A stretch of 64,000 nt of DNA from Rhodospirillales bacterium (GTDB lineage: Bacteria > Pseudomonadota > Alphaproteobacteria > ATCC43930 > CGMCC-115725). Below are positions 1 through 64,000 of this stretch, piece after piece. Each line of letters opens with the position of its first letter. Within the stretch, counting starts at the first letter, position 1. A program made the position numbers and the translations under genes. The stretch spans positions 1-64,000 of the forward strand of contig DAHUYF010000207.1 of the NCBI GenBank assembly GCA_027315365.1. Direction: 5' to 3'. The notes beneath the pieces are model-generated. The model had not been told where the DNA came from and did no database searches. It was given only the letters and a program-made list of their open reading frames with translations.

Positions 1-4
1 AGGA

Positions 5-81
5 TGGTGGGCCCGGCAGGACTCGAACCTGCGACAACACCGTTATGAGCGGCGCGTTCTAACCAGCTGAACTACAGGCCC
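5..81 (-). tRNA. tRNA-Ile2 (anticodon CAU, lysidine type)
   Basis: A complete cloverleaf reads on the minus strand: 7-bp acceptor stem, D arm, 5-bp anticodon stem with loop CTCATAA (anticodon CAU), T arm with GGTTCGAGTCC, and an encoded CCA end. CAU could mean initiator Met, elongator Met or Ile2. The acceptor stem has C4-G69 and C5-G68, which are known determinants for the lysidine synthetase TilS, and position 1 pairs with 72, which excludes the initiator. I therefore favour Ile2, which reads AUA after C34 is changed to lysidine. It lies just downstream of rpoD on the same strand. Elongator tRNA-Met remains possible. Confidence 0.85.
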
Positions 82-127
82 TTGATCCGAGGACGAGGAC
101 GGAAGGCAGGATAGCGGAAATCCGCCC

Positions 128-2119
<1,992 letters not shown>

Positions 2120-2244
2120 CTCTGATCCCGCCCGTCAATGACGTCCCAAACGCGACGGCAGGACGCGGCGCGGTGCCCTGCCCGCCCGTCCCGCTCTGTC
2201 GGCAATACCTCCGCTGCGCCGCCTCCCGGCCGCCCGGCCGTCGC

Positions 2245-4074
2245 TCAACGGATGCCCCCTCCCGTTGCGCCGTCATCTTCCTTGTTCGTTTCAAGCGCCG
2301 TCTGCTTCAATCGCTGCAACCGTCCCCAGTTTTCGTCGCTGGCATCTTCGACGAAGTCCCGCGCGGCTTCCGCCATCTGTCGCGCCACATCAGGTTCTTG
2401 TAGCCGGTCCCGGGTATCGAGCCAACCCATCCGAACCGTCTCCGCATCCGCTTCCGGCCGCGCGAAGGCGGCGTGTTGCAATACCTGTGGCGACAGCACC
2501 CCCTGCACGACCCTGGCGTATCCGCTCTCAGTGAGGTGGAGCTTGAGCGTCGCAGCGTCAAGATCCGGATTTAGGGCGTGAAGTCTTAAGATTTCGTGGC
2601 AGAGCTTGTCAAGGCGGGGGTCCCCCAGCTGGAGTTCGGCAAGCTCCTCGGCCACTTCGTGCAGCAGGAACGAGTGATTGAGCAGTGCCGCCAGCAGCAC
2701 CTCTTGCCGGTGCCGGCGCAGCAGCCGCGGGTCGGCCGCGGGCGCCGCCTCGGCCAGGCCCGGACGCTCGCGCTGGCCGCCGGACTTGGCGCGGAAGCGG
2801 CCCAGCCGGCCGCCGGGGCGGCGCTTGAGGGCGAACAGCCGCTCGCGGAAGAAGCTGCGATAATGGTCCTGCACGGTGCGGTCGGCGATCGCCCGCACCC
2901 GGTTCTCCAGCCGCTGCTCGAGCGCGGCGCGGCGCTCCGGCGTGTCGCTCGGCTGCGCCGCCTCCATCTCCCACAGCACCTCGGCGAGCGGGCGGGCACG
3001 GGCCAGCACCTCGCTCATCGCGCCCTCGCCGTGATGGAGGACGAGCGTGTCGGGATCCTCCCCGGCCGGCAGCGTGGCGAAGCGCAGGCTCTGACCCGGC
3101 TTCAGCAGCGGCAGCGCCCGCTCCAGCGCCCGGCCGGCGGCGCGCTGCCCGGCGGCGTCGCCGTCGAAGCACAGCACCGGCTCCGGCGCCAGCCGCCACA
3201 GCTCCTCGATCTGCGTCTCGGTGAGGGCGGTGCCGAGCGGCGCCACGGCGCCGGCAAAACCGGCGCGGTGCAGCGCGATGACGTCCATATAGCCCTCGGT
3301 GACGATCGCCGAGGGCTGGCGCGCCGCCGCTGCGCGCGCCTGCGCCCAGCCATAGAGTACGCGGCCCTTCTGGAAGAGCGGCGTCTCCGGCGAATTGAGG
3401 TATTTCGGCTGGCCCTCATCCAGCACGCGACCGCCGAAGGCAATGACGCGCCCCTGCCGGTCGCCGATCGGAAAGATGATGCGGTTGCGGAAATAGTCGT
3501 AGCTTGCACCGCTGTCGGGCCGGCGCAGCAGCCCGGCCTCGATCAGCAGCGGCTCTGGGAAGGTCTTGGCGAGCGCCCGCTTCAGCCCCTCGCGCGCATC
3601 GGGAGCGAACCCCAGGCGGAAGCGGCGCAGCGTCGCGAGGTCGAGCCCGCGGTGGTCGAGATAGAGCCGCGCCTCGCGGCCTTGCGGCCCGTGCAGCGTC
3701 TCTTCGAAGAAGGCGCAGGCCGCCTCGATCGCGCCGCGGATCGTCGCCTGCCGCTCCGATGCGTCGCGCTCGTCCTGCGTCTGGCGCGGCATGTCGAGCC
3801 CGGCCTGCCGGGCGAGCTGCTCCACCGCTTCGGGGAAGGTCAGGTTTTCCTGCTGCATGGCAAAGCCGATGACGTCGCCATGCGCGCCGCAGCCGAAGCA
3901 GTGATAGAAGCCCTTGTCCTCGACGACGCTGAAGGACGGGGTCTTCTCCTTGTGGAAGGGGCAGAGGCCGATGAATTCGCGGCCGCGCTTCACCAGCGCC
4001 ACGCGGCGGCCGACGACGCCGGCGAGCGAGACCCGCGCGCGCAACTCGTCGAGGAACCCGGGCGGGAAGGCCAT
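2245..4074 (-). CDS. dnaG: DNA primase DnaG
   Basis: Synthesises RNA primers at the replication fork with DnaB helicase. The 609-aa protein begins with a CHC2 zinc domain (C38, H41, C59, C62), followed by the catalytic core. The core's TOPRIM fold shows the metal-binding acid E260 (EGYMD) and D304/D306 (CFDGDAAG). The C-terminal third, after a charged, proline-rich linker near 430-450, matches the helicase-interaction region. A GGAAG ribosome-binding site precedes the ATG by about 10 nt. It lies directly upstream of rpoD on the minus strand, so the two are probably cotranscribed as in the classical macromolecular synthesis operon, but rpsU is replaced here by other genes. Confidence 0.97.
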   Translation of the reverse strand: MAFPPGFLDELRARVSLAGVVGRRVALVKRGREFIGLCPFHKEKTPSFSVVEDKGFYHCFGCGAHGDVIGFAMQQENLTFPEAVEQLARQAGLDMPRQTQDERDASERQATIRGAIEAACAFFEETLHGPQGREARLYLDHRGLDLATLRRFRLGFAPDAREGLKRALAKTFPEPLLIEAGLLRRPDSGASYDYFRNRIIFPIGDRQGRVIAFGGRVLDEGQPKYLNSPETPLFQKGRVLYGWAQARAAAARQPSAIVTEGYMDVIALHRAGFAGAVAPLGTALTETQIEELWRLAPEPVLCFDGDAAGQRAAGRALERALPLLKPGQSLRFATLPAGEDPDTLVLHHGEGAMSEVLARARPLAEVLWEMEAAQPSDTPERRAALEQRLENRVRAIADRTVQDHYRSFFRERLFALKRRPGGRLGRFRAKSGGQRERPGLAEAAPAADPRLLRRHRQEVLLAALLNHSFLLHEVAEELAELQLGDPRLDKLCHEILRLHALNPDLDAATLKLHLTESGYARVVQGVLSPQVLQHAAFARPEADAETVRMGWLDTRDRLQEPDVARQMAEAARDFVEDASDENWGRLQRLKQTALETNKEDDGATGGGIR

Positions 4075-4178
4075 GAGCTCGCTGCTTCCAATTGTCTGCC
4101 GGCGGCCCTGGCAATGCCGGCGGTGCGCGAGTGTAGCGCACCGGGCGCGCCGCTGCGATAGCCGAACGTCGCCGCGCG

Positions 4179-4571
4179 TCAGCGCCGCGCCTGATCGGCC
4201 GCGAAGGCTTCGAGTCGAACCGTCGCCACCCCGTCCTGGCGCATGCCCAGCGCGACTGCCGCGGCGGCGGAAAGGTCGATGATGCGGCCCTTCACATAAG
4301 GACCGCGATCGTCGACCCGCACCTTCACCATCCGGCCGTTGCCGAGATTGGTCACGCGCAGCACCGTGTCGAAGGGCAGGCTGCGGTGGGCGGCGGTGAG
4401 GGCATGCTGATCGAAGCGCTCGCCGTCGGCGGTGAGCTTGCCCTGATGGAACGTGCCGTACCAGGAGGCGACGCCCTGCTCGGAGAAGAACGGCTTCGGC
4501 GCCGAGGATGGCGGCGTCGCACAGGCGGCGAGGCCGAGCAGCACCAGCAGGACGGGCGAATGGCGGCGCAT
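4179..4571 (-). CDS. rlpA: RlpA-family lipoprotein (DPBB domain)
   Basis: A 130-aa lipoprotein with an N-terminal signal ending in a lipobox (LGLAAC, lipidated Cys17), followed by one double-psi beta-barrel domain. The domain carries the family signatures GVASWYGTFHQGK near the start and VDDRGPYVKGRIIDLS in the middle. RlpA proteins cut or bind denuded peptidoglycan strands at the septum. This one lacks the C-terminal SPOR domain of longer relatives, so septal targeting by SPOR is not expected. An upstream in-frame TTG (4580) could add three residues, and neither start has a strong ribosome-binding site. It sits between yqeY and dnaG on the same strand. Confidence 0.88.
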   Translation of the reverse strand: MRRHSPVLLVLLGLAACATPPSSAPKPFFSEQGVASWYGTFHQGKLTADGERFDQHALTAAHRSLPFDTVLRVTNLGNGRMVKVRVDDRGPYVKGRIIDLSAAAAVALGMRQDGVATVRLEAFAADQARR

Positions 4572-4649
4572 GAGGTTCAACTTCGGATTAACGCCCGCGC
4601 CCGGCGCAGGTTCAACCGGCGGGCGACGGCGGCCGGCGATCTTGGGTGA

Positions 4650-5105
4650 TCAGCTCAGCAAGCGCTTCACTACCTGGCTCGCCTTGGCGGCGTCCATCTC
4701 GCCGGCATGGCGCTCTTTGAGCGCGGCCATGGTGCGGCCCATATCCTTCATGCCGTGCGCGCCGATGGCGGCGATCACCGCCTTGGCCGCCGCCTCGAGC
4801 TCGGCATCGCCCAACTGCGTTGGCAGGAAGCGTTCGATGATGGCGATCTCGCCGCGCTCCTTGTCGGCAAGCTCCGGCCGCTTGCCCTGCTCGTAGAGCA
4901 CGATCGAGTCGCGCCGCTGCTTGATCATGCCGAGCAGCATCTGCTGGATCTCGGCCTCGCCGATGCCCTCGGCCTTGCCCTTGCCGCGGGCGTCGATGTC
5001 CTGCTCCTTGAGCTTGGCGATGACCAGCCGCAGCGTGGAGACGCCGAGCTCGTCCCTGGCCTTCATCGCCTCTTTCAGGGATTCGGTGAATCTCTGCCGC
5101 AGCAT
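4650..5105 (-). CDS. yqeY: GatB/YqeY domain protein
   Basis: A 151-aa, mostly helical protein of the YqeY family, homologous to the tail domain of the GatB subunit of tRNA-dependent amidotransferase. Its role in bacteria is poorly defined, and tRNA binding is inferred from the relative. Recognisable stretches are the opening [35 protein letters not shown] and the C-terminal [16 protein letters not shown] region. The start at 5105 was chosen because GGAGGG lies 6-7 nt upstream and gives the standard family length; an open frame continues 21 codons further up. It is divergent from carA. In many proteobacteria this family sits beside dnaG and rpoD, as here. Confidence 0.93.
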
Positions 5106-5177
5106 CGCGCCCTCCGCGCCTCGTTCCCGAGTCGAGCGGACGTTACTCGACGGCACCGCTCGTGGCAATTCCTTGTC

Positions 5178-5197
5178 GAATCCAAGTAATTGGATTC
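5178..5197. promoter_or_regulatory. 8-bp-arm palindrome in the yqeY/carA divergent region
   Basis: GAATCCAA (5178-5185), spacer GTAA, then TTGGATTC (5190-5197) form a perfect inverted repeat between two divergent genes. Each arm contains a GANTC site (GAATC, GATTC), the target of the cell-cycle methyltransferase CcrM in alphaproteobacteria. It lies about 30 bp upstream of the carA -35 candidate. It may be an operator or a methylation-sensitive control site; no regulator is identified. Confidence 0.5.
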
Positions 5198-5224
5198 ATG
5201 AGAATTTCGCGTCGACTTTGGCGC

Positions 5225-5253
5225 TTGACGCGCTTGCTGCCAGAAGCTATTTC
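5225..5253 (+). promoter_or_regulatory. Candidate sigma-70 promoter of carA
   Basis: TTGACG (5225-5230) is followed after 17 bp by TATTTC (5248-5253), or after 16 bp by CTATTT. This fits the alphaproteobacterial pattern of a strong -35 and a loose -10. It leaves a leader of about 65 nt before the chosen carA start. Confidence 0.45.
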
Positions 5254-5326
5254 ACCTCGGTTGTCCCTTCGCGGCCGTGGCGGCGCGGACGGTCCACCAC
5301 AAGCGAGCACGAGGTTTCGCGATCGC

Positions 5327-6505
5327 ATGACCGACGCGCCGATGTCGCACGCCTCTCCGCGCCCGCCGGGCGCCACGGCGGCGCTGGTCCTGGGCGACGG
5401 CAGCGTCTTCTGGGGCAAGGGTGTCGGCGCCGCCGGCACCGCCATCGGCGAGGTCTGCTTCAACACCAGCATGACCGGATATCAGGAGATTCTGACCGAT
5501 CCGTCCTATGCCGGGCAGATCATCACCTTCACCTTTCCGCATATCGGCAATGTCGGCGCCAATCCCGAGGATATCGAGACGCTGACGCCGGCGGCGCGCG
5601 GCCTGGTGCTGCGCGCCGACATCACGCTGCCGGCCAATTACCGCGCGGCGCAGCATTTCGACGCCTGGCTCAAATCGCACGCGCTGGTCGGGATCTCCGG
5701 CATCGATACGCGGCGGCTGACCCGGCGCATCCGCGACGGCGGCGCACCCAACGGCACGCTCTGCCACACGCCGGACGGCCGGATCGACGTCGCAGCGCTG
5801 CAGGCCGAGGCGCAGCGCTGGCCCGGGCTCGAAGGCATGGACCTCGCCAGGGAGGTCTCCTGCCGGCAGACCTATGGCTGGGACGAGACCGGCTGGGTCC
5901 GGGGCAAGGGCTACGGCCGGCTCGAGCGCCCGCGCTTCCACGTCGTCGCCGTCGATTACGGCGCCAAGCGCAACATCCTGCGCATGCTGGCGAGCCTGGG
6001 CTGCCGCGTCACGGTGGTGCCGGCGACGGCGAGCAGCGAGGATATCCTGCGCCACCGCCCGAACGGCGTCTTCCTGTCGAACGGGCCGGGCGATCCGGCC
6101 GCGACGGGCGCCTATGCGGTGCCGGCGATCCGCGACCTGCTGGCGACCGACCTGCCACTCTTCGGCATCTGCCTCGGGCATCAATTGCTGGCGCTGGCGC
6201 TCGGCGGCAAGACGCGCAAGATGGCGATCGGCCATCGCGGCGCCAATCATCCGGTCAAGGACCTGGCCACCGGCAAGGTCGAGATCACCAGCCAGAATCA
6301 CGGCTTCTGCGTGCTGCCCGAGAGCCTGCCGGCGAGCGTCGAGGTGACGCATGTCTCGCTGTTCGACGGCAGCAACGAGGGGCTGAAGCTCAGCAACCGG
6401 CCGGTCTTCTCGGTGCAATACCACCCCGAAGCCAGCCCCGGCCCGCAGGACAGCCACTATCTCTTCGAGCGCTTCGTCGCGCTGATGGAGCGACATGGCC
6501 AGTAG
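5327..6505 (+). CDS. carA: Carbamoyl-phosphate synthase small subunit CarA
   Basis: The glutaminase subunit supplies ammonia through a tunnel to CarB for carbamoyl phosphate, which feeds pyrimidine and arginine synthesis. The 392-aa product has the CarA-specific N-terminal domain ([31 protein letters not shown]) and a class I amidotransferase domain with nucleophile C282 in FGICLGHQ and the His/Glu pair in [13 protein letters not shown]. The start at 5327 follows a GAGGT sequence, but ATG 5342 is also possible. The frame stays open upstream to 5162, but that extension is arginine-rich and unlike CarA. It is followed by carB after 68 bp containing a stable hairpin. Confidence 0.97.
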
Positions 6506-6520
6506 GTCGAAACACAGTCG

Positions 6521-6545
6521 CCCCTCCCCCCTCGAGGGGGAGGGG
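6521..6545. repeat. Intergenic hairpin between carA and carB
   Basis: A C-rich arm (6521-6530) pairs over 10 bp with a G-rich arm (6536-6545) around the loop CTCGA. There is no T-run, so it is not a classical terminator. It resembles the C-run/G-run palindromes dispersed in alphaproteobacterial genomes, such as the larger one at 63047-63123. It could stabilise the carA message or lower carB expression relative to carA. Confidence 0.6.
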
Positions 6546-6573
6546 GACCACGGTTATCGCGGCGGCGCGTTCC

Positions 6574-9822
<3,249 letters not shown>

Positions 9823-9907
9823 CCGCCCGGCGCCGGGCACGTCCGGGAGTGGATATCGTTGTCATCCTAGAATGACTCTAAGTCCTCGGGGGTTGAAGCT
9901 TCTTTCC

Positions 9908-10381
9908 ATGGCGAAGATTCCGATGACCGCGGCCGGCTTCGAACGGCTGCAGGAAGAGTTGAAGCGGCTCAAATCGGTGGACCGGCCGGCGATCATCCGT
10001 GCCATTGCCGAGGCGCGCGACCATGGCGACCTGTCCGAGAACGCGGAATACCATTCCGCCCGCGAGCGCCAGAGCTTCATCGAAGGCCGCGTCCTCGAAC
10101 TCGAGGACAAGATCGCCCGCGCCGAGGTGATCGACGTCTCCAAGCTGTCGGGCAAGGCGGTCAAGTTCGGCGCCACCGTCACGCTCGAGGACGAGGAGAC
10201 GGAAGAGAAGGTGGTCTATCAGATCGTCGGCGAAGACGAGGCCGACATCGCCCAGCGCCGCCTGTCGGTGACCTCGCCGCTGGCGCGCGCGCTGATCGGC
10301 AAGACCATCGGCGAGAGCGTCGAGGTGTCGACCCCGCGCGGCGCGCGCTCCTATGAGGTGGTGAAGGTCGCGTTCCGCTGA
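9908..10381 (+). CDS. greA: Transcription elongation factor GreA
   Basis: Stimulates transcript cleavage by backtracked RNA polymerase. The 157-aa product has an N-terminal antiparallel coiled coil with the acidic tip ([18 protein letters not shown], about residues 38-55) and a C-terminal FKBP-like globular domain ending EVVKVAFR. The length equals that of typical GreA. ATG 9908 yields the standard MAKIPMT opening, although the frame extends further upstream. It lies 85 bp downstream of carB, a linkage seen in many alphaproteobacteria. Its 3' end overlaps the convergent HAD gene by 31 bp. Confidence 0.97.
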
Positions 10382-11049
10382 GCGATGAGCGCCGGCAACG
10401 CGCGCATCTCCGAGAAGACCAGGTCGGCACCGGCAGCGGCGAGATCATCGGCGTGGCGGGGGCGGCAATGGCTGCCGCCGGTGAAGCCCAGCGCGGTCAT
10501 CCCCGCCGCCTTCGCCGCGACGACCCCCGGCGCGCTGTCCTCGATGACGAGCGCACGCCCCGGCGCCGCCCCCATGCGCTCGGCCGCGTAGAGAAAGATG
10601 TCCGGCGCCGGCTTGCCGCGCGCCACCATCGCGGTGCTGAACACCGCGCCGCCGAACCAGTGCGCGAGGCGCGTCCAGTCGAGCTTCTTGGCCAGCATGG
10701 CGGGCGTGCTGCTGGAGGCGACGCATTTGCGCTGCGCCAGCAGCGGCAGGACAGCGTCGAGCCCGGGCATCGGCTTCAGCTCGCGGGCAAAGCGCGCGGC
10801 GGCGAGCCGGTTCATGTCGTCATCGAAGCTCGCCGGGAGCGCCGCACCGCGCTCGCGCTCGAGCGCGGCGTACATGTCCTTGTTGCTCATGCCGACAAAG
10901 CGCTCGCCGATGGTCTCGGCCGACAGCGCGGGGCCGATCGCGGCCAGTGCCTCGGCGACGGCTTCGCGAGCGATGACCTCGCTGTCGACCAGCACGCCGT
11001 CGCAATCGAAGATCAGGAGGTCGATGGCGGCGCGGCTAATCCTTGGCAT
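10351..11049 (-). CDS. HAD-superfamily phosphatase, beta-phosphoglucomutase/GPH-like
   Basis: A 232-aa haloacid-dehalogenase hydrolase, probably acting on a small phosphorylated metabolite. Motif I is [11 protein letters not shown] near the N terminus (two catalytic Asp), motif II is SSSTP, and motifs III/IV are [15 protein letters not shown] and [17 protein letters not shown]. The helical cap after motif I ([13 protein letters not shown]) places it in the subfamily that includes beta-phosphoglucomutase and phosphoglycolate phosphatase. The substrate cannot be told from sequence. The ATG at 11049 overlaps the Lrp gene end by 14 bp, suggesting cotranscription. The C terminus overlaps greA convergently. 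Confidence 0.85.
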
Positions 11050-11521
11050 CGATATCGATGGGCACGCCCGGATCGTATTTCGAGGCGCGGATAGCGAGCG
11101 CCGAGCGGACATGCGCGACATTGGGCGCGGCGGTGAGCCTGGTGGTGAGAAACCGCTGATAGCTGTCCCAGTCGGTGGCGACGATCTTGAGCAGGAAATC
11201 GGTCTCGCCGGCGAGCATATGCGCCTCGCGCACCTCGGGCCAGGTGAACGCCAGCGCCTCGAACGCCTTCAGATCGGGCTCCGCCTGGCTCGACAGACCG
11301 ACCTGGGCGAAGACGGTGACGCCATAGCCAAGCGCCTCGGGATTGACCTCGGCATGGTAGCCGCGGATGAAGCCCGCCTCTTCGAGGGCGCGCACGCGAC
11401 GCAGGCAGGGCGGCGCCGAGATGCCGGCGCGCTTGGCCAGCTCCACGTTGGTCATGCGGCCATCCGCCTGCAAGTCGCGCAGGATTCGTCGATCGATCTT
11501 GTCGAGTTTGATGCGGCGCAT
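11036..11521 (-). CDS. Lrp/AsnC-family transcriptional regulator
   Basis: A 161-aa DNA-binding regulator of the feast/famine family, usually controlling amino-acid metabolism in response to an amino acid. The N-terminal helix-turn-helix reads LDKIDRRILRDLQADGRMTN with the recognition part RAGISAPPCLRRVRALEEAG. The C-terminal RAM/AsnC ligand domain contains VREAHMLAGETDFLLKIVATD. ATG 11521 gives the standard MRRIKLDKIDRRIL opening. It precedes the HAD gene on the same strand with a small overlap. The partly AT-rich region upstream (11600-11640) probably holds its promoter. Confidence 0.93.
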   Translation of the reverse strand: MRRIKLDKIDRRILRDLQADGRMTNVELAKRAGISAPPCLRRVRALEEAGFIRGYHAEVNPEALGYGVTVFAQVGLSSQAEPDLKAFEALAFTWPEVREAHMLAGETDFLLKIVATDWDSYQRFLTTRLTAAPNVAHVRSALAIRASKYDPGVPIDIDAKD

Positions 11522-11711
11522 CCAACAATCTCTGAAGCAGGGCTGTGCTGCCAGACCCACCCCGGTAGGAGAGTGGCCGGCCGGCCGTCGCGGCGCGGCC
11601 ATCGTATTAACAAGGTAATATTATTGCAAGCCGGCCGGGCAATCGCCGGCGGCAATGCTTGCAACCCCGGCGGCGCAGGGCTAACACCGCCGGAGATCGG
11701 AAGAGGCGGGA

Positions 11712-12683
11712 ATGGTGGCGGCAGCCGGCGTCTGGGTGGTGCATGACGGCAAGATCGGCATGGCCAACCAGGTAATCGGGCTGGCCGAGGCGCTGGGCCT
11801 GCCGTTCTGCGAGAAGCGCCTGGTCATCCGCGCGCCGTGGCGGCATCTGACGCCGATGCTGTGGCTGCAGCCGCTGCTGGCGCTCGACCCCGCCGGCGAC
11901 CGCCTCACGCCCCCCTGGCCCGCGGTGCTCATCGCCTGCGGCCGGCTCGCCACTGCCCCGGCGCTCGCCGCCAAGCGCGCCAGCGGCGGCCGCATCTTCT
12001 GGGTGCAGGTGCAGGACCCGCGCTTCGCGCGGCGCGACATCGACCTGATGGTCGTGCCGGAGCATGATCCGGCCCGCGGCGCGAACGTGCTGCGCACGCT
12101 GGGCGCCGTCCACCGCGTGACGCCGGCGCTCCTCGCCGAGGGCGCCCGCCGCTTCGCGCCACAGATCGCCCATCTGCCGCGACCGCTGCTGGCGGTGCTG
12201 CTCGGCGGCGACAACCGCGTCTACCGCCTCGCCGGGGCGCGCTTCGCCGCGTTTGCCGACCAGCTCGCCGCGCTCGCCCGCGCCGGCTACGGCATCGCCG
12301 TCACGCCGTCGCGCCGCACCGGCGCGGAGAATGTGGCGCTGCTGCGCGCGCGACTCGCCGGGCTGCCCGCCTTCATCTGGGACGGCAGCGGCGACAACCC
12401 GTATTTCGGCCTGCTCGGCCTTGCCGACGCGGTGCTGGCGACCGCCGATTCGGTGTCGATGGTGAGCGAAGCGGCGGCCACCGGCAAGCCGGTGCACGTC
12501 GTCGATCTCGAGGGCGGCTCGGAGAAGTTCGCGCGCTTCCACGGCGCGATGCGCGCCGCCGGCATCACCCGGCCGTTCGCCGGCGCGATCGAGAGCTGGC
12601 GCTATACGCCGCCCGACGACACCGCGCGCGCCGCCGCCGAGATCCATCGCCGCCTGGCGCTGCGCCTCGCCGAGGTCGCTTGA
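11712..12683 (+). CDS. ELM1/GtrOC1-family protein (DUF1022)
   Basis: A 323-aa protein resembling the ELM1 family, named after a plant mitochondrial fission factor and widespread in alphaproteobacteria. Recognisable features are the opening VWVVHDGKIGMANQVIGLAE, LIACGRLATAPAL, FWVQVQDPRFARRDIDLMVVPEHD, LLGGDN, TPSRRTG and TADSVSMVSEAAATGKPVHV. The two-lobed, nucleotide-sugar-transferase-like layout suggests a GT-B-like fold, and a role in glycan or lipid transfer is inferred, not shown. It is followed by the PAP2 gene after a single base, so the two are probably translated as a unit. The bacterial function is unknown. Confidence 0.8.
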   Translation: MVAAAGVWVVHDGKIGMANQVIGLAEALGLPFCEKRLVIRAPWRHLTPMLWLQPLLALDPAGDRLTPPWPAVLIACGRLATAPALAAKRASGGRIFWVQVQDPRFARRDIDLMVVPEHDPARGANVLRTLGAVHRVTPALLAEGARRFAPQIAHLPRPLLAVLLGGDNRVYRLAGARFAAFADQLAALARAGYGIAVTPSRRTGAENVALLRARLAGLPAFIWDGSGDNPYFGLLGLADAVLATADSVSMVSEAAATGKPVHVVDLEGGSEKFARFHGAMRAAGITRPFAGAIESWRYTPPDDTARAAAEIHRRLALRLAEVA

Positions 12684-12684
12684 G

Positions 12685-14034
12685 ATGCGCCGGGCCGTCG
12701 CCGCCTATGTCGCGGCGCTGGTGCTGACAGCGGCGTTCTTCCTGCTGTTTCCCGGCGTCGATCTCTGGGCGAGCGGCCTGTTCTACCGCGCCGGTGGCGG
12801 CTTCTTCCTGGCGCAATGGGGACCGGTGCGCGCAGTCTATCTCGGCGTGCCCTATCTCACCGACGCGATCGTGGTCGGCGTCGTAGCGCTCTACCTCGCC
12901 TCGCTGCTGCGCGGGCGGCCGGTGGCGCGCATCGACGGCCGCACCGCCGCCTTTCTGCTGCTGGCGTTGGCGCTGGGCCCGGGCCTGCTGGTCAACACCG
13001 TGCTCAAGGACCATTGGGGCCGCGCCCGGCCGAGCCAGGTGACGGCGTTTGGCGGCGCCAAGCCCTTCACTCCGGCGCCGCTGCCGGCGGCGAACTGCCA
13101 GCGCAACTGCTCGTTTCCGGCGGGCCATCCGGCGATCGGGTTCTATCTCATCTCCTTCGCCTTTCTCGTCCGCGACCGGCGGCGCCGGCGCGCGGCCGAG
13201 GGCGCCGCGGTCGCCATCGGCGCGGCCTTCGGCCTGGCGCGCCTGGCGCAGGGCGGGCATTTCCTGTCCGACGTGATCTTCTCCGGCCTGCTCGTCTGCG
13301 GCGTGAGCTGGCTGCTGCACGGCGCCCTCCTGGGAAACGACCGGCTGGTCCGCCGCATGGGCGCGATCGGGCCGCCGCGCCGGCTGGCGCTGCCGGCGCT
13401 GGCGCTGCTGCTGGCGGTACTGCTGTCGATCGCCTTCGTCGACCGGCCGGTCGCCCGGTTCTTCCACGCCAGCGATCCGACGCTGCGCGATGTCTTCCAG
13501 TTCATCACGCAGTTCGGCCTCAGCAAGGGCTATCTCGTCGCCAGCGCCCTGCTCTTCGCCGCGTTCCGCGTCGCCGCCCTCGGCGCGCGCGACCAGCGGC
13601 TCGCGGCAGGCCTCGCGCTCTGGGCGCGGCGCGCGCTCTTCCTGTTCGTCGCGATCGCCGGCGCCGGCCTGGTCACCGACGTCGTCAAGCTGATCTTCGG
13701 CCGCGCCCGGCCGAAGCTGCTGTTCGCCGACGGCTTCTACGGCTTCACCTGGGGCGCGGCGCGGGCCGAGTACTGGTCGTTCCCGTCGGGCCATGCCACG
13801 ACGGCGGCGGCGATGGCGGTCGCGCTCTATCTGCTCTGGCCGCGCGGCCTGGCGATCTATCTCGTCGCGGCGCTGCTGGTGGCGGCAAGCCGCATCATCA
13901 TCACCGCGCACTATCTCAGCGACGTGCTGATGGGCGCGGCGGTCGGCGGCGTCACGGCCTGGGCGACCTGGCACGGCTTCGCCCGCGCCGGATGGAGCCT
14001 CTCCCGCTCCGCCCCTCAGCCGCCCGATCGGTAG
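12685..14034 (+). CDS. Tandem PAP2-family membrane phosphatase
   Basis: A 449-aa polytopic membrane protein with two complete PAP2 (lipid phosphatase) units. Unit 1 has K108-x6-R115-P116, SFPAGH (His148) and R186-x5-H192-x3-D196. Unit 2 has K335-x6-R342-P343, SFPSGH (His370) and SR403-x5-H409-x3-D413. Typical PAP2 proteins carry one set in about 200-250 aa, so this looks like an internal duplication or fusion with both sites intact. Likely substrates are lipid phosphates such as undecaprenyl pyrophosphate or lipid A phosphate, on the periplasmic face. It runs with the ELM1 gene and converges with an ArnT-type transferase, overlapping its end by 19 bp. Confidence 0.88.
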   Translation: MRRAVAAYVAALVLTAAFFLLFPGVDLWASGLFYRAGGGFFLAQWGPVRAVYLGVPYLTDAIVVGVVALYLASLLRGRPVARIDGRTAAFLLLALALGPGLLVNTVLKDHWGRARPSQVTAFGGAKPFTPAPLPAANCQRNCSFPAGHPAIGFYLISFAFLVRDRRRRRAAEGAAVAIGAAFGLARLAQGGHFLSDVIFSGLLVCGVSWLLHGALLGNDRLVRRMGAIGPPRRLALPALALLLAVLLSIAFVDRPVARFFHASDPTLRDVFQFITQFGLSKGYLVASALLFAAFRVAALGARDQRLAAGLALWARRALFLFVAIAGAGLVTDVVKLIFGRARPKLLFADGFYGFTWGAARAEYWSFPSGHATTAAAMAVALYLLWPRGLAIYLVAALLVAASRIIITAHYLSDVLMGAAVGGVTAWATWHGFARAGWSLSRSAPQPPDR

Positions 14035-15518
14035 CCCTCGAAGCCTTTCAGCCAGTAGATCCGATAGCTCCGGAAGGCCTTGGCGCCGACGTTGATCAGG
14101 ATGTCCTGATTGACCGGCTCGACGCTGTTGAAGCGCGACAGGATGCGCTGGACATTCTCCGGCGATTTCGCCACCAGCATGAAATCGTCGCCGATATAGC
14201 GCTGCGGCTCGGCGGTCAGATCGAACTGATCGTGGATGCCGCCCTCGCCGTTCCATTTGAGCGCGTTGAAGGGATGCGGCTCGACGTAATAGACGAGCGC
14301 CGCCATCACCTCGCGGTCGTCCGACATCAGCACGGTTCCGGGATGACGCGCCAGCATCACGCCGACGGTGCGGCCCAGCGTGCGCCAGCCGCGCAGCCGG
14401 TGCAACAGATCGTAGCGCGCCGGCAGCGACACGCCGAACAGCGGGGCGACCGCCGGCGCAGAGAAGGCGACGAGCGCGATCAGCAGGTCGACGGCGACCG
14501 CGACCCGCACCAGGCGCGTGCGGCCCTGCGCCAGCAGCCAGGCCACCACCAGCACCACGGCCGAGACGAAGGTGGGCGCCGACCAGTTCGGCTGGGCGCG
14601 CGACAGCAGGCTCACCACCAGCATCATGGCGAGGCTCGGCAAGGCGAACCAGGCGAGGAGCGCCGCGCGGCGATCGCGCAGACTCCGCCGCGCCAGCGCC
14701 ACCACGACGAGCAGGGCGGCGAAGAACACCGGCCCGAACACGCCGAATTGCGAGGCAAAGAACTCGAGGAACTGCCTGGGGTGGAACAGCGGGCCGCCGA
14801 GATCGGCGTTGTCGCGCGTATGCAGGTAGCTGACGAAGCCGTGCGCGGCGTTCCAGTAGAAATTGGGCGCGTAGATGACGAGCCCGAGCGCCGCGGCACC
14901 GAAGAAGCGCTTCAAATGCCGGCGCTCGTCGCGGAACACCAGGAGGAAGAGCAGCGCCGAGATCAGCCAATACGCCATCGCGTATTTGCTGAGGAGACCC
15001 AACCCGACGGCGCCCCCGGCCAGGATCCACCAGCGCTCGCCGCCGGGCTCGCGCGCGCGGACGAAGGCGTAGAGCGCCGCCGCCCAACAGAGCAGCAGCG
15101 GCGCGTCGGTGGAGATGATCGCCGCCGAGGCCGAGACGCCGGGCAGCGTGGCGTAGGCGATGGCCGACCACAGCGCGACCGGCGCGTCGTAGAGCCGGCG
15201 CGCCAGCTTGTAGATGACCAGCGCCGTGCCGAAATGCAGCAGCGGCGCCGCCATCCGGATCGCCGCCTCCTGGTCGCCGAACACCGCCGTGGTGACGGCG
15301 ATGAGCCAGGCGACCATCGGCGGCTTCGAGTAATAGCCGAGCGCCGGGTGGAGCGACCACAGCCAGTACTGCGCCTCGTCTGGATAGAGATCGGCGTGGC
15401 CGAGTTCGAGCCAGAAGAGCCGCGCCAGGGTGACCAGGAACACCGCCCACAGCGCCAGGCGCCAGGAGCTTTCCTCGGCCGTTAGCTGCCCGCTGATCCG
15501 CTTGCCGGTGACTGCCAT
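14016..15518 (-). CDS. Glycosyltransferase family 39 (ArnT/PMT-like) membrane protein
   Basis: A 500-aa integral membrane glycosyltransferase using a polyprenyl-phosphate sugar donor. The first periplasmic loop carries the catalytic acidic pair in DLYPDEAQYWLWSLHPALGYYSKPP, the signature of ArnT and PMT enzymes. About ten hydrophobic helices follow, and a soluble periplasmic tail ends the protein (from about residue 400, EVMAALVYYVEPHPFNALKW). It may modify lipid A or another envelope glycan. ATG 15518 is preferred to an upstream in-frame start because the added residues look unlike a signal. The neighbouring PAP2 phosphatase and ELM1 protein suggest a shared lipid-linked sugar pathway, which is inference. 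Confidence 0.85.
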   Translation of the reverse strand: MAVTGKRISGQLTAEESSWRLALWAVFLVTLARLFWLELGHADLYPDEAQYWLWSLHPALGYYSKPPMVAWLIAVTTAVFGDQEAAIRMAAPLLHFGTALVIYKLARRLYDAPVALWSAIAYATLPGVSASAAIISTDAPLLLCWAAALYAFVRAREPGGERWWILAGGAVGLGLLSKYAMAYWLISALLFLLVFRDERRHLKRFFGAAALGLVIYAPNFYWNAAHGFVSYLHTRDNADLGGPLFHPRQFLEFFASQFGVFGPVFFAALLVVVALARRSLRDRRAALLAWFALPSLAMMLVVSLLSRAQPNWSAPTFVSAVVLVVAWLLAQGRTRLVRVAVAVDLLIALVAFSAPAVAPLFGVSLPARYDLLHRLRGWRTLGRTVGVMLARHPGTVLMSDDREVMAALVYYVEPHPFNALKWNGEGGIHDQFDLTAEPQRYIGDDFMLVAKSPENVQRILSRFNSVEPVNQDILINVGAKAFRSYRIYWLKGFEGYRSGG

Positions 15519-15646
15519 GGCGGCGGAACCTAGCGAGGCCGACCACCGCCTGCCAGCCCTTTGCGCCATCCGGCGCGGGTTCGGCCTAGCATTCGACCGC
15601 CTCGCTTGCTAAGTCATGGCCAAGGCAGAGGCGGTCAAGCGCTGCG

Positions 15647-17551
15647 ATGCAACTCAGGATTGAAACTTTCAGCAACAGCCGGGGCGGCAACGCCTTTTTC
15701 AAGGCGGTGACGCATCCACTGGCGGCGCGCGCCATGCCGGCGCTGCGGGCGCAGCTCGGCAGCGGCCGGGTCGCGGTCTACGACCCCGAGGGCTGCGTCG
15801 ACGGGCTTTCCGACCTCTACGATCTCTCCGCCCTCGACATCGCCGGCTGCTACGTCCAGGAGGTGACGGCGATCGGCCGGCCGGTGCTCGGGCGCCCGGC
15901 GCAGCCGGTGACCGAGATCGGCGAGTCGGGGGCGCGCACGGTCTTCGTCGCCGCCTTCGAGGCCGAGCGCGCAGCCGACCACATCCGCCATCTGCTGCCG
16001 GAGGGCGCCGAGGCGGTGAGCCTCGACGCGCTGCGCCTGCCGGCGGCGCTGCTCTCCAACCCGCGCCGCTATCTCGACCCGCTCAACTTCGCCACCAACT
16101 TCGCCTTCTTCCGCGACGCCGATGGGCTGTCCACGCGGCTCGTCACCGCCAATTACTGGGCAGGCTACGGCGCCGGCGAGGTGAGCCTGTGGCTGCTGCT
16201 GTTCGGCGCCGCGGGCGAGGTGCTGGCGGAGTGGTGCGAGGCGGTGGCGCCCGGCACGGCCTCGATCGTGCTCGACAGCCGCGACATCCGCCGCCGCTTC
16301 GGTCTCCCGGAATTCACCGGCCAGCTCTTCCTCCACGTCGTCGGCGCGGTCGGCCATGACGTGGTGAAATACGCGCTCGACACCTTCGGCGCCGAGGACG
16401 GCGCCTGTTTCTCCTGCACCCACGACGCCAATTCCTGGCCGGCGGATTTCTATGCCGGCCTGCCGGCGCCGGATGCCGGCGAACGGGTGACGCTCTGGGT
16501 GCAGAACAGCCAGCCCTGCGCCATCCCACCCGGCGCCGTCGGCGTCAATCTCATGGGCGACGCCGCGGTCAAGCGCATCGCGGCGCCGATCGCGCCCTTC
16601 GCCAGCTACGCGCTCGACATCGCCGAGTTGCTGCCCGAGGCGCGCTGGCCGCAGCAGATCGAGATCCGCGCCGGCAAGTATGTGGTGCGCCCGCGCTACG
16701 AGGTGACCGCGCGCGGCCGGCGCCGCATCGCCCACGTCAATGTCGAGCGCACCGATCTCGTCCCCGACCCGCGCCTTCCCGAACTGGGCAATCTTCTCGG
16801 CAAGGGCCATCTGCTGCCGGCGCCGGTGCTGCCGCGCGATACCTGGCGCACCCAGGCGCTGCCGACGCCGATGGCGACGACGCAGCAGGATCTTCCGGTG
16901 GGGCTCATCGTCTACGACGGCTCCGGCCGCGAGGCGGCGCGTCACCGTTTCGGGCGGCTGCAGCGCGCCCGCTCGGTCGCGGTCGAGCTTGACGAGATCA
17001 TCAACGGCGCCGAGCTCGCCTCCGGCTACGGGCATCTCGAGCTGGTCTATGATTTCAGCGAGGGCGGCAGCGCCGATGGCTGGCTGCACGGCCTCTTCCG
17101 CTACGAGGACCGCCGCAGCGGGCATCGGGCGGAGACCAGCTTCGGCTCGCATGTGTTCAACACCGTGCTGACCTACCGGGGCGAGCCGCAATCCTATGCC
17201 GGCCGCGCTCCGGGGCTGTCGACGCGGCTCTTCCTGCGCCTGGGGCAGGCGCCGCACGACACGCTCTGCCACCTGATCTATCCGGCATCGACGCCCTGGC
17301 ACGCGGCAAGCGCCACCGACATCGTCCTGCACGACCGCAGCGGGCGCGAGATCGCGCGGCGGCGGGCGACGATCGCCTGCTCCGGCTCGCTCTACTGGCG
17401 GTATCACGAGATGTTCGACGCCGCGGAGCGCGAGCGCGCCGGCGCCGGCGCCTACATCATCATTCGCGATTCGACGTGCCGGCTTTTCGGCTATCATGGA
17501 CTGCTCGGCCCCGCCGGCGCCTTCAGCCTCGACCACATGTTCGGTTTCTGA
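15647..17551 (+). CDS. Large conserved-looking protein of unknown function
   Basis: I do not recognise this 634-aa protein. It has no signal peptide, membrane helix or familiar cofactor motif. The first 230 residues read as an alternating alpha/beta sequence (SNPRRYLDPLNFATNFAFFRD). The middle is rich in short beta segments separated by loops (FSCTHDANSWPADFYAG, VTLWVQNSQPCAIPPGAVG). The C-terminal half again reads as beta sandwich-like (HVFNTVLTYRGEP, TRLFLRLGQAPHDTLCHLIYP). Codon use matches the neighbours, so it is a real gene. It starts 128 bp from the divergent glycosyltransferase, with no clear ribosome-binding site, and ends 19 bp before trxB. A role in polysaccharide metabolism is only a guess from the neighbourhood. 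Confidence 0.8.
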   Translation: MQLRIETFSNSRGGNAFFKAVTHPLAARAMPALRAQLGSGRVAVYDPEGCVDGLSDLYDLSALDIAGCYVQEVTAIGRPVLGRPAQPVTEIGESGARTVFVAAFEAERAADHIRHLLPEGAEAVSLDALRLPAALLSNPRRYLDPLNFATNFAFFRDADGLSTRLVTANYWAGYGAGEVSLWLLLFGAAGEVLAEWCEAVAPGTASIVLDSRDIRRRFGLPEFTGQLFLHVVGAVGHDVVKYALDTFGAEDGACFSCTHDANSWPADFYAGLPAPDAGERVTLWVQNSQPCAIPPGAVGVNLMGDAAVKRIAAPIAPFASYALDIAELLPEARWPQQIEIRAGKYVVRPRYEVTARGRRRIAHVNVERTDLVPDPRLPELGNLLGKGHLLPAPVLPRDTWRTQALPTPMATTQQDLPVGLIVYDGSGREAARHRFGRLQRARSVAVELDEIINGAELASGYGHLELVYDFSEGGSADGWLHGLFRYEDRRSGHRAETSFGSHVFNTVLTYRGEPQSYAGRAPGLSTRLFLRLGQAPHDTLCHLIYPASTPWHAASATDIVLHDRSGREIARRRATIACSGSLYWRYHEMFDAAERERAGAGAYIIIRDSTCRLFGYHGLLGPAGAFSLDHMFGF

Positions 17552-17570
17552 CCGTCCGGAACCTTCCTGC

Positions 17571-18539
17571 ATGACCCAGCGCCATCACAGCAAGTTCCTC
17601 ATCATCGGCTCGGGGCCCGCCGGATACACCGCGGCGATCTACGCCGCGCGCGCCAACCTGCAGCCGATTCTGGTCCAGGGGATGCAGGCCGGCGGCCAGC
17701 TCACCATCACCACCGATGTCGAGAACTATCCCGGCTTCGCCGAGGTGATCCAGGGGCCCTGGCTGATGGAGCAGATGCGGCAGCAGGCCGAGCATGTCGG
17801 CACCCGCATCATCACCGACCTGATCGTCGCCGCCGACCTGTCGAAGCGCCCCTTCACCTGCGTCGGCGACAGCGGCGACGTTTATGTCGCCGACACCGTC
17901 GCCATCTGCACCGGCGCGCAGGCGCGATGGCTCGGCATCGCCAGCGAAGAGGCGTTCCGCGGCCACGGCGTCTCCGCCTGCGCGACCTGCGACGGCTTCT
18001 TCTTTCGCGGCAAGGAGGTGGTGGTGGTCGGTGGCGGCAATACCGCGGTCGAGGAGGCCCTCTACCTCACCAACCATGCCGCCCGCGTCACCCTCGTGCA
18101 CCGCCGCGACCGGCTGCGCGCCGAGAAGATCCTGCAGGACCGGCTGTTCGCCAATCCCAAGATCCATGTCGTCTGGGACAGCGCCGTCGAGGAGATCCTC
18201 GGCGAGGGCACCCCGCCGCATGTCACGGGCGTGCGCATGGTCAACCTCAAGACGCGCCAGAGCTCGGTCGTGCCCTGCGACGGCTTCTTCGTCGCCATCG
18301 GCCATACCCCGGTCACCGATCTCTTCCGCGGCCAGCTGACGCTCGACGCCGAGGGCTACATCATCACCAAGCCCGATTCGACCGCCACCGACGTCCCCGG
18401 CGTCTTCGCCGCCGGCGACGTCCGGGACAAGATCTTCCGCCAGGCGGTGACCGCGGCGGGCATGGGGTGCATGGCGGCGCTCGAAGCCGAGAAGTTCCTC
18501 GCCGCCGAGGAAGCGGCGCCCCTCAGAGCGGCGGAGTAA
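17571..18539 (+). CDS. trxB: Thioredoxin reductase TrxB
   Basis: An NADPH-dependent flavoprotein that reduces thioredoxin. The 322-aa product has an N-terminal FAD site (IIGSGPAGYTAAIYAARA), the redox pair C137-A-T-C140 in ACATCDGFFF, an NADPH site (VVVVGGGNTAVEEALYL with HRRDRLRAEKI) and the C-terminal FAD motif PGVFAAGDVRDKIFRQAVTAAG. The start at 17571 gives the family-standard length. It is followed after 5 bp by a LysR regulator; trxB beside a LysR gene (lsrB/vtlR) is a conserved pair in rhizobia and Brucella. The unknown 634-aa gene ends 19 bp upstream and may be cotranscribed. Confidence 0.97.
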   Translation: MTQRHHSKFLIIGSGPAGYTAAIYAARANLQPILVQGMQAGGQLTITTDVENYPGFAEVIQGPWLMEQMRQQAEHVGTRIITDLIVAADLSKRPFTCVGDSGDVYVADTVAICTGAQARWLGIASEEAFRGHGVSACATCDGFFFRGKEVVVVGGGNTAVEEALYLTNHAARVTLVHRRDRLRAEKILQDRLFANPKIHVVWDSAVEEILGEGTPPHVTGVRMVNLKTRQSSVVPCDGFFVAIGHTPVTDLFRGQLTLDAEGYIITKPDSTATDVPGVFAAGDVRDKIFRQAVTAAGMGCMAALEAEKFLAAEEAAPLRAAE

Positions 18540-18544
18540 GCGGC

Positions 18545-19447
18545 GTGACCGGCATGGACTGGGACAAGCTGCGGGTCTTCCATGCGGTCGCCGAGGCCGG
18601 GAGCTTCACCCATGCCGGCGAGGCGCTGAACCTCAGCCAGTCGGCGGTGAGCCGCCAGATCAGCGCGCTCGAAGAGAGCCTGAGCGTGCCGCTCTTCCAT
18701 CGGCACGCGCGCGGGCTGATCCTGACCGAGCAGGGCGAGCTGCTCTATCGCACGGCGCGCGAGGTGTTCTCCAAGCTCGCCATGACCGAGGCGATGCTGA
18801 CGGAGTCGAAGGACCGGCCGAAGGGACCGCTCAAGGTGACCACCACCATCTCCTTCGGCTCGGCCTGGCTCACCCCGCGCATCCGCGAGTTCACCGACCT
18901 CTATCCCGAGATCCAGGTGAGCCTCGTCGTCGACGACACCGAACTCGACCTCTCGATGCGCGAGGCCGATGTCGCGATCCGCATGTCGCCGCCGCGCCAG
19001 CCGGATCTGGTGCAGCGCCATCTCATGACGACGCGTTACAACATCTACGCTTCGTCGGAATACCTGAAGCGCTTCGGCACGCCGCAGAAGCCCGAGGACC
19101 TCGACAAGCACCGCGTCATCGTCTACGGCCAGGACGCACGCCCGCCGGTGCGCAACATCAACTGGCTGTGGGAGGCGGGCGCGCGGCCCGGCTATGAGCG
19201 CCGGCCGATCTTCATGGTCAACAACGTCTACGGCATCCTGCGTGCGGTGGAGAGCGGCCTCGGCATCGCCGCGCTGCCCGATTACATGGCGCAGGAAACC
19301 ACCGATCTCGTGCGCATCCTGCCCGAACTCGCCGGCCCCGAGATCGAGGCCTATTTCGTCTATCCCGAAGAACTCCGCACCTCGAAGCGCATCGCCGTCT
19401 TCCGCGATTTCCTGCTGCGCAAGGTCGCCGAGGGCCGCAACAGCTAG
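18545..19447 (+). CDS. LysR-type regulator, LsrB/VtlR-like
   Basis: A 300-aa LysR-family regulator. The N-terminal winged helix-turn-helix (LRVFHAVAEAGSFTHAGEALNLSQSAVSRQISALE) is followed by a substrate-binding-like effector domain with FGSAWLTPRIREFTDLYPEIQ. The GTG at 18545 is chosen because GGAG (18533-18536) lies 8 nt upstream; ATG 18554 is three codons in. The position immediately after trxB matches the rhizobial lsrB and Brucella vtlR arrangement, where the regulator controls oxidative-stress and envelope genes and AbcR-type sRNAs. The protein has no cysteine at all, so direct thiol-based redox sensing is ruled out. Orthology rests on synteny and family only. Confidence 0.88.
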   Translation: MTGMDWDKLRVFHAVAEAGSFTHAGEALNLSQSAVSRQISALEESLSVPLFHRHARGLILTEQGELLYRTAREVFSKLAMTEAMLTESKDRPKGPLKVTTTISFGSAWLTPRIREFTDLYPEIQVSLVVDDTELDLSMREADVAIRMSPPRQPDLVQRHLMTTRYNIYASSEYLKRFGTPQKPEDLDKHRVIVYGQDARPPVRNINWLWEAGARPGYERRPIFMVNNVYGILRAVESGLGIAALPDYMAQETTDLVRILPELAGPEIEAYFVYPEELRTSKRIAVFRDFLLRKVAEGRNS

Positions 19448-19453
19448 CCCCGG

Positions 19454-20206
19454 CTAGAACAGCCGCCCGGCATGCGTCAGCACCGCCAGGCCGATCAGCG
19501 CGGCGAGAATCAGACCAAGAGAAAACCCCAGGCTCGCGCCGCGGTCGAGCCAGCCGCGGCGCGGCGCCGGCGACTGGTCGGCGGGCGCCGACTCCGCGGC
19601 GGAGTCGGCAGCCGCGTCCTCGGCCGAGACCGCGAGCTGGAAAAGCAGCGGCGCCGCGGCAGCGGCCGGTTCCTCGCGCACCGCCACGAGCCGGGCAAAG
19701 GGCGCCTCCTCGGCGGGAGCGGCGGCCGGCGCGTCACGCGCCGCGACCAACCGGGGAAGCGGCGCCGCGGCAACCGGCGGCACCAGCCGCGCGGCCACCC
19801 ACTCGACCCAATCCGCGGAGAGACTCGGACGCGGCAGCGCGGCGAACCGGCGTTCCACCGTCGCGGCAAGCTGATCGGCCTCGGCGCGGCGCTCGGCCAG
19901 CGCCAGCACCGGCAGCTCGCCGGAAAAGCGCAAGGGAAATCCGGCGTCGTCGAGCATGGCGCGAAACGCGGTGTGCGCCTCTTCCGGGCTCGCCTCCTCT
20001 CCAGCATCGAGCAAGGCAATAAGCGCGACGCCGCGGGCGGGATGGAGGGCGACCAGATCGATATAGCCCTCCTCGCCGCCGACGCGGACGATGGCCGGCG
20101 ACACGCAGCGCCATCCCGGGATCAACGTCGGCGGCGGCGGCTCCCGCCGCTCGCCCCGGTCGGGCTTTTCTCCGCTTTCGACAGCATCCAGCACGGGCAG
20201 TTCCAT
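19454..20206 (-). CDS. Hypothetical protein with C-terminal membrane anchor
   Basis: An unrecognised 250-aa protein. The first about 160 residues are soluble (MELPVLDAVESGEKP, WRCVSPAIVRVGGEEGYIDLVALHPARGVALIALL) and resemble a restriction-endonuclease-like or NERD-type fold, although no catalytic set is visible. An Ala/Pro-rich low-complexity stretch (about 165-220) follows, then a single hydrophobic segment (LGFSLGLILAALIGLAVLTHA) ends the protein, so it is probably tail-anchored. The start at 20206 follows a GGGG stretch; the frame is open 26 codons further upstream. It ends 6 bp from the convergent LysR gene. No function can be assigned. Confidence 0.65.
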   Translation of the reverse strand: MELPVLDAVESGEKPDRGERREPPPPTLIPGWRCVSPAIVRVGGEEGYIDLVALHPARGVALIALLDAGEEASPEEAHTAFRAMLDDAGFPLRFSGELPVLALAERRAEADQLAATVERRFAALPRPSLSADWVEWVAARLVPPVAAAPLPRLVAARDAPAAAPAEEAPFARLVAVREEPAAAAAPLLFQLAVSAEDAAADSAAESAPADQSPAPRRGWLDRGASLGFSLGLILAALIGLAVLTHAGRLF

Positions 20207-20291
20207 GGCCAACCCCGCGGTTGCCGACGGGCAGGTGACGAACACCGCTCGCGCGATTTGGTTGCGCCGGCGTGCGGTGCCCACAGGGATG

Positions 20292-20377
20292 CAGTTTTTG
20301 CAACTGTGCCACCAAATATTCCCGTTGGCCTTTTCATCCCCGCCGCCGCATTTTGCAACGCAGCGGAATTTGCTGCG
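20292..20377. promoter_or_regulatory. Two dyads upstream of the small-RNA candidate
   Basis: CAGTT-TTTGC-AACTG (20292-20306) and CGCAGC-GGAATTT-GCTGCG (20359-20377) are inverted repeats. They lie in the gene-free stretch between the minus-strand hypothetical gene and the sRNA candidate. Dyads of this size suit LysR-type or similar dimeric regulators, and the neighbouring LysR gene is an obvious candidate ligand. Binding is inference. The stretch 20207-20423 otherwise holds only short AT-rich patches that may carry promoters. Confidence 0.35.
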
Positions 20378-20423
20378 GCGACGTCGGGTCGCAGCGTGGA
20401 TTTCCGGACCGATAGGTTCGGGA

Positions 20424-20509
20424 AGAGGGTCTTCGGATCCTTACGTCTCCCAGACGTGAAGCCTCCCTGTTCATACTGGCCGGAGCCCACGGGCTCCGGC
20501 TTTTTTTTT
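20424..20509 (+). ncRNA. Candidate AbcR/alpha-r15-like trans-acting small RNA
   Basis: Three stacked hairpins end in an intrinsic terminator with no coding gene in front of it. Hairpin 1 (about 20425-20442) has a UUCG tetraloop. Hairpin 2 has an 8-bp stem (20441-20448 with 20452-20459, one G-U) presenting TCCCA in its loop. A single-stranded stretch with CCTCCCTG (20463-20470) follows, then hairpin 3 with a 9-10 bp stem and nine T residues. Exposed CUCCC motifs that pair with ribosome-binding sites, three stem-loops and location near a trxB-lsrB pair are features of AbcR sRNAs in rhizobia. The 5' end is uncertain and may lie somewhat upstream; hairpins 1 and 2 compete for two bases. Identity as AbcR is by analogy. 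Confidence 0.55.
20479..20509 (+). terminator. Strong Rho-independent terminator
   Basis: GCCGGAGCC pairs with GGCTCCGGC (20479-20487 with 20492-20500) around a CACG loop, followed by nine T (20501-20509). It reads on plus, where no protein gene precedes it for over 1 kb, so it most likely ends the small-RNA candidate. Confidence 0.88.
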
Positions 20510-20614
20510 GCGTTGCCGCGGCAAGCGGCCGGGCGACGCCACCCCGAGCCGCGACGCGCTTTACAGCTCCGAACGCGCATGGGAAGCTTTACCTCAAGTG
20601 CCGTGAGCGCAGCA

Positions 20615-20632
20615 GGCGGGCTCCAGCCCGCC
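20615..20632. promoter_or_regulatory. Hairpin next to the ribosome-binding site of the ThDP enzyme gene
   Basis: GGCGGGCT and AGCCCGCC (20615-20622, 20625-20632) form a perfect 8-bp palindrome ending 3 bp before the AGGGGGAG Shine-Dalgarno at 20636-20643. In the message it could occlude or insulate the initiation region. There is no T-run, so termination is unlikely. Confidence 0.4.
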
Positions 20633-20649
20633 GCCAGGGGGAGATGCCG

Positions 20650-22572
20650 ATGGCGCGAGACGTTCCTTCGCCCGGCCTTCGTCGACGCAGCTTCCTCAAG
20701 GGTGCGAGCCTTGCCGGCGCCGCGGCGCTGAGCCCGGCCGCCGCTCCCGCCCAACCGCGGGCGCCGCAGCGCGCCGCGCCGGCGCCCGATCCGGCGGCGG
20801 AGACCGCGCCGCCATCCTCCGATCCGGCGACGCAGACCAGCAGCGGCGGCGACTTCATGGTCGAGGTGCTGAAATCGCTCGACTTCGACTACGTGGCGCT
20901 CAATCCCGCATCGAGCTTCCGCGGGCTGCAGGAAGCGATCATCAATTACGGCGGGAATCGCCGGCCCGAGCTCATCACCTGCACCCATGAGGAGATCGCC
21001 GCCTCGATGGCGCAGGGCTACGCCAAGATGGCGGGCAAGCCGATGGGCGTGCTGGCGCACGGCACGGTCGGGCTGCAGCACGCCTCGATGGGGCTCTACA
21101 ACGCATTCTGCGACAAGGTGCCGGTCTACGTCATGATCGGCAACATCCTGGCGGCGGAGAAACGCGCGCCGCTGGTGGAATGGGCGCATTCGGCCCAGGA
21201 TCCCGCCGCCTTCGTCCGCGACTTCGTCAAATGGGACGATCAGCCGCAGTCGCTGCAGCATTTCGCCGAATCGGCGGTGCGCGCCTACAAGCTGGCGGTG
21301 ACGCCGCCGATGGGCCCGGTGCTGCTGTCGCTCGACGCCGAGCTACAGGAAAATCCGATCGCCGACCGCGAGGCGCTGCACATCCCGAAGCGGCAGCGCA
21401 GCAGCCTGCCGCAGGGCGACGGCGCCGCGGTGGCCGAGGCGGCACGCCTGCTCGCCGCCGCCGACAGCCCGGTGCTCATCGTCGACCGCCTGGTGCGCAG
21501 CCAGGCCGGCATGGACCAACTGGTCGAGCTGGCGGAACTGCTGCAATGCGCGGTGATCGACCAGGGCGGTCGCGCCAACTTCCCCTGGCGCCACCCGCTC
21601 AACCACAGCGGCCGGGCGCGCAGCATCCTGGCGCAAGCCGATCTCGTGCTCGGCATCGAGCTCAACGACTACTGGGGCGCGCTCCACGCCTATAGCGACC
21701 GCGTCCGGCGCCACGCGGAGCCGCTGACGCAGCCCGGCGTGAAGACGCTGAGCCTCGGCACGCACGATCTGTTCACCAAGGCCAACTACCAGGAGTTCGA
21801 GCGCTTCCCCGACGTCGATCTCGCCATCGCCGGCGACGGCGAAGAGACGCTGCCGATGCTCGTCGAGGCGGTGAAGCGGCAGGCCGATCCCGGCCGCCGC
21901 AGCGTCTACGAGGCGCGCGGCAAGAAGCTCGCCGCGGCGCATCAGGCGATGATCGAACAGCTGCGCCGCGACGCCGCCATCGGCTGGGAGGCGAGCCCGA
22001 TCACGCTTGGCCGGCTCTGCGCCGAACTCTGGGAGCAGCTGCGCCAGGAGGACTGGTCGCTGGTCGGCAACGGCATCGGCGTGTTCTGGCCGCAGCGTCT
22101 CTGGGCGGCGGATAAATGCTACCGCTACGCCGGCAATTCCGGCGGCTTCGGCGTCGGCTACAACGCGCCCGGCGCGCTCGGCGCGGCACTGGCCAATCGC
22201 GCGCATGGACGCCTCAGCGTCGCCATCCAGGGCGACGGCGATCTCATGTTCGCGCCGGGAACGCTGTGGACCGCGGCGCATCACCGCATCCCCATCCTCT
22301 ACGTCATGCACAACAACCGCGCCTACCACCAGGAATTCATGTTCGTCGAGAACATGGCGGGGCGCCACATGCGCGGCGTCGCCAACGCCCATATCGGCAC
22401 GACGCTGCGCGATCCCGAGATCGACTTCGCGGCCGTCGCCAAGGGCTTCGGCGTCTACAGCGAGGGCCCGATCAGCGATCCCAACGAGCTCGCTCCGGCG
22501 CTGCAGCGCGCGATCGCGGTGGTAAAGCGCGGCCAGCCGGCGCTGCTCGACACTATCGTCGAGCCCCGGTGA
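20650..22572 (+). CDS. Tat-exported thiamine-diphosphate-dependent enzyme
   Basis: A 640-aa member of the acetolactate-synthase/pyruvate-oxidase family. It begins with a twin-arginine signal (RRRSFLKGAS, then an Ala-rich hydrophobic stretch) and a Pro/Ala linker to about residue 70. The PYR domain has the catalytic Glu in THEEIAASMAQGYA. The central domain follows, and the PP domain carries the Mg/ThDP motif GDGDLMF ending in HNN. Tat export fits a protein that must fold around its cofactor in the cytoplasm. ATG 20650 lies 6 nt after AGGGGGAG; ATG 20644 is too close. A cytochrome c gene follows by 11 bp, suggesting periplasmic oxidation of a 2-oxo acid. The substrate is unknown. Confidence 0.85.
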   Translation: MARDVPSPGLRRRSFLKGASLAGAAALSPAAAPAQPRAPQRAAPAPDPAAETAPPSSDPATQTSSGGDFMVEVLKSLDFDYVALNPASSFRGLQEAIINYGGNRRPELITCTHEEIAASMAQGYAKMAGKPMGVLAHGTVGLQHASMGLYNAFCDKVPVYVMIGNILAAEKRAPLVEWAHSAQDPAAFVRDFVKWDDQPQSLQHFAESAVRAYKLAVTPPMGPVLLSLDAELQENPIADREALHIPKRQRSSLPQGDGAAVAEAARLLAAADSPVLIVDRLVRSQAGMDQLVELAELLQCAVIDQGGRANFPWRHPLNHSGRARSILAQADLVLGIELNDYWGALHAYSDRVRRHAEPLTQPGVKTLSLGTHDLFTKANYQEFERFPDVDLAIAGDGEETLPMLVEAVKRQADPGRRSVYEARGKKLAAAHQAMIEQLRRDAAIGWEASPITLGRLCAELWEQLRQEDWSLVGNGIGVFWPQRLWAADKCYRYAGNSGGFGVGYNAPGALGAALANRAHGRLSVAIQGDGDLMFAPGTLWTAAHHRIPILYVMHNNRAYHQEFMFVENMAGRHMRGVANAHIGTTLRDPEIDFAAVAKGFGVYSEGPISDPNELAPALQRAIAVVKRGQPALLDTIVEPR

Positions 22573-22583
22573 GGAGACGGCCA

Positions 22584-22961
22584 ATGCACATCGTCCCGCA
22601 GCTCGCCGCCGCGGCGCTCCTCGCCGCTCTCCTGGCTCTCGGCCCCGCGGCGCAGAGCCAGGACGAGGCGCCGCGCGGCGACGCCGGGAACGGCAAGCAG
22701 CTCTATCTGGCCGATGGCTGCTTCGCCTGCCATGGCCGCATTGGCCAGGGCGGGCAGTATTACGGCCCGACGCCGGTGCTGGCGCAGACCGAACTGCCCT
22801 TCGACGCGTTCGAGCAGCAGCTGCGCGAGCCCGTCGACAACATGCCGCCCTTTGCCGCCGCGGTGCTCTCGGACCGGCAGGCCGCCGACATCTATGCCTA
22901 TCTGCAGACGCTTGCCGGCCGGAGCGGCGTCAAGGCGCTGCCGGCGATCCTGAGCCATTGA
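22584..22961 (+). CDS. Small periplasmic class I cytochrome c
   Basis: A 125-aa exported cytochrome. An N-terminal signal (residues 1-25, ending near PAAQSQ) is followed by one haem-binding motif C46-F-A-C49-H50; Met87 in DNMPPF is a candidate sixth ligand. It carries electrons in the periplasm. A GAGGAG ribosome-binding site overlaps the stop codon of the ThDP enzyme gene, so the two are translationally linked. The likely job is to accept electrons from the exported ThDP enzyme; this is context-based inference. Confidence 0.9.
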   Translation: MHIVPQLAAAALLAALLALGPAAQSQDEAPRGDAGNGKQLYLADGCFACHGRIGQGGQYYGPTPVLAQTELPFDAFEQQLREPVDNMPPFAAAVLSDRQAADIYAYLQTLAGRSGVKALPAILSH

Positions 22962-23055
22962 GGCGGCGCGTGGCGCCGATTGCGCGCGCCGGCGCGATGC
23001 GGCAGAAGCGGCCGGACGAACCCCGCGCCACGCCCGATGAGAGGAAGCCCCGCCG

Positions 23056-23973
23056 ATGACGATTGATCCCGACCGCATCGCGCTCATCGGCTTCGGCGAG
23101 GTCGGCCGGATATTTGCTCGTGGCTTCGCCGCCTCGAGCCGGCAAAGCGTGGCCGCCTACGACATTCTTCTCGACCAGGAAGCGACCGCGCCGCCGCTGC
23201 GCGCCGCCGCCGCTGCGGCCGGGGCAATCGCCTGCGACAGCGCGGCCGCCGCCGCCGCCGGCGCGCGCATCGTCATCTCGGCGGTGACCGCAGCCTCCGC
23301 TCGGGCGGTTGCCGAAGCCGCCGCGCGCTATCTCGGGCCCGGCCAGATCTTCCTCGACCTCAACTCGGTCTCGCCCGAGACCAAGCGCGCCAGCGCCGCC
23401 GCGGTCGAGCGCTCCGGCGCCGCCTATGTCGAGGCGGCGGTGCTGGCGGCGGTGGCGCCCTACGGCCTCAAGGTGCCGATCCTGCTCGGCGGCGCCGCCG
23501 CCGGCGAACTGGCGGCGCTGCTCACGCCCACGGGCATGCGGCTCGAGATCGGCAGCGCCGTCATCGGCCGGGCCTCGGCGATCAAGATGTGCCGCAGCAT
23601 CATGATCAAGGGGCTCGAGGCGCTCGCCGTCGAATGCTTCCTGACGGCGCGCCATTATGGCGTCGAGGATGCCATCATCGCCTCGCTGGACGAGACCTTC
23701 CCGCAGATGAACTGGGAGGAAAAGGCCGGCTACCTCATCGGCCGCGTTGTGCAGCATGGCAGGCGCCGGGCGGCGGAGATGCGCGAATCCGCCGCCACCA
23801 TCGCCGAGGCGGGGATCGCGCCGCTGCTGGCGCCGGCCACCGCCCAGCGCCAGGACGCAGTCGCCGATCAGGTCGCGACCCGGCCCGAGCTCAAGCAGAT
23901 CGCGGATGCCGAGTGGCGGCAGATGGCGGACGCGCTGCTGGCGCGGTCGCACCCGGCCGAAGCCGCGGATTGA
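23056..23973 (+). CDS. NAD(P)-dependent dehydrogenase with DUF1932 C-terminal domain
   Basis: A 305-aa protein of the 3-hydroxyisobutyrate/6-phosphogluconate dehydrogenase group. The N-terminal Rossmann motif is IALIGFGEVGRIFARGFA, and DLNSVSPETKR matches the family's substrate loop. The second half has the usual lysine region (SAIKMCRSIMIKGLEAL) and the DUF1932 helical domain (LDETFPQMNWEEKAGYLIGRV). It probably oxidises or reduces a branched hydroxy acid. It lies 94 bp after the cytochrome c gene on the same strand and ends 25 bp from the convergent FMN oxidase gene. The exact substrate is unknown. Confidence 0.85.
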   Translation: MTIDPDRIALIGFGEVGRIFARGFAASSRQSVAAYDILLDQEATAPPLRAAAAAAGAIACDSAAAAAAGARIVISAVTAASARAVAEAAARYLGPGQIFLDLNSVSPETKRASAAAVERSGAAYVEAAVLAAVAPYGLKVPILLGGAAAGELAALLTPTGMRLEIGSAVIGRASAIKMCRSIMIKGLEALAVECFLTARHYGVEDAIIASLDETFPQMNWEEKAGYLIGRVVQHGRRRAAEMRESAATIAEAGIAPLLAPATAQRQDAVADQVATRPELKQIADAEWRQMADALLARSHPAEAAD

Positions 23974-23998
23974 GGCCGCCGCGCATCGGGCGCGGAGC

Positions 23999-25114
23999 CT
24001 ACCGCCCGCCGTCGTCCTCGTCGGCGAGGTCGAGCAGCGGGAACGCGCTGAGCACATGCGGCGCCGTCACCGGCGTGGCGGGGTGCAAATAGGAGCGGTC
24101 GAGCGCGCCGATCCGCGTCGCGCCGAGCAGGCCGAGGCTGGTGGCGATCTCGGTCTCCAATAGCTCGAGCACGCGCATCACCCCGGCCTCGCCCGCCGCG
24201 GCGAGGCCGTAGCAATAGAGCCGCCCCACCGCTACCGCCTGCGCCCCCAGCGCCATCGCCTTCAGCACATCGGTGCCGCGGCTGAACCCGCCATCGACGA
24301 TGACCTCGGCACGGCCGCCCACCGCCTGCACCACCTCGGGCAGGATGTCGAGCGTGCCGCGGCCGTGATCGAGCTGGCGGCCGCCATGGTTCGAGACATA
24401 GACCGCGGCGACGCCGTGCGCGCAGGCCAGATCCGCATCCTCGGCGGTGGCGATGCCTTTCAGGATCAGCGGCAGATCGTGCTTGTCCTTGAAGCGCTTC
24501 ACATGGTCCCAGCTCAGCCCGGCCTGGAAGAACTGGCCGGCAGCGCGCTGGCGCCACGGCTTGGCGAAGCGCTTGGCGATGTCGCGCTCGCGCCGGCTGT
24601 AGACCGCGGTGTCGACGGTGAAGCAGAAGGCGTCATAGCCGGCATCGCGCGCGCGCCGGCCGAAATCGTCGGTCCAGGCGTCGTCGCCGCGGACATAGAG
24701 CTGGAAGATCTTGGGACCGTCCGCCGCCCGCGCCGTCGCCTCGAGCCCGGGCTCGGTCACCGAACTCACCATGATCGGCACGCCGAAGGCGCCGGCCGCC
24801 GTCGCCGCCGTCGCCGCGCCGCCAGGCGCGAAGGATTCGAGCGAGCCGACCGGCGCCAGCAGCAGCGGCAGGCGCAGCGCGCGGCCGAGCAGCGTCCCGG
24901 TGCAGTCTATCCGCGAGACGTCGCGCAGCACGCGCGGGCGCAACGCCAGCGAGTCCAGCGCCTGGCGGTTGCGCTTCACCGTCGTCTCGCTGTCGGCGCC
25001 GCCGACGAGATAGTCCCAGATATTGGCGGAGAGGTTGATCTTCGCCGTCCTGACCAGCTCGTGCAGCGTCAGGAATTCGCCACTGGTCTCGCTCAGTGCC
25101 GCTCGCTCGCTCAT
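23999..25114 (-). CDS. FMN-dependent alpha-hydroxy-acid oxidase/dehydrogenase
   Basis: A 371-aa TIM-barrel flavoenzyme of the lactate dehydrogenase (LldD)/glycolate oxidase/mandelate dehydrogenase family. Visible family residues are WDYLVGGADSETT near the N terminus, LLLAPVGSLESFAPGG, PLILKGIATAEDA (FMN Lys), and the active-site His-Arg pair in YVSNHGGRQLDHGRGTLDILPEVV, followed by the phosphate-binding IVDGGFSRGTDVLKAMALGA. It oxidises an L-2-hydroxy acid to a 2-oxo acid. Paired with the nearby ThDP enzyme this recalls the mandelate pathway (dehydrogenase then decarboxylase), but compartments differ here. It follows an SDR gene by 37 bp on the same strand. Confidence 0.9.
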   Translation of the reverse strand: MSERAALSETSGEFLTLHELVRTAKINLSANIWDYLVGGADSETTVKRNRQALDSLALRPRVLRDVSRIDCTGTLLGRALRLPLLLAPVGSLESFAPGGAATAATAAGAFGVPIMVSSVTEPGLEATARAADGPKIFQLYVRGDDAWTDDFGRRARDAGYDAFCFTVDTAVYSRRERDIAKRFAKPWRQRAAGQFFQAGLSWDHVKRFKDKHDLPLILKGIATAEDADLACAHGVAAVYVSNHGGRQLDHGRGTLDILPEVVQAVGGRAEVIVDGGFSRGTDVLKAMALGAQAVAVGRLYCYGLAAAGEAGVMRVLELLETEIATSLGLLGATRIGALDRSYLHPATPVTAPHVLSAFPLLDLADEDDGGR

Positions 25115-25151
25115 CGCCCCGCTCCTCCTCGCGCCTGGCCCATCCGCGGCC

Positions 25152-25886
25152 TCAAAGGGTCAGCCCGCCATCGACCACGATGGTCTGCCCGACGACATAG
25201 CCGGCGAGCGGCGAGGCCAGGAACAGCGCCACCCCCGCCATGTCGGCCGGCGTGCCCAGCCGGCCGAGCGGGATGCGCTCCAGCGCGGCGGCGAGGCGCT
25301 CTGGGTGCCCGGTCGTGACCTTGGTGAGCTTGGTGTCGACCAGCCCCGGCGCGATGCCGTTGACGCGGATGCCGTCGCCGGCCCAGGCTTCGGCCAGGGT
25401 GCGCGTCAGCCCGTAGGCGCCGGTCTTCGATGCATTGTAGGCGGGGTTGCCGCGCGTCGCGTGGAAGGCGGCGGTCGAGCTGACGATGATCAGCGAGCCG
25501 CGGGCGGATGCCAGCATGTCGTGGAAGCGGACGCTGCACGCCATCACGCTGTTGAGATTGACCTCGACCACCCGGCGAAAACTCTCGGGCTTGAACTCGC
25601 CGCGCCGGTAGATGACGATACCCTGGGCAAGGACGAGAATATCGAGACGGGCGAACGGAGGACGGCAGCGATCGATGGCATCGCCATCGGCAACGTCGAG
25701 CTGGGCGTAATGCAGGCCGGCGAGATCCGATCCTTCGCCGCCGGCATAATCCTCGGCACGCGCCCGCGTGCCCCAGACATGGACCTCCGCGCCCCTGGCG
25801 CGGAAGGCCTGGGCGATACCGTTGCCGATGCCGCTGGAGCCGCCGACCACGAGTGCGATCCGGCCGGTGAAATCGAGTTCCGTCAT
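25152..25886 (-). CDS. Short-chain dehydrogenase/reductase (FabG-like)
   Basis: A 244-aa classical SDR. The cofactor motif is GGSSGIGNGIA, the catalytic Ser lies in IIVSSTAAF and the Tyr/Lys pair in YNASK, followed by IRVNGIAPGLVDT and the C-terminal VVGQTIVVDGG. It is probably a cytoplasmic NAD(P)-dependent alcohol or keto-acid reductase. It is the first gene of a minus-strand pair with the FMN alpha-hydroxyacid oxidase, so a shared hydroxy-acid substrate pathway is likely. The specific substrate is not deducible. Confidence 0.92.
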   Translation of the reverse strand: MTELDFTGRIALVVGGSSGIGNGIAQAFRARGAEVHVWGTRARAEDYAGGEGSDLAGLHYAQLDVADGDAIDRCRPPFARLDILVLAQGIVIYRRGEFKPESFRRVVEVNLNSVMACSVRFHDMLASARGSLIIVSSTAAFHATRGNPAYNASKTGAYGLTRTLAEAWAGDGIRVNGIAPGLVDTKLTKVTTGHPERLAAALERIPLGRLGTPADMAGVALFLASPLAGYVVGQTIVVDGGLTL

Positions 25887-25957
25887 CCTCCCCCTTTCGG
25901 CGCCTTGCCGCGAGCGACTCGAACGCCCAGTTTCTAGACAATATCGCTGGAGGATGC

Positions 25958-26380
25958 ATGCGCTACGTCTGCGACGCTCCCGACGGCAAGACCTGGTTCC
26001 GGCTCGAGACCGAAGCCGAGGCCATCGCCGAATCCGAGATCATGCATCACGCGGTGGAGAAGTTCTTCTGCCAGGAAAAGGCCAAGGCGGAGCGTAGCTT
26101 CACCCCGGTCTCGCGCACCTTCATCGAGCAGGAGATCGGCCTCAAGGCGCATGTCCAGCGCGTGATGCCGCTGTTCCTGACGCTGCGCGACGGCGAGGGC
26201 GAGCCGCTCGCCACCGCCATGCTGCCGCCCGGCGGACAGGAAGACCGCGGCTTCCGGCCGATCATCGTCGGTGCCGGCAACGCCGATCCCTATCCCGATC
26301 AAGGCGCGGCGATCCGCGCGCTCGCCGATCACCTCGGGCTCGATCTCAATCGCGGCCGCTGCTACCCCTACCGGCGCTGA
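25958..26380 (+). CDS. Hypothetical protein, about 140 aa
   Basis: An unrecognised 140-aa soluble protein. It opens MRYVCDAPDGKTWFRLETEAEA and has a helical middle (HHAVEKFFCQEKAKAE) and a C-terminal DLNRGRCYPYRR. Three cysteines are spread along the chain. GGAGG lies 4 nt before ATG 25958, and a second ATG at 25954 is out of frame. Codon use is like the neighbours, so it is a real gene. It is divergent from the SDR gene with only about 70 bp between them. No domain could be assigned. Confidence 0.75.
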   Translation: MRYVCDAPDGKTWFRLETEAEAIAESEIMHHAVEKFFCQEKAKAERSFTPVSRTFIEQEIGLKAHVQRVMPLFLTLRDGEGEPLATAMLPPGGQEDRGFRPIIVGAGNADPYPDQGAAIRALADHLGLDLNRGRCYPYRR

Positions 26381-26425
26381 GCGGCCGCCGAGGCCGCGAC
26401 GAGGCGCCGGCCGCGCGCCGCCAGC

Positions 26426-26665
26426 CTACTTCCAGACCGGCTTGCCGAGATCGACTTGCGACGGCGTCGTCGCCGCGCCGACGGCGCCGCCCGCAGCGGC
26501 GCCGAGCGCTGCGCCGGCCAGCGGCACGCCGATCAGCGCGCCAGCGACCGCACCGGTCGCGGCGCCGATGCCGGCGCCGCTTACCGCGCGGTCGCCCGTG
26601 GTGCTGCCGCAGGCCGAGAGCAGCAGGCCGATGGCGATCACGCTGAAGCCGAGACGTGCATGCAT
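26426..26665 (-). CDS. Glycine-zipper lipoprotein
   Basis: A 79-aa outer-membrane-type lipoprotein. A short signal ends in the lipobox LLLSAC, and a Gly/Ala-rich zipper (GAGIGAATGAVAGALIG, then GAALGAAAGGAVGAA) makes up most of the mature chain. Such proteins (YMGG/SlyB-like) insert in or brace the envelope, often under stress. ATG 26665 has GGAGG 6 nt upstream; ATG 26668 is one codon earlier. It is monocistronic and convergent with the 140-aa hypothetical gene. Confidence 0.85.
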   Translation of the reverse strand: MHARLGFSVIAIGLLLSACGSTTGDRAVSGAGIGAATGAVAGALIGVPLAGAALGAAAGGAVGAATTPSQVDLGKPVWK

Positions 26666-26861
26666 CATGTCCCTCCGGAACAGAAGACCGGCGGCATTCT
26701 AGTCGCGCGCCTCCGTTCTGCAAAGCATCGGGCGGCGAAGATGGCGCTCACTTGCTCCGACTCTGTGGCGCTTTTTGGGCAATGGCCCCCGGCACACCGG
26801 CGCTGCTCGGGGATCGAAAGCGGCTTCCGCTTGTTATTTCGGCAGGAGAGGGAGGTGCGAC

Positions 26862-26939
26862 ATGCGCGGCGTGCTGCTTTGGGCCTTGGGAATTCCGATC
26901 CCGGTGATCATCCTGCTCTACGTCTTCCACGTTCTCTGA
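26862..26939 (+). CDS. 25-residue conserved-type single-span membrane peptide
   Basis: A very short gene with an excellent GGAGG (26851-26855) 6 nt before the ATG. The product is essentially one transmembrane helix with Gly-Ile-Pro-Ile-Pro in its middle (LGIPIPVIILLYVFHVL). Small proteins of this pattern recur in proteobacterial genomes as hypothetical proteins. The strong ribosome-binding site, the Pro-x-Pro helix and the tight fit before the convergent msrP (18 bp) argue that it is expressed. Function unknown. Confidence 0.65.
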   Translation: MRGVLLWALGIPIPVIILLYVFHVL

Positions 26940-26957
26940 ACGGCGCGCGCCCGCGGC

Positions 26958-27923
26958 TCACATGAAGAGGTGCTCGCCCGCGAGTCCCTGATAGAGCGAC
27001 GCGACATAGTCGCCATAGCCGTTGTAGAGCAGCGTCGGCCGCCGCCCGTCGACGCCAAGCACGCGCTCCGTCGCCTGGCTCCAGCGCGGATGCGGCACAT
27101 CCGGGTTTACATTGGCCCAGAAGCCGTATTCGCTGCTCTGCAGTTTCTCCCAGAAGCTGACCGGCCGCTTGTCGGTGAAGCTGAACTTGACGATCGACTT
27201 GATCGATTTGAAGCCGTATTTCCACGGCAGCGCCAGGCGCAGCGGCGCCCCGTCCTGGCGCGGCACCGGCTTGCCGTACATGCCGGTGACCAGGAAGGCG
27301 AGTTCGTTGGTCGCCTCCGCCATGGTCAAACCCTCGACATAGGGCCAGGGATACCAGAACTGCTTCTGGCCGGGTGCCACTTTCGGATTCTCGAAGGTCT
27401 CCATCCGCAGGTACTTGGCCGAGGCAAGCGGCTGGGCCATGTCGACGAGTGCCTTCAGCGCAAAGCCGCTCCACGGCACCGCCATCGACCAGGCTTCGAC
27501 GCAGCGATGGCGATAGAGCCGCTCCTCGAGGGTGGCGCGCTTCAGCAGATCGTCGATGCCCAGTGTCATCGGCTTCTCGACCATGCCGTCGATGGCGATG
27601 GTCCAGGGCCGGATGGGCAGCTCCTGTGCATCCTCGGCAATCGTCTTCTGCGAGCCGTATTCGTAGAAATTATTGTAGGTGGTGGCGAGCTTCTCGTCGG
27701 TGACCGGCCGGTCGAGGGTGTAGCGCTCATTGCGCCTGGCGGGATAGAGCCCGGCCGAGGGATCGGCCGGCGCCGCGGCCAGCGCCACCCGGGCCGGGGA
27801 AGCGGCGGCGGTCAGCGCGCCCAGCCCCATCGCCTGCAGGATGCGGCGCCGGTCATGGAACATCGCCTCGGGGGTGGCCTCGCTCTCGCGCAGCTCCCAG
27901 CCGCGCTTGCGCTTGATCAGCAT
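26958..27923 (-). CDS. msrP: Periplasmic methionine-sulfoxide reductase catalytic subunit MsrP
   Basis: A molybdopterin enzyme (YedY family) that repairs methionine sulfoxide in periplasmic proteins. The 321-aa precursor has a Tat signal (RRRILQAMGLGALTAAASPA). The molybdenum-ligand Cys lies in YRHRCVEAWSMAVPW, and other family stretches are TTYNNFYEYG and LPWKYGFKSIKSIVK. ATG 27923 follows GAGGAG; the frame is open upstream but unlike a signal peptide. The usual membrane partner MsrQ is not adjacent on either side, so it must lie elsewhere or be replaced. Molybdenum-cofactor genes at 45.5-48.9 kb would supply its cofactor. Confidence 0.95.
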   Translation of the reverse strand: MLIKRKRGWELRESEATPEAMFHDRRRILQAMGLGALTAAASPARVALAAAPADPSAGLYPARRNERYTLDRPVTDEKLATTYNNFYEYGSQKTIAEDAQELPIRPWTIAIDGMVEKPMTLGIDDLLKRATLEERLYRHRCVEAWSMAVPWSGFALKALVDMAQPLASAKYLRMETFENPKVAPGQKQFWYPWPYVEGLTMAEATNELAFLVTGMYGKPVPRQDGAPLRLALPWKYGFKSIKSIVKFSFTDKRPVSFWEKLQSSEYGFWANVNPDVPHPRWSQATERVLGVDGRRPTLLYNGYGDYVASLYQGLAGEHLFM

Positions 27924-28042
27924 GCTGCTCTCCTCGTCGGCTACCGCCCCTGGGGAACCAGATAGAGCCCGCTGGGGGCCGGGGCAAATCACGCCCGCGC
28001 GAGGCGGGCCATGCCTGGAGGTTCGCAGACCAAGCCGAAAGG

Positions 28043-30073
28043 TTACTGCGCCGCCTGCTCGCCGCGCCCCGCCAGCGCCCGCTCCGCCAGCTTGCCGGTC
28101 AGCTCCTGGAGGTGGTCGAAGCGGTCGGTATAGGTGCCCACCCCGAGGGTCACCGAGCGCAGCTCGACGATGAGATCGTGCAGCTCGGCCTGCGGCAGCT
28201 GCGCCGCGACCACGTCCCAGCCGTCCCAACCGGGCTTGGCGTCATAGCCCAGGATCTGGCCGCGCCGGCCGGAAATCACCCGCTGCACCCGCGAGGTGAA
28301 GGCGTTCGGCACCGAGATCTCGACGTAATGGATCGGCTCGAGCAGCACCGGCTCGCATTTCGGCATGGCCTCGCTCATCGCCATGCGGGCGCAGGTCTTG
28401 AACGCCTGGTCGGAGCTGTCGACGGCGTGGAACTGGCCGGTCAGCAGCGTCACCGACACGTCGACCACGGGAAAGCCGAGCGGGCCGTGGCGCAGGAATT
28501 CCATCACGCCTTCCTCGACCGCGGGTATGTAGTTGCGGGGAATGGCACCGCCGACCACGCCGTCGGTGAAGCTGTGGCCGGTGGCGCGCGGCAGCGGCCG
28601 CACCTCGATCTGGATGTCGGCGAACTGGCCGTGACCGCCCGACTGGCGCTTGAAGCGCGCGTGCTGCGCCGTGCCCTTGCGGATCGTCTCCTTGTAGGGG
28701 ATTTGCGGCTTCCGCGCCGTCACCGGCAGGTTGTACTTGTTGCGCAGCCGGTCGATGGCGATCTGCAGATGGATGTCGCCCTGCCCCCACAGCACCATCT
28801 CCTGCAGCTCGGCGCTCTGCTCCAGATGCAGCGTCGGATCCTCCTCGACGAGCTTGGCGATGGTCGGGGTGAGCTTGACGTCGTCGGCGCGCTTTTCCGC
28901 GACGAGCGCCAGCCCATAGACCGGCTTGGGCAGCAGCGGCCGCGGCAGTTGCGGCGCGGCACCGGTGGCCAGCACCGCGCCGGTGGCGACACCCTCCATC
29001 CGCGCCAGCGCCACGACCTCGCCCGCCTGCGCCGCCACAAGCTTTTCCTGATGCGCGCCGGTCAGCCGCAGCACGCCGGCCACCCGCGCGCCGCCCAGCG
29101 TCATGCCGTCGCTCACCTGCCCGCTCCAGACACGGGTCAGCGACAGTTTGCCCGAATGCGGCGCGTGGTAGGTCTTGATCACCTGCGCCACCGTATCCCT
29201 GGCCGGCGCGGCGAGGCCCAGCCGCGCCGCGGTCTGCGCCACGCCGGGGGTCTCGTGGCGCAGCGCCTTCCACAGGCGGCGAACGCCGTGATCCTGCAGC
29301 GCCGAGCCGAGAAACACCGGCACGATGCGGTCGCCGCTCAGGTTCTGCGTCAACTGGCGATAGATCTCGTCCTTCGAGGGCTGCACGTCCTCGAGCAGCT
29401 GCTCCAGCAGCTTGTCGTCGAAATCGGCGAGCTTTTCGATCAGGCCGGCGCGCGTCAACCGCTCCTCCTCGAGCAGGTCGTCGGGCAGCTTGATCAGGTC
29501 GGAGGCCTCGCCGGGCTTGTATCTGTAGGCACGCTCGCTGACCAGATCGACATAGCCGATCGTCTTGCCCTCGGGATCTGGCAGCGGCACCTGGCGCAGC
29601 ACCAGCGGCTTCTGCGACACCGACTGCAGCGCCGCCAGTACCTCGCTGACGCGGGCGTTGGCGCTGTCCATCTTGTTGATGAACACCATGTGGGGAATCT
29701 GGTGGTCGTCCAGAAACTTGAAGAGCGGGCTCAAGGTCAGCACCCGCTCTGTTTCCGGCTCGCAGACCACGACCGCCACATCGGCCGCGAGGAGGGAATT
29801 TTGCGCCTCCCACGCCAGTTCGACCGATCCCGGGCAGTCGAGGATGGTCCAGGGATCGCCGAGGAAAGTGGCGGCGGCGACGTTGAGCTCGGTTGACATC
29901 TGCCGCGCCCGCGCCTCGACGCTGTGATCGCCGACCGTATTGCCGTCCTTGATCGCGCCGCGGCGATGGGTCGTGCCGCTGGCGAAGAGCAGCGCTTCGA
30001 GCAGGCTGGTCTTGCCCGAGAGGTAGGGCCCGACCAGCGCGGCGCAGCGCGGTCCCGCGGATCTGTCGGTCAT
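28043..30073 (-). CDS. Elongation factor G-like GTPase (EF-G paralogue)
   Basis: A 676-aa translational-GTPase paralogue with all five EF-G domains. The G domain is diverged: P-loop GPYLSGKTS instead of the usual AHIDAGKTT, switch II DCPGSVEL instead of DTPGHVDF, but an intact NKMD. Later domains show PIPYKETIRK-type EF-G sequence (QIPYKETIRKGTAQHARFKRQSGGHGQFAD) and the C-terminal GRRGQILGYD. Such EF-G-like proteins occur beside a normal fusA in many alphaproteobacteria; their role is not settled (ribosome recycling or stress-specific translation is possible). ATG 30073 is set by GGAGG 6 nt upstream. It stands 175 bp after the first 75-aa paralogue. Confidence 0.88.
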   Translation of the reverse strand: MTDRSAGPRCAALVGPYLSGKTSLLEALLFASGTTHRRGAIKDGNTVGDHSVEARARQMSTELNVAAATFLGDPWTILDCPGSVELAWEAQNSLLAADVAVVVCEPETERVLTLSPLFKFLDDHQIPHMVFINKMDSANARVSEVLAALQSVSQKPLVLRQVPLPDPEGKTIGYVDLVSERAYRYKPGEASDLIKLPDDLLEEERLTRAGLIEKLADFDDKLLEQLLEDVQPSKDEIYRQLTQNLSGDRIVPVFLGSALQDHGVRRLWKALRHETPGVAQTAARLGLAAPARDTVAQVIKTYHAPHSGKLSLTRVWSGQVSDGMTLGGARVAGVLRLTGAHQEKLVAAQAGEVVALARMEGVATGAVLATGAAPQLPRPLLPKPVYGLALVAEKRADDVKLTPTIAKLVEEDPTLHLEQSAELQEMVLWGQGDIHLQIAIDRLRNKYNLPVTARKPQIPYKETIRKGTAQHARFKRQSGGHGQFADIQIEVRPLPRATGHSFTDGVVGGAIPRNYIPAVEEGVMEFLRHGPLGFPVVDVSVTLLTGQFHAVDSSDQAFKTCARMAMSEAMPKCEPVLLEPIHYVEISVPNAFTSRVQRVISGRRGQILGYDAKPGWDGWDVVAAQLPQAELHDLIVELRSVTLGVGTYTDRFDHLQELTGKLAERALAGRGEQAAQ

Positions 30074-30219
30074 GCACGCCTCCATCCCGTCCAGAGCGGG
30101 CATCGTTGCCGGCGCGCGAGAGACCGCCACGCACGGGCGACGCCTCTTCAGAGCAACCATGGTCGCGCGGCCATCGGCGCGGCGCAACGGGAAATTCCGC
30201 CGCAGCGCCAGGAAGTTAA

Positions 30220-30236
30220 CTATGCATATCGCATAG
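30220..30236. promoter_or_regulatory. Palindrome upstream of the EF-G-like gene
   Basis: CTATGC-ATATC-GCATAG is a perfect 6-bp-arm inverted repeat in a locally AT-rich patch, between the stop of the first 75-aa paralogue and the EF-G-like start. It is a candidate operator or part of the promoter for the minus-strand GTPase gene. Confidence 0.35.
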
Positions 30237-30248
30237 ACCAGAGGGCGA

Positions 30249-30476
30249 TCACTCCGCGGCGGCACCCGCAGCGGGTCCAGCCTCGCGCGACGCGTCCTCC
30301 TTGGCCTTGCGTTCGAGCCGCTTGGCCGTCTCCTCGAAGCGGACGGCACGTCTCATCGCATCCTGCTGCCCGCTTCCCTGAAGAAAGAGCGCGAGCCGGC
30401 GCGTCTGCAACGACAGGAGCCGCCACTGCCGCGCAATGTCGGTGTATGAGACGGGCTGGCCGTCGCGCTCCTCCAC
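30249..30476 (-). CDS. 75-aa helical protein, paralogue A
   Basis: An unrecognised 75-aa protein of mostly charged helix (SYTDIARQWRLLSLQTRRLA, then RFEETAKRLERKA). It is clearly paralogous to the gene at 30887-31114: the cores differ at only a few positions and the best-fit lengths are identical. A GTG start at 30476 is chosen because it aligns with paralogue B and has GGAG 8 nt upstream, with a nearly identical leader (GGAGCTGA-GCGGTG) in both. The frame continues upstream of the GTG. No function is known; the small size, amphipathic helix and stress-linked neighbours suggest a regulatory or ribosome-associated peptide, as a guess. Confidence 0.75.
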   Translation of the reverse strand: MEERDGQPVSYTDIARQWRLLSLQTRRLALFLQGSGQQDAMRRAVRFEETAKRLERKAKEDASREAGPAAGAAAE

Positions 30477-30480
30477 CGCC

Positions 30481-30570
30481 TCAGCTCCGAGCACGACGGC
30501 CGCCCGGCGCACAGATCGGGGCCGGCACAGCGGCGCCTGCACAATCGGACAGGACGATCCGTCTCGCCAT
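30481..30570 (-). CDS. Possible 29-codon leader peptide before paralogue A
   Basis: A short frame (MARRIVLSDCAG..., 29 aa) has a strong GGAGG 7 nt before its ATG. Its TGA stop lies inside the GGAGCTGA that serves as ribosome-binding site of paralogue A, so translation of one would reload ribosomes on the other. The sequence is Arg/Pro/Ala-rich, typical of random G+C-rich DNA, so the coding nature rests on the signals alone. Confidence 0.3.
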   Translation of the reverse strand: MARRIVLSDCAGAAVPAPICAPGGRRARS

Positions 30571-30662
30571 CACGCCACCTCCGGTCAGGAGCAATCGATC
30601 GTCAGGCGATGCCCTGCGACATCGCGCCCGCCGTAAGCACGCTACCGCCGAGCGCGGGCGGC

Positions 30663-30686
30663 GAGAATACGCGCGAGCACGTATCC
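30663..30686. repeat. ATACG/CGTAT palindrome, copy 1
   Basis: An imperfect palindrome (ATACGCGC-GA-GCACGTAT at 30667-30684, one mismatch between arms) within 24 bp that recurs exactly at 32701-32724. It lies in the gap between the two 75-aa paralogues. See also copy 2 at 30835-30854. It is a candidate operator shared by this block. Confidence 0.65.
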
Positions 30687-30705
30687 CGCGCCCGCCCGCG
30701 AAAAT

Positions 30706-30739
30706 CGTGGAGCCCCGCCGAGGGTGGCGGGGCTCCACG
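30706..30739 (-). terminator. Probable intrinsic terminator after otsA and paralogue B
   Basis: A perfect 14-bp stem (30706-30719 with 30726-30739, loop GAGGGT) is followed on minus by ATTTTC, a short T-run. It lies about 150 bp beyond the stop of paralogue B. The T-run is weak, so partial read-through towards paralogue A is plausible. Confidence 0.5.
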
Positions 30740-30834
30740 CAGTGGCGCTTCGGTCCTTGATAACGCATCTGCTGCCGCCGAACCGGGGCCAGATGCATCG
30801 GCCCTTACCAAACCACGCATCTGGCGATCCCGTC

Positions 30835-30854
30835 GATACGTGCTCGCACGTATC
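30835..30854. repeat. ATACG/CGTAT palindrome, copy 2 (perfect)
   Basis: GATACGTGC and GCACGTATC form perfect 9-bp arms around TC. It sits 33 bp beyond the stop of paralogue B in the otherwise empty 410-bp gap 30477-30886. That gap also contains copy 1, the possible leader peptide and the hairpin at 30706-30739. Confidence 0.6.
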
Positions 30855-30886
30855 CAAGCCTGGCCGCGACGGCCGGCCGAGGGCGG

Positions 30887-31114
30887 TCACTCCCGTTTGG
30901 CTGCCTCGTCGCCCTCGCGCTCATGCGATATGCTCTCCTGGGCCTTGCGCTCGAACAATTTGGCGGTTTCCTCGAACCGTGCGGCGCGCCTCATGGCTTC
31001 CTCATGCCCGGTTCCCTGGAGGAAGAGCGCGAGACGGCGCGTCTGCAACGCCAGCAGCCGCCACTGCCGCGCGATTTCGGAGTAGGAGGTTGCCTGGCGA
31101 TCGCGCTCGTCCAC
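30887..31114 (-). CDS. 75-aa helical protein, paralogue B
   Basis: An unrecognised 75-aa, charged helical protein (SYSEIARQWRLLALQTRRLA, then RFEETAKLFERKAQ), paralogous to the gene at 30249-30476 over its whole length. It starts with GTG at 31114, with GGGAG 8 nt upstream in the same leader context as its twin. It begins 20 bp after the otsA stop on the same strand, so it is probably cotranscribed with trehalose-phosphate synthase. The duplication with its leader suggests a recent local event. A role in osmotic or general stress is inferred from the operon only. Confidence 0.8.
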   Translation of the reverse strand: MDERDRQATSYSEIARQWRLLALQTRRLALFLQGTGHEEAMRRAARFEETAKLFERKAQESISHEREGDEAAKRE

Positions 31115-31134
31115 GCTTCAGCTCCCGCCAACGC

Positions 31135-32547
31135 TCATGTCGCCGCCATGCGCGCGAACCCTTGCGCCCGGCGTTCCCCGGCATCGGCGAGCGCAGCGAG
31201 ATAGGCGTCGCGCCATCCCTCAATCGTGTTGTCGCGCAGGATCGCGATCATCGAACGCCATCGCTCCTGCCGTTCTTCGCGCGGCATGGCAAGCGCGCGG
31301 TGGAGCGCGCCGGCGATCTCCGACGTGTCGATGGGGTTGACCAGCAACGCGCCGCCCAGCTCCCTGGCCGCGCCGGCGAAGCGCGACAGGACCAGCACGC
31401 CGGGATCCGATGCGGTCTGCGCGGCGACGAACTCCTTCGCCACCAGGTTCATGCCGTCGCGCAGCGGCGTCACCAGCCCGACATGCGCCAGGCGGTAGAA
31501 GGCGGCGAGCGTCTGGCGCGAGAACCCCTTGTTCACGTAGTGGATCGGCGACCAGTCGCATTCGGCGTATTTGCCGTTGATGCGGCCGGCTGACGCCTCG
31601 AGCTCGCGCCGCAGCGCGCGATAGTGCGGCAGCTCGTCGCGCGAATGGGGCGTCACCTGCAGATAATCCACCTCGCGCCGATGCTCCGGGTGCTCCTCGA
31701 GGAGCTTCTCGATCGCCTTGAAGCGCTGCGCGATGCCCTTGCTGTAATCGAGACGGTCGACGCCGATGACCAGGCTCCGACCATGGACACTATCCGCCAG
31801 GCGGCGCACCTCCATCGACTGCGCCGCGTGACCGGCGGCGCCGGCGAATGCGTCGGCGTCGATGCCGATGGGGAACACGCCGGTGCGGCACGTCCTGCCG
31901 CCGGCGAGGAACCGGCCGCCGCCGGCTTGCCGACCCGAACCGAGCTTCCCGACGCATCCGAGATATGCCTGCCGGGACTCCTCGGTCTGGAAGCCCACCA
32001 GATCGTATGCGCCAAGCGCCGCGATCAGTTCCTCGTGCCGCGGCAAGGCGGTGAAGACATCGGCAGACGGAAACGGCGTGTGCAGGAAGAAACCGATCGG
32101 GTTTCCGACACCGAAGCGCCGAAGCGCCGCCGCGAATGGGATCAGATGATAATCGTGCACCCAGACGAGATCGTCCGGCTGCAGCAGCGGCAACAGGCTG
32201 CGCGCCATCCGCGCATTGACCTGCAGGTAGCCCTCGTAATGGTCGCGGTCATAATCGACGAGACCGAGACGGTAATGCAGGATGGGCCACAGCGTGGCAT
32301 TGGAGAAACCGAGATAATACCGCTCGTACTCCGCGCGCGTGAGATCAAGCGTCACATAGGTCGTCGCGCCGGATGTCAGCGTTCTCGGCGCTCCGGCATC
32401 GCTTTCCGCGACATCGCCGCTCCAGCCGAACCAGAGGCCGGGACGTCCGCGGAGTGCCTCTCGCATCACCACGGCCAGCCCTCCGGCCGAGGCGGCGCGG
32501 GCCTGGGGAGCACTTACGCGATTGGATACGGCGATCGTTCTCGCCAA
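31135..32547 (-). CDS. otsA: Trehalose-6-phosphate synthase OtsA
   Basis: A GT20 glycosyltransferase making trehalose-6-phosphate from UDP-glucose and glucose-6-phosphate for osmotic and desiccation protection. Family landmarks in order are TIAVSNRVS and GGLAVVMREALRG (UDP-glucose loop), LWPILHYR, VWVHDYHLIPFAAALR, GFFLHTPFPSADVFTALP, IGVDRLDYSKGI, and LVTPLRDGMNLVAKEFVAAQ. A TTG start at 32547 with AAAGGT 8 nt upstream gives 470 aa, the normal length; in-frame ATGs further up lie in sequence unlike OtsA. The phosphatase partner otsB is not in the window. It is divergent from the MASE1 kinase and upstream of paralogue B. Confidence 0.95.
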   Translation of the reverse strand: MARTIAVSNRVSAPQARAASAGGLAVVMREALRGRPGLWFGWSGDVAESDAGAPRTLTSGATTYVTLDLTRAEYERYYLGFSNATLWPILHYRLGLVDYDRDHYEGYLQVNARMARSLLPLLQPDDLVWVHDYHLIPFAAALRRFGVGNPIGFFLHTPFPSADVFTALPRHEELIAALGAYDLVGFQTEESRQAYLGCVGKLGSGRQAGGGRFLAGGRTCRTGVFPIGIDADAFAGAAGHAAQSMEVRRLADSVHGRSLVIGVDRLDYSKGIAQRFKAIEKLLEEHPEHRREVDYLQVTPHSRDELPHYRALRRELEASAGRINGKYAECDWSPIHYVNKGFSRQTLAAFYRLAHVGLVTPLRDGMNLVAKEFVAAQTASDPGVLVLSRFAGAARELGGALLVNPIDTSEIAGALHRALAMPREERQERWRSMIAILRDNTIEGWRDAYLAALADAGERRAQGFARMAAT

Positions 32548-32700
32548 TATACTACCTTTGGCTAGCGCGGCTCGACCATAAGGGCGAGCCTCGGGCGGTG
32601 AGCGCGTCTCTCGAATCCCGCACGCAGAGAAGGCTATCCGCATCTTCCCTTGCCGCGCCGAGCGCCGAGAACCCACTAGCTATCGCAGAGCGGAAGCTGA

Positions 32701-32724
32701 GAGAATACGCGCGAGCACGTATCC
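32701..32724. repeat. ATACG/CGTAT palindrome, copy 3
   Basis: Identical over 24 bp to copy 1 (30663-30686), with the palindrome itself at 32705-32722. It lies just upstream of the Shine-Dalgarno of the MASE1 kinase gene, in the divergent control region with otsA. This position suits an operator acting on one or both directions. Confidence 0.65.
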
Positions 32725-32740
32725 GCCTGCGGAGGATCGA

Positions 32741-34786
32741 GTGAGAGCAAGGATCGCAGACGCGCCGCTGCGACGCACATGGACGGCCGGCATCTTTCGT
32801 GCCGACGGCCTCTGGCCGAAGCTTGCGCTTTCGCTTGGCTATATCGTTCTCTACGTCGCCTTCGATCGCCTCAGCTTCCTGGAGCCGCTTGCCGGCGTCG
32901 ACATCACGCCGTGGAATCCACAGCCGGGCCTGACCCTCGCCTTGCTCGTCGCCAAGGGCTGGGCCTACCTGCCGGTGGCGATGGCGGCGGAGATCGTCTC
33001 GAGCAAGATCGTGCCGCTGGTCGACATTCCGCTCTCCGTGGCGGTGCCGGCCGCGCTCGCCTCGACGGCCAGCTACGCCGCAGCCGCGACGGTGCTGCGA
33101 CGCCATCTCGGCGGCCGGGCGGAATTGCAGCGCACCGGCGACGTCATGGTGCTGATCGCGGTCGTGATCGCGGCAGCCGGCGCGGCGACGCTCGGCTTCG
33201 TCGCGATCTATACCGCCGGCGGCCTGCTGCCGGCGGCAGACTTCGCCGAAGCGGATGTCCAGCTCTGGATCGGCGACGCGATCGGCGCGGTGGTTATCAC
33301 GCCCCTGGCACTCGGCCTGCTGTCCCTGGGCCGGGCCGGCATCCGGTCGTTCCGCGCGCGGCCGGCCGAAATCGCGGAGACGCTGCTGCAGCTGCTAGGC
33401 ATCGTCGGCGTGCTGTTCATCGTGTTCGGCTTCACGCACGACCGCTACATGTTCCGGCTCTTCTATCTGCTGTTCGTGCCGCTGATCTGGATCGCGGTGC
33501 GGCGCGGATTGGCGGGCGCCGGCTGGGCCGTCCTTGCCATCCAGCTCGGTCTGATCGCGGCGCTCGAATTCGAGAACGCGCAGGTCGCGACGATCCGCCA
33601 GTTTCAGCTGGTCATGTTCGCCGTGGCGACGACCGGCCTCATGCTGGGCGCCGCGGTGACCGAGCGCCATCGCGCGCTGCGCGCGCTCGCCGATAGCGAG
33701 AGCCGGCTTGCCACCATCGTCGACACGGCGCGCGACGCGGTGCTGACGATCGACGGCGCCGGCCGCATCGGATCGGCCAATCCGGCGGTCGCCCGGTTGT
33801 TCGGGCATCCGGCGCCGCTTCTGGTCGGGCGCGACGTGCGCGAGCTGATCGAGACGCCGGAGCCGCTGGCAAGCTTCGTTCCCGCCGACTCGGTGCCGTC
33901 CGACCCGGCGGCGCCCTGGCAGCTCGAAGGCAAGCGCACCGACGGTCGGCCTTTCCCGATCGAGGTCACGGCGGGAAGATTCGGCGCCGCCGACGACGCG
34001 CACTACACCCTGGTGGTCCGCGACGTGACCTCGCGGCGCGACGCGGAGATGCGCATGCGGAGCCACGAGTCCGAGATGGCACAGGGATCGCGGCTGTCGC
34101 TCGCCGACGCCCTGGCGACAGCGATCGCTCATGAGATCAACCAGCCGCTGACCGCGATCACCACCTTCGCCCGCGGCTGCCTGCGCATGATCCGGGCGCC
34201 GCACCCGGAGACGCGCATGCTGCAAGAAGGCATCGAGCACATCGCGCAACAGGCCGAGCGCGCCGGCGACATCATCGAACGGCTGCGCGATTTCGTTCGC
34301 GGCGGGACCTGCCAGCTGTCGCCGTCGGATGTGAGAGTGATGCTCGACGCCGCGGTGGCGCTCATCGAGACCGAGGCCAGCCAAGGCAACGTCAGCGTGT
34401 CGTTCGACGTGCCCGCCGATCCGCCGCGCGTCATGGCCGATCGCCTTCAGGTCGAGCAAGTGCTGGTCAACCTGCTGCGCAACGCCATCGATGCCGCCGC
34501 CGGCGCGGCCGAGCGGCGGGTGGATATCGCCGTGCAGCCGATTGCCGGCGGACAGCTGCAGGTCGCCGTCGCCGATTCCGGACCGGGGGTCAGCGACGAG
34601 GTCGCGAGCCGGCTGTTCGATCCCTTCGTCACCACCAAGACGGGCGGGATGGGCCTCGGCCTGTCGATCAGCCGCTCGATCATCGAGGCGCATGGCGGCC
34701 GCCTCGAACTGCTCCGCAGCGGCGATACCGGCAGCGTCTTCGCCTTCACCTTGCCCGTTGCCGCGGCCGAGGCGCGCCTATCGTGA
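32741..34786 (+). CDS. MASE1-PAS sensor histidine kinase
   Basis: A 681-aa membrane sensor kinase. About 300 N-terminal residues form the MASE1 multi-span sensor region, a PAS domain follows (about 322-440, ESRLATIVDTARDAVLTIDG ... VVRDVTSRRDAE), then HisKA with phospho-acceptor His464 in AIAHEINQPLTAITT and HATPase_c (NLLRNAIDAA, VADSGPGVS, GGMGLGLSISRSIIEAHGG). The NQPL H-box and downstream FixJ-type regulator place it in the FixL/TodS group. The GTG start has GGAGG 5 nt upstream. Its end overlaps the regulator start (GTGA), so the two are coupled. The stimulus is unknown; no haem-ligand His could be picked out with confidence. Confidence 0.93.
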   Translation: MRARIADAPLRRTWTAGIFRADGLWPKLALSLGYIVLYVAFDRLSFLEPLAGVDITPWNPQPGLTLALLVAKGWAYLPVAMAAEIVSSKIVPLVDIPLSVAVPAALASTASYAAAATVLRRHLGGRAELQRTGDVMVLIAVVIAAAGAATLGFVAIYTAGGLLPAADFAEADVQLWIGDAIGAVVITPLALGLLSLGRAGIRSFRARPAEIAETLLQLLGIVGVLFIVFGFTHDRYMFRLFYLLFVPLIWIAVRRGLAGAGWAVLAIQLGLIAALEFENAQVATIRQFQLVMFAVATTGLMLGAAVTERHRALRALADSESRLATIVDTARDAVLTIDGAGRIGSANPAVARLFGHPAPLLVGRDVRELIETPEPLASFVPADSVPSDPAAPWQLEGKRTDGRPFPIEVTAGRFGAADDAHYTLVVRDVTSRRDAEMRMRSHESEMAQGSRLSLADALATAIAHEINQPLTAITTFARGCLRMIRAPHPETRMLQEGIEHIAQQAERAGDIIERLRDFVRGGTCQLSPSDVRVMLDAAVALIETEASQGNVSVSFDVPADPPRVMADRLQVEQVLVNLLRNAIDAAAGAAERRVDIAVQPIAGGQLQVAVADSGPGVSDEVASRLFDPFVTTKTGGMGLGLSISRSIIEAHGGRLELLRSGDTGSVFAFTLPVAAAEARLS

Positions 34787-35409
34787 CCGACGGGACCGTC
34801 TTCCTGGTCGACGACGACGAGGCGGTGCGCCGCGGCATCTCGTTCCTGCTGCGCGCCGCGGGCCACACGATCCAGGCCTTCCCCGCGGCGGCGGCGTTTC
34901 TCGAAGCCTACGATCCCGAGAGCCGCGGCTGCCTGCTTCTCGATGTCCGCATGCCGCGGATGACCGGCCTGCAGCTGCAGCGGGCGCTCGCCGCGCGCGG
35001 CTGGCAGATTCCGACGATCTTCGTCACCGGCCACGCGACCGTGCCGATGGCGATCGCGGCGATGAAGGCGGGAGCGTTCGACTTCATCGAAAAGCCGTTG
35101 CGCGACGAGGCCCTGCTGGAGAGCGTCGCGCGGGCGCTGGCGTGGAGCAGGAACCGCCGGGACGAAGACGTTCAGCTCGCCGAGATCAGCGCCCGCGCCG
35201 CGCTTCTCACGGCGAGGGAGCGCGAGATCCTCATGCATGTCGCCGCCGGCGAGCCCAACAAGACGATCGCCCGCCGGCTCGGCATCAGCTACCGCACGGT
35301 CGAACTGCACCGCTCGCACATCCTGGAAAAGATGAAGGCCCGGACCTTGGCCGAACTGATCCGCCTGGCGCTGCTGATGGAGCATCCCGGCGCCGGCGCG
35401 CGGAATTAG
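34783..35409 (+). CDS. FixJ-family response regulator (receiver + LuxR HTH)
   Basis: A 208-aa two-domain regulator. The receiver domain has the acidic pocket (VDDDEA), phosphorylation site Asp54 in CLLLDVRMPRMTG, the conserved Thr in FVTGHAT and Lys in FIEKPL. A LuxR-type helix-turn-helix follows at about 140-200 (LTAREREILMHVAAGEPNKTIARRLGISYRTVELHRSHILEKM). It starts at GTG 34783 inside the kinase stop. It is the cognate partner of the MASE1 kinase. Likely targets include neighbours; the tandem repeats before the MFS gene at 35466-35503 are candidates, as inference. Confidence 0.95.
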   Translation: MTDGTVFLVDDDEAVRRGISFLLRAAGHTIQAFPAAAAFLEAYDPESRGCLLLDVRMPRMTGLQLQRALAARGWQIPTIFVTGHATVPMAIAAMKAGAFDFIEKPLRDEALLESVARALAWSRNRRDEDVQLAEISARAALLTAREREILMHVAAGEPNKTIARRLGISYRTVELHRSHILEKMKARTLAELIRLALLMEHPGAGARN

Positions 35410-35465
35410 GATCGGCGCCGGCCAGCAGTGCGGCAGCCGACGCGGATATGCCGCGCCGCCGCGAA

Positions 35466-35503
35466 CGGACCATTGGCGGGCGTGTCGGACCATCGGCGGG
35501 CGT
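35466..35503 (+). promoter_or_regulatory. Tandem 18-bp direct repeats abutting a promoter
   Basis: CGGACCATTGGCGGGCGT (35466-35483) and CGGACCATCGGCGGGCGT (35486-35503) are direct repeats with one mismatch and a 20-bp period, about two helical turns. The second repeat ends on the first base of the -35 box TTGACA. This is typical geometry for a transcription activator binding side by side on one face of the DNA. Confidence 0.6.
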
Positions 35504-35535
35504 TGACATGCGGTATTAACGTTGATATCAACGTT
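35503..35535 (+). promoter_or_regulatory. Consensus promoter with embedded 18-bp palindromic operator (MFS gene)
   Basis: TTGACA (35503-35508), a 17-bp spacer and TATCAA (35526-35531) form a strong sigma-70-type promoter. A perfect palindrome, AACGTTGAT-ATCAACGTT (35518-35535), covers the -10 box, ideal for repression by a dimeric regulator. The symmetric TTGATATCAA core resembles MarR-type sites, but no local regulator is proven. The MFS transporter starts 79 bp downstream. Confidence 0.65.
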
Positions 35536-35613
35536 TTGTCGACTTCACGCACCGGCGTCCGTCTTGCGCGACGTCGCGCATGGTGCCGGGAAGCGAGACG
35601 GAGGCGCGCCGAG

Positions 35614-36828
35614 ATGAAGCTTCCCTATCGTTGGGTGATCGTCGGGGCGGGCGCGCTCATCACGTGCGTCGCCATTGGGGCGATGTTCTCTTTGGCGGTG
35701 TATCTGCAGCCGATGTCGGCGGCGACGGGCTGGTCGCGCGCGGGAATATCGAGCGCCATGACCCTCGATTTCCTGACCATGGGCGTTGCCGGCTTCGGCT
35801 GGGGCGCGGCAAGCGACCGCTTCGGCCCCCGCATCGTCGTGCTGATCGGCGCCGTGCTGCTCGGGCTTGGACAGGTGCTGGCGAGCCGGGCTGCGTCTCT
35901 CGCCGGATTTCAGCTTGCGTATGGCGTTCTCGTCGGCGTCGCCGCCGGCGCTTTCTTCGCGCCGATGATGGCGACGGTCACAACCTGGTTCGAGGACAAC
36001 CGCGGTCTCGCCGTCTCGCTCGTCTCTGCCGGCATGGGCGTGGCGCCGATGACGATATCGCCGTTCGCGCGCTGGCTGATCTCGACCTATGACTGGCGCT
36101 TCGCAATGACCATTATCGGCGTCGTCGCCTGGGCATTGCTCATTCCGGCGGCGCTGTTGGTGCGCCGGCCGCCGGGCGCGCCGACCGGCATCCCTCTGCC
36201 GGGTCCGATCGCCGCCGCAGTCGGAACCGACCTGTCCATCGCCCAAGCGCTCCGCTCGCCCCAGTTCATGGTTCTGGCGCTCACCTTTTTCTGCTGCTGC
36301 GCCGCGCATTCCGGGCCGATCTTTCACACCACGAGCTACGCCATCGCTTGCGGCGTTCCGCCGATGGCAGCCGTCAGCATTTACAGCGTCGAAGGCCTTT
36401 CGGGATTGGGTGGGCGACTCGTGCTCGGCATCCTGGCCGACCGGGTCGGCGTCAAGCCGGTGCTGGTCGCGGGCCTCTTGGTTCAAGCGGTTGCGATCGG
36501 AACCTATGTCTTTGTCCATCGGCTGGGCGAGTTTTACGCGCTCTCGGTGGATTTGGGGGCGGCTTACGGCGGCGTGATGCCCCTCTATGCGGTGCTGGTG
36601 CGCGGGTATTTCAGCCCACGTATCATGGGCGCGGTGATCGGCGCGGCGACCATGGCGTCGAGCATCGGCATGGCCTTCGGCCCGCTGGCGGGCGGCTGGG
36701 CGTTCGACACCTACGGCGGCTACGGCCTGCTCTATATCGGCTCGTTCGCCGTCGGCCTCGGCGCCGTGGCCATGGCGCTCGCGTTCCCGCCGCTGCCGGC
36801 GCGGCGCGAGCGGCTGAGGCCCGCATGA
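35614..36828 (+). CDS. MFS transporter, OFA/monocarboxylate type
   Basis: A 404-aa major facilitator with about twelve hydrophobic helices. The loop 2-3 motif reads WGAASDRFGPRIVVLIG and its second-half counterpart is GRLVLGILADRVGVKPVLVAG. TWFEDNRGLAVSLVSAGMGVAPM is typical of the oxalate/formate antiporter-like and monocarboxylate group. It probably takes up an organic anion. ATG 35614 has GGAGG 9 nt upstream. It has its own promoter with a palindromic operator and tandem repeats, so substrate-dependent control is likely. The DUF899 gene follows 40 bp later and may be cotranscribed. Confidence 0.9.
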   Translation: MKLPYRWVIVGAGALITCVAIGAMFSLAVYLQPMSAATGWSRAGISSAMTLDFLTMGVAGFGWGAASDRFGPRIVVLIGAVLLGLGQVLASRAASLAGFQLAYGVLVGVAAGAFFAPMMATVTTWFEDNRGLAVSLVSAGMGVAPMTISPFARWLISTYDWRFAMTIIGVVAWALLIPAALLVRRPPGAPTGIPLPGPIAAAVGTDLSIAQALRSPQFMVLALTFFCCCAAHSGPIFHTTSYAIACGVPPMAAVSIYSVEGLSGLGGRLVLGILADRVGVKPVLVAGLLVQAVAIGTYVFVHRLGEFYALSVDLGAAYGGVMPLYAVLVRGYFSPRIMGAVIGAATMASSIGMAFGPLAGGWAFDTYGGYGLLYIGSFAVGLGAVAMALAFPPLPARRERLRPA

Positions 36829-36868
36829 GCGTTTGCGATAAACCCCAACCAAGGCGGAGACCGATCCG

Positions 36869-37582
36869 ATGGACGCCAGAACCAAACCCCTGATTCCGGC
36901 CGCCGAGCTGGCGGACAACAACCCTGTCCGTTTTCCCAACGAGGGCGTCGACTATCGCGCCGCCCGCACGGCGCTCCTTGCCGAGGAGATCGAGTTGCGG
37001 CGCCACATCGAACGCGTCGCCGCCCAGCGCCGCGCGCTGCCGCCCGGCGGCGAGGTGATCGGCGACTACCGCTTCCAGGGCGAGGATGGCGCCGCCGATT
37101 TCGCCGGGCTGTTCGGCGACAAGGAAACGCTCGCCGTCTACAGCTATATGTTCGGCCCACAGCGCGAGCGCCCTTGCCCCATGTGCACGAACCTGTTGGG
37201 CGCCTGGGAGGGTAACGCCGCAGACATCGGGCAGCGCATCTCGCTCGTCGTGGTCGCCCGCTCGCCGATCGAGCGCCTGGTCGCCTGGAAGCGCGAGCGC
37301 GGCTGGAAGACCCTCCGCCTCTACCGCGATCTCAACGAGGCCTATTCCCGCGACTATTTCGGCCTCCTGCCGGACGGCTCGGAGGTCCCGGCCTTCAACG
37401 TGTTCACGCGCCGCGACGGCACCATCCGCCACTTCTGGGCCGGCGAGATGACCGGCGCCACCGCCGATCCCGGCCAGGACCCGCGCGGCGCCCCCGACCC
37501 CGCGCCCCTCTGGATGGTGCTGGACTGCACGCCGGAAGGCCGCGGCCTCGACTGGTATCCGAAACTGGACTACCACGCCTGA
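36869..37582 (+). CDS. DUF899 thioredoxin-like protein
   Basis: A 237-aa protein of the DUF899 family, distantly related to AhpC/thioredoxin folds. The N-terminal part is helical (FPNEGVDYRAARTALLAEEIELRRHIERVAAQRRALP), and the CPMCTNLLGAWEG stretch (about residues 103-115) carries the family's CxxC-like pair at the expected active-site place. A later GLDWYPKLDY end is also typical. An oxidoreductase role is inferred from the fold, as the biochemistry is not established. It follows the MFS gene by 40 bp with GGCGGAG upstream of the ATG. Confidence 0.85.
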   Translation: MDARTKPLIPAAELADNNPVRFPNEGVDYRAARTALLAEEIELRRHIERVAAQRRALPPGGEVIGDYRFQGEDGAADFAGLFGDKETLAVYSYMFGPQRERPCPMCTNLLGAWEGNAADIGQRISLVVVARSPIERLVAWKRERGWKTLRLYRDLNEAYSRDYFGLLPDGSEVPAFNVFTRRDGTIRHFWAGEMTGATADPGQDPRGAPDPAPLWMVLDCTPEGRGLDWYPKLDYHA

Positions 37583-37681
37583 CGGCGCTGGCTCGACGCC
37601 CCTGCGCCGGACGGGTTCGCCGAAACCTCAGCCGTCGCAGCCGGCCCGCCGCCGCGGGCGGCCGCGCCGCGCCCGATCGCG

Positions 37682-39106
<1,425 letters not shown>

Positions 39107-39116
39107 TTATGCCTCC

Positions 39117-41276
<2,160 letters not shown>

Positions 41277-42050
41277 ATGGCGCCCCCGGCCTATCCCAAG
41301 TCGGCGCTGGTCACCGGCGGCGGCCGGCGCATCGGCCGCACCATCGCGCAGATGCTGGGCCGCGACGGCTGGGCGGTGGCGGTGCATTACCGCGACTCGC
41401 CGGCCGAGGCCGCGGCGGTCGCACAGGCGATCGCCGCCTCGGGCGGACGCGCCGTGGCACTGGCCGCCGATCTCGCCCGCGAGGCCGAGGTCGAGACGCT
41501 GCTACCGCGCGCGACCGAGGCGCTGGGGCCGCTCGGCCTGCTGGTCAACAACGCCTCGGCGTTCGAGAACGACACCGCGCTCACCGTCACGCGCGAGAGC
41601 TGGGACCGTCACCTCGAGACCAATCTGCGCGCGCCCTTCGTGCTGATGCAGCATTTCGCCCGGGCGCTGCCGGCGGCGGCGGAGGGAGTCATCGTCAACA
41701 TCCTGGACGAACGGGTCTGGAACCTGACGCCCCATTTCGTCTCCTACACGCTGAGCAAGGCGGCGCTCTGGACCCTGACGCAGAGCCTCGCCATGGCCTT
41801 CGCACCGCGCATCCGGGTCAACGGCATCGGCCCCGGCCCGGCGCTGCCCAGCGCGCGGCAGAGCGAGGCGCAGTTCCGCCGCCAGCAGGCGATGATGCCG
41901 CTGCGGCGCGGCACCACCCCCGAGGAGATTGCCGCCGCGGTGCGTTTCATCTTGTCGGCACCGGCGATGACCGGTCAGATGATCGCGCTCGATGGCGGCC
42001 AGCACCTCGGCTGGGCGCAGCCCTCCGAACGCTCGGCGGTGGAGGAGTAA
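41277..42050 (+). CDS. SDR of pteridine-reductase type (FolM-like)
   Basis: A 257-aa short-chain reductase. Its cofactor loop is TGGGRRIGRTIA, the TGxxxRxG form typical of pteridine reductases and FolM (dihydromonapterin/dihydrofolate reductase) rather than TGxxxGxG of ordinary SDRs. LVNNASAFEND, an Asp in the Ser region (NILDERVWN), YTLSK (Tyr/Lys pair) and RVNGIGPGP complete the family pattern. It starts directly at the base after the uvrB stop and is followed by folB after 4 bp, which supports a role in folate or pterin reduction. A general SDR function cannot be excluded. Confidence 0.85.
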   Translation: MAPPAYPKSALVTGGGRRIGRTIAQMLGRDGWAVAVHYRDSPAEAAAVAQAIAASGGRAVALAADLAREAEVETLLPRATEALGPLGLLVNNASAFENDTALTVTRESWDRHLETNLRAPFVLMQHFARALPAAAEGVIVNILDERVWNLTPHFVSYTLSKAALWTLTQSLAMAFAPRIRVNGIGPGPALPSARQSEAQFRRQQAMMPLRRGTTPEEIAAAVRFILSAPAMTGQMIALDGGQHLGWAQPSERSAVEE

Positions 42051-42054
42051 GGCA

Positions 42055-42480
42055 ATGGTCATGAGCGACGGCGATCTCCGCACCGCCGCCCGCGCGCTTG
42101 CCGACGACACGGACGGCGGCCTGCGGCGCATCCTGGTGCGCGACCTCGTGCTGCATTGCGAGATCGGCGCCTTCCGGCACGAGCGCGGCGTGCGCCAGCG
42201 CGTGCGCGTCAATCTCGACTTGGCGGCGCGCGACGAGGGCGCGCCGCTCGGCGACGATCTGCGCAATGTCGTCTGCTATGATGAGATCGTCGGCGGCATC
42301 CGCCGACTCGTCGAGGCCGGACACGTGAAGCTGGTCGAGACCATGGCCGAGCGCATCGCCGAAATGTGCCTTGCCGACGCCCGCGTCCGCATCGTCCGCG
42401 TGCGGGTGGAGAAGCTCGACCTCTATCCCGATATCGATAGCGTCGGGATCGAGATAGAGCGCATTAACCCTCTCCCCTAA
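42055..42480 (+). CDS. folB: Dihydroneopterin aldolase-family protein FolB
   Basis: A 141-aa protein of the tunnelling-fold FolB family, which converts dihydroneopterin to hydroxymethyl-dihydropterin in folate synthesis. It has a short N-terminal extension (about 25 aa). VRDLVLHCEIGAFRHERGVRQRVRVNLDL and VCYDEIVGGIRRLVEAGHVKLVETMAERIAE follow, including the conserved Tyr/Glu pair, and the end is EKLDLYPDIDSVGIEIER. ATG 42055 is 9 nt after GGAGG (42041-42045); ATG 42061 is an alternative. It forms a likely operon uvrB-SDR-folB. Confidence 0.9.
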   Translation: MVMSDGDLRTAARALADDTDGGLRRILVRDLVLHCEIGAFRHERGVRQRVRVNLDLAARDEGAPLGDDLRNVVCYDEIVGGIRRLVEAGHVKLVETMAERIAEMCLADARVRIVRVRVEKLDLYPDIDSVGIEIERINPLP

Positions 42481-42853
42481 GTGCCTTAACCAAAGGGGAT
42501 TTGCTGCCTGGAGCGGGCGCTTTGGCGAGTTGTTCACAGGGCTTCGCGCGGGCTTCGGTGATCCCCGATATGAAGGCGCGATTACAGTTTGTTACATGTG
42601 ATTTACACTTGACACACAAAAAAAGTAACGATATCAAATAGATAAATAAATTGCCTATTTTTGAGGCAAACAGCTGAAACCTCAGGTTTGGCGCGCATAC
42701 CACCCATGCGCTACCGGGTTTTCGACAGTTTTGTCCACAGGCGCCGTGGATATCCTTTCGCTGGCCTGGTCACCCTGTCCTTTGGAGGGGGACGGGCCGT
42801 ACCCGGCTGGTTTGCGTTGACCGCAAGCGACGCGCGCGCCAAGTGAGAAGGCA
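42481..42853. other. AT-rich intergenic region with DnaA-box-like sequences before uvrC
   Basis: A 373-bp gene-free gap whose middle (about 42580-42670) is strikingly AT-rich for this genome. It contains a consensus promoter (42609-42637), the inverted repeats TTGCCT-ATTTTTG-AGGCAA (42651-42669) and AAACCT-C-AGGTTT (42677-42689), and DnaA-box-like sequences TTGTTCACA (42530-42538) and TTGTCCACA (42731-42739), each one base from TTATNCACA. A weaker inverted box lies at 42745-42753. It is either the regulated leader of uvrC or an origin-like locus. A possible short frame at 42661-42846 has no ribosome-binding site and was not called. Confidence 0.5.
42609..42637 (+). promoter_or_regulatory. Consensus promoter upstream of uvrC
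   Basis: TTGACA (42609-42614), a 17-bp spacer and TATCAA (42632-42637) lie in the AT-rich tract. The boxes and spacing are the same as in the MFS promoter at 35503-35531. Transcription would start near 42644, giving uvrC a leader of about 210 nt that contains two inverted repeats. Confidence 0.6.
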
Positions 42854-44836
42854 ATGACCGAGCCGAGCGACGGTGCTTTGGAGCCGAACCCGTCCGCCCC
42901 CGCGGGCGGCGGGCTGGCGCGCGGCATCGAGGCGATCCGCGCGGTGCTGCGCACCATGCCGGCCGGGCCGGGCGTCTACCGCATGCTCGATGCCAAGGGC
43001 GAGGCGCTTTACGTCGGCAAGGCGCGCAGCCTCAAGGCGCGCGTCGCCAACTACACCCATCCTGCCACCCTGTCCAACCGGCTGCGCCGCATGGTGGCCG
43101 AGACGCGGACGATGGAGGTGGTGGTCACGCATACCGAGGTCGAGGCGCTGCTGCTCGAGAACAACCTGATCAAGCGGCTGCTGCCGCGCTACAACGTGCT
43201 GCTGCGGGACGACAAGTCCTTTCCCTACATCCAGCTTACCGGCGACCACGATTTCCCGCAGATCGTGAAGCATCGCGGCGCACGCAGCGCGCCCGGCGAC
43301 TATTTCGGCCCCTTCGCCTCGGCCGGGGCGGTAGCGCGCACCATCATCGCGCTGCAGCGCGCCTTCCTGCTGCGCTCGTGCAGCGACAGCGTCTTCGCCA
43401 GCCGCACCCGCCCCTGCCTGCTCTACCAGATCAAGCGCTGCAGCGCGCCCTGCGTCGGCCGCGTCGACAAGCCGGGATACGACCGGCTGGTCAACGAGGC
43501 GCGCGGCTTCCTCTCCGGTCGCAGCAAGGAGGTGCAGGAACGGCTGGCGCTCGGCATGCAGGAGGCCGCCGACCGGCTCGATTTCGAGACCGCCGCGCTC
43601 ATTCGCGACCGCATTCGCGCCCTCACCCAGATCCAAGGCCGGCAGGACATCTCGATCGACGGCATCGAGGATGCCGACGTCGTCGCCGCGCATCAGGCCG
43701 GCGGCCATACCTGCGTCCAGGTATTCTTCTTCCGCGCCGGCCAGAACTGGGGCAACCGCGCCTATTTTCCCAGCCATGACCGGCAGATGCCGGTCGAGGA
43801 GGTGCTCGGAGCCTTTCTCGGCCAGTTCTACGACAACAAGCCGCCGCCGCATCTCGTCCTGCTGAGCCATGCGCCAGTCGACGCGGCCCTCCTCGAAGAA
43901 GCGCTGTCGAGCCGCGTCGGCCGCAGGGTCGAACTGGCGGTGCCCCAGCGCGGCGACAAGCGCAAGCTGCTCGACCACGCGCTGCTCAATGCCCGCGAGG
44001 CGCTGGGGCGGCGGCTGTCGGAGAGCGCCACCCAGCAGAAGCTGCTGGAAGGCGTCGCCCAGGCTTTCGGCCTCGACGCGCCGCCGCAGCGCATCGAGGT
44101 CTATGACAACAGCCACATCCAGGGCAGCCACGCGGTGGGCGCGATGATCGTCGCCGGGCCGGACGGCTTCATGAAGAGCGCCTATCGCAAATTCACCATC
44201 CGCGGCGAGGGCGGCGACGGCGCCGAGCCGCCGGCCGGCGACGGGCTCGCCGCCGCGATCGAGGCCTCGGCCGAGCCGGAAACCGAACGGCCGGCGCCGG
44301 GCGACGACTACGCCATGATGCGCGAGATGCTGCGGCGCCGCTTCGCCCGCGCCCTCAAGGAGGATCCGACGCGCGAGCGCGGCACCTGGCCCGATCTGCT
44401 GCTGATCGACGGCGGTGCGGGCCAGCTCTCCGTCGCACGCCAGGTGCTGGCCGATCTCGGCATCGACGACATCCCGCTCTGCGCCATCGCCAAGGGGCCG
44501 GACCGCAATGCCGGGCGGGAGCGCTTCTTCCGCCCCGGCCGCGAGCCCTTCGGCCTCGAGCCCAGGGACCCCGTGCTCTACTACTTGCAGCGCCTGCGCG
44601 ACGAGGCGCATCGCTTCGCCATCGGCACCCACCGGGCGCGCCGCGCCAAGGCCATCGGCAGCTCGCCGCTCGACGACATCCCCGGCATCGGCGCGCGGCG
44701 CAAGAAGGCACTTCTGCACCACTTCGGCTCGGCCCGCGGCGTCTCGCGCGCCGGCCTCGCCGATCTCGAGCGGGTGGCGGGCATCAGCAAGGCGGTGGCG
44801 CAGAAGATTTATGACCATTTCCACGCCGAACCCTAA
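42854..44836 (+). CDS. uvrC: Excinuclease ABC subunit C UvrC
   Basis: Makes both incisions in nucleotide excision repair with UvrB. The 660-aa protein has an N-terminal GIY-YIG nuclease domain ([25 protein letters not shown]), the Cys-rich [17 protein letters not shown], a UVR motif ([24 protein letters not shown]), an RNase H-like C-terminal nuclease ([48 protein letters not shown]) and terminal helix-hairpin-helix motifs ([15 protein letters not shown]). An acidic, low-complexity insert near 455-480 is common in this class. It heads the run uvrC-pgsA-mobB-moeA-SDR with a long leader. Confidence 0.98.
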
Positions 44837-44890
44837 ACGCGCTAGACTGGCGGCGATGTCCCGCGCCCCCCTGGCGGGACCGGATGAGCC

Positions 44891-45487
44891 ATGCTGACCA
44901 CCCTTCCGAATCTGCTGACGCTGTCGCGGATCGCCGCAATCCCCTTGGTGATCGTGACCTTTTACCTGCCGCCGCCCTACGGTCCCTGGATCGGCTGCGG
45001 CCTGTTCGCGCTTGCCGGCTTCACCGACTGGCTCGACGGGCGGCTGGCACGCCTGTGGAAGCAGCAATCGGAGCTCGGTCGCTTCCTCGATCCGATCGCC
45101 GACAAGCTGCTGGTGGCCGCGATCCTGTTCATGCTGGCGGCGCTGCAGCGCGTGTCGGAGCCGACCATCTTCCCGGCCCTGGTGATCCTCGGCCGCGAGA
45201 TCATGGTCTCGGGTCTGCGCGAGCATCTGGCGGTGCTCAAGGTGCGCGTCCCCTCCTCGCGCCTCGCCAAGTGGAAGACCGGGCTGCAGATGGGCGCGAT
45301 CGGCGTGCTGCTGGTGGGCGATTCCGGCCCGACCTACCTGCCGGTGACCTGGGTCGGCGAGCTGATGCTGTGGGCGGCGGCGGTGCTCACGCTGATCACC
45401 GGCTATGACTATCTGCGCGCCGGCCTCGTCCACATGACCGACGCGCCGCCGCCGGTCGAGGCGGCGAAGCCGAGCAGCGTCCGGTGA
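44891..45487 (+). CDS. pgsA: CDP-diacylglycerol-glycerol-3-phosphate 3-phosphatidyltransferase PgsA
   Basis: Inner-membrane enzyme of phosphatidylglycerol synthesis. The 198-aa protein has several membrane helices and the complete CDP-alcohol phosphotransferase motif: D49-G50-x2-A53-R54-x8-G63-x3-D67-x3-D71. LPNLLTLSRIAAIPLV at the start is typical of PgsA. It follows uvrC by 54 bp, the usual alphaproteobacterial order. The stop overlaps the GTG start of mobB (GTGA), so translation is coupled. Confidence 0.96.
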   Translation: MLTTLPNLLTLSRIAAIPLVIVTFYLPPPYGPWIGCGLFALAGFTDWLDGRLARLWKQQSELGRFLDPIADKLLVAAILFMLAALQRVSEPTIFPALVILGREIMVSGLREHLAVLKVRVPSSRLAKWKTGLQMGAIGVLLVGDSGPTYLPVTWVGELMLWAAAVLTLITGYDYLRAGLVHMTDAPPPVEAAKPSSVR

Positions 45488-46005
45488 CGGCGGCCAAACC
45501 GCTGCGCGTCTTCGGCCTCGCCGGCTGGAGCGGCAGCGGCAAGACCACCCTGCTTGCGCGTCTCCTCCCCGAGCTCATCGCCCGCGGGCTCGCCGTCTCG
45601 ACGGTGAAGCACGCGCATCACAGCTTCGACATCGACCAGCCCGGCAAGGACAGCTGGCGCCATCGCGAGGCGGGGGCGAGCGAGGTGATGATCGCCTCGG
45701 CGCGGCGCTGGGCGCTCATTCACGAGCATCGCGACGCGGCAGAGCCGGCGCTCGACGCGCTCATCCGGCGGATGGCGCCGGTCGACCTGCTGCTGGTCGA
45801 AGGCTTCAAGCGCGACGCCCACGATAAGCTCGAGGTGCATCGCCCGGCGCTGGGCAAGCCGCTGCTCTGCCGCGAGGATCCGCATATCGTCGCGGTCGCC
45901 AGCGACGCGCCGCTGGCCGGGCTCGCCGTGCCGCTCCTGCCGCTCGACGACGCCGCGGCGATCGCGCGCTTCATCGTCGCTCATTGCCGCCTCGGGGCGG
46001 CATGA
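45484..46005 (+). CDS. mobB: Molybdopterin-guanine dinucleotide biosynthesis protein MobB
   Basis: A 173-aa GTP-binding adaptor assisting molybdenum-cofactor guanylylation or insertion. Walker A is GLAGWSGSGKTTLLARLLP, followed by VSTVKHAHHSFDIDQPGKDSWRHREAGA and the characteristic DLLLVEGFKRDAHDKLEVHR. It starts at GTG 45484, overlapping pgsA by 4 bp, and moeA follows after one base. MobA is not in the window. The cluster supplies molybdenum cofactor for enzymes such as MsrP. Confidence 0.95.
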   Translation: MTAAKPLRVFGLAGWSGSGKTTLLARLLPELIARGLAVSTVKHAHHSFDIDQPGKDSWRHREAGASEVMIASARRWALIHEHRDAAEPALDALIRRMAPVDLLLVEGFKRDAHDKLEVHRPALGKPLLCREDPHIVAVASDAPLAGLAVPLLPLDDAAAIARFIVAHCRLGAA

Positions 46006-46006
46006 C

Positions 46007-47263
46007 ATGGCGCAGCTGAGCGACGATTGCTTCGCTTTCGGCGGCGAGCTGCTGTCGATGGCGGCGGCGCTGGAGCTGCTCGAGGCGCGCGCCGCGCCGG
46101 TGGTCGCAACCGAGCGCGTGCCGCTGGCCGCCGCGCATGGCCGCATTCTCGCCGAGCCGGTGACGGCGACGCAGGACGTGCCGCCGCACGACAATTCCGC
46201 GGTCGACGGCTACGCGGTGTTCTTCGACGATCTCGTCCCCGGCGCGCCGACCGTGCTGCCGGTGACCGGCCGCGCCGCCGCCGGCCATCCGCTGCCCGGC
46301 CCGGCCCGGCGCGGCGCGGCGGTGCGCATCTTCACCGGCGCACCGATGCCGGCCGGGCCCGATACCGTGCTGATGCAGGAGGATTGCAGCGAAACCGACG
46401 GCACGGTGCGCATCCCGCCCGGCATCGCCCGCGGCGCCAACCGCCGCCGTGCCGGCGAGGACGTGAAGGCGGGTGCCACCGTGCTGGCCGCCGGGCTGCG
46501 GCTGCGCGCGCAGGCGCTCGGCCTTGCCGCCGCGCTCGGCGTCGCCGATCTCGCGGTCTATCGCCGGCTGCGCGTCGCCCTCTTCTCCACCGGCGACGAA
46601 CTGCGCGATCCCGGCGACGCGCTGCCGCCGGGCGCGATCTACGACGCCAACCGCTGCATGCTGCGCGCGCTGCTCGAAGGCCTCGGCGCCCACGTCACCG
46701 ATCTCGGCATCCTGGCGGACGAGCGCGCCGGCATCCGCGCGGCGCTCGCCGCCGCCGCGCGCGAGCACGAGCTGATCGTTACCTCGGGTGGCATGTCGAG
46801 CGGCGAGGAGGACCACGTCAAGGCCGCGGTCGAGGCGCAGGGCCGGCTGCATTTCTGGCGCCTCGCCATCAAGCCGGGCCGCCCGGTCGCCCTCGGCCAG
46901 GTCGGGCGCGTTCCCTTCCTCGGCCTGCCCGGCAATCCCGGCGCCGTGCTGGTCACCTTCCTCATGCTGGCGCGGCCGCTGGTGCTGCGGCTCGCCGGTG
47001 CGCATCCCGCCGCGCCGCGCCGCTTCCGCGTCAACGCCGGCTTCGCCTACGACAAGCGCGCGAACCGCTGCGAATATGTGCGGGTGCGGCTCGAGCACGG
47101 CACGGAGGGCGGCTGGGTGGCGCGCAAATTCCCGCGCGACGGCACCGGCATTCTCTCTTCGCTGGTGGAATCCGAGGGCCTCGCCGAGATCGGCGAGGGC
47201 ATCGTCCGCATCGAGCCCGGCATGAGCATCGACTTCATCCCGTTCGGTGAGGTACTGGAATGA
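46007..47263 (+). CDS. moeA: Molybdopterin molybdotransferase MoeA
   Basis: Inserts molybdate into adenylylated molybdopterin. The 418-aa protein shows the MoeA order: DVPPHDNSAVDGYAV, VRIFTGAPMPAGPDTVLMQED, RRAGEDVKAG, STGDEL, IYDANRCMLRALLEGLGA, TSGGMSSGEEDHVKAA, KPGRPVALGQVGRVPFLGLPGNPGAV and a C-terminal beta domain. It lies one base after mobB and overlaps the following SDR start (ATGA). The separate mobB, moeA, moaD and moaE genes in one run show a near-complete late branch of cofactor synthesis; moaA, moaC and moaB are elsewhere. Confidence 0.97.
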   Translation: MAQLSDDCFAFGGELLSMAAALELLEARAAPVVATERVPLAAAHGRILAEPVTATQDVPPHDNSAVDGYAVFFDDLVPGAPTVLPVTGRAAAGHPLPGPARRGAAVRIFTGAPMPAGPDTVLMQEDCSETDGTVRIPPGIARGANRRRAGEDVKAGATVLAAGLRLRAQALGLAAALGVADLAVYRRLRVALFSTGDELRDPGDALPPGAIYDANRCMLRALLEGLGAHVTDLGILADERAGIRAALAAAAREHELIVTSGGMSSGEEDHVKAAVEAQGRLHFWRLAIKPGRPVALGQVGRVPFLGLPGNPGAVLVTFLMLARPLVLRLAGAHPAAPRRFRVNAGFAYDKRANRCEYVRVRLEHGTEGGWVARKFPRDGTGILSSLVESEGLAEIGEGIVRIEPGMSIDFIPFGEVLE

Positions 47264-48042
47264 CCGACGGCCTCGATCTCGCCGATCCCCTCGCCGCCTT
47301 CCGCCTCGACGGCGAGGTGGCGGTGGTCACCGGCGCCGCCAGCGGCATCGGTGCCGCCATCGCCAGCGGCCTCGCCCGGGCCGGCGCGCGCGTGGCGCTG
47401 GTCGACCGCGATCTCGTCGGCGCCGAGGCCGGCGCCCGCGCGCTCGGCGACAGCGCACGCGCCTGGGCGCTGGACGTCGCCGAGGCCGCAGAGGTCGAGC
47501 GCGTCTTTGCCGAGATCGCCGCCGCGTGGGGACGCATCGACATGCTGGTCAACGGCGCCGGCATCGCCGTCCGCAAGCCGGCACTCGATCTGGCGGTCGT
47601 GGATTGGGAGCGGGTGATGGCGGTCAACGTCACCGGCTCCTTCCTCTGCGCCCGCGCCGCGGCGCGGCACATGCTGGCGGGGCGCGGCGGCCGCATCGTC
47701 AACCTAGCGTCGATCATGGGCTTTTCCGGCGGCATCTATCCCAACGCCGCCTATCAGACATCGAAGGGCGCGGTGGTCAACCTGACCCGCGCGCTGGCCA
47801 TCGAATGGGCGCGCCAGGGCATCCGGGTCAATGCGGTGGCGCCGGGCTATGTCCGCACGCCGCTCACCGCCGCGCTGCTGCAACAACCGGAGGCGGTGGC
47901 GGAGATCGAGCGGCGGACGCCGATGGGCCGCATCGGCGAGCCCGCCGACATCGTCGGCGCCGTGCTCTACTTAGCGGGCCGCGCCTCGGCGCTGGTCACC
48001 GGCCACACGCTGCCGGTCGATGGCGGGTTCCTGGCGCAGTAG
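47260..48042 (+). CDS. Short-chain dehydrogenase/reductase
   Basis: A 260-aa classical SDR: TGAASGIGAAIASGLARAGA (cofactor), NGAGI, NLASIMGFSG (Ser), YQTSK (Tyr/Lys), IRVNAVAPGYVRTPL and the final GHTLPVDGGF. Its start overlaps the moeA stop by 4 bp, so it is translated with the cofactor genes, yet no SDR is known in molybdopterin synthesis. It is probably a separate metabolic enzyme carried in the operon. Substrate unknown; a sugar or polyol is typical of this subgroup. Confidence 0.92.
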   Translation: MTDGLDLADPLAAFRLDGEVAVVTGAASGIGAAIASGLARAGARVALVDRDLVGAEAGARALGDSARAWALDVAEAAEVERVFAEIAAAWGRIDMLVNGAGIAVRKPALDLAVVDWERVMAVNVTGSFLCARAAARHMLAGRGGRIVNLASIMGFSGGIYPNAAYQTSKGAVVNLTRALAIEWARQGIRVNAVAPGYVRTPLTAALLQQPEAVAEIERRTPMGRIGEPADIVGAVLYLAGRASALVTGHTLPVDGGFLAQ

Positions 48043-48193
48043 CGGGCATGCGCAGCAAAGAACGGACCTTTACGACGATCTCATGCTATAGCGGCGTCCT
48101 GGGTACCCGCTTGCGCGGGATGGTGGCTTGCAATTGTTTTCGTGCCGCCCGTCAACAGTTGAAATCAGCGCCCCGGAGCCATAGGTCTGGACC

Positions 48194-48445
48194 ATGAAGC
48201 TGCTCTATTTCGCTTGGCTGCGCGCCAAGATCGGCATTGCCGAGGAGCGCGTCGATCCTCCGGCCGGGGTCGCCACCGTGGCGGCGCTGCTCGACTGGCT
48301 CAGGACCCGCGGCCCGGGCTTCGCCGAGGCGCTCAAGGACCTCAAGGTCGTGCGCGTCGCGGTCAATCAGGAACATGTCGGCCGGGACCATCCGCTGCGG
48401 CCCGGCGACGAGGTGGCGCTGTTCCCGCCGGTGACCGGAGGCTGA
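48194..48445 (+). CDS. moaD: Molybdopterin synthase sulfur carrier subunit MoaD
   Basis: A small ubiquitin-like sulfur carrier of 83 aa. It opens MKLLYFAWLRAKIG, as usual for MoaD, and ends in PPVTGG, the Gly-Gly that is thiocarboxylated. It donates sulfur to cyclic pyranopterin phosphate in complex with MoaE, which follows 3 bp later. A 150-bp gap separates it from the SDR; that gap has a small palindrome (CCCGC-TTGC-GCGGG, 48106-48119) and may hold a new promoter. Confidence 0.96.
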   Translation: MKLLYFAWLRAKIGIAEERVDPPAGVATVAALLDWLRTRGPGFAEALKDLKVVRVAVNQEHVGRDHPLRPGDEVALFPPVTGG

Positions 48446-48448
48446 GCC

Positions 48449-48898
48449 ATGATCCGCGTGCAGCGCGAGGATTTCGACATCGGCGCCGAGCTGGACGCGC
48501 TCTGCCGCGGCAAGACCGGCATCGGCGGGCTGGCGAGCTTCGTCGGCTTGGTACGCGACCTCGCCGGCGACCGCCGCATCGGCGCCATGACCCTGGAGCA
48601 TTATCCCGGCATGACCGAGCGCGCGCTGGCCGAGATCGAGGCCGAGGCGCACCGGCGCTGGCCGCTCGACGCGGTGCTGATCATCCACCGTTACGGCCGG
48701 CTCGAGCCCGGCGAGCGCATCGTTCTGGTCGCCACCGCCTCGGCACATCGCCAGGCGGCCTTCGACGGCTGCCAGTTTCTGATCGACTGGCTCAAGACCA
48801 AAGCACCGTTCTGGAAGCTCGAGGAGACGCCGGAGGGGCCGCGCTGGGTCGACGCCCAGGCGAGCGACGACACCGCCGCCGAGCGCTGGAGCCGCTGA
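48449..48898 (+). CDS. moaE: Molybdopterin synthase catalytic subunit MoaE
   Basis: The 149-aa catalytic partner of MoaD. Family features are IGGLASFVGLVRD, the LEHYPGMTERALAEIEAEA helix, IIHRYGRLEPGERIVLVATAS, HRQAAFDGCQFLIDWLKTKAPFWKLE (catalytic Lys pair) and GPRWVDA. It is cotranscribed with moaD. It ends 4 bp from the convergent enoyl-CoA hydratase gene, with no terminator between them. Confidence 0.97.
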   Translation: MIRVQREDFDIGAELDALCRGKTGIGGLASFVGLVRDLAGDRRIGAMTLEHYPGMTERALAEIEAEAHRRWPLDAVLIIHRYGRLEPGERIVLVATASAHRQAAFDGCQFLIDWLKTKAPFWKLEETPEGPRWVDAQASDDTAAERWSR

Positions 48899-48902
48899 GC
48901 GC

Positions 48903-49673
48903 TCAGCCTTCCGCGGCGCCGTGGCGGCCCGCCCCCTTGGCGAAGCGCGCCGCGCCGTCACGGGTCTCGCCGCTCCGCAGCACCTCGGCGCCGCGGCGGA
49001 ACTCGTTCGCCATCGCCGCCGCGACATCGTGATCCCATTGCTCGTATGCCGAGAGCCGGTCGCTCCGGAGGCAGAGCGGCGGCAGCGCCGCGAGTTCGCG
49101 GGCGAGCGCTTCGGCCGCCGGCCGCGACGCGCCGACCGGGACGACGCGGTTGGCGAGCCCGATCGCCAGCGCCTCCGCCGCGCCGACCGGCCGGCCGGTG
49201 AGGATCATGTCGAGGGCGCGGCCCTCGCCGATGAGCCGCGGCAGCCGCACCGTGCCGCCGTCGATGAGCGGCACGCCCCAGCGCCGGCAGAAGACGCCGA
49301 ATACCGCATCCTCCTCGGCAACGCGCAGGTCGCACCACAGGGCAAGCTCGAGGCCGCCGGCAACCGCGTGGCCCGCCACCGCGGCGATCACCGGCTTGCC
49401 CAGCCGCAGCCGCGTCGGCCCCATCGGACCGATGCCGTCGGGCTTGGCCCAGCCGATGCCGGTCGCGGTCGCCGCCACTTTGAGATCGAAGCCGGCGCAG
49501 AACGTGCCGTGCGCGCCGTGGAGCACCGCGACGCTCGCCGCGTCGTCGGCGTCGAAGGCGGCAAAGGCGTCGGCGAGCTGCTGCGCCATCGCCGGGTTCA
49601 CCGCGTTGCGCGCCTCGCGCCGGTCGATGATCACCGTGGTGACCGGCCCCTCCGTCTCGACGCGGATGGTCAT
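48903..49673 (-). CDS. Enoyl-CoA hydratase/isomerase-family protein
   Basis: A 256-aa crotonase-fold protein. GTFCAGFDLK and the oxyanion-hole stretch AAVAGHAVAGGLELALWCDLRVAEEDAVFG are clear, followed by RRWGVPLIDGGTVRLPRLIG. The usual catalytic Glu positions appear altered (second site D-G-G-T), so it may catalyse a non-standard crotonase reaction. ATG 49673 is the start. It follows ilvE by 37 bp on the same strand; with the branched-chain aminotransferase this could serve branched-chain acyl-CoA breakdown, an inference. Confidence 0.88.
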   Translation of the reverse strand: MTIRVETEGPVTTVIIDRREARNAVNPAMAQQLADAFAAFDADDAASVAVLHGAHGTFCAGFDLKVAATATGIGWAKPDGIGPMGPTRLRLGKPVIAAVAGHAVAGGLELALWCDLRVAEEDAVFGVFCRRWGVPLIDGGTVRLPRLIGEGRALDMILTGRPVGAAEALAIGLANRVVPVGASRPAAEALARELAALPPLCLRSDRLSAYEQWDHDVAAAMANEFRRGAEVLRSGETRDGAARFAKGAGRHGAAEG

Positions 49674-49710
49674 CGCCGCCTCCGCCCGCTCGTCGCCGCC
49701 CGCTCGCGGC

Positions 49711-50730
49711 TCACCCCACCGGCATCATCCAGCCGTAGCGGTCGGCGATCGTGCCGTATTGGATGCCCTGGATCTCGTCATAGAGGCGCTGCAGCGTCTT
49801 GCCCGGCTTGTCTTCCGACCCGAAACGTAGCGTCCTGTCGCCGCGCGTGATCGACGAGATCGGCGTGATCACCGCGGCGGTGCCGCAGGCGCCGATCTCG
49901 GCGAACTCCTCGATCTCGTCCCAACGCACCGGCCGGTGCTCGACCTTGAGGCCGAGGTCGCGGGCGATCGTCCGCAGGCTGTCATTGGTCACGCTCTCCA
50001 GGATCGATGGCGATTTGGGCGTGACGTAGCGGCCGTCGCGGGTGATGCCGATGAAGTTCGAGGTGCCGAACTCGTCGATCAGGCTGTGGGTGGCGGCGTC
50101 GAGATAGAGCGAGACCGGATAGCCCTTCTGCTTGACCTCGATGTCGCCGACCAGCCCGGCAGCGTAGTTGCCGGCGGCCTTGACGTGACCGACGCCGTGC
50201 GGCGCGGCGCGATCGTAGTCCTCCTGGACATAGGCGCGCACCGGCACCATCCCGTCCTTGTAATAGGGGCCGACCGGCATGGCGAAGACGATGAAGGCGT
50301 AGTCGTCGCTGGGATGGACGCCGATGACCGCGCTGGTGCCGATCAGCAGCGGGCGGACATAGAGCGTCGCGCCGGTGCCGAAGGGCGGGACATAGGCATC
50401 GTTCTTGGCGACGATCATGCGCACGGCGTCGAGGAACACGTTTTCCGGCACCGGCGCCATCGCCAGCCGCTGCGCCGAATGCATCATGCGCCGGGCGTGG
50501 GTGTCGGCCCGGAAGCAGGCGACCTTGCCGCTCGCCTGGCGGAACGCCTTCAGCCCCTCGAAGCAGGACTGGCCGTAATGCAGGCAGGTGGCGGCGATGT
50601 GGAGAGTGAGGCTCGCGCCGGAGCACGCCGCCGCCGCCGACCAGGCGCCATGGCGGAAATCGGCCCTGGCGTAGACGCCGGTGTCGAGGTAGCGGAAACC
50701 CAGCTCTTTCCAGGAGATCGTCGTATCCAT
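49711..50730 (-). CDS. ilvE: Branched-chain amino acid aminotransferase IlvE (type II)
   Basis: A fold-type IV PLP aminotransferase of 339 aa acting on leucine, isoleucine and valine. Type II landmarks are LHYGQSCFEGLKAFR, TGATLYVRPLLIGTSA, the PLP Lys in GHVKAAGNYAAGLVGDIEVKQKG, FGTSNFIGI and GACGTAAVITPISSI near the end. It is divergent from the petP regulator; this pairing of ilvE with petP-petR recurs in alphaproteobacteria. The enoyl-CoA hydratase gene follows 37 bp downstream. Confidence 0.95.
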   Translation of the reverse strand: MDTTISWKELGFRYLDTGVYARADFRHGAWSAAAACSGASLTLHIAATCLHYGQSCFEGLKAFRQASGKVACFRADTHARRMMHSAQRLAMAPVPENVFLDAVRMIVAKNDAYVPPFGTGATLYVRPLLIGTSAVIGVHPSDDYAFIVFAMPVGPYYKDGMVPVRAYVQEDYDRAAPHGVGHVKAAGNYAAGLVGDIEVKQKGYPVSLYLDAATHSLIDEFGTSNFIGITRDGRYVTPKSPSILESVTNDSLRTIARDLGLKVEHRPVRWDEIEEFAEIGACGTAAVITPISSITRGDRTLRFGSEDKPGKTLQRLYDEIQGIQYGTIADRYGWMMPVG

Positions 50731-50822
50731 GTCGGTCTCTTCCGCTCGCTCCGCTCGGGGTTCTGCGCCATTATGGGCCGGACGGTCAGCCGGTGTAACA
50801 GTTTCGACGAAAATAAGTCAAC

Positions 50823-51320
50823 ATGTCTGACATAAAATCTGCCGCGAACCTGCTCTTCCTCCGCGAGGAGGAACTGCGCCAGGGGATCGAGCTCCTCTAT
50901 TACGCCTATCGCGATTTCACCGCCGAGCCCGACTCCATGCTGGCACGCTACGGTTTCGGCCGCGCCCACCACCGCGTCATCTATTTCGTCGGCCGCCACC
51001 CGCAGATGAGCGTCAGCGACCTGCTCGGCATCCTGCGCATCACCAAGCAAAGCCTGAGCCGGGTGCTCGGCCAGCTGGTGCGGCAGGGCTTCATCCTGCA
51101 GCGGCCGGGCAGCCGCGACCGCCGCCAGCGGCTGCTGGAGCTCACCGAGAAGGGCGTCGAACTCGAGCGGCAGCTCTCGGAGAACCAGCGCCAGCGCATC
51201 GCCAAGGCCTATCGCGAGGCCGGCGCGCAAGCGGTCGAGGGCTTCCGCAAGGTCATGCTCGGCGTCATCGGCAGCGAGGCCGACCGCCGCCGCTTCGAGC
51301 GCGGCCCGCCGACGCGCTGA
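50823..51320 (+). CDS. petP: MarR-family regulator, PetP-like
   Basis: A 165-aa winged-helix MarR regulator. Its core reads ARYGFGRAHHRVIYFVGRHPQMSVSDLLGILRITKQSLSRVLGQLVRQGFI followed by the wing RPGSRDRRQRLLELTEKG. It heads a three-gene run with an OmpR-type regulator and an EnvZ-like kinase. MarR (PetP) plus OmpR-type (PetR) beside each other is the petPR arrangement known from Rhodobacter capsulatus, where it affects cytochrome bc1 expression. The symbol is assigned by arrangement and family. Confidence 0.88.
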   Translation: MSDIKSAANLLFLREEELRQGIELLYYAYRDFTAEPDSMLARYGFGRAHHRVIYFVGRHPQMSVSDLLGILRITKQSLSRVLGQLVRQGFILQRPGSRDRRQRLLELTEKGVELERQLSENQRQRIAKAYREAGAQAVEGFRKVMLGVIGSEADRRRFERGPPTR

Positions 51321-51335
51321 AGGCTTCGGTGTATA

Positions 51336-52028
51336 ATGCCCGCCATGGACGGCACCGAACCGCATCTGCTGGTGGTCGATGACGATGCGCGGTTGCGCGA
51401 ACTGCTGCGCCGCTATCTCGACGAGCACGGCTTTCGCGTCACCACCGCCGGCGACGCCGCCGAGGCGCGCGCCCGGCTCGCCAGCATCGCCTTCGACCTG
51501 CTGGTGCTCGACGTGATGCTGCCTGGCGAGACCGGGCTGGAGCTCACCCGGGGGCTGCGCGCGACCAGCCGCATCCCGATCCTGCTGCTGACCGCGATGG
51601 CCGAGCCGGGAGACCGCATCAACGGCCTCGAATGCGGCGCCGACGACTACCTCGCCAAGCCGTTCGAGCCGCGCGAGCTGGTGCTGCGCGTGCGCAACAT
51701 CCTGCAGCGCGTGCCGCAGCCGCAGCTCGACAGCGCCGAGTTCCGCTTCGGCGCCTGCCGCCTCGACCTGACGCGCGGCGAGCTCTATCGCGGCGGCGAC
51801 CCGGTGCATCTCACCACGGCGGAGAAGGCGCTGCTGATGGCGCTGGCGCGCCGGCAGGGCGAGCCGGTGTCGCGCGAGGCGCTGTCCGAGGAGGCGCAGT
51901 TCAGCGGCAATGTCCGCACGGTCGACGTGCAGGTGACGCGGCTCAGGCGCAAGATCGAGCGCGACCCGAAATTCCCGCGCTACCTCCAGACGGTGCGGGG
52001 CACCGGCTATGTCCTCAAGCGAGATTGA
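51336..52028 (+). CDS. petR: OmpR-family response regulator, PetR-like
   Basis: A 230-aa regulator with receiver and winged-helix output domains. The receiver has VVDDDARLRELLR, phosphorylation site Asp59 in LLVLDVMLPGETGLE, LLTAM and YLAKPFEPREL. The C-terminal Trans_reg_C domain ends RTVDVQVTRLRRKIERDPKFPRYLQTVRGTGYVL. It follows petP by 15 bp and overlaps the kinase start by 20 bp. ATG 51336 has a weak ribosome-binding site; ATG 51345 is an alternative. The PetR assignment is by context. Confidence 0.92.
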   Translation: MPAMDGTEPHLLVVDDDARLRELLRRYLDEHGFRVTTAGDAAEARARLASIAFDLLVLDVMLPGETGLELTRGLRATSRIPILLLTAMAEPGDRINGLECGADDYLAKPFEPRELVLRVRNILQRVPQPQLDSAEFRFGACRLDLTRGELYRGGDPVHLTTAEKALLMALARRQGEPVSREALSEEAQFSGNVRTVDVQVTRLRRKIERDPKFPRYLQTVRGTGYVLKRD

Positions 52029-53394
52029 GCGCGCCGCGCTACCGGCCGGCGCCGCGGCGCCCGCGGCGGACAGTCATCGCCGCTGGTGGAAGCGGATGCT
52101 GCCCCGCTCGCTGTTCGGCCGCTCGCTCATCATCATCATCCTGCCGCTGGTGCTGGCGCAGCTGATCGCCACATGGATCTTCTACGACCGCCATTGGGAC
52201 ACGGTCGAGCGGCGGCTCGCCACCGGCGTCGCCGGCGACATCGCGCTCACGCTGGACTCGATGCGCTATGCCGACACCCCCGACGAGGTCGACGCGCTGC
52301 TGATGCGCGCCGCCGACGCCACCGACCTCTATTTCATCTTCCGGCCCGGCGAGAGGCTGCCGAACGACGTGCGCGAGGCCGGCGACAGCCGCATCGAGGA
52401 GCAGCTCGCCGCCGCGCTCGACGAGCGCGTCAACCGCCCCTTCCAGATCGACGCCGATTACGACCCCCGCGACATCCTGATCTCGATCGAGACGCATGAC
52501 GGCGTGATGCAGGTGGCAGCGCCGCGCAAGCGGCTGTTCACCCCCACCACCTACATCTTCGTGCTGTGGATGGCGGGCTCTTCGCTGGTGCTGCTGGCGG
52601 TGGCCTCGCTGTTCATGCGCAACCAGGTCAAGGCGCTGCGCCGGCTGGCGGCGGCGGCGGAAAGCTTCGGCAAGGGCCGCGACGTGCCGCAGTTCAGGCT
52701 CGAAGGCGCCACCGAGGTCCGCCAGGCGGCGGCCGCCTTCCTCAAGATGCGCGACCGCATCCGCCGTCAGATCACCCAGCGCACCGAGATGCTGGCGGGC
52801 GTGTCGCATGATCTGCGCACGCCGCTCACCCGCATGCGCCTCGCCCTCGAGTTCCTCGGCCAGGAGGGGCCGGAGGTGGCCGAGCTCAGGGACGACGTGA
52901 TTGTCATGGAGCGCATGGTGCAGGGCTATCTCGACTTCGCCCGCGGCGAAGGGCCCGAGCAGCCGCGCGACACCGATGTCGGCCTGCTCGTCGAGGAGGT
53001 CGCGGCCGCGGCACGGCGCGACGGCGCCGACATCTCGCTGGCGCTGCCGGAGGATTACGTGCTGCCGCTGCGTCCCGATGCGATGCGGCGCTGCATCGCC
53101 AACCTGCTGAACAACGCGCGGCGCTACGGCAGCCATGTCTGGGTGACGGCGGTGCCGGTCGCCGACGGGATCGACATCATCGTCGACGATGACGGGCCGG
53201 GGATTCCCGCAGCGCAGCGCGAGAATGTGTTCCGCCCGTTCTTCCGCCTCGACGCCGCGCGCAACCCCGCCACCGGCGGCGTCGGGCTCGGCCTCACCAT
53301 CGCCCGCGACGTGGCGCGCGGCCACGGCGGCGAGCTGACGCTCGAGCAATCGCCGCAGCATGGGCTGCGCGTCCGCCTGCATCTGCCGCAATAG
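52009..53394 (+). CDS. EnvZ-like sensor histidine kinase
   Basis: A 461-aa inner-membrane kinase partnered with the overlapping OmpR-type regulator. A first membrane helix (SLIIIILPLVLAQLIATWIF), a periplasmic domain (about 57-180), a second helix (TYIFVLWMAGSSLVLLAVASLF), a HAMP segment, HisKA with phospho-acceptor His267 in AGVSHDLRTPLTRMRLALE, and HATPase_c (NLLNNARRYG, VDDDGPGIP, GGVGLGLTIARDVARGHGG) follow in order. The sensed signal is unknown. The EnvZ type suits envelope or osmotic sensing. Confidence 0.95.
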   Translation: MSSSEIERAALPAGAAAPAADSHRRWWKRMLPRSLFGRSLIIIILPLVLAQLIATWIFYDRHWDTVERRLATGVAGDIALTLDSMRYADTPDEVDALLMRAADATDLYFIFRPGERLPNDVREAGDSRIEEQLAAALDERVNRPFQIDADYDPRDILISIETHDGVMQVAAPRKRLFTPTTYIFVLWMAGSSLVLLAVASLFMRNQVKALRRLAAAAESFGKGRDVPQFRLEGATEVRQAAAAFLKMRDRIRRQITQRTEMLAGVSHDLRTPLTRMRLALEFLGQEGPEVAELRDDVIVMERMVQGYLDFARGEGPEQPRDTDVGLLVEEVAAAARRDGADISLALPEDYVLPLRPDAMRRCIANLLNNARRYGSHVWVTAVPVADGIDIIVDDDGPGIPAAQRENVFRPFFRLDAARNPATGGVGLGLTIARDVARGHGGELTLEQSPQHGLRVRLHLPQ

Positions 53395-53442
53395 AACGTC
53401 GACCGCCTATCGCCTGGGCCGTGCGGCTCTCGTGCTTGCGGC

Positions 53443-53473
53443 AAAAAAAGAGGCCGCCCAAGGGGGCGGCCTC
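53443..53473 (-). terminator. Rho-independent terminator of the phasin gene
   Basis: On minus, GAGGCCGCCC pairs with GGGCGGCCTC (10-bp stem, 53450-53459 with 53464-53473, 4-nt loop) and is followed by seven T (53449-53443). It lies 45 bp beyond the phasin stop. On plus no T-run follows, so it does not end the kinase transcript. Confidence 0.9.
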
Positions 53474-53518
53474 ACCCGCGTCGCACACAGGGGGAATGAT
53501 CGGCGACGCGTCGGACCG

Positions 53519-53956
53519 TTAGCGCGCGACCTTCTGCTTGGCGAATTCGCGCATCTCTTCGAAGCCCTCGGCGACCCGCTTCTGGATCACGTTGAAGGCT
53601 TCGGTATTGGCCTTGGTCACGAGCTCGGCGAGCTCGCGGGCATTGGCGACGCCCTTCTCGAACGCCGTCTTGGCGAACTCGGCGCTCTTGGCGATGCGCT
53701 CCTCGGGGGCGCCGGGCTGGCTCCAGTCGCGCACCAGGCTCGAGGCCTCGTCGACCGCCTGGCGGGCGAGTTCCACCTGGCGGCGGGCGACGGCCTGGAC
53801 ACCTTCGACCGCGAGCTGGTTGGCCTGGGTCAGCGCCTCGAGATTCTTGCGCTGGGCAGCGACGATCGATTCGATGTCGAGGCCGGGGAAGCTGAAGCCG
53901 GCAAACGCCTTGCCGACATCCATGTCAAGGAAAGTGTGCTTGCCGTTGGTCGTCAT
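53519..53956 (-). CDS. phaP: Phasin-family protein
   Basis: A 145-aa amphipathic helical protein that coats polyhydroxyalkanoate granules. The phasin_2-type core runs DIESIVAAQRKNLEALTQANQLAVEGVQAVARRQVELARQAV and continues as near-uninterrupted helix (AKSAEFAKTAFEKGVANARELAELVTKANTEAFNVIQKR). It has its own promoter candidate (54010-54038) and a strong terminator, so it is monocistronic and likely highly expressed. It implies PHB storage. The symbol is generic. Confidence 0.93.
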   Translation of the reverse strand: MTTNGKHTFLDMDVGKAFAGFSFPGLDIESIVAAQRKNLEALTQANQLAVEGVQAVARRQVELARQAVDEASSLVRDWSQPGAPEERIAKSAEFAKTAFEKGVANARELAELVTKANTEAFNVIQKRVAEGFEEMREFAKQKVAR

Positions 53957-54009
53957 GGGTCGTTCCTTCGCGGGGTTAGCGCACGTATGTTGCGGTGCAC
54001 AATAAGGCG

Positions 54010-54038
54010 AATATGGCGAGCCTCCCGGGCGGAGTCAA
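54010..54038 (-). promoter_or_regulatory. Promoter of the phasin gene
   Basis: On minus, TTGACT (54038-54033), a 17-bp spacer and CATATT (54015-54010) form a sigma-70-type promoter, with a leader of roughly 45 nt before the phasin ATG. The leader contains TTGTGCACCGCAA, a TGC-rich element that might interest a PHB regulator such as PhaR; that part is speculative. Confidence 0.5.
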
Positions 54039-54076
54039 GCAAAACGAGCGAAAAAATATTGCAATGCGAAAGCGCC

Positions 54077-54697
54077 TCAGGCGGCGGCGGCCGCGGCGCT
54101 CAGTCCCAGCAACGATCCCACCCCTCTGAGGCGCCGGTCAAGCGCCGCCATAGTCCGGGCGAGGTCACCGCTGTCATCCTCCAGGAAGGTGCGGAACAGC
54201 GACAGGTAGACCCCGGCCAACACATGCGTGCGCATGCGGCCCTGCCAACCGGCGGCGGAGAGCCCCGCCGCTTCCAGCATCCAGCCCATCGAGCACAGCA
54301 GCGCCGGCGCGGCGAGCAATGCCGCCGGATCGCCGACGCTGTCGCGCAGGATGGCGCGCAGCGCGCCGCGATGCGGCGCCAGTGCGTCGAAGCGCCGCAT
54401 CAGCAGGTCGAAAAGCCGGTCGCGGGACGGCTCGCCGGGGTCGCCGCCTTCGGCCAGCGCCGCGCGATCGACGCGGCGGTGGAATTCGGCGAGGAGCGCC
54501 GGCTTGGAGGGACAGGCGGCATAGGCCTCCACCAGCGTAAGCCCGGCCTCGGCGGCGATCTCGGCCAGCCCGGTCCGGCGCCAGCCTTGGCGCTCCGCCA
54601 GGCTCAGCGCGGCATCGACCAGCCGGTCCTTGGTGCCGGCGGCCGACCTCGCCGCGGATGTGCCGCGAGCCTTTCCAGCGCCCGCCCGCTTCACCAT
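54077..54697 (-). CDS. TetR-fold protein, COQ9-like C terminus
   Basis: A 206-aa protein with a TetR-type N-terminal helix-turn-helix (TKDRLVDAALSLAERQGWRRTGLAEIAAEAGLTLVEAYAACPSK). The C-terminal half ends YLSLFRTFLEDDSGDLARTMAALDRRLR, which resembles the closing motif of COQ9-family ubiquinone-synthesis proteins, themselves TetR-fold. It may be a transcriptional regulator or a lipid-binding COQ9 relative. The start at 54697 has GGAGG 7 nt upstream. It lies downstream of ubiK-ybjN-proC on the same strand, and upstream of the phasin gene, whose expression it could control. Confidence 0.8.
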   Translation of the reverse strand: MVKRAGAGKARGTSAARSAAGTKDRLVDAALSLAERQGWRRTGLAEIAAEAGLTLVEAYAACPSKPALLAEFHRRVDRAALAEGGDPGEPSRDRLFDLLMRRFDALAPHRGALRAILRDSVGDPAALLAAPALLCSMGWMLEAAGLSAAGWQGRMRTHVLAGVYLSLFRTFLEDDSGDLARTMAALDRRLRGVGSLLGLSAAAAAA

Positions 54698-54809
54698 GGC
54701 AACCCTCCCGGACATCGCCCGTGTCGGGCCAGCATAGGCGAGGCTGCCCGGGCTGCGCCACTGCGGCGGGCGCGAGCGCGGCGCCGCGGGAGGGCGCGTC
54801 GCCGCCGCG

Positions 54810-55637
54810 TCAATCGGCGAGTTCGCGCGAGCGGCGGGCCGCGGCAAGCACGGCGCGGCGCAGCAGCGGCGCCAGGCCGTCGGCAGCCATCAGCACGTCG
54901 AGCGCCGCGCGCGTCGTGCCGCCCGGGCTGGTGACCGCCTCGCGCAGCGTCGTCGCGCTGTCGCGGGAAAGCCGCGCCAGCTCGCCCGATCCGGCCACGG
55001 TGGCGCGGGCGAGCCGGGCGGCGAGATCGGCCGGCAGGCCCGCCGCCACGCCGGCCTCGGCCAGGCATTCGATGAGCAGGAAGACATAGGCCGGGCCGCT
55101 GCCGGAGACTGCGGTCACGGCGTCGATCATCGCCTCGTCGGCGACCCAGGCGACCTCGCCCACCGCCGCCAGCAGGCGCTCGGCGAGATCGCGCTGCGCC
55201 GGGCTCACCCGCGGATTGGCACAGGCGACCGCGATGCCGCGGCCGATCGCCGCCGGCGTGTTGGGCATGGCGCGGACCACGGCGGCCTCCGGACCGAGCG
55301 CCCGGGCGAAGAATCCGAGGGTCTTCCCGGCCGCGATCGAGAGATAGAGCGCATCGGCGGCAAAACGGCGATAGGCCGGCAGCACCTCGGCCATCGCCTG
55401 CGGCTTGACCGCCAGGATCACCACCGCCGGGGCGACATCACCGGCGATCGCGTCGATCGAAGCCAGCAGCTCGATCCCGGGCCGGCCGGCGAAGGCGTCG
55501 GCGCCGGGGCCCGGCTCGACCACCACCAGGCGCCGCGCCAAGCCCCGATCGAGCCAGCCGCTCAGCAGCGCGCCTCCCATCTTGCCGCAACCGACGAGCA
55601 GCAGCGCCGGCCGCTGCGGCGCTGCATCGCCGCTCAC
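54810..55637 (-). CDS. proC: Pyrroline-5-carboxylate reductase ProC
   Basis: Last enzyme of proline synthesis. The 275-aa protein has an N-terminal Rossmann motif (LLLVGCGKMGGALLSGWLDRG), AVKPQAMAEVL, RAMPNTPAAIGRG and the family signature VSGSGPAYVFLLIECLAEAGVAAGL with TSPGGTTRAALDVL near the C terminus. It starts at GTG 55637 inside the ybjN stop (GTGA overlap). The frame is open further upstream through ybjN, which is a G+C artefact. Confidence 0.95.
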   Translation of the reverse strand: MSGDAAPQRPALLLVGCGKMGGALLSGWLDRGLARRLVVVEPGPGADAFAGRPGIELLASIDAIAGDVAPAVVILAVKPQAMAEVLPAYRRFAADALYLSIAAGKTLGFFARALGPEAAVVRAMPNTPAAIGRGIAVACANPRVSPAQRDLAERLLAAVGEVAWVADEAMIDAVTAVSGSGPAYVFLLIECLAEAGVAAGLPADLAARLARATVAGSGELARLSRDSATTLREAVTSPGGTTRAALDVLMAADGLAPLLRRAVLAAARRSRELAD

Positions 55638-56137
55638 GCCTCGCCCGCGGGATCGATCATCGCCGCGGCGATCGCCTCCTCGGCTCCCTTGCCGCCCCAG
55701 ACCACCAGTTGGAAGGCCGGGTAGAAGCGCTCGCACTCGCTGACGGCGATGTCGACGAGATCCTCGATCTGCTCGACGCAGGGGCCGGCCGCGCCGCGCA
55801 GCAGCACGCCCTGGCGGAAGGAGGGCGACTGGGTGTCGGCGGTGACATCGAAATGGCCCAGCCACAGCCGCTCGTTGACCACCGCCAGCAGTTCGAAGAT
55901 CGCGGCGCGGCGCGCCTTGGGCACTTTCATCTCGAAGGCGCAGGTGAAATGCAGCGCGTTGATCTCGCGCTGCCAGACGAAGAACAGACGATAGTCGCAC
56001 CAGCGCCCGACGATCTCGACGACCATCTCCTCGTCGCTGGCGCGGTCATGCACCCACTCGTTCGCCTGGACGATCTCCTCGACGAGATCGATCGGATTGG
56101 CGGTGGAAACGACGGTTTCAAGGGATAAGGTGTTCAT
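55634..56137 (-). CDS. YbjN-domain protein
   Basis: A 167-aa protein of the YbjN/type III secretion chaperone-like fold. Landmarks are NEWVHDRASDEEMVVEIVGRWCDYRLFFVWQREINALHFTCAFEMKVP and RFYPAFQLVVWGG near the end. The family is linked to motility and stress phenotypes in enterobacteria, but its molecular role is unknown. ATG 56137 has AGGAGG 4 nt upstream. The pair ybjN-proC is conserved in alphaproteobacteria; here they overlap by 4 bp. Confidence 0.92.
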   Translation of the reverse strand: MNTLSLETVVSTANPIDLVEEIVQANEWVHDRASDEEMVVEIVGRWCDYRLFFVWQREINALHFTCAFEMKVPKARRAAIFELLAVVNERLWLGHFDVTADTQSPSFRQGVLLRGAAGPCVEQIEDLVDIAVSECERFYPAFQLVVWGGKGAEEAIAAAMIDPAGEA

Positions 56138-56293
56138 TCGCCCTCCTGCGGGCCATCGCGCATCGCCGGCCAAGCCAAAGGGCGATCCTCGGTATTTTGT
56201 GTGAACCACCCCCGGTCACCACAAGATGTAGCCTGCCAAAGCTGGCGGGGTGGCGCAAGCCTTGAGTTACCCACAACGCCCGAAAACACCGGG

Positions 56294-56608
56294 CTACAAC
56301 GGCTCGACGGTCTTCGCCTTGCGCACCGCAGCGCGCGAGCGCAGCGGCCGCGCCGCCGTGCCGGCATCGAGCCGCGCCTCGAGCGCGGCGACGCGCGCGG
56401 CCAGCGCCTCCTGTTCGGCCCGCGCCTTGGCCGCCATCGCCTGGACGGCGTCGAATTCCTCGCGCCGCACCAGGTTCATGCGGCCGAGGATGCGCTCGAA
56501 CTGCTCGCGCAGTCGGCTCTCGACCTCGCCGCGGACGCCGGTGAGCGTGCCCAGCGCGCCGGCGGCGACGCGGGCGAGATCGTCGAATAGGCGGTTCTCG
56601 GTCTGCAT
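56294..56608 (-). CDS. ubiK: Accessory ubiquinone-biosynthesis factor UbiK (BMFP, YqiC family)
   Basis: A 104-aa membrane-fusogenic coiled-coil protein that assists ubiquinone synthesis in proteobacteria. It opens MQTENRLFDDLARVAAGALGTLTG and has the coiled coil VRREEFDAVQAMAAKARAEQEALAARVAALEARL, followed by a basic tail. ATG 56608 gives the family length; a GAGGAG lies 12 nt upstream. It is the first gene of a minus-strand group and divergent from hldD. The 155-bp gap to ybjN has no recognisable feature. Confidence 0.9.
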   Translation of the reverse strand: MQTENRLFDDLARVAAGALGTLTGVRGEVESRLREQFERILGRMNLVRREEFDAVQAMAAKARAEQEALAARVAALEARLDAGTAARPLRSRAAVRKAKTVEPL

Positions 56609-56763
56609 GGCGGCGTTGCTCTCCTCGTGACAAGCCCGGATCCGCATCCGGCTAGCACAGATATGGGCGGCGCCGGAACCGAATTCGACCGCTGCCGCGG
56701 CACCCTCTTTGCCGCGCCGCCGGCAGCGCTTATAACACCGGCGCGGCAGGGAAGGCCTTCGCG

Positions 56764-57750
<987 letters not shown>

Positions 57751-57764
57751 AAGCGGTCGCCCCG

Positions 57765-58607
57765 ATGCTGGTCATTCCCTTTCCCGCCATCCACCCCGAG
57801 ATCTTCTCCTTCGGCCCGTTCGTCATCGACCACTGGTCGATCGGGCCCTTCGCCATCCGCTGGTACGCGCTCGCCTATATCGCCGGACTGATCATCGGCT
57901 GGCGCTATTGCCTGGCGCTGGCGCAGCGGCCGCCGCAGGTGGCGCGGCCGCAGGACGTCGACGATTTCCTGGTCTGGGCGACGCTCGGCGTCGTGCTCGG
58001 CGGCCGCACCGGCTATGTGCTGTTCTACAACCTGCCCTATTACCTCCAGCATCCGATCGAGGTCTTCTTCCTGTGGCGCGGCGGCATGTCGTTCCATGGC
58101 GGCGCGCTCGGCGTCTGCCTCGCCATCGTGCTGTTCTGCCGTCAGCGCCGCATCAGGCTCCTGGCCTTCGCCGACATCATCACCGCCGCGGTACCGATCG
58201 GCCTGTTCTTCGGGCGCATCGCCAATTTCATCAACGGCGAGCTGTGGGGCCGTCCGACCGACGTCCCCTGGGCGATGATCTTCCCGAGCGATCCCGAGCG
58301 CCTGCCGCGCCATCCGAGCCAGCTCTACGAATCCTTCCTCGAAGGCATCGTGCTGTTCCTGGTGCTCTGGACGCTGCAGCGCCGCGGCGCGCGGCAGCGG
58401 CCGGGCCTCATCTGCGGCGTGTTTCTTGCCGGGTATGGCCTGGCGCGCATCACCGTCGAGTTCTTCCGCCAGCCCGACATTCAGATGGGATATCTCATCG
58501 GCAATGCCAGCCTCGGCCTCACCATGGGCCAGCTGCTGTCGCTGCCGCTGGTGATCGTCGGCCTGTGGCTCGCGTTTCGCGCCAAGCCGGCGGCTGCGCC
58601 GGTGTGA
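57765..58607 (+). CDS. lgt: Prolipoprotein diacylglyceryl transferase Lgt
   Basis: Inner-membrane enzyme that transfers diacylglycerol to the lipobox Cys of prolipoproteins. The 280-aa protein has seven hydrophobic helices, the HWSIGPFAIRWYALAYIAG opening, MSFHGGALG with the key His, and the Lgt signature GRIANFINGELWGRPTDVPWAMIFP, ending HPSQLYESFLEGI. It would process the RlpA and glycine-zipper lipoproteins in this window. Its stop overlaps the midA GTG start (GTGA). Confidence 0.97.
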   Translation: MLVIPFPAIHPEIFSFGPFVIDHWSIGPFAIRWYALAYIAGLIIGWRYCLALAQRPPQVARPQDVDDFLVWATLGVVLGGRTGYVLFYNLPYYLQHPIEVFFLWRGGMSFHGGALGVCLAIVLFCRQRRIRLLAFADIITAAVPIGLFFGRIANFINGELWGRPTDVPWAMIFPSDPERLPRHPSQLYESFLEGIVLFLVLWTLQRRGARQRPGLICGVFLAGYGLARITVEFFRQPDIQMGYLIGNASLGLTMGQLLSLPLVIVGLWLAFRAKPAAAPV

Positions 58608-59701
58608 ACGCGCTCGGCCGTCTCCTGGCGCAACGCATCCGCGCCGCCGGCCCGCTGACCATCGCCGATTTCATGACCGAGGCGCTGCTGCATCCGCGGC
58701 TGGGATATTACGCCACGCGCGATCCGCTGGGCGCGCGCGGCGACTTCATCACCGCGCCCGAGATCAGCCAGATTTTCGGCGAGCTCATCGGCATCTGGTG
58801 CGCCGACGTCTGGGACAAGATGGGCCGGCCGCCGCGCGTCGTGCTCGCCGAGCTCGGCCCCGGCCGCGGCACGCTGATGGCGGACGCGCTGCGCGCGGCG
58901 CAGCGCGCGCCCGACTTCCGCCGCGCCCTCGAGCTGCACCTGGTCGAAGCGAGCCCGGTGCTGCGCGCGGCGCAGAGTGCCGCCCTCGCCGACGCGCGGC
59001 CGGTCTGGCACGACAGCGTCGCCACGCTGCCCGACGGTCCGCTCATCCTCATCGCCAACGAGTTCCTCGACGCGCTGCCGATCCGGCAGCTGTGGCGCGG
59101 CGAGCGCGCCTGGCACGAGCGGCTGGTCGGGCTCGACAGCGCCGGCGAGGCACTGGCCTTCGTCGTCGACGGGGCGCCGAGCGCGGCGGCGGCGCTGCTG
59201 CCGCCGCGGCTGCGCGACGCGGCACCCGGGAGCCTGTGCGAGATCCGTCCCGCGGCGCTTTCGCTGGCCGCGACGCTGGGCGCCCGGCTGAGGCAGCAGG
59301 GCGGCATCGCGCTGTTCATCGATTACGGCTATTGCCCGAGCGCCTGCGGCGACACGCTGCAGGCGCTGTCGCGGCATCGGCACCATGCGGTCCTGGAGGA
59401 GCCCGGCAAGGCCGATCTCACCGCCCATGTCGACTTCGCCGCCTTTGCCGAGGCGGCACGCGGCGCCGGCGCGCGCGCCTGGGGCCCGGTGGCGCAAGGC
59501 GGTTTCCTGGTGGCGCTCGGCCTTGCGGCGCGCGCTGGCGCGCTCGTCGCCAGCGCCGCACCGGAGCAAATCGCGGCGATCGAAAGCGGCTGCCGCCGCT
59601 TGATCGATCCGGCGGAAATGGGCACCTTGTTCAAGGCGCTGGCGCTGACCCATCCCGACCTCCCCGCGCCCGCCGGCATCGCGGAGGAATACGCCCCTTG
59701 A
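58604..59701 (+). CDS. SAM-dependent methyltransferase, MidA/NDUFAF7 family
   Basis: A 365-aa class I methyltransferase of the DUF185 family, relatives of the mitochondrial complex I assembly factor NDUFAF7, which methylates an arginine of a complex I subunit. Key stretches are HPRLGYYATRDPLGARGDFITAPEISQIFGELIG, the SAM motif VLAELGPGRGTLMAD, ANEFLDALPIRQLW and DYGYCP. It starts with GTG 58604, overlapping lgt by 4 bp. Complex I assembly is a reasonable role in an alphaproteobacterium, inferred from the family. Confidence 0.93.
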   Translation: MNALGRLLAQRIRAAGPLTIADFMTEALLHPRLGYYATRDPLGARGDFITAPEISQIFGELIGIWCADVWDKMGRPPRVVLAELGPGRGTLMADALRAAQRAPDFRRALELHLVEASPVLRAAQSAALADARPVWHDSVATLPDGPLILIANEFLDALPIRQLWRGERAWHERLVGLDSAGEALAFVVDGAPSAAAALLPPRLRDAAPGSLCEIRPAALSLAATLGARLRQQGGIALFIDYGYCPSACGDTLQALSRHRHHAVLEEPGKADLTAHVDFAAFAEAARGAGARAWGPVAQGGFLVALGLAARAGALVASAAPEQIAAIESGCRRLIDPAEMGTLFKALALTHPDLPAPAGIAEEYAP

Positions 59702-60462
59702 TCACCCTCGGCGCGCTCGACGGCGACGGCATCCGACACGGCTTCTTCACCCGCGAAGGCGGCGTCAGCGACGGCATCTTCGCCTCGCTCAACTGCGGCC
59801 TGGGTTCGGGGGATGACGCCGCCAGCGTCGCGGAAAACCGCCGCCGCGCGATGGCGGCGCTGGAACTCGCCGGCGACCGCCTCGCCACCTGCTACCAGGT
59901 GCACAGCGCCGACGTCGTCCTGGTCGACGCCGCCTGGCCGCCGGTGGAACGGCCGCGCGCCGACGCGCTGGTGACGCGCCGGCGCGGCGTAGCGCTCGGT
60001 ATCCTCACCGCCGATTGCGCGCCGGTGCTGTTCGCCGATGCCGAAGCCGGCGTGATCGGCGCGGCGCATGCCGGCTGGCGCGGCGCGCTCTCGGGCGTGC
60101 TCGAGGCGACGGTGGCGGCAATGACGAAGCTAGGCGCGGCGCCGGCGCGCATCCGCGCCGGCATCGGCCCCTGCATCGCGCAGCCTTCCTACGAAGTCGG
60201 ACCGGAATTTCCGGCGCCGTTCCTCGCCGCCGATCCCGCCAACGCCGATTTCTTCCGCGCCGCGCCGCGCGCCGGGCATTGCCTCTTCGACCTGCCGGGA
60301 TATGCCGCGCGCCGGCTGTCGCTGCTCGGCCTCGGTCGGGTGGAGCGGACCGGCGGCGACACCGCCGCCGAGGCGGAGCGCTTCTTCTCCTATCGCCGCA
60401 CCTGCCTGCGCGGCGAGAAGGATTACGGCCGCGAGCTCTCGGCCATCTGCCTCGCCGGCTGA
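59698..60462 (+). CDS. pgeF: Peptidoglycan editing factor PgeF (YfiH, laccase-domain)
   Basis: A 254-aa protein of the COG1496 laccase-like family, which removes wrongly incorporated L-Ser from UDP-MurNAc peptides in E. coli. Metal-site motifs are CYQVHSADVV, ILTADCAPVLFAD, GAAHAGWRGALSG and GIGPCIAQPSYEVG. TTG at 59698 is chosen because it overlaps the midA stop (TTGA) and yields the standard length with ITLGALDGDGIRHGFFTREGG near the start. It ends the coupled hldD-lgt-midA-pgeF run, an envelope-centred group. It is convergent with the DapA-like gene. Confidence 0.93.
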   Translation: MITLGALDGDGIRHGFFTREGGVSDGIFASLNCGLGSGDDAASVAENRRRAMAALELAGDRLATCYQVHSADVVLVDAAWPPVERPRADALVTRRRGVALGILTADCAPVLFADAEAGVIGAAHAGWRGALSGVLEATVAAMTKLGAAPARIRAGIGPCIAQPSYEVGPEFPAPFLAADPANADFFRAAPRAGHCLFDLPGYAARRLSLLGLGRVERTGGDTAAEAERFFSYRRTCLRGEKDYGRELSAICLAG

Positions 60463-60472
60463 GCGGCCGGGA

Positions 60473-61411
60473 TCACGCCGCGCGCAGCACCGGCGCCATG
60501 TCCGGAACGGCGCTGAGCCTGGCGAAGAGTTCGTCGCGCTGCGCCGGCGACAGCGGCCGGTTGGGCGGGATGACGTTGAGCCAGCGCCGGTCGCCGGTGA
60601 ACCGTGCCACCAGTTCCTTGAGCCCGCCCTGAAACGGGAAGGCCTGCAGCACAAGGCGCGCCGCGGTGAGGCTCTCCTGCAGCGCGTCGGCATCGGCGCC
60701 GCCCTGCCGCCAGGCGCGATGAACCTTCTGCGCCATCGCCGCGGTGAGGTTGGTGCTGGCCGAGATGCAACCGGCGCCGCCGGCGCGGAGATTGGCGAGC
60801 AGGAACTGCTCGGTGCCGGAATAGACGCCGAAGCCCGGAAGTTCCTTGAGCAGAGCAGCGGTGTAGCCCCAGTCGCCGGAGCTGTCCTTGACCCCGGCGA
60901 TGGTGTCGCCATAGGCGGCCTTCAGCCGCAGGATGAGCGTCGGCGTCACCGCTACCGCCGACATCTGCGGGAAGTGATAGAGATAGACGCGCAGGCGCGC
61001 GTCGCCGACCCGGTGGATGACCTCGGAGAAGAACGCGAACAGCCCGTCCTCGCTCGGATTCTTGTAGTAGAAGGGCGGCAGCAGCAGCGCGCCGGTGCTG
61101 CCGGCCGCCAGCGCCGCGCGGGTGACGGTGACGGCGTCGGCCAGCGCCGAGGAACCGGTGCCGATGATGCAGCGCTCCATCGGCAGGCCGGCGGCGGCGC
61201 CGGCCTCGATCAAATGCAAGCGCTGCGCCACCGATAGCGAGTTGGCTTCGCCCGTCGTGCCCAGCGGCGCCAGCCCGTCGCAGCCATTGGCCAGCAGCCA
61301 GCGGCAATGCGCGAGATAGGCATCGGTGTTCGGCTCGAGATCATCGCCGAACGGCGTCAGCACGGCGGCGTAGACGCCGCGCGGCGGCACGGAATTGGGC
61401 TCGGTCACCAT
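60473..61411 (-). CDS. DapA-family aldolase/lyase (dihydrodipicolinate synthase-like)
   Basis: A 312-aa TIM-barrel class I aldolase. RGVYAAVLTPFGDDLEPNTDAY opens the barrel, followed by LAPLGTTGEANSLS (pyruvate carboxylate-binding TTGE), the catalytic Tyr in YLYHFPQMSA and the Schiff-base Lys in IAGVKDSSGDW. The YxxxN-type and substrate residues differ from true DapA, so it is one of the paralogues acting on sugar acids or related 2-keto acids. ATG 61411 has GGGAGG about 5 nt upstream. It lies downstream of an aminotransferase gene with two palindromes in between. Confidence 0.88.
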   Translation of the reverse strand: MVTEPNSVPPRGVYAAVLTPFGDDLEPNTDAYLAHCRWLLANGCDGLAPLGTTGEANSLSVAQRLHLIEAGAAAGLPMERCIIGTGSSALADAVTVTRAALAAGSTGALLLPPFYYKNPSEDGLFAFFSEVIHRVGDARLRVYLYHFPQMSAVAVTPTLILRLKAAYGDTIAGVKDSSGDWGYTAALLKELPGFGVYSGTEQFLLANLRAGGAGCISASTNLTAAMAQKVHRAWRQGGADADALQESLTAARLVLQAFPFQGGLKELVARFTGDRRWLNVIPPNRPLSPAQRDELFARLSAVPDMAPVLRAA

Positions 61412-61511
61412 CAACCTCCCTGAACGCGGGGAGGCGCAGTCCAGCACGCCGCGGCACGGCGCGCAACCGGCGGCGCCCGCATCGCAGAGGTGCTGGCCTG
61501 ATAGATCGACG

Positions 61512-61544
61512 AAACCGTTTGCGGTTTATCGACCAATCGGTTGG
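61512..61544. promoter_or_regulatory. Paired palindromes upstream of the DapA-family gene
   Basis: AAACCG-TTTG-CGGTTT (61512-61527) and CCAA-TCGG-TTGG (61533-61544) are two inverted repeats 6 bp apart. They lie about 100 bp before the minus-strand aldolase start. They are candidate operator sites for its regulator. The remainder of the gap 61412-61693 shows nothing recognisable. Confidence 0.4.
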
Positions 61545-61693
61545 ATCGATGGCGGTGGGCGGACGTAGCGTCATGGCGCCGAGCGCGGCCACCGGCCGCC
61601 GGAGCGGAAAGGAGACGCCATGAGGATCGGATGACGAAAGCGGATGATCGCCGGCGCGCCGCCGCGGCGGCGCATCGCGGCGGGCGCGGCGAT

Positions 61694-62959
61694 CTATGTC
61701 GTGGCCGCGGTCGAGCTTCGTCGGCGCTTCCTCCGATCCGTCACGGGCGCGCCGTCCGGCAGGCTGCGCAGCAGCGCACCCAGCCGCGCGACGCCCTCGC
61801 CGATCCGCGCGGGATCGGCCAGGGTGAAGTTGAGGCGCAGCGTGTTACCGCCGCCACCATCGGCGTGAAAGGCTCGGCCGGGGACGAAGGCGACGCGCGC
61901 CTCGGCGATGGCGCGCGGCAGCAGCGCCGCCGCGTCGATCGCCTCGGGCAGGGTCAGCCACAGGAACATGCCGCCCTCGGGCCGGGTCCAGCGCACGCCG
62001 GGCGGCATCTCGCGGGCAAGCGCCGCCAGCATCGCGTCGCGCCGGGCGCGATAGACGCTTCGGATCGGGACCAGCGCCGCCGGCAGCACCTGCTCCACCA
62101 CCTCGTGCATCGCCATCTGGCCGAGCCCGGCGCTGTGCAGGTCGCTCGCCTGCTTGACGAGCACGAGGCGGCGGATCACCGGCAGCGGCGCCACCACCCA
62201 GCCGAGGCGCAGGCCCGGCGCCACCGTCTTGGAAAACGTGCCGCAATAGAGCACGCGCGCCCCGTCGATGGCGCCCGCCCGCGCCGCATCGAGCGCCAGC
62301 AGCGGCGGCAGCGCCGCGCCGTCATAGCGCAGCGCCTCATAGGCGGCGTCCTCGACCAGCGGCAGATCCAGCGCCGCCGCCGCCGCGAGCAGCGAGTCGC
62401 GCTCGGCCAAGGTCAGGCTCTCACCGGTGGGGTTCGGGAAATCCGCCATGACATAGCCCAGGGCGAGCCGCCGCCGCGCACCGCTCGATGGCGCCACGCG
62501 GGTGTCGCCGCGCCGCGGCAAGGCAGCGAAGCGCGGCTCGTAGGCGCCAAACGCCTGCAGCGCGCCGAGATAGGTGGGCCGCGCCACCAGTACCGTGTCG
62601 CCGGGCGAGATGAAGAGCTTGCCGATGAAGTCGAGCGCCTGCTGCGCGCCGCTGGTGATGAGAATGTGCTCGGCGGTGCAGGCGACGCCGCGCGCCGCCA
62701 TTTGCCGCGCGATCCAGTCGCGCAGCGGCGGATAGCCCTCGCTGGTGGAATATTGCAGCGCCGCCGCCGCGCGCCGGGGATCGCCGAGGATGCGGCCATG
62801 GGCGGCGGCGATGGCGTCCCGCGGAAAGAGCGACGGATCGGGGATGCCGCCGGCGAACGAGATCAGCCCGGGCCGATCGACCAGCTTCAGCAGCTCGCGG
62901 ATCTCCGAGGCAACCATGCGCCCCGCCCGCTTTGCGTAATGCGTCTCCCACGCCACCAT
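61694..62959 (-). CDS. PLP-dependent aminotransferase, 2-aminoadipate/LysN-like
   Basis: A 421-aa fold-type I aminotransferase of the multi-substrate (LysN, KAT II-like) group. SFAGGIPDPSLFPRDAI, YSTSEGYPPLRDWIARQMAARG, ITSGAQQALDFIGKL, DFPNPTGESL (PLP Asn), VEDAAYEALRYD, the Schiff-base Lys in YCGTFSKTVAPGLRLGWVVAP and LRLNFTLAD (substrate Arg) are all present. Probable substrates are aromatic or branched amino acids or 2-aminoadipate. Its promoter region carries a GGTCA-N7-TGACC dyad. The basic C-terminal tail (TDRRKRRRSS) is unusual but of unknown importance. Confidence 0.9.
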   Translation of the reverse strand: MVAWETHYAKRAGRMVASEIRELLKLVDRPGLISFAGGIPDPSLFPRDAIAAAHGRILGDPRRAAAALQYSTSEGYPPLRDWIARQMAARGVACTAEHILITSGAQQALDFIGKLFISPGDTVLVARPTYLGALQAFGAYEPRFAALPRRGDTRVAPSSGARRRLALGYVMADFPNPTGESLTLAERDSLLAAAAALDLPLVEDAAYEALRYDGAALPPLLALDAARAGAIDGARVLYCGTFSKTVAPGLRLGWVVAPLPVIRRLVLVKQASDLHSAGLGQMAMHEVVEQVLPAALVPIRSVYRARRDAMLAALAREMPPGVRWTRPEGGMFLWLTLPEAIDAAALLPRAIAEARVAFVPGRAFHADGGGGNTLRLNFTLADPARIGEGVARLGALLRSLPDGAPVTDRRKRRRSSTAATT

Positions 62960-62980
62960 GCCAGCGCTCCGCGGCCCGAT

Positions 62981-63006
62981 AATTGGTCAATAATACTGAC
63001 CTAATT
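62981..63006. promoter_or_regulatory. Dyad operator-like site upstream of the aminotransferase gene
   Basis: GGTCA (62985-62989) and TGACC (62997-63001) are inverted around 7 bp and flanked by AATT on the left and, after one base, AATT on the right. The AATTGGTC half-site is like those of FCD-type GntR regulators (FadR/PdhR group), although the centre is longer than theirs. It lies about 22 bp before the minus-strand start. Confidence 0.5.
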
Positions 63007-63046
63007 GCGGCGTGGCAACGGTTATCGGGGCCGCGCTACCCGTCGG

Positions 63047-63123
63047 CCCCACCTCACCCTCCCGCTGCGCGGGTCCCTCCCTCTCCGCCCCTCAGGGGCG
63101 GAGAGGGTTGGGGTGAGGTGGGG
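63047..63123. repeat. Nested palindromic intergenic repeat (three-way junction)
   Basis: An outer 13-bp stem (63047-63059 with 63111-63123) encloses two perfect hairpins: CCCGC-TGC-GCGGG (63061-63073) and a 13-bp stem with a TCA loop (63079-63091 with 63095-63107). C-rich/G-rich elements of this shape are dispersed in many alphaproteobacterial genomes. It lies in the 330-bp gap between the aminotransferase and prs. There is no T-run, so it is not a simple terminator. Confidence 0.8.
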
Positions 63124-63139
63124 TGACGGCAAGCTGCCA

Positions 63140-63158
63140 TTGTCGCAGGGCGCGACAA
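63140..63158. promoter_or_regulatory. Palindrome upstream of prs
   Basis: TTGTCGC-AGGGC-GCGACAA is a perfect 7-bp-arm inverted repeat about 130 bp before the prs start. Two related TTACAG-CCGG sequences follow near 63165 and 63186. The group may be the control region of prs; the regulator is unknown. Confidence 0.4.
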
Positions 63159-63215
63159 GGACGTTTACAGGCCCCGGGCCGCTTTGTTACAGTCCCGGCC
63201 GCTCGGCACAGGCGT

Positions 63216-63253
63216 CCTTCGACAGGCTCACGGTTTGGCCTTCGACAGGCTCA
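63216..63253 (+). repeat. Two direct copies of a 15-bp dispersed repeat
   Basis: CCTTCGACAGGCTCA occurs at 63216-63230 and again at 63239-63253. This word belongs to a short repeat found in many copies in alpha- and betaproteobacterial genomes, known to me from experience and not searched here. It sits in the prs leader. Confidence 0.7.
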
Positions 63254-63289
63254 GGACGGGCGCCCATCCGCAGACCGGCGAAGACTGAA

Positions 63290-64000
63290 ATGAAAATCCT
63301 TACCGGCAACAGCAATCGGCCGCTCGCCGAGGCGATTTCCGCGTATCTCGCCGCGCCGCTCACCAATGCGAGCGTGCGCCGCTTCTCCGACATGGAAGTG
63401 TTCGTCGAGATCCACGAGAACGTCCGCGGCGAGGACGTCTTCATCATCCAGTCGACCTCCTTCCCGGCCAACGACAACCTGATGGAGCTGCTGGTCACGC
63501 TCGACGCGCTGAAGCGCGCCTCGGCGCGCCGCGCCACCGCGGTCATCCCCTATTACGGCTATGCGCGCCAGGATCGGAAGTCGGGCGGACGCACGCCGAT
63601 CTCGGCGAAGCTGGTCGCCAACATGATCACCGCCGCCGGTGCCGACCGGGTCCTCACCCTCGACCTCCATGCCGGGCAGATCCAGGGATTCTTCGACATC
63701 CCAACCGACAATCTCTATGCCGCGCCGGTCTTCGTGAAGGACATCAAGGAACGCTATGACGGCGAAGAGCTGGTCATGGTCTCGCCCGATGTCGGCGGCG
63801 TGCTGCGCGCCCGCGCCGTGGCCCGGCGTCTCGACGCCGACCTCGCCATCATCGACAAGCGCCGCGAGCGCGCCGGCGTCTCCGAAGTCATGAACATCAT
63901 CGGTGACGTCGAGGGCCGCCGCTGCATCCTGATCGACGACATCGTCGACAGCGCCGGCACGCTGTGCAATGCCGCCGAGGCGCTGATGGATCGCGGCGCC
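63290..64000 (+). CDS. prs: Ribose-phosphate pyrophosphokinase Prs (5' part, cut by window end)
   Basis: Makes PRPP for nucleotide, histidine and tryptophan synthesis. The 237 codons present open [20 protein letters not shown] and include [26 protein letters not shown], the catalytic-flexible region [19 protein letters not shown], the metal site [17 protein letters not shown]-type [16 protein letters not shown] and the PRPP-binding loop [18 protein letters not shown]. The full protein is about 310 aa, so roughly 75 residues lie beyond the window. The start at 63290 is certain from the family's N terminus although its ribosome-binding site is weak. Confidence 0.97.

Follow-up and report, generated by a model that had tools for sequence, protein, structure and literature searches.

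The plus-strand segment at positions 20424-20509 of the 64,000-nucleotide stretch of Rhodospirillales DNA analysed here (the window) probably represents a new family of small RNAs (sRNAs) that is wired like the LsrB-AbcR system but occurs outside the Rhizobiales: a trans-acting RNA of approximately 149 nt that would be activated by a LysR-type regulator and would act as an anti-Shine-Dalgarno (anti-SD) RNA on importer mRNAs. According to this proposal, which we draw from comparisons of sequences, the LsrB/VtlR-orthologous LysR protein encoded just upstream together with trxB would bind an ATGC-N7-GCAT-N3-YG operator, whose centre lies roughly 64 bp upstream of the start site, and would thereby activate the sRNA gene. 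The RNA would then expose two C-rich anti-SD stretches, the loop of a CUCCCA hairpin and the single-stranded linker CCUCCCUG, that could pair with GGGAG(G) at the ribosome-binding sites of many mRNAs, chiefly those for substrate-binding proteins (SBPs) of ABC importers. Such pairing would block translation, with Hfq probably bound at the U-rich terminator.

LsrB has been described as unique to the Rhizobiales (PMC11975290, with a tree of few species) and alpha-r15 as confined to the Rhizobiaceae and Brucellaceae (PMC3712013), while the order trxB-vtlR has been noted as conserved in the class (PMC7486931). Our sample contains dozens of families, including those of Azospirillum, Roseomonas, Reyranella and Kiloniella, in which the trxB-lsrB-sRNA order and the same operator recur. 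The nutrient-uptake control circuit of plant symbionts and Brucella is therefore probably far older and wider than described. The locus bears on the evolution of global transporter control in the Alphaproteobacteria, and it offers a conserved RNA family together with a regulator-operator-sRNA hypothesis that is open to test in cultivable non-pathogens.

Predicted structure and extent of the RNA

The original prediction described three hairpins, one of them with TCCCA in its loop, an unpaired stretch and a stem of 9-10 bp followed by nine T. Both sequence and fold agree with this description, the loop motif being CUCCCA in full and the unpaired stretch CCUCCCUG. Folded alone, 20424-20509 forms two adjoining hairpins followed by an unpaired GAAGCCUCCCUGUUCAUACU and then a terminator, whose 10-bp stem runs into nine T; the minimum free energy is -36.5 kcal/mol (z = -3.63), a stability that none of 200 dinucleotide shuffles reached. 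The hairpin at 20425-20442 (+), GAGGGUC-UUCG-GAUCCUU (AGAGGGUCUUCGGAUCCU), has GGGUCUUCGGACCC-like counterparts in relatives, and a hairpin of at least -4 kcal/mol was found at this position in 125 of 141 loci versus 60 after shuffling. The adjoining hairpin at 20443-20457 (+), ACGUCU-CCC-AGACGU (ACGUCUCCCAGACGU), which is seen in the fold and in the conservation, displays CUCCCA as the putative first anti-SD motif; all three loop C have an unpaired probability of 1.0, and the flanking U and A are mostly paired. The putative second anti-SD motif, or seed, is the single-stranded CCUCCCUGUU at 20462-20471 (+), defined by the fold and by the conservation of CCTCCCTG. The intrinsic terminator at 20478-20509 (+) consists of a 10-bp stem, GGCCGGAGCC-CACG-GGCUCCGGCU (20478-20501), and nine U (20501-20509).

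As to the span of the feature, the predicted hairpins are present, but a fourth conserved hairpin lies directly upstream at 20401-20424 (+; UUUCCGGACC-GAUA-GGUUCGGGAA), and relatives form the same hairpin with other letters. Together with the promoter geometry, this hairpin places the likely 5' end near 20361. The segment 20424-20509 is thus likely the 3' half of an sRNA gene at 20361-20509 (+) with a predicted transcript of about 149 nt rather than 86 nt, bounded by the box/promoter geometry on one side and the terminator on the other. The CUCCCA hairpin is then not the 5'-most hairpin of the RNA. In the 86-nt form the linker CCUCCCUGUU has an unpaired probability of about 0.9. The predicted 149-nt transcript, by contrast, has this linker paired, CCUCCC being engaged with the 5' end, so that its exposure would require processing or a shorter RNA, the help of Hfq, or a different fold. 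A protein-coding reading was also considered, as the plus-strand ORFs 19472-20731 and 20091-20459 cross the site; it was rejected because conservation in the core is that of an RNA sequence, and because the terminator stem varies with compensation.

Conservation and distribution

To gauge conservation we relied on loci selected by their LysR gene, because loci retrieved with an exact 19-mer had themselves been chosen by conserved sequence. From across the class we sampled 100 LysR loci, in most cases one or two from each family, whether or not the RNA was present. In 57 of them a near-identical core, CGUCUCCCAGACGUGAAGCCUCCCUGUU followed by the terminator and with no more than 3 mismatches, lies directly downstream of the orthologous trxB-lysR pair. 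The loops are conserved in the 51 independently sampled loci with a detectable terminator, of which 46 retain CTCCC in the loop and 49 retain CCTCCCTG. The terminator stems vary in their letters yet still pair in relatives (GCCGGGCC/GGCCCGGC, GCCGCTGATC/GATCAGCGGC and GCCCCCGGC/GCCGGGGGC).

The genome from which the window derives (G000) holds a single copy of the RNA, by DNA search as well as with our model R1, which scores 92.3 bits at 20417-20508. DNA search detected the RNA in 35 of 61 relatives, with 84-95% identity in genomes of the same family, and the exact 19-mer AGACGTGAAGCCTCCCTGT matched at least 119 stretches in the GTDB species collection; the matches listed include Azospirillum, Roseomonas, Reyranella, Kiloniella, Acidiphilium, Magnetovibrio, Nisaea and Caedibacter, and many further ones listed are unnamed Alphaproteobacteria. 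R1 found matches in 58 of 142 genomes of the class; by comparison of coordinates, 44 of the 58 are located downstream of the LysR gene on the same strand, at a distance of up to about 1 kb. R1 is mostly a sequence model with one hairpin, since the CUCCCA hairpin (6 pairs, one of them with a double change) was all that RNAalifold recovered from a MAFFT alignment of 43 sequences, in which terminators of differing length were misaligned. No Rhizobiales were recognised among the sampled genomes. The family thus appears to occur mainly in the Rhodospirillales sensu lato, lies outside Rfam and is apparently uncatalogued; our literature search found no paper describing this RNA.

Linkage to trxB and an LsrB/VtlR-type regulator gene

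Upstream of the RNA lie trxB for thioredoxin-disulfide reductase (17568-18539, +; NCBIfam TIGR01292, 405 bits, above the cut-off) and a lysR gene (18554-19447, +) with the Pfam domains HTH_1 and LysR_substrate. The LysR protein has PDB 9hh1 as its nearest solved structure (E 5.5e-96) and is 49.3% identical to Sinorhizobium meliloti LsrB, the sole match at E<=1e-60 in a 3.7 Mb S. meliloti record; in return, the own genome contains a single match to the window LysR, and the HTH is nearly unchanged. In most orthologous loci trxB stands upstream of lysR. Judged by reciprocal best match, trxB linkage and conserved HTH, the protein is an orthologue of LsrB/VtlR, and the trxB-lsrB-type locus that had been proposed is indeed what the sequence offers. 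The window LysR has no cysteines, in which it differs from the LsrB of the Rhizobiaceae, which has 3, and cysteines are absent from 59 of 105 LysR/LsrB orthologues, so that the thiol-based redox sensing known from Agrobacterium LsrB cannot be general.

The regulator had been placed about 950 bp from the RNA, and lysR indeed ends at 19447, 977 bp upstream. This gap is due to the insertion of a hypothetical gene on the opposite strand (19454-20284, -; no Pfam or NCBIfam match; divergent from the sRNA), which is lineage-specific and occurs in only 3 of 149 sRNA loci. As this intervening ORF is on the minus strand, the statement that no coding gene precedes the RNA on its own strand holds. The start of the inserted gene abuts the LysR box at 20289, and the two may share an operator.

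In tblastn searches with the window TrxB and LysR, LysR was located just upstream of the RNA on the same strand in 121 of the 149 sRNA loci, with TrxB preceding LysR in 92; likewise, 93 of the loci retrieved with the 19-mer extend 1.5 kb or more upstream of the RNA, and 77 of these have a same-strand LysR no farther than 1.3 kb upstream. Since most genomes carry the RNA 130-300 nt past the lysR stop codon on the same strand, read-through could reach it, and it might merely form the 3' UTR of the trxB-lysR mRNA together with its terminator, kept for ending transcription and lacking a separate sRNA function. We consider this very improbable: letters of the loop and the linker are conserved and not the stem alone, lysR is separated from the RNA by a spaced palindrome and a putative promoter, the window has an opposite-strand gene and 977 bp in between, the RNA lies 2.8 and 4.8 kb downstream in genomes G077 and G073, and some copies are at other places altogether. 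A separate sRNA gene remains our preferred reading.

Cores that have no LysR neighbour within reach were seen in L054, L073, L075, L078, L087, L095, L096, L107, L110, L124, L130, L144, L145 and L149; these are second copies or relocated genes. As to the genes on the other side of the RNA, an MsrP-like gene (periplasmic methionine-sulfoxide reductase) lies convergently just after lysR-sRNA in L203 (2824-3666, -) and L278 (3404-4435, -) and also in L211, L229, L231 and L250, all of these assignments having been made by eye; the order trxB-lysR-sRNA-msrP in several families makes for a redox-themed neighbourhood. In the window, the RNA is followed by a gene for a thiamine-diphosphate enzyme with a twin-arginine-like leader (RRRSFLKGASLAG; 20644-22572, +) and then by a small c-type cytochrome gene; the enzyme gene adjoins the sRNA only within the same genus.

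A probable LysR-type operator and putative promoter precede the RNA

Of 141 de-duplicated intergenic regions separating lysR from the RNA, 90 contain the palindrome ATGC-N7-GCAT, versus 1.1 in shuffled sequences, and the spacings N5, N6 and N8 occur at chance level. In longer form the palindrome reads GCAT-N3-YG-N3-T, corresponding to the published box through which VtlR/LsrB drives abcR1 (GCAT-N3-TG-N3-T; PMC7486931; PMC8844928), and the form GCAT-N3-TG-N3-T is present in 30 of the 141 regions versus 3.2 after shuffling. When aligned on the box, the regions give the consensus AGCYATGCRN5YGCAT[GA]GC[TC]GNNNT, and in relatives two blocks follow downstream of the box, TGG at 37 nt and a CCTATnTT-like one at 58-65 nt. 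The operator box goes together with the sRNA (43:15 with the sRNA, 9:33 without it; p = 1.6e-7).

The window itself has a probable LsrB/VtlR-type operator at 20289-20303 (+), ATGC-AGTTTTT-GCAA (ATGCAGTTTTTGCAA), which is degenerate with one mismatch to the consensus ATGC-N7-GCAT. The conserved TGG and TAT-T columns of the relatives point to a putative promoter at 20325-20354 (+), with a -35 element at approximately 20325-20330 (TTGGCC) and a -10 element at approximately 20347-20354 (CGCATTTT), although the match of the window's own -35 and -10 is weak. In the alignment of box and promoter, the centre of the box falls near -64 relative to the putative start, similar to the position of LsrB at the rhizobial abcR1 promoter (-61 to -49; PMC8844928). 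The same palindrome with the same spacing precedes abcR1 in S. meliloti (ATGCGCAAACGGCATGGCTGTCAT) and Rhizobium leguminosarum (ATGCAGAACACGCATGACTGGCAT). It is thus probable that a switch sequence for the LysR regulator is carried next to the sRNA gene.

Complementary sites in the leaders of transporter genes

The own genome encodes 57 LivK-type (PF13458) SBPs in 5 Mb. In a set of 54 SBP genes (LivK-type plus some SBP_bac_5, with gene starts called heuristically), GGGAGG is present in the ribosome-binding regions of 19, as compared to 12 of 216 other genes (p = 7e-8), and the longer AGGGAGG in 12 SBP leaders as compared to 6 of the others. AGGAGG, which is the best match to the 16S rRNA, is not enriched (2 of 54 versus 17 of 216), and the ratio of GGGAGG to AGGAGG is 19:2 in SBP leaders versus 12:17 in the others (p = 4e-4). 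The 19 leaders with GGGAGG are not recent copies of one another, their top ungapped identity being 57%. Genome G091 shows the enrichment of GGGAGG at SBP leaders as well (p = 2e-4), and there TGGGAG, the complement of the loop motif, is also enriched (5 of 23 versus 1 of 164; p = 1e-4); in the own genome TGGGAG is not significantly enriched (1 of 54 versus 0 of 216).

The original prediction that CCUCCC would pair with ribosome-binding sites is thus upheld as far as the enrichment of GGGAGG at SBP leaders goes, but the attribution to this particular RNA is weakened by genome G062, which has no R1 match and is nevertheless GGGAGG-enriched at SBP genes (3 of 10 versus 1 of 149). The bias may therefore stem from other sRNAs with CCUCCC or be a general trait of SBP genes. 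Moreover, the flanks of the seed add no detectable specificity in the own genome, where flank-shuffled seeds were equally good in 16 of 60 cases, and none could be demonstrated beyond the CCUCCC core. These data support the view that GGGAG(G)-marked transporter leaders are a target class of CCUCCC sRNAs in the Alphaproteobacteria, and not of the window RNA alone.

Relation to known families of anti-SD RNAs

The closest Rfam models are SorX (RF02784; 26.0 bits, E 7.7e-4) and suhB/MmgR (RF00519; 26.1 bits), both of which score below the curated gathering scores of 46.6 and 41, respectively; even the best SorX score of an orthologue, 40.9 bits in L227, remains below 46.6. These scores could indicate that the RNA is a member of the SorX/SorY or the MmgR-SisA (alphaR8, suhB) anti-SD sRNAs that chanced to anchor at trxB-lysR. 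SorX and SorY (RF02651) of Rhodobacter sphaeroides share its CCUCCCUGUUnnACUUGGCC-terminator 3' end, with CCUCCCUGUUnnACUU and the terminator in common to SorX and suhB, and SorX represses a transporter gene, potA (PMC9438474), which resembles the probable targets here. In MmgR/SisA-D a weak hairpin and the terminator flank a single-stranded CCUCCCU; these RNAs exert anti-SD action on TonB-receptor mRNAs in Caulobacter and belong to the same Rfam clan as ar15. The neighbourhoods speak against membership, which we regard as unlikely: SorX is cut from the 3' UTR at the end of an OmpR-type gene (PMC9438474), and alphaR8 typically lies beside an N-formylglutamate amidohydrolase gene (PMC12559287), neither being at trxB-lysR. 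In addition, the conserved CUCCCA hairpin ACGUCUCCCAGACGU is absent from the SorX and suhB consensus sequences as aligned, and MmgR/SisA-D are set apart by a core UUUCCUCCCU rather than GAAGCCUCCCUGUU.

The resemblance to AbcR1/AbcR2 with LsrB/VtlR of the Rhizobiaceae and Brucella extends over the whole locus. The gene order is trxB-vtlR-abcR1-abcR2 in Agrobacterium tumefaciens (PMC7486931), and we confirmed trxB-lsrB-abcR1-abcR2 in records of S. meliloti and R. leguminosarum; the window RNA likewise lies next to lsrB/vtlR, downstream of trxB. Besides this order, the systems share an orthologous LysR with conserved HTH, the ATGC-N7-GCAT-N3-TG-N3-T box and ABC-transporter genes as probable targets. 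AbcR RNAs have two anti-SD regions, aSD1 in the 5' loop and aSD2 in the linker (PMC8844928), and the motif M1 of Brucella AbcR is CUCCCA (PMC5461406). The window RNA has M1 in a hairpin loop, though not that of its first predicted hairpin, and a second C-rich unpaired motif before the terminator. That it works like AbcR is well supported.

Membership of AbcR/alpha-r15, as originally predicted, was rejected. The ar15 covariance model (RF02345; gathering score 40 bits) found no match in the window and none at E<=10 over 19.9-20.9 kb or at the locus in 10 genomes. A run over 152 genomes of the class gave no match either, and with zero matches in any genome it is weak on its own. On true AbcR loci, the ar15 model reaches 97-127 bits, including two matches of 106-127 bits after lsrB in S. 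meliloti and R. leguminosarum, and in the reverse search R1 had no match on five rhizobial AbcR loci at E<=5. In AbcR, the motif M2, GUUCCC(CUC), lies between stem-loops 1 and 2 and is followed by SL2, whereas SL2 is missing from the window family and the linker (CCUCCCUGUU as compared to GUUCCCCUC in AbcR; GCCUCCCUGUU rather than GUUCCCCUCUG) runs straight into the terminator. The window family is also usually single-copy and has extra 5' hairpins. Hence, of the suggested homologous system outside the Rhizobiales, the wiring, the operator and CUCCCA are borne out, but common descent of the RNA with AbcR is unproven, since the models are negative both ways.

A Rhodospirillales orthologue of abcR1 that has diverged past detection by covariance models is conceivable, if somewhat doubtful. 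It would account for the same place, the orthologous regulator, the same operator, CUCCCA in a hairpin loop with a second C-rich linker, and the common Rfam clan (CL00108) of ar15 and suhB, the latter scoring 26 bits here; the failure of both models and the missing SL2 with its differing linker weigh against it. More tentatively than the new family itself, and at somewhat less than even chances, we suggest that a module of LsrB/VtlR and an anti-SD sRNA is ancestral to much of the Alphaproteobacteria, such that LysR, operator and adjacent C-rich sRNA were co-inherited, rhizobial AbcR is derived, and SorX and alphaR8 are relatives that left the locus. If so, the regulator's original signal would not have been thiol oxidation, as cysteines are few or absent in most orthologues outside the Rhizobiaceae.

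Two to three tandem sRNAs follow lysR in L216 (approximately 2279-2889) and L203 (approximately 2545-2825), two loci from two genomes (G207 and G303) of one family, each copy with a CUCCCA-type loop, CCUCCCUGUUAGACUUGCC and a terminator. Their tandem arrangement, as in abcR1/abcR2, and the loop of the middle copy in L216 (CUUCCUCCCAGUU), which is close to that of R. leguminosarum AbcR1 (UUUUCCUCCCAGUU), would fit descent from an AbcR RNA. The loops resemble AbcR loops and the 3' parts match the window family, so these tandems are possible intermediates between the two, although C-rich loops can arise independently.

Follow-up and report, generated by a model that had tools for sequence, protein, structure and literature searches.

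A four-copy palindrome around otsA and a MASE1 sensor kinase gene as a candidate operator of a FixJ-type response regulator in a Rhodospirillales bacterium

Background

A stretch of 64,000 nucleotides from a Rhodospirillales bacterium (assembly GCA_027315365.1, contig DAHUYF010000207.1, positions 1 to 64,000), hereafter called the window, contains three copies of a nearly symmetric sequence around a trehalose-6-phosphate synthase gene (otsA) and a sensor kinase gene. Their arrangement raises the question whether this palindrome is a regulatory site shared by the neighbouring genes and, if so, which protein would read it. The original prediction had left two answers standing, a shared operator of the linked FixJ-type regulator or a small mobile repeat.

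Results and discussion

Sequence and copy number of the palindrome

The 24-bp sequence GAGAATACGCGCGAGCACGTATCC is present with the same letters at positions 30663-30686 (box 1) and 32701-32724 (box 3), and a version with two perfect 9-bp arms, GATACGTGC-TC-GCACGTATC, is located at 30835-30854 (box 2), exactly where the original prediction had placed them. No strand is assigned to any of these boxes, and all three fit ATACGYGCNNGCRCGTAT without a mismatch. The core of box 1, ATACGCGC-GA-GCACGTAT, covers 30667-30684 and that of box 3 covers 32705-32722; in both, one position of the arms is mismatched (TACGCG with CACGTA). Boxes 1 and 2 are inverted relative to each other. Between them lies a perfect hairpin with a 14-bp stem (30706-30739, likewise without strand), which is possibly the end of the transcript of otsA and the small gene p2 described below and which was not flagged by terminator calling.

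The genome-wide motif count that had been proposed was run on 4,966,495 bases in 215 contigs, and the pattern ATACGYGC-NN-GCRCGTAT was found at four places rather than hundreds, namely boxes 1 to 3 and a fourth copy on contig C130 (C130:96987-97004, box 4), against about 0.003 places expected from the base composition of the window. A reversed-pattern control gave no place in this genome with up to one mismatch. Five more places carry the palindrome with two mismatches, which is near background, since the reversed control has three such places. A two-mismatch palindrome on contig C134 (L006:1501-1518) is found ~130 bp ahead of a stressosome-type gene (RsbRD-STAS) and could be due to chance. 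When the half-site GCGAGCACGTATC was searched in the genome with up to one mismatch, the four exact places were the boxes themselves, and at the nine one-mismatch places the second arm was unmatched. The central dinucleotide GA/TC is constant in all four copies (box 4 corresponding to L001:1501-1518), a feature that a dimer reading two symmetric half-sites leaves unexplained.

Genes adjoining the boxes

Box 3 indeed lies in the divergent region between otsA and the kinase gene. The otsA gene (31135-32547, minus strand) matches Pfam Glyco_transf_20 (3.4e-119) and scores 559 bits with TIGR02400, the cut-off of which is 565. The TTG at 32547 was taken as its start in view of the N-terminus of OtsA and of an AGGT just ahead of it; the longest ORF begins at 32676. 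With the TTG as start, box 3 lies ~166 bp upstream of otsA. The genome contains a second otsA on contig C78, which is 54% identical to that of the window. Directly 3' of otsA, p2 (30887-31114, minus strand) encodes a protein of 75 amino acids without any family match, and its paralogue p1 (30249-30476, minus strand), 71% identical to it, is preceded by an ORF of 29 amino acids (30481-30570, minus strand). Box 2 is located between p2 and box 1, and box 1 lies ~105 bp 5' of the 29-amino-acid ORF, so that both copies are found between the small paralogues, as had been noticed. Downstream of p1 lies a gene for an EF-G-like protein with all EF-G domains (28043-30073), and 26426-26668 encodes a small protein with a glycine zipper (Gly-zipper_YMGG, 3.3e-07), the N-terminus of which is lipoprotein-like.

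On the other side of box 3, which is 17 bp upstream of its GTG start codon, the sensor kinase gene (32741-34786, plus strand) begins after a GGAGGA and encodes a MASE1-PAS-HisKA-HATPase_c protein. We know of no signal for the MASE1 input domain. The kinase gene is followed by the gene of a response regulator with REC and GerE domains (34783-35409, plus strand), the recognition helix of which reads ISYRTVELHR. Box 3 therefore stands just ahead of the operon that encodes this REC-GerE regulator, and three of the four exact copies stand around that operon. The regulator scores 226.1 bits with the FixJ model (NF006900; curated cut-off 255), and the kinase scores 265.2 bits with the FixL model (NF041777; cut-off 850), the match covering residues 306-676 only, with MASE1 in front. 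Both scores are below the cut-offs, the regulator being FixJ-like and the kinase resembling FixL in its C-terminal part alone. We class the boxes with the NarL/FixJ-type operators, and the kinase-regulator system as a FixJ paralogue rather than as FixJ. A canonical FixL-FixJ pair is encoded elsewhere in the genome, on contig C61 (L088:3507-5316), and its regulator reaches 262.4 bits, which exceeds the FixJ threshold (255).

Box 4, the arms of which reach 14 bp, lies ~287 bp ahead of a tandem pair of lipoprotein-like genes (C130:95702-96708, L001:216-1222), which are paralogues with 45% identity and have no Pfam match. Distances between box and start codon range from ~105 bp up to 287 bp, and a search for sigma-70 promoters close to the window boxes gave none.

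A probable diverged copy of the otsA-p2 unit

The arrangement of box 1, the 29-amino-acid ORF and p1 resembles that of box 3, otsA and p2, and the position of box 1 corresponds to that of box 3. DNA similarity extends from the box through the start codon, where the start region of the ORF resembles that of otsA, and is found again through p1/p2. The alignment of the two units scored better than all 300 shuffles, also when the box region was removed, whereas the 29-amino-acid ORF and otsA gave no significant alignment at the protein level alone, 576 of 1000 shuffles doing equally well. The p1 unit (window 30248-32725 for both units) thus looks like a diverged copy of otsA-p2 from which most of otsA is missing, and the 29-amino-acid ORF may be the remnant of a second otsA. 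Between the two units the 24-bp site is unchanged (24 of 24 positions) and the adjoining 22 bp match at 15, which is the pattern expected if the site is under selection.

Boxes of the same class beside FixJ-type regulators

The core TACGTGC-NN-GCACGTA (16 bp) consists of two inverted heptamers separated by two bases, the 7-2-7 layout of NarL/FixJ operators, and all four copies fit TACG-N8-CGTA. The initial pattern, TAMG-N8-CKTA with two or all three of the inner pairs, was tried on 19 FixJ-type loci of the class (that of C61 and 18 others) and then on all 59 (500 kb), where it gave seven matches, against a mean of 0.55 and a maximum of 3 over 60 shuffles. A refined pattern, TAMGKR-N4-YMCKTA, was derived from those seven matches. 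It was found 12 times in the same 59 loci, from which it had been derived, and four times in 40 held-out FixJ-type loci (341 kb), compared with one match in 400 kb of control DNA, taken from 20 of these genomes, and none in 117 kb of otsA loci. The initial pattern likewise gave four matches in the held-out set, and 0 and 1 in the two controls. Elsewhere in the class, boxes of this kind thus cluster close to the genes of FixJ-type regulators. Most of them lie between the regulator genes and a gene that, by eye, encodes a Crp/FixK-like or single-receiver protein; at locus L094 the box falls within the longest open reading frame of the kinase.

In the genome under study the refined pattern has three places, boxes 2 and 4, which fit it exactly, and TACGTAGAGATACGTA on contig C118, boxes 1 and 3 missing it by one base; as the reversed control gave four places, this genome-wide count of a degenerate pattern is not itself evidence. 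The C118 box (C118:54134-54149, L195:1501-1516) is canonical-FixJ-like and is a possible FixJ target of this genome. It lies ~140 bp upstream of a gene (L195:1656-2765) whose product resembles, by eye, a peroxiredoxin/2-oxoglutarate oxygenase fusion.

Distribution in other genomes

The system has an accessory character. Searches at the thresholds applied did not recover the full-length kinase from any of 38 family relatives, nor from a class sample of 384 further genomes. The p1/p2 family had one weak match in the 38 relatives, the sole one outside its own genome, and the lineage-specific C130 lipoproteins were found in their own genome only of the 39. Given these search results, no orthologous promoter is available for a footprint comparison. 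The exact box was absent from 60 relatives. Neither the 28 otsA-homologue loci read from elsewhere nor the second otsA on C78 had a box upstream; three further otsA-homologue places were without a locus. One-mismatch sites were found in the relatives at six places in four genomes, which by a rough estimate is near the number due to chance. The one of these sites that was read (L010) is close to an HTH fragment, by eye of resolvase-like appearance, and was set aside. The exact 20-mer was found in 11 stretches of the named genome collection, ten from Streptomyces and one acidobacterial.

The exact core TACGTGC-NN-GCACGTA was searched in 385 genomes of the class and was found, apart from the genome under study, at one foreign place (G319:C16:43826). 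The reversed control gave three places, so that this count alone is uninformative and only the location is telling. The foreign copy (locus L259) abuts the likely start of a gene for an AroM-GerE regulator, divergent from a DUF917 (S-Me-THD) gene, and the HTH/GerE domain of this regulator is 55% identical to that of the window regulator over 56 residues. Homologues of the AroM-GerE regulator were found on plasmids at seven places in six records, with the gene order kept in the three that were read; relatives of the window response regulator were searched on plasmids at E 1e-45, and none was found. The Shinella homologue (L261), with the helix ISHRTVD, has TACGTGCGGCTGCGTA in the same 101-bp gap, and 78 of 20,000 shuffles were as good. 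The homologues with the helix ISPKTVE have boxes of the TAGGGG/TAAGGG kind in the gap, TAGGGGACTGCCCCTA in Neorhizobium and TAAGGGATGCCCCCTA in Ketogulonicigenium. At all four loci (L259, L261, L262 and L263) AroM-GerE regulators are divergent to DUF917/hydantoinase-type genes, and the sequence of the 7-2-7 box in the gap varies with the recognition helix.

Among 62 helices read from 104 loci, a tyrosine or histidine just before RTV was present only in the window regulator, L259 and the Shinella homologue, whereas all 13 helices read from 16 other box-bearing loci have P, A or V at this position and go with other half-sites. The remaining three of the 16 are L233, L250 and L258; L250 has a TACGTG half-site and may either contradict the rule or bear it out. 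Since it was its box that led to L259, the Shinella locus is the sole fresh test of the association. The window regulator, L259 and the Shinella homologue together hint that Y or H in the helix goes with a TACGTG half-site. It is conceivable, though we hold it only tentatively and would not expect it on balance, that a one-residue switch, Y or H in place of P or A before RTVE, changes the half-site to TACGTG and so enables the MASE1 kinase and its regulator to govern a stress regulon of their own, with trehalose and lipoprotein genes, in a cell that also has the canonical FixLJ.

Proposed function and alternatives

The palindrome is likely to serve as operator for a response regulator of the NarL/FixJ type, the adjoining one (34783-35409) being the most likely candidate; binding and its sign are both proposed on sequence grounds. 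This shared operator is the better supported of the two suggestions of the original prediction, as judged from the four copies, the layout, the enrichment in the class and the foreign copy at the promoter of a GerE regulator. The candidate operator would most likely serve otsA-p2, the operon of the p1 remnant and the lipoproteins, and probably also the kinase-regulator operon. The MASE1 kinase would phosphorylate the regulator, which would bind in its phosphorylated state, a GerE-domain dimer reading the two inverted TACGTGC heptamers. The bound regulator would activate the leftward otsA-p2 from box 3, the decayed duplicate (the small ORF and p1) from boxes 1 and 2, and the two tandem lipoprotein genes from box 4. 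On the rightward side, box 3 is only 17 bp before the kinase start codon, and binding there would therefore rather repress; it might limit the kinase-regulator operon, negative autoregulation being likeliest on that side. It should be stressed that we infer the sign at each promoter, activation included. Trehalose synthesis together with lipoproteins suggests a regulon of osmotic, desiccation or envelope stress. Features that count against the proposal are the uneven spacing between box and start codon, the failure to find a sigma-70 promoter close to the window boxes, the one-base departure of boxes 1 and 3 from the refined pattern, and the constant central dinucleotide.

Alternatively, the boxes could be of the FixJ class but be read by the canonical FixJ of C61 or by a different regulator of the GerE type; oxygen or some other signal, and not the MASE1 kinase, would then govern otsA. 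The C61 pair exists, with a regulator score above the cut-off, and the boxes share TACGT with known FixJ boxes. However, the helix of this FixJ is ISPRTVE, of the P type, which makes it a less likely reader, as the P, A and V helices go with other half-sites at 13 of 13 box loci read, and the genome has a single TACGTA-type box elsewhere, that of C118. We regard this reading as unlikely. That the boxes belong to some unrelated protein encoded elsewhere, a dimeric repressor or activator of, for example, the TetR or GntR kind, seems quite improbable: box 4 has perfect arms over 14 bp, and long perfect arms also suit proteins of these kinds, but the response regulator is the sole DNA-binding transcription factor among the neighbouring proteins tested with Pfam (two sets of nine), and the comparative evidence (the boxes of the class, the foreign copy and Shinella) favours GerE-type HTH proteins.

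If the boxes were instead copies of a REP-like palindromic repeat, small and mobile or dispersed, or of a recombinase site that had multiplied locally, this would suit the constant GA/TC centre of all four copies, the inverted boxes 1 and 2 and the placing of box 1 by segmental duplication. A dispersed repeat was nevertheless rejected because only four exact copies exist in 4.97 Mb, a number that lends the mobile repeat of the original prediction no support. Moreover, unrelated genomes have exact or near-exact boxes at the promoters of regulators; this reading is very improbable. With regard to a serine-recombinase or inversion site, the resolvase-family genes found were two, on contigs C43 and C89, away from the boxes. 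Finally, an RNA hairpin (terminator or mRNA stem) instead of a protein site can practically be dismissed. In single-stranded DNA folding, box 4 folds well (z -5.30) and the box 1 region moderately (z -2.67), but boxes 2 and 3 do not surpass their shuffles (z -0.01 and 0.88); no terminator was called at the three window boxes, and the arms of boxes 1 and 3 are imperfect.

If the palindrome is the operator of the adjoining regulator, as we favour, an anonymous palindrome becomes a concrete candidate four-site regulon of a MASE1 sensor kinase, with otsA as its direct readout. Should the association of helix and box hold, the operators of many uncharacterised FixJ-type regulators would be predictable from one helix position.

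Comparison with known systems

Our literature search retrieved no paper that combines MASE1, a response regulator, a binding site and an operator. A close layout outside the FixJ systems is that of NarL, which, in the excerpts available of one report, prefers 7-2-7 sites in E. coli, such as TACCCCTAAAGGGGTA, and can repress from a site near the transcription start (PMC4549865). Like the boxes, the NarL sites described there are two inverted heptamers that begin with TAC, are two bases apart and are read by a GerE-domain dimer; the inner bases differ (GTGC in the boxes, CCCT in the NarL sites), as do kinase and signal (PMC4549865).

According to extracts of two further articles, the FixJ site of S. 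meliloti is TAAGTAATTTCCCTTA, of 16 bp (PMC4999443), and the fixK box of R. palustris is GTACGTAG (PMC13327599). As far as these extracts go, the boxes have the 16-bp inverted layout, the outer TAMG and the type of regulator in common with both FixJ operators (PMC4999443, PMC13327599), and TACGT is common to the boxes and to the R. palustris fixK box (PMC13327599). The half-site, however, is TACGTGC in the boxes and TAAGTAA or GTAMGTAG for FixJ (PMC4999443, PMC13327599). The linked genes are also different, being otsA, small genes and lipoproteins here and fixK in the FixJ systems, and the window regulator is below the FixJ cut-off.

The AroM-GerE system (L259 and its Shinella homologue L261) resembles that of the window in having a TACGTGC-type box in its own divergent promoter and an IS[H]RTV helix, but its regulator has an AroM domain instead of a receiver, no linked kinase was seen at these loci, and the neighbours are others. 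Lastly, EupR of Chromohalobacter salexigens, which is presented in the portion of its description at hand as a NarL/FixJ-family regulator of compatible solutes (PMC2964678), differs from the window system in that it controls ectoine uptake and works with a hybrid kinase; it nevertheless provides a precedent for control of compatible solutes by this family, as proposed here for the window regulator (PMC2964678).
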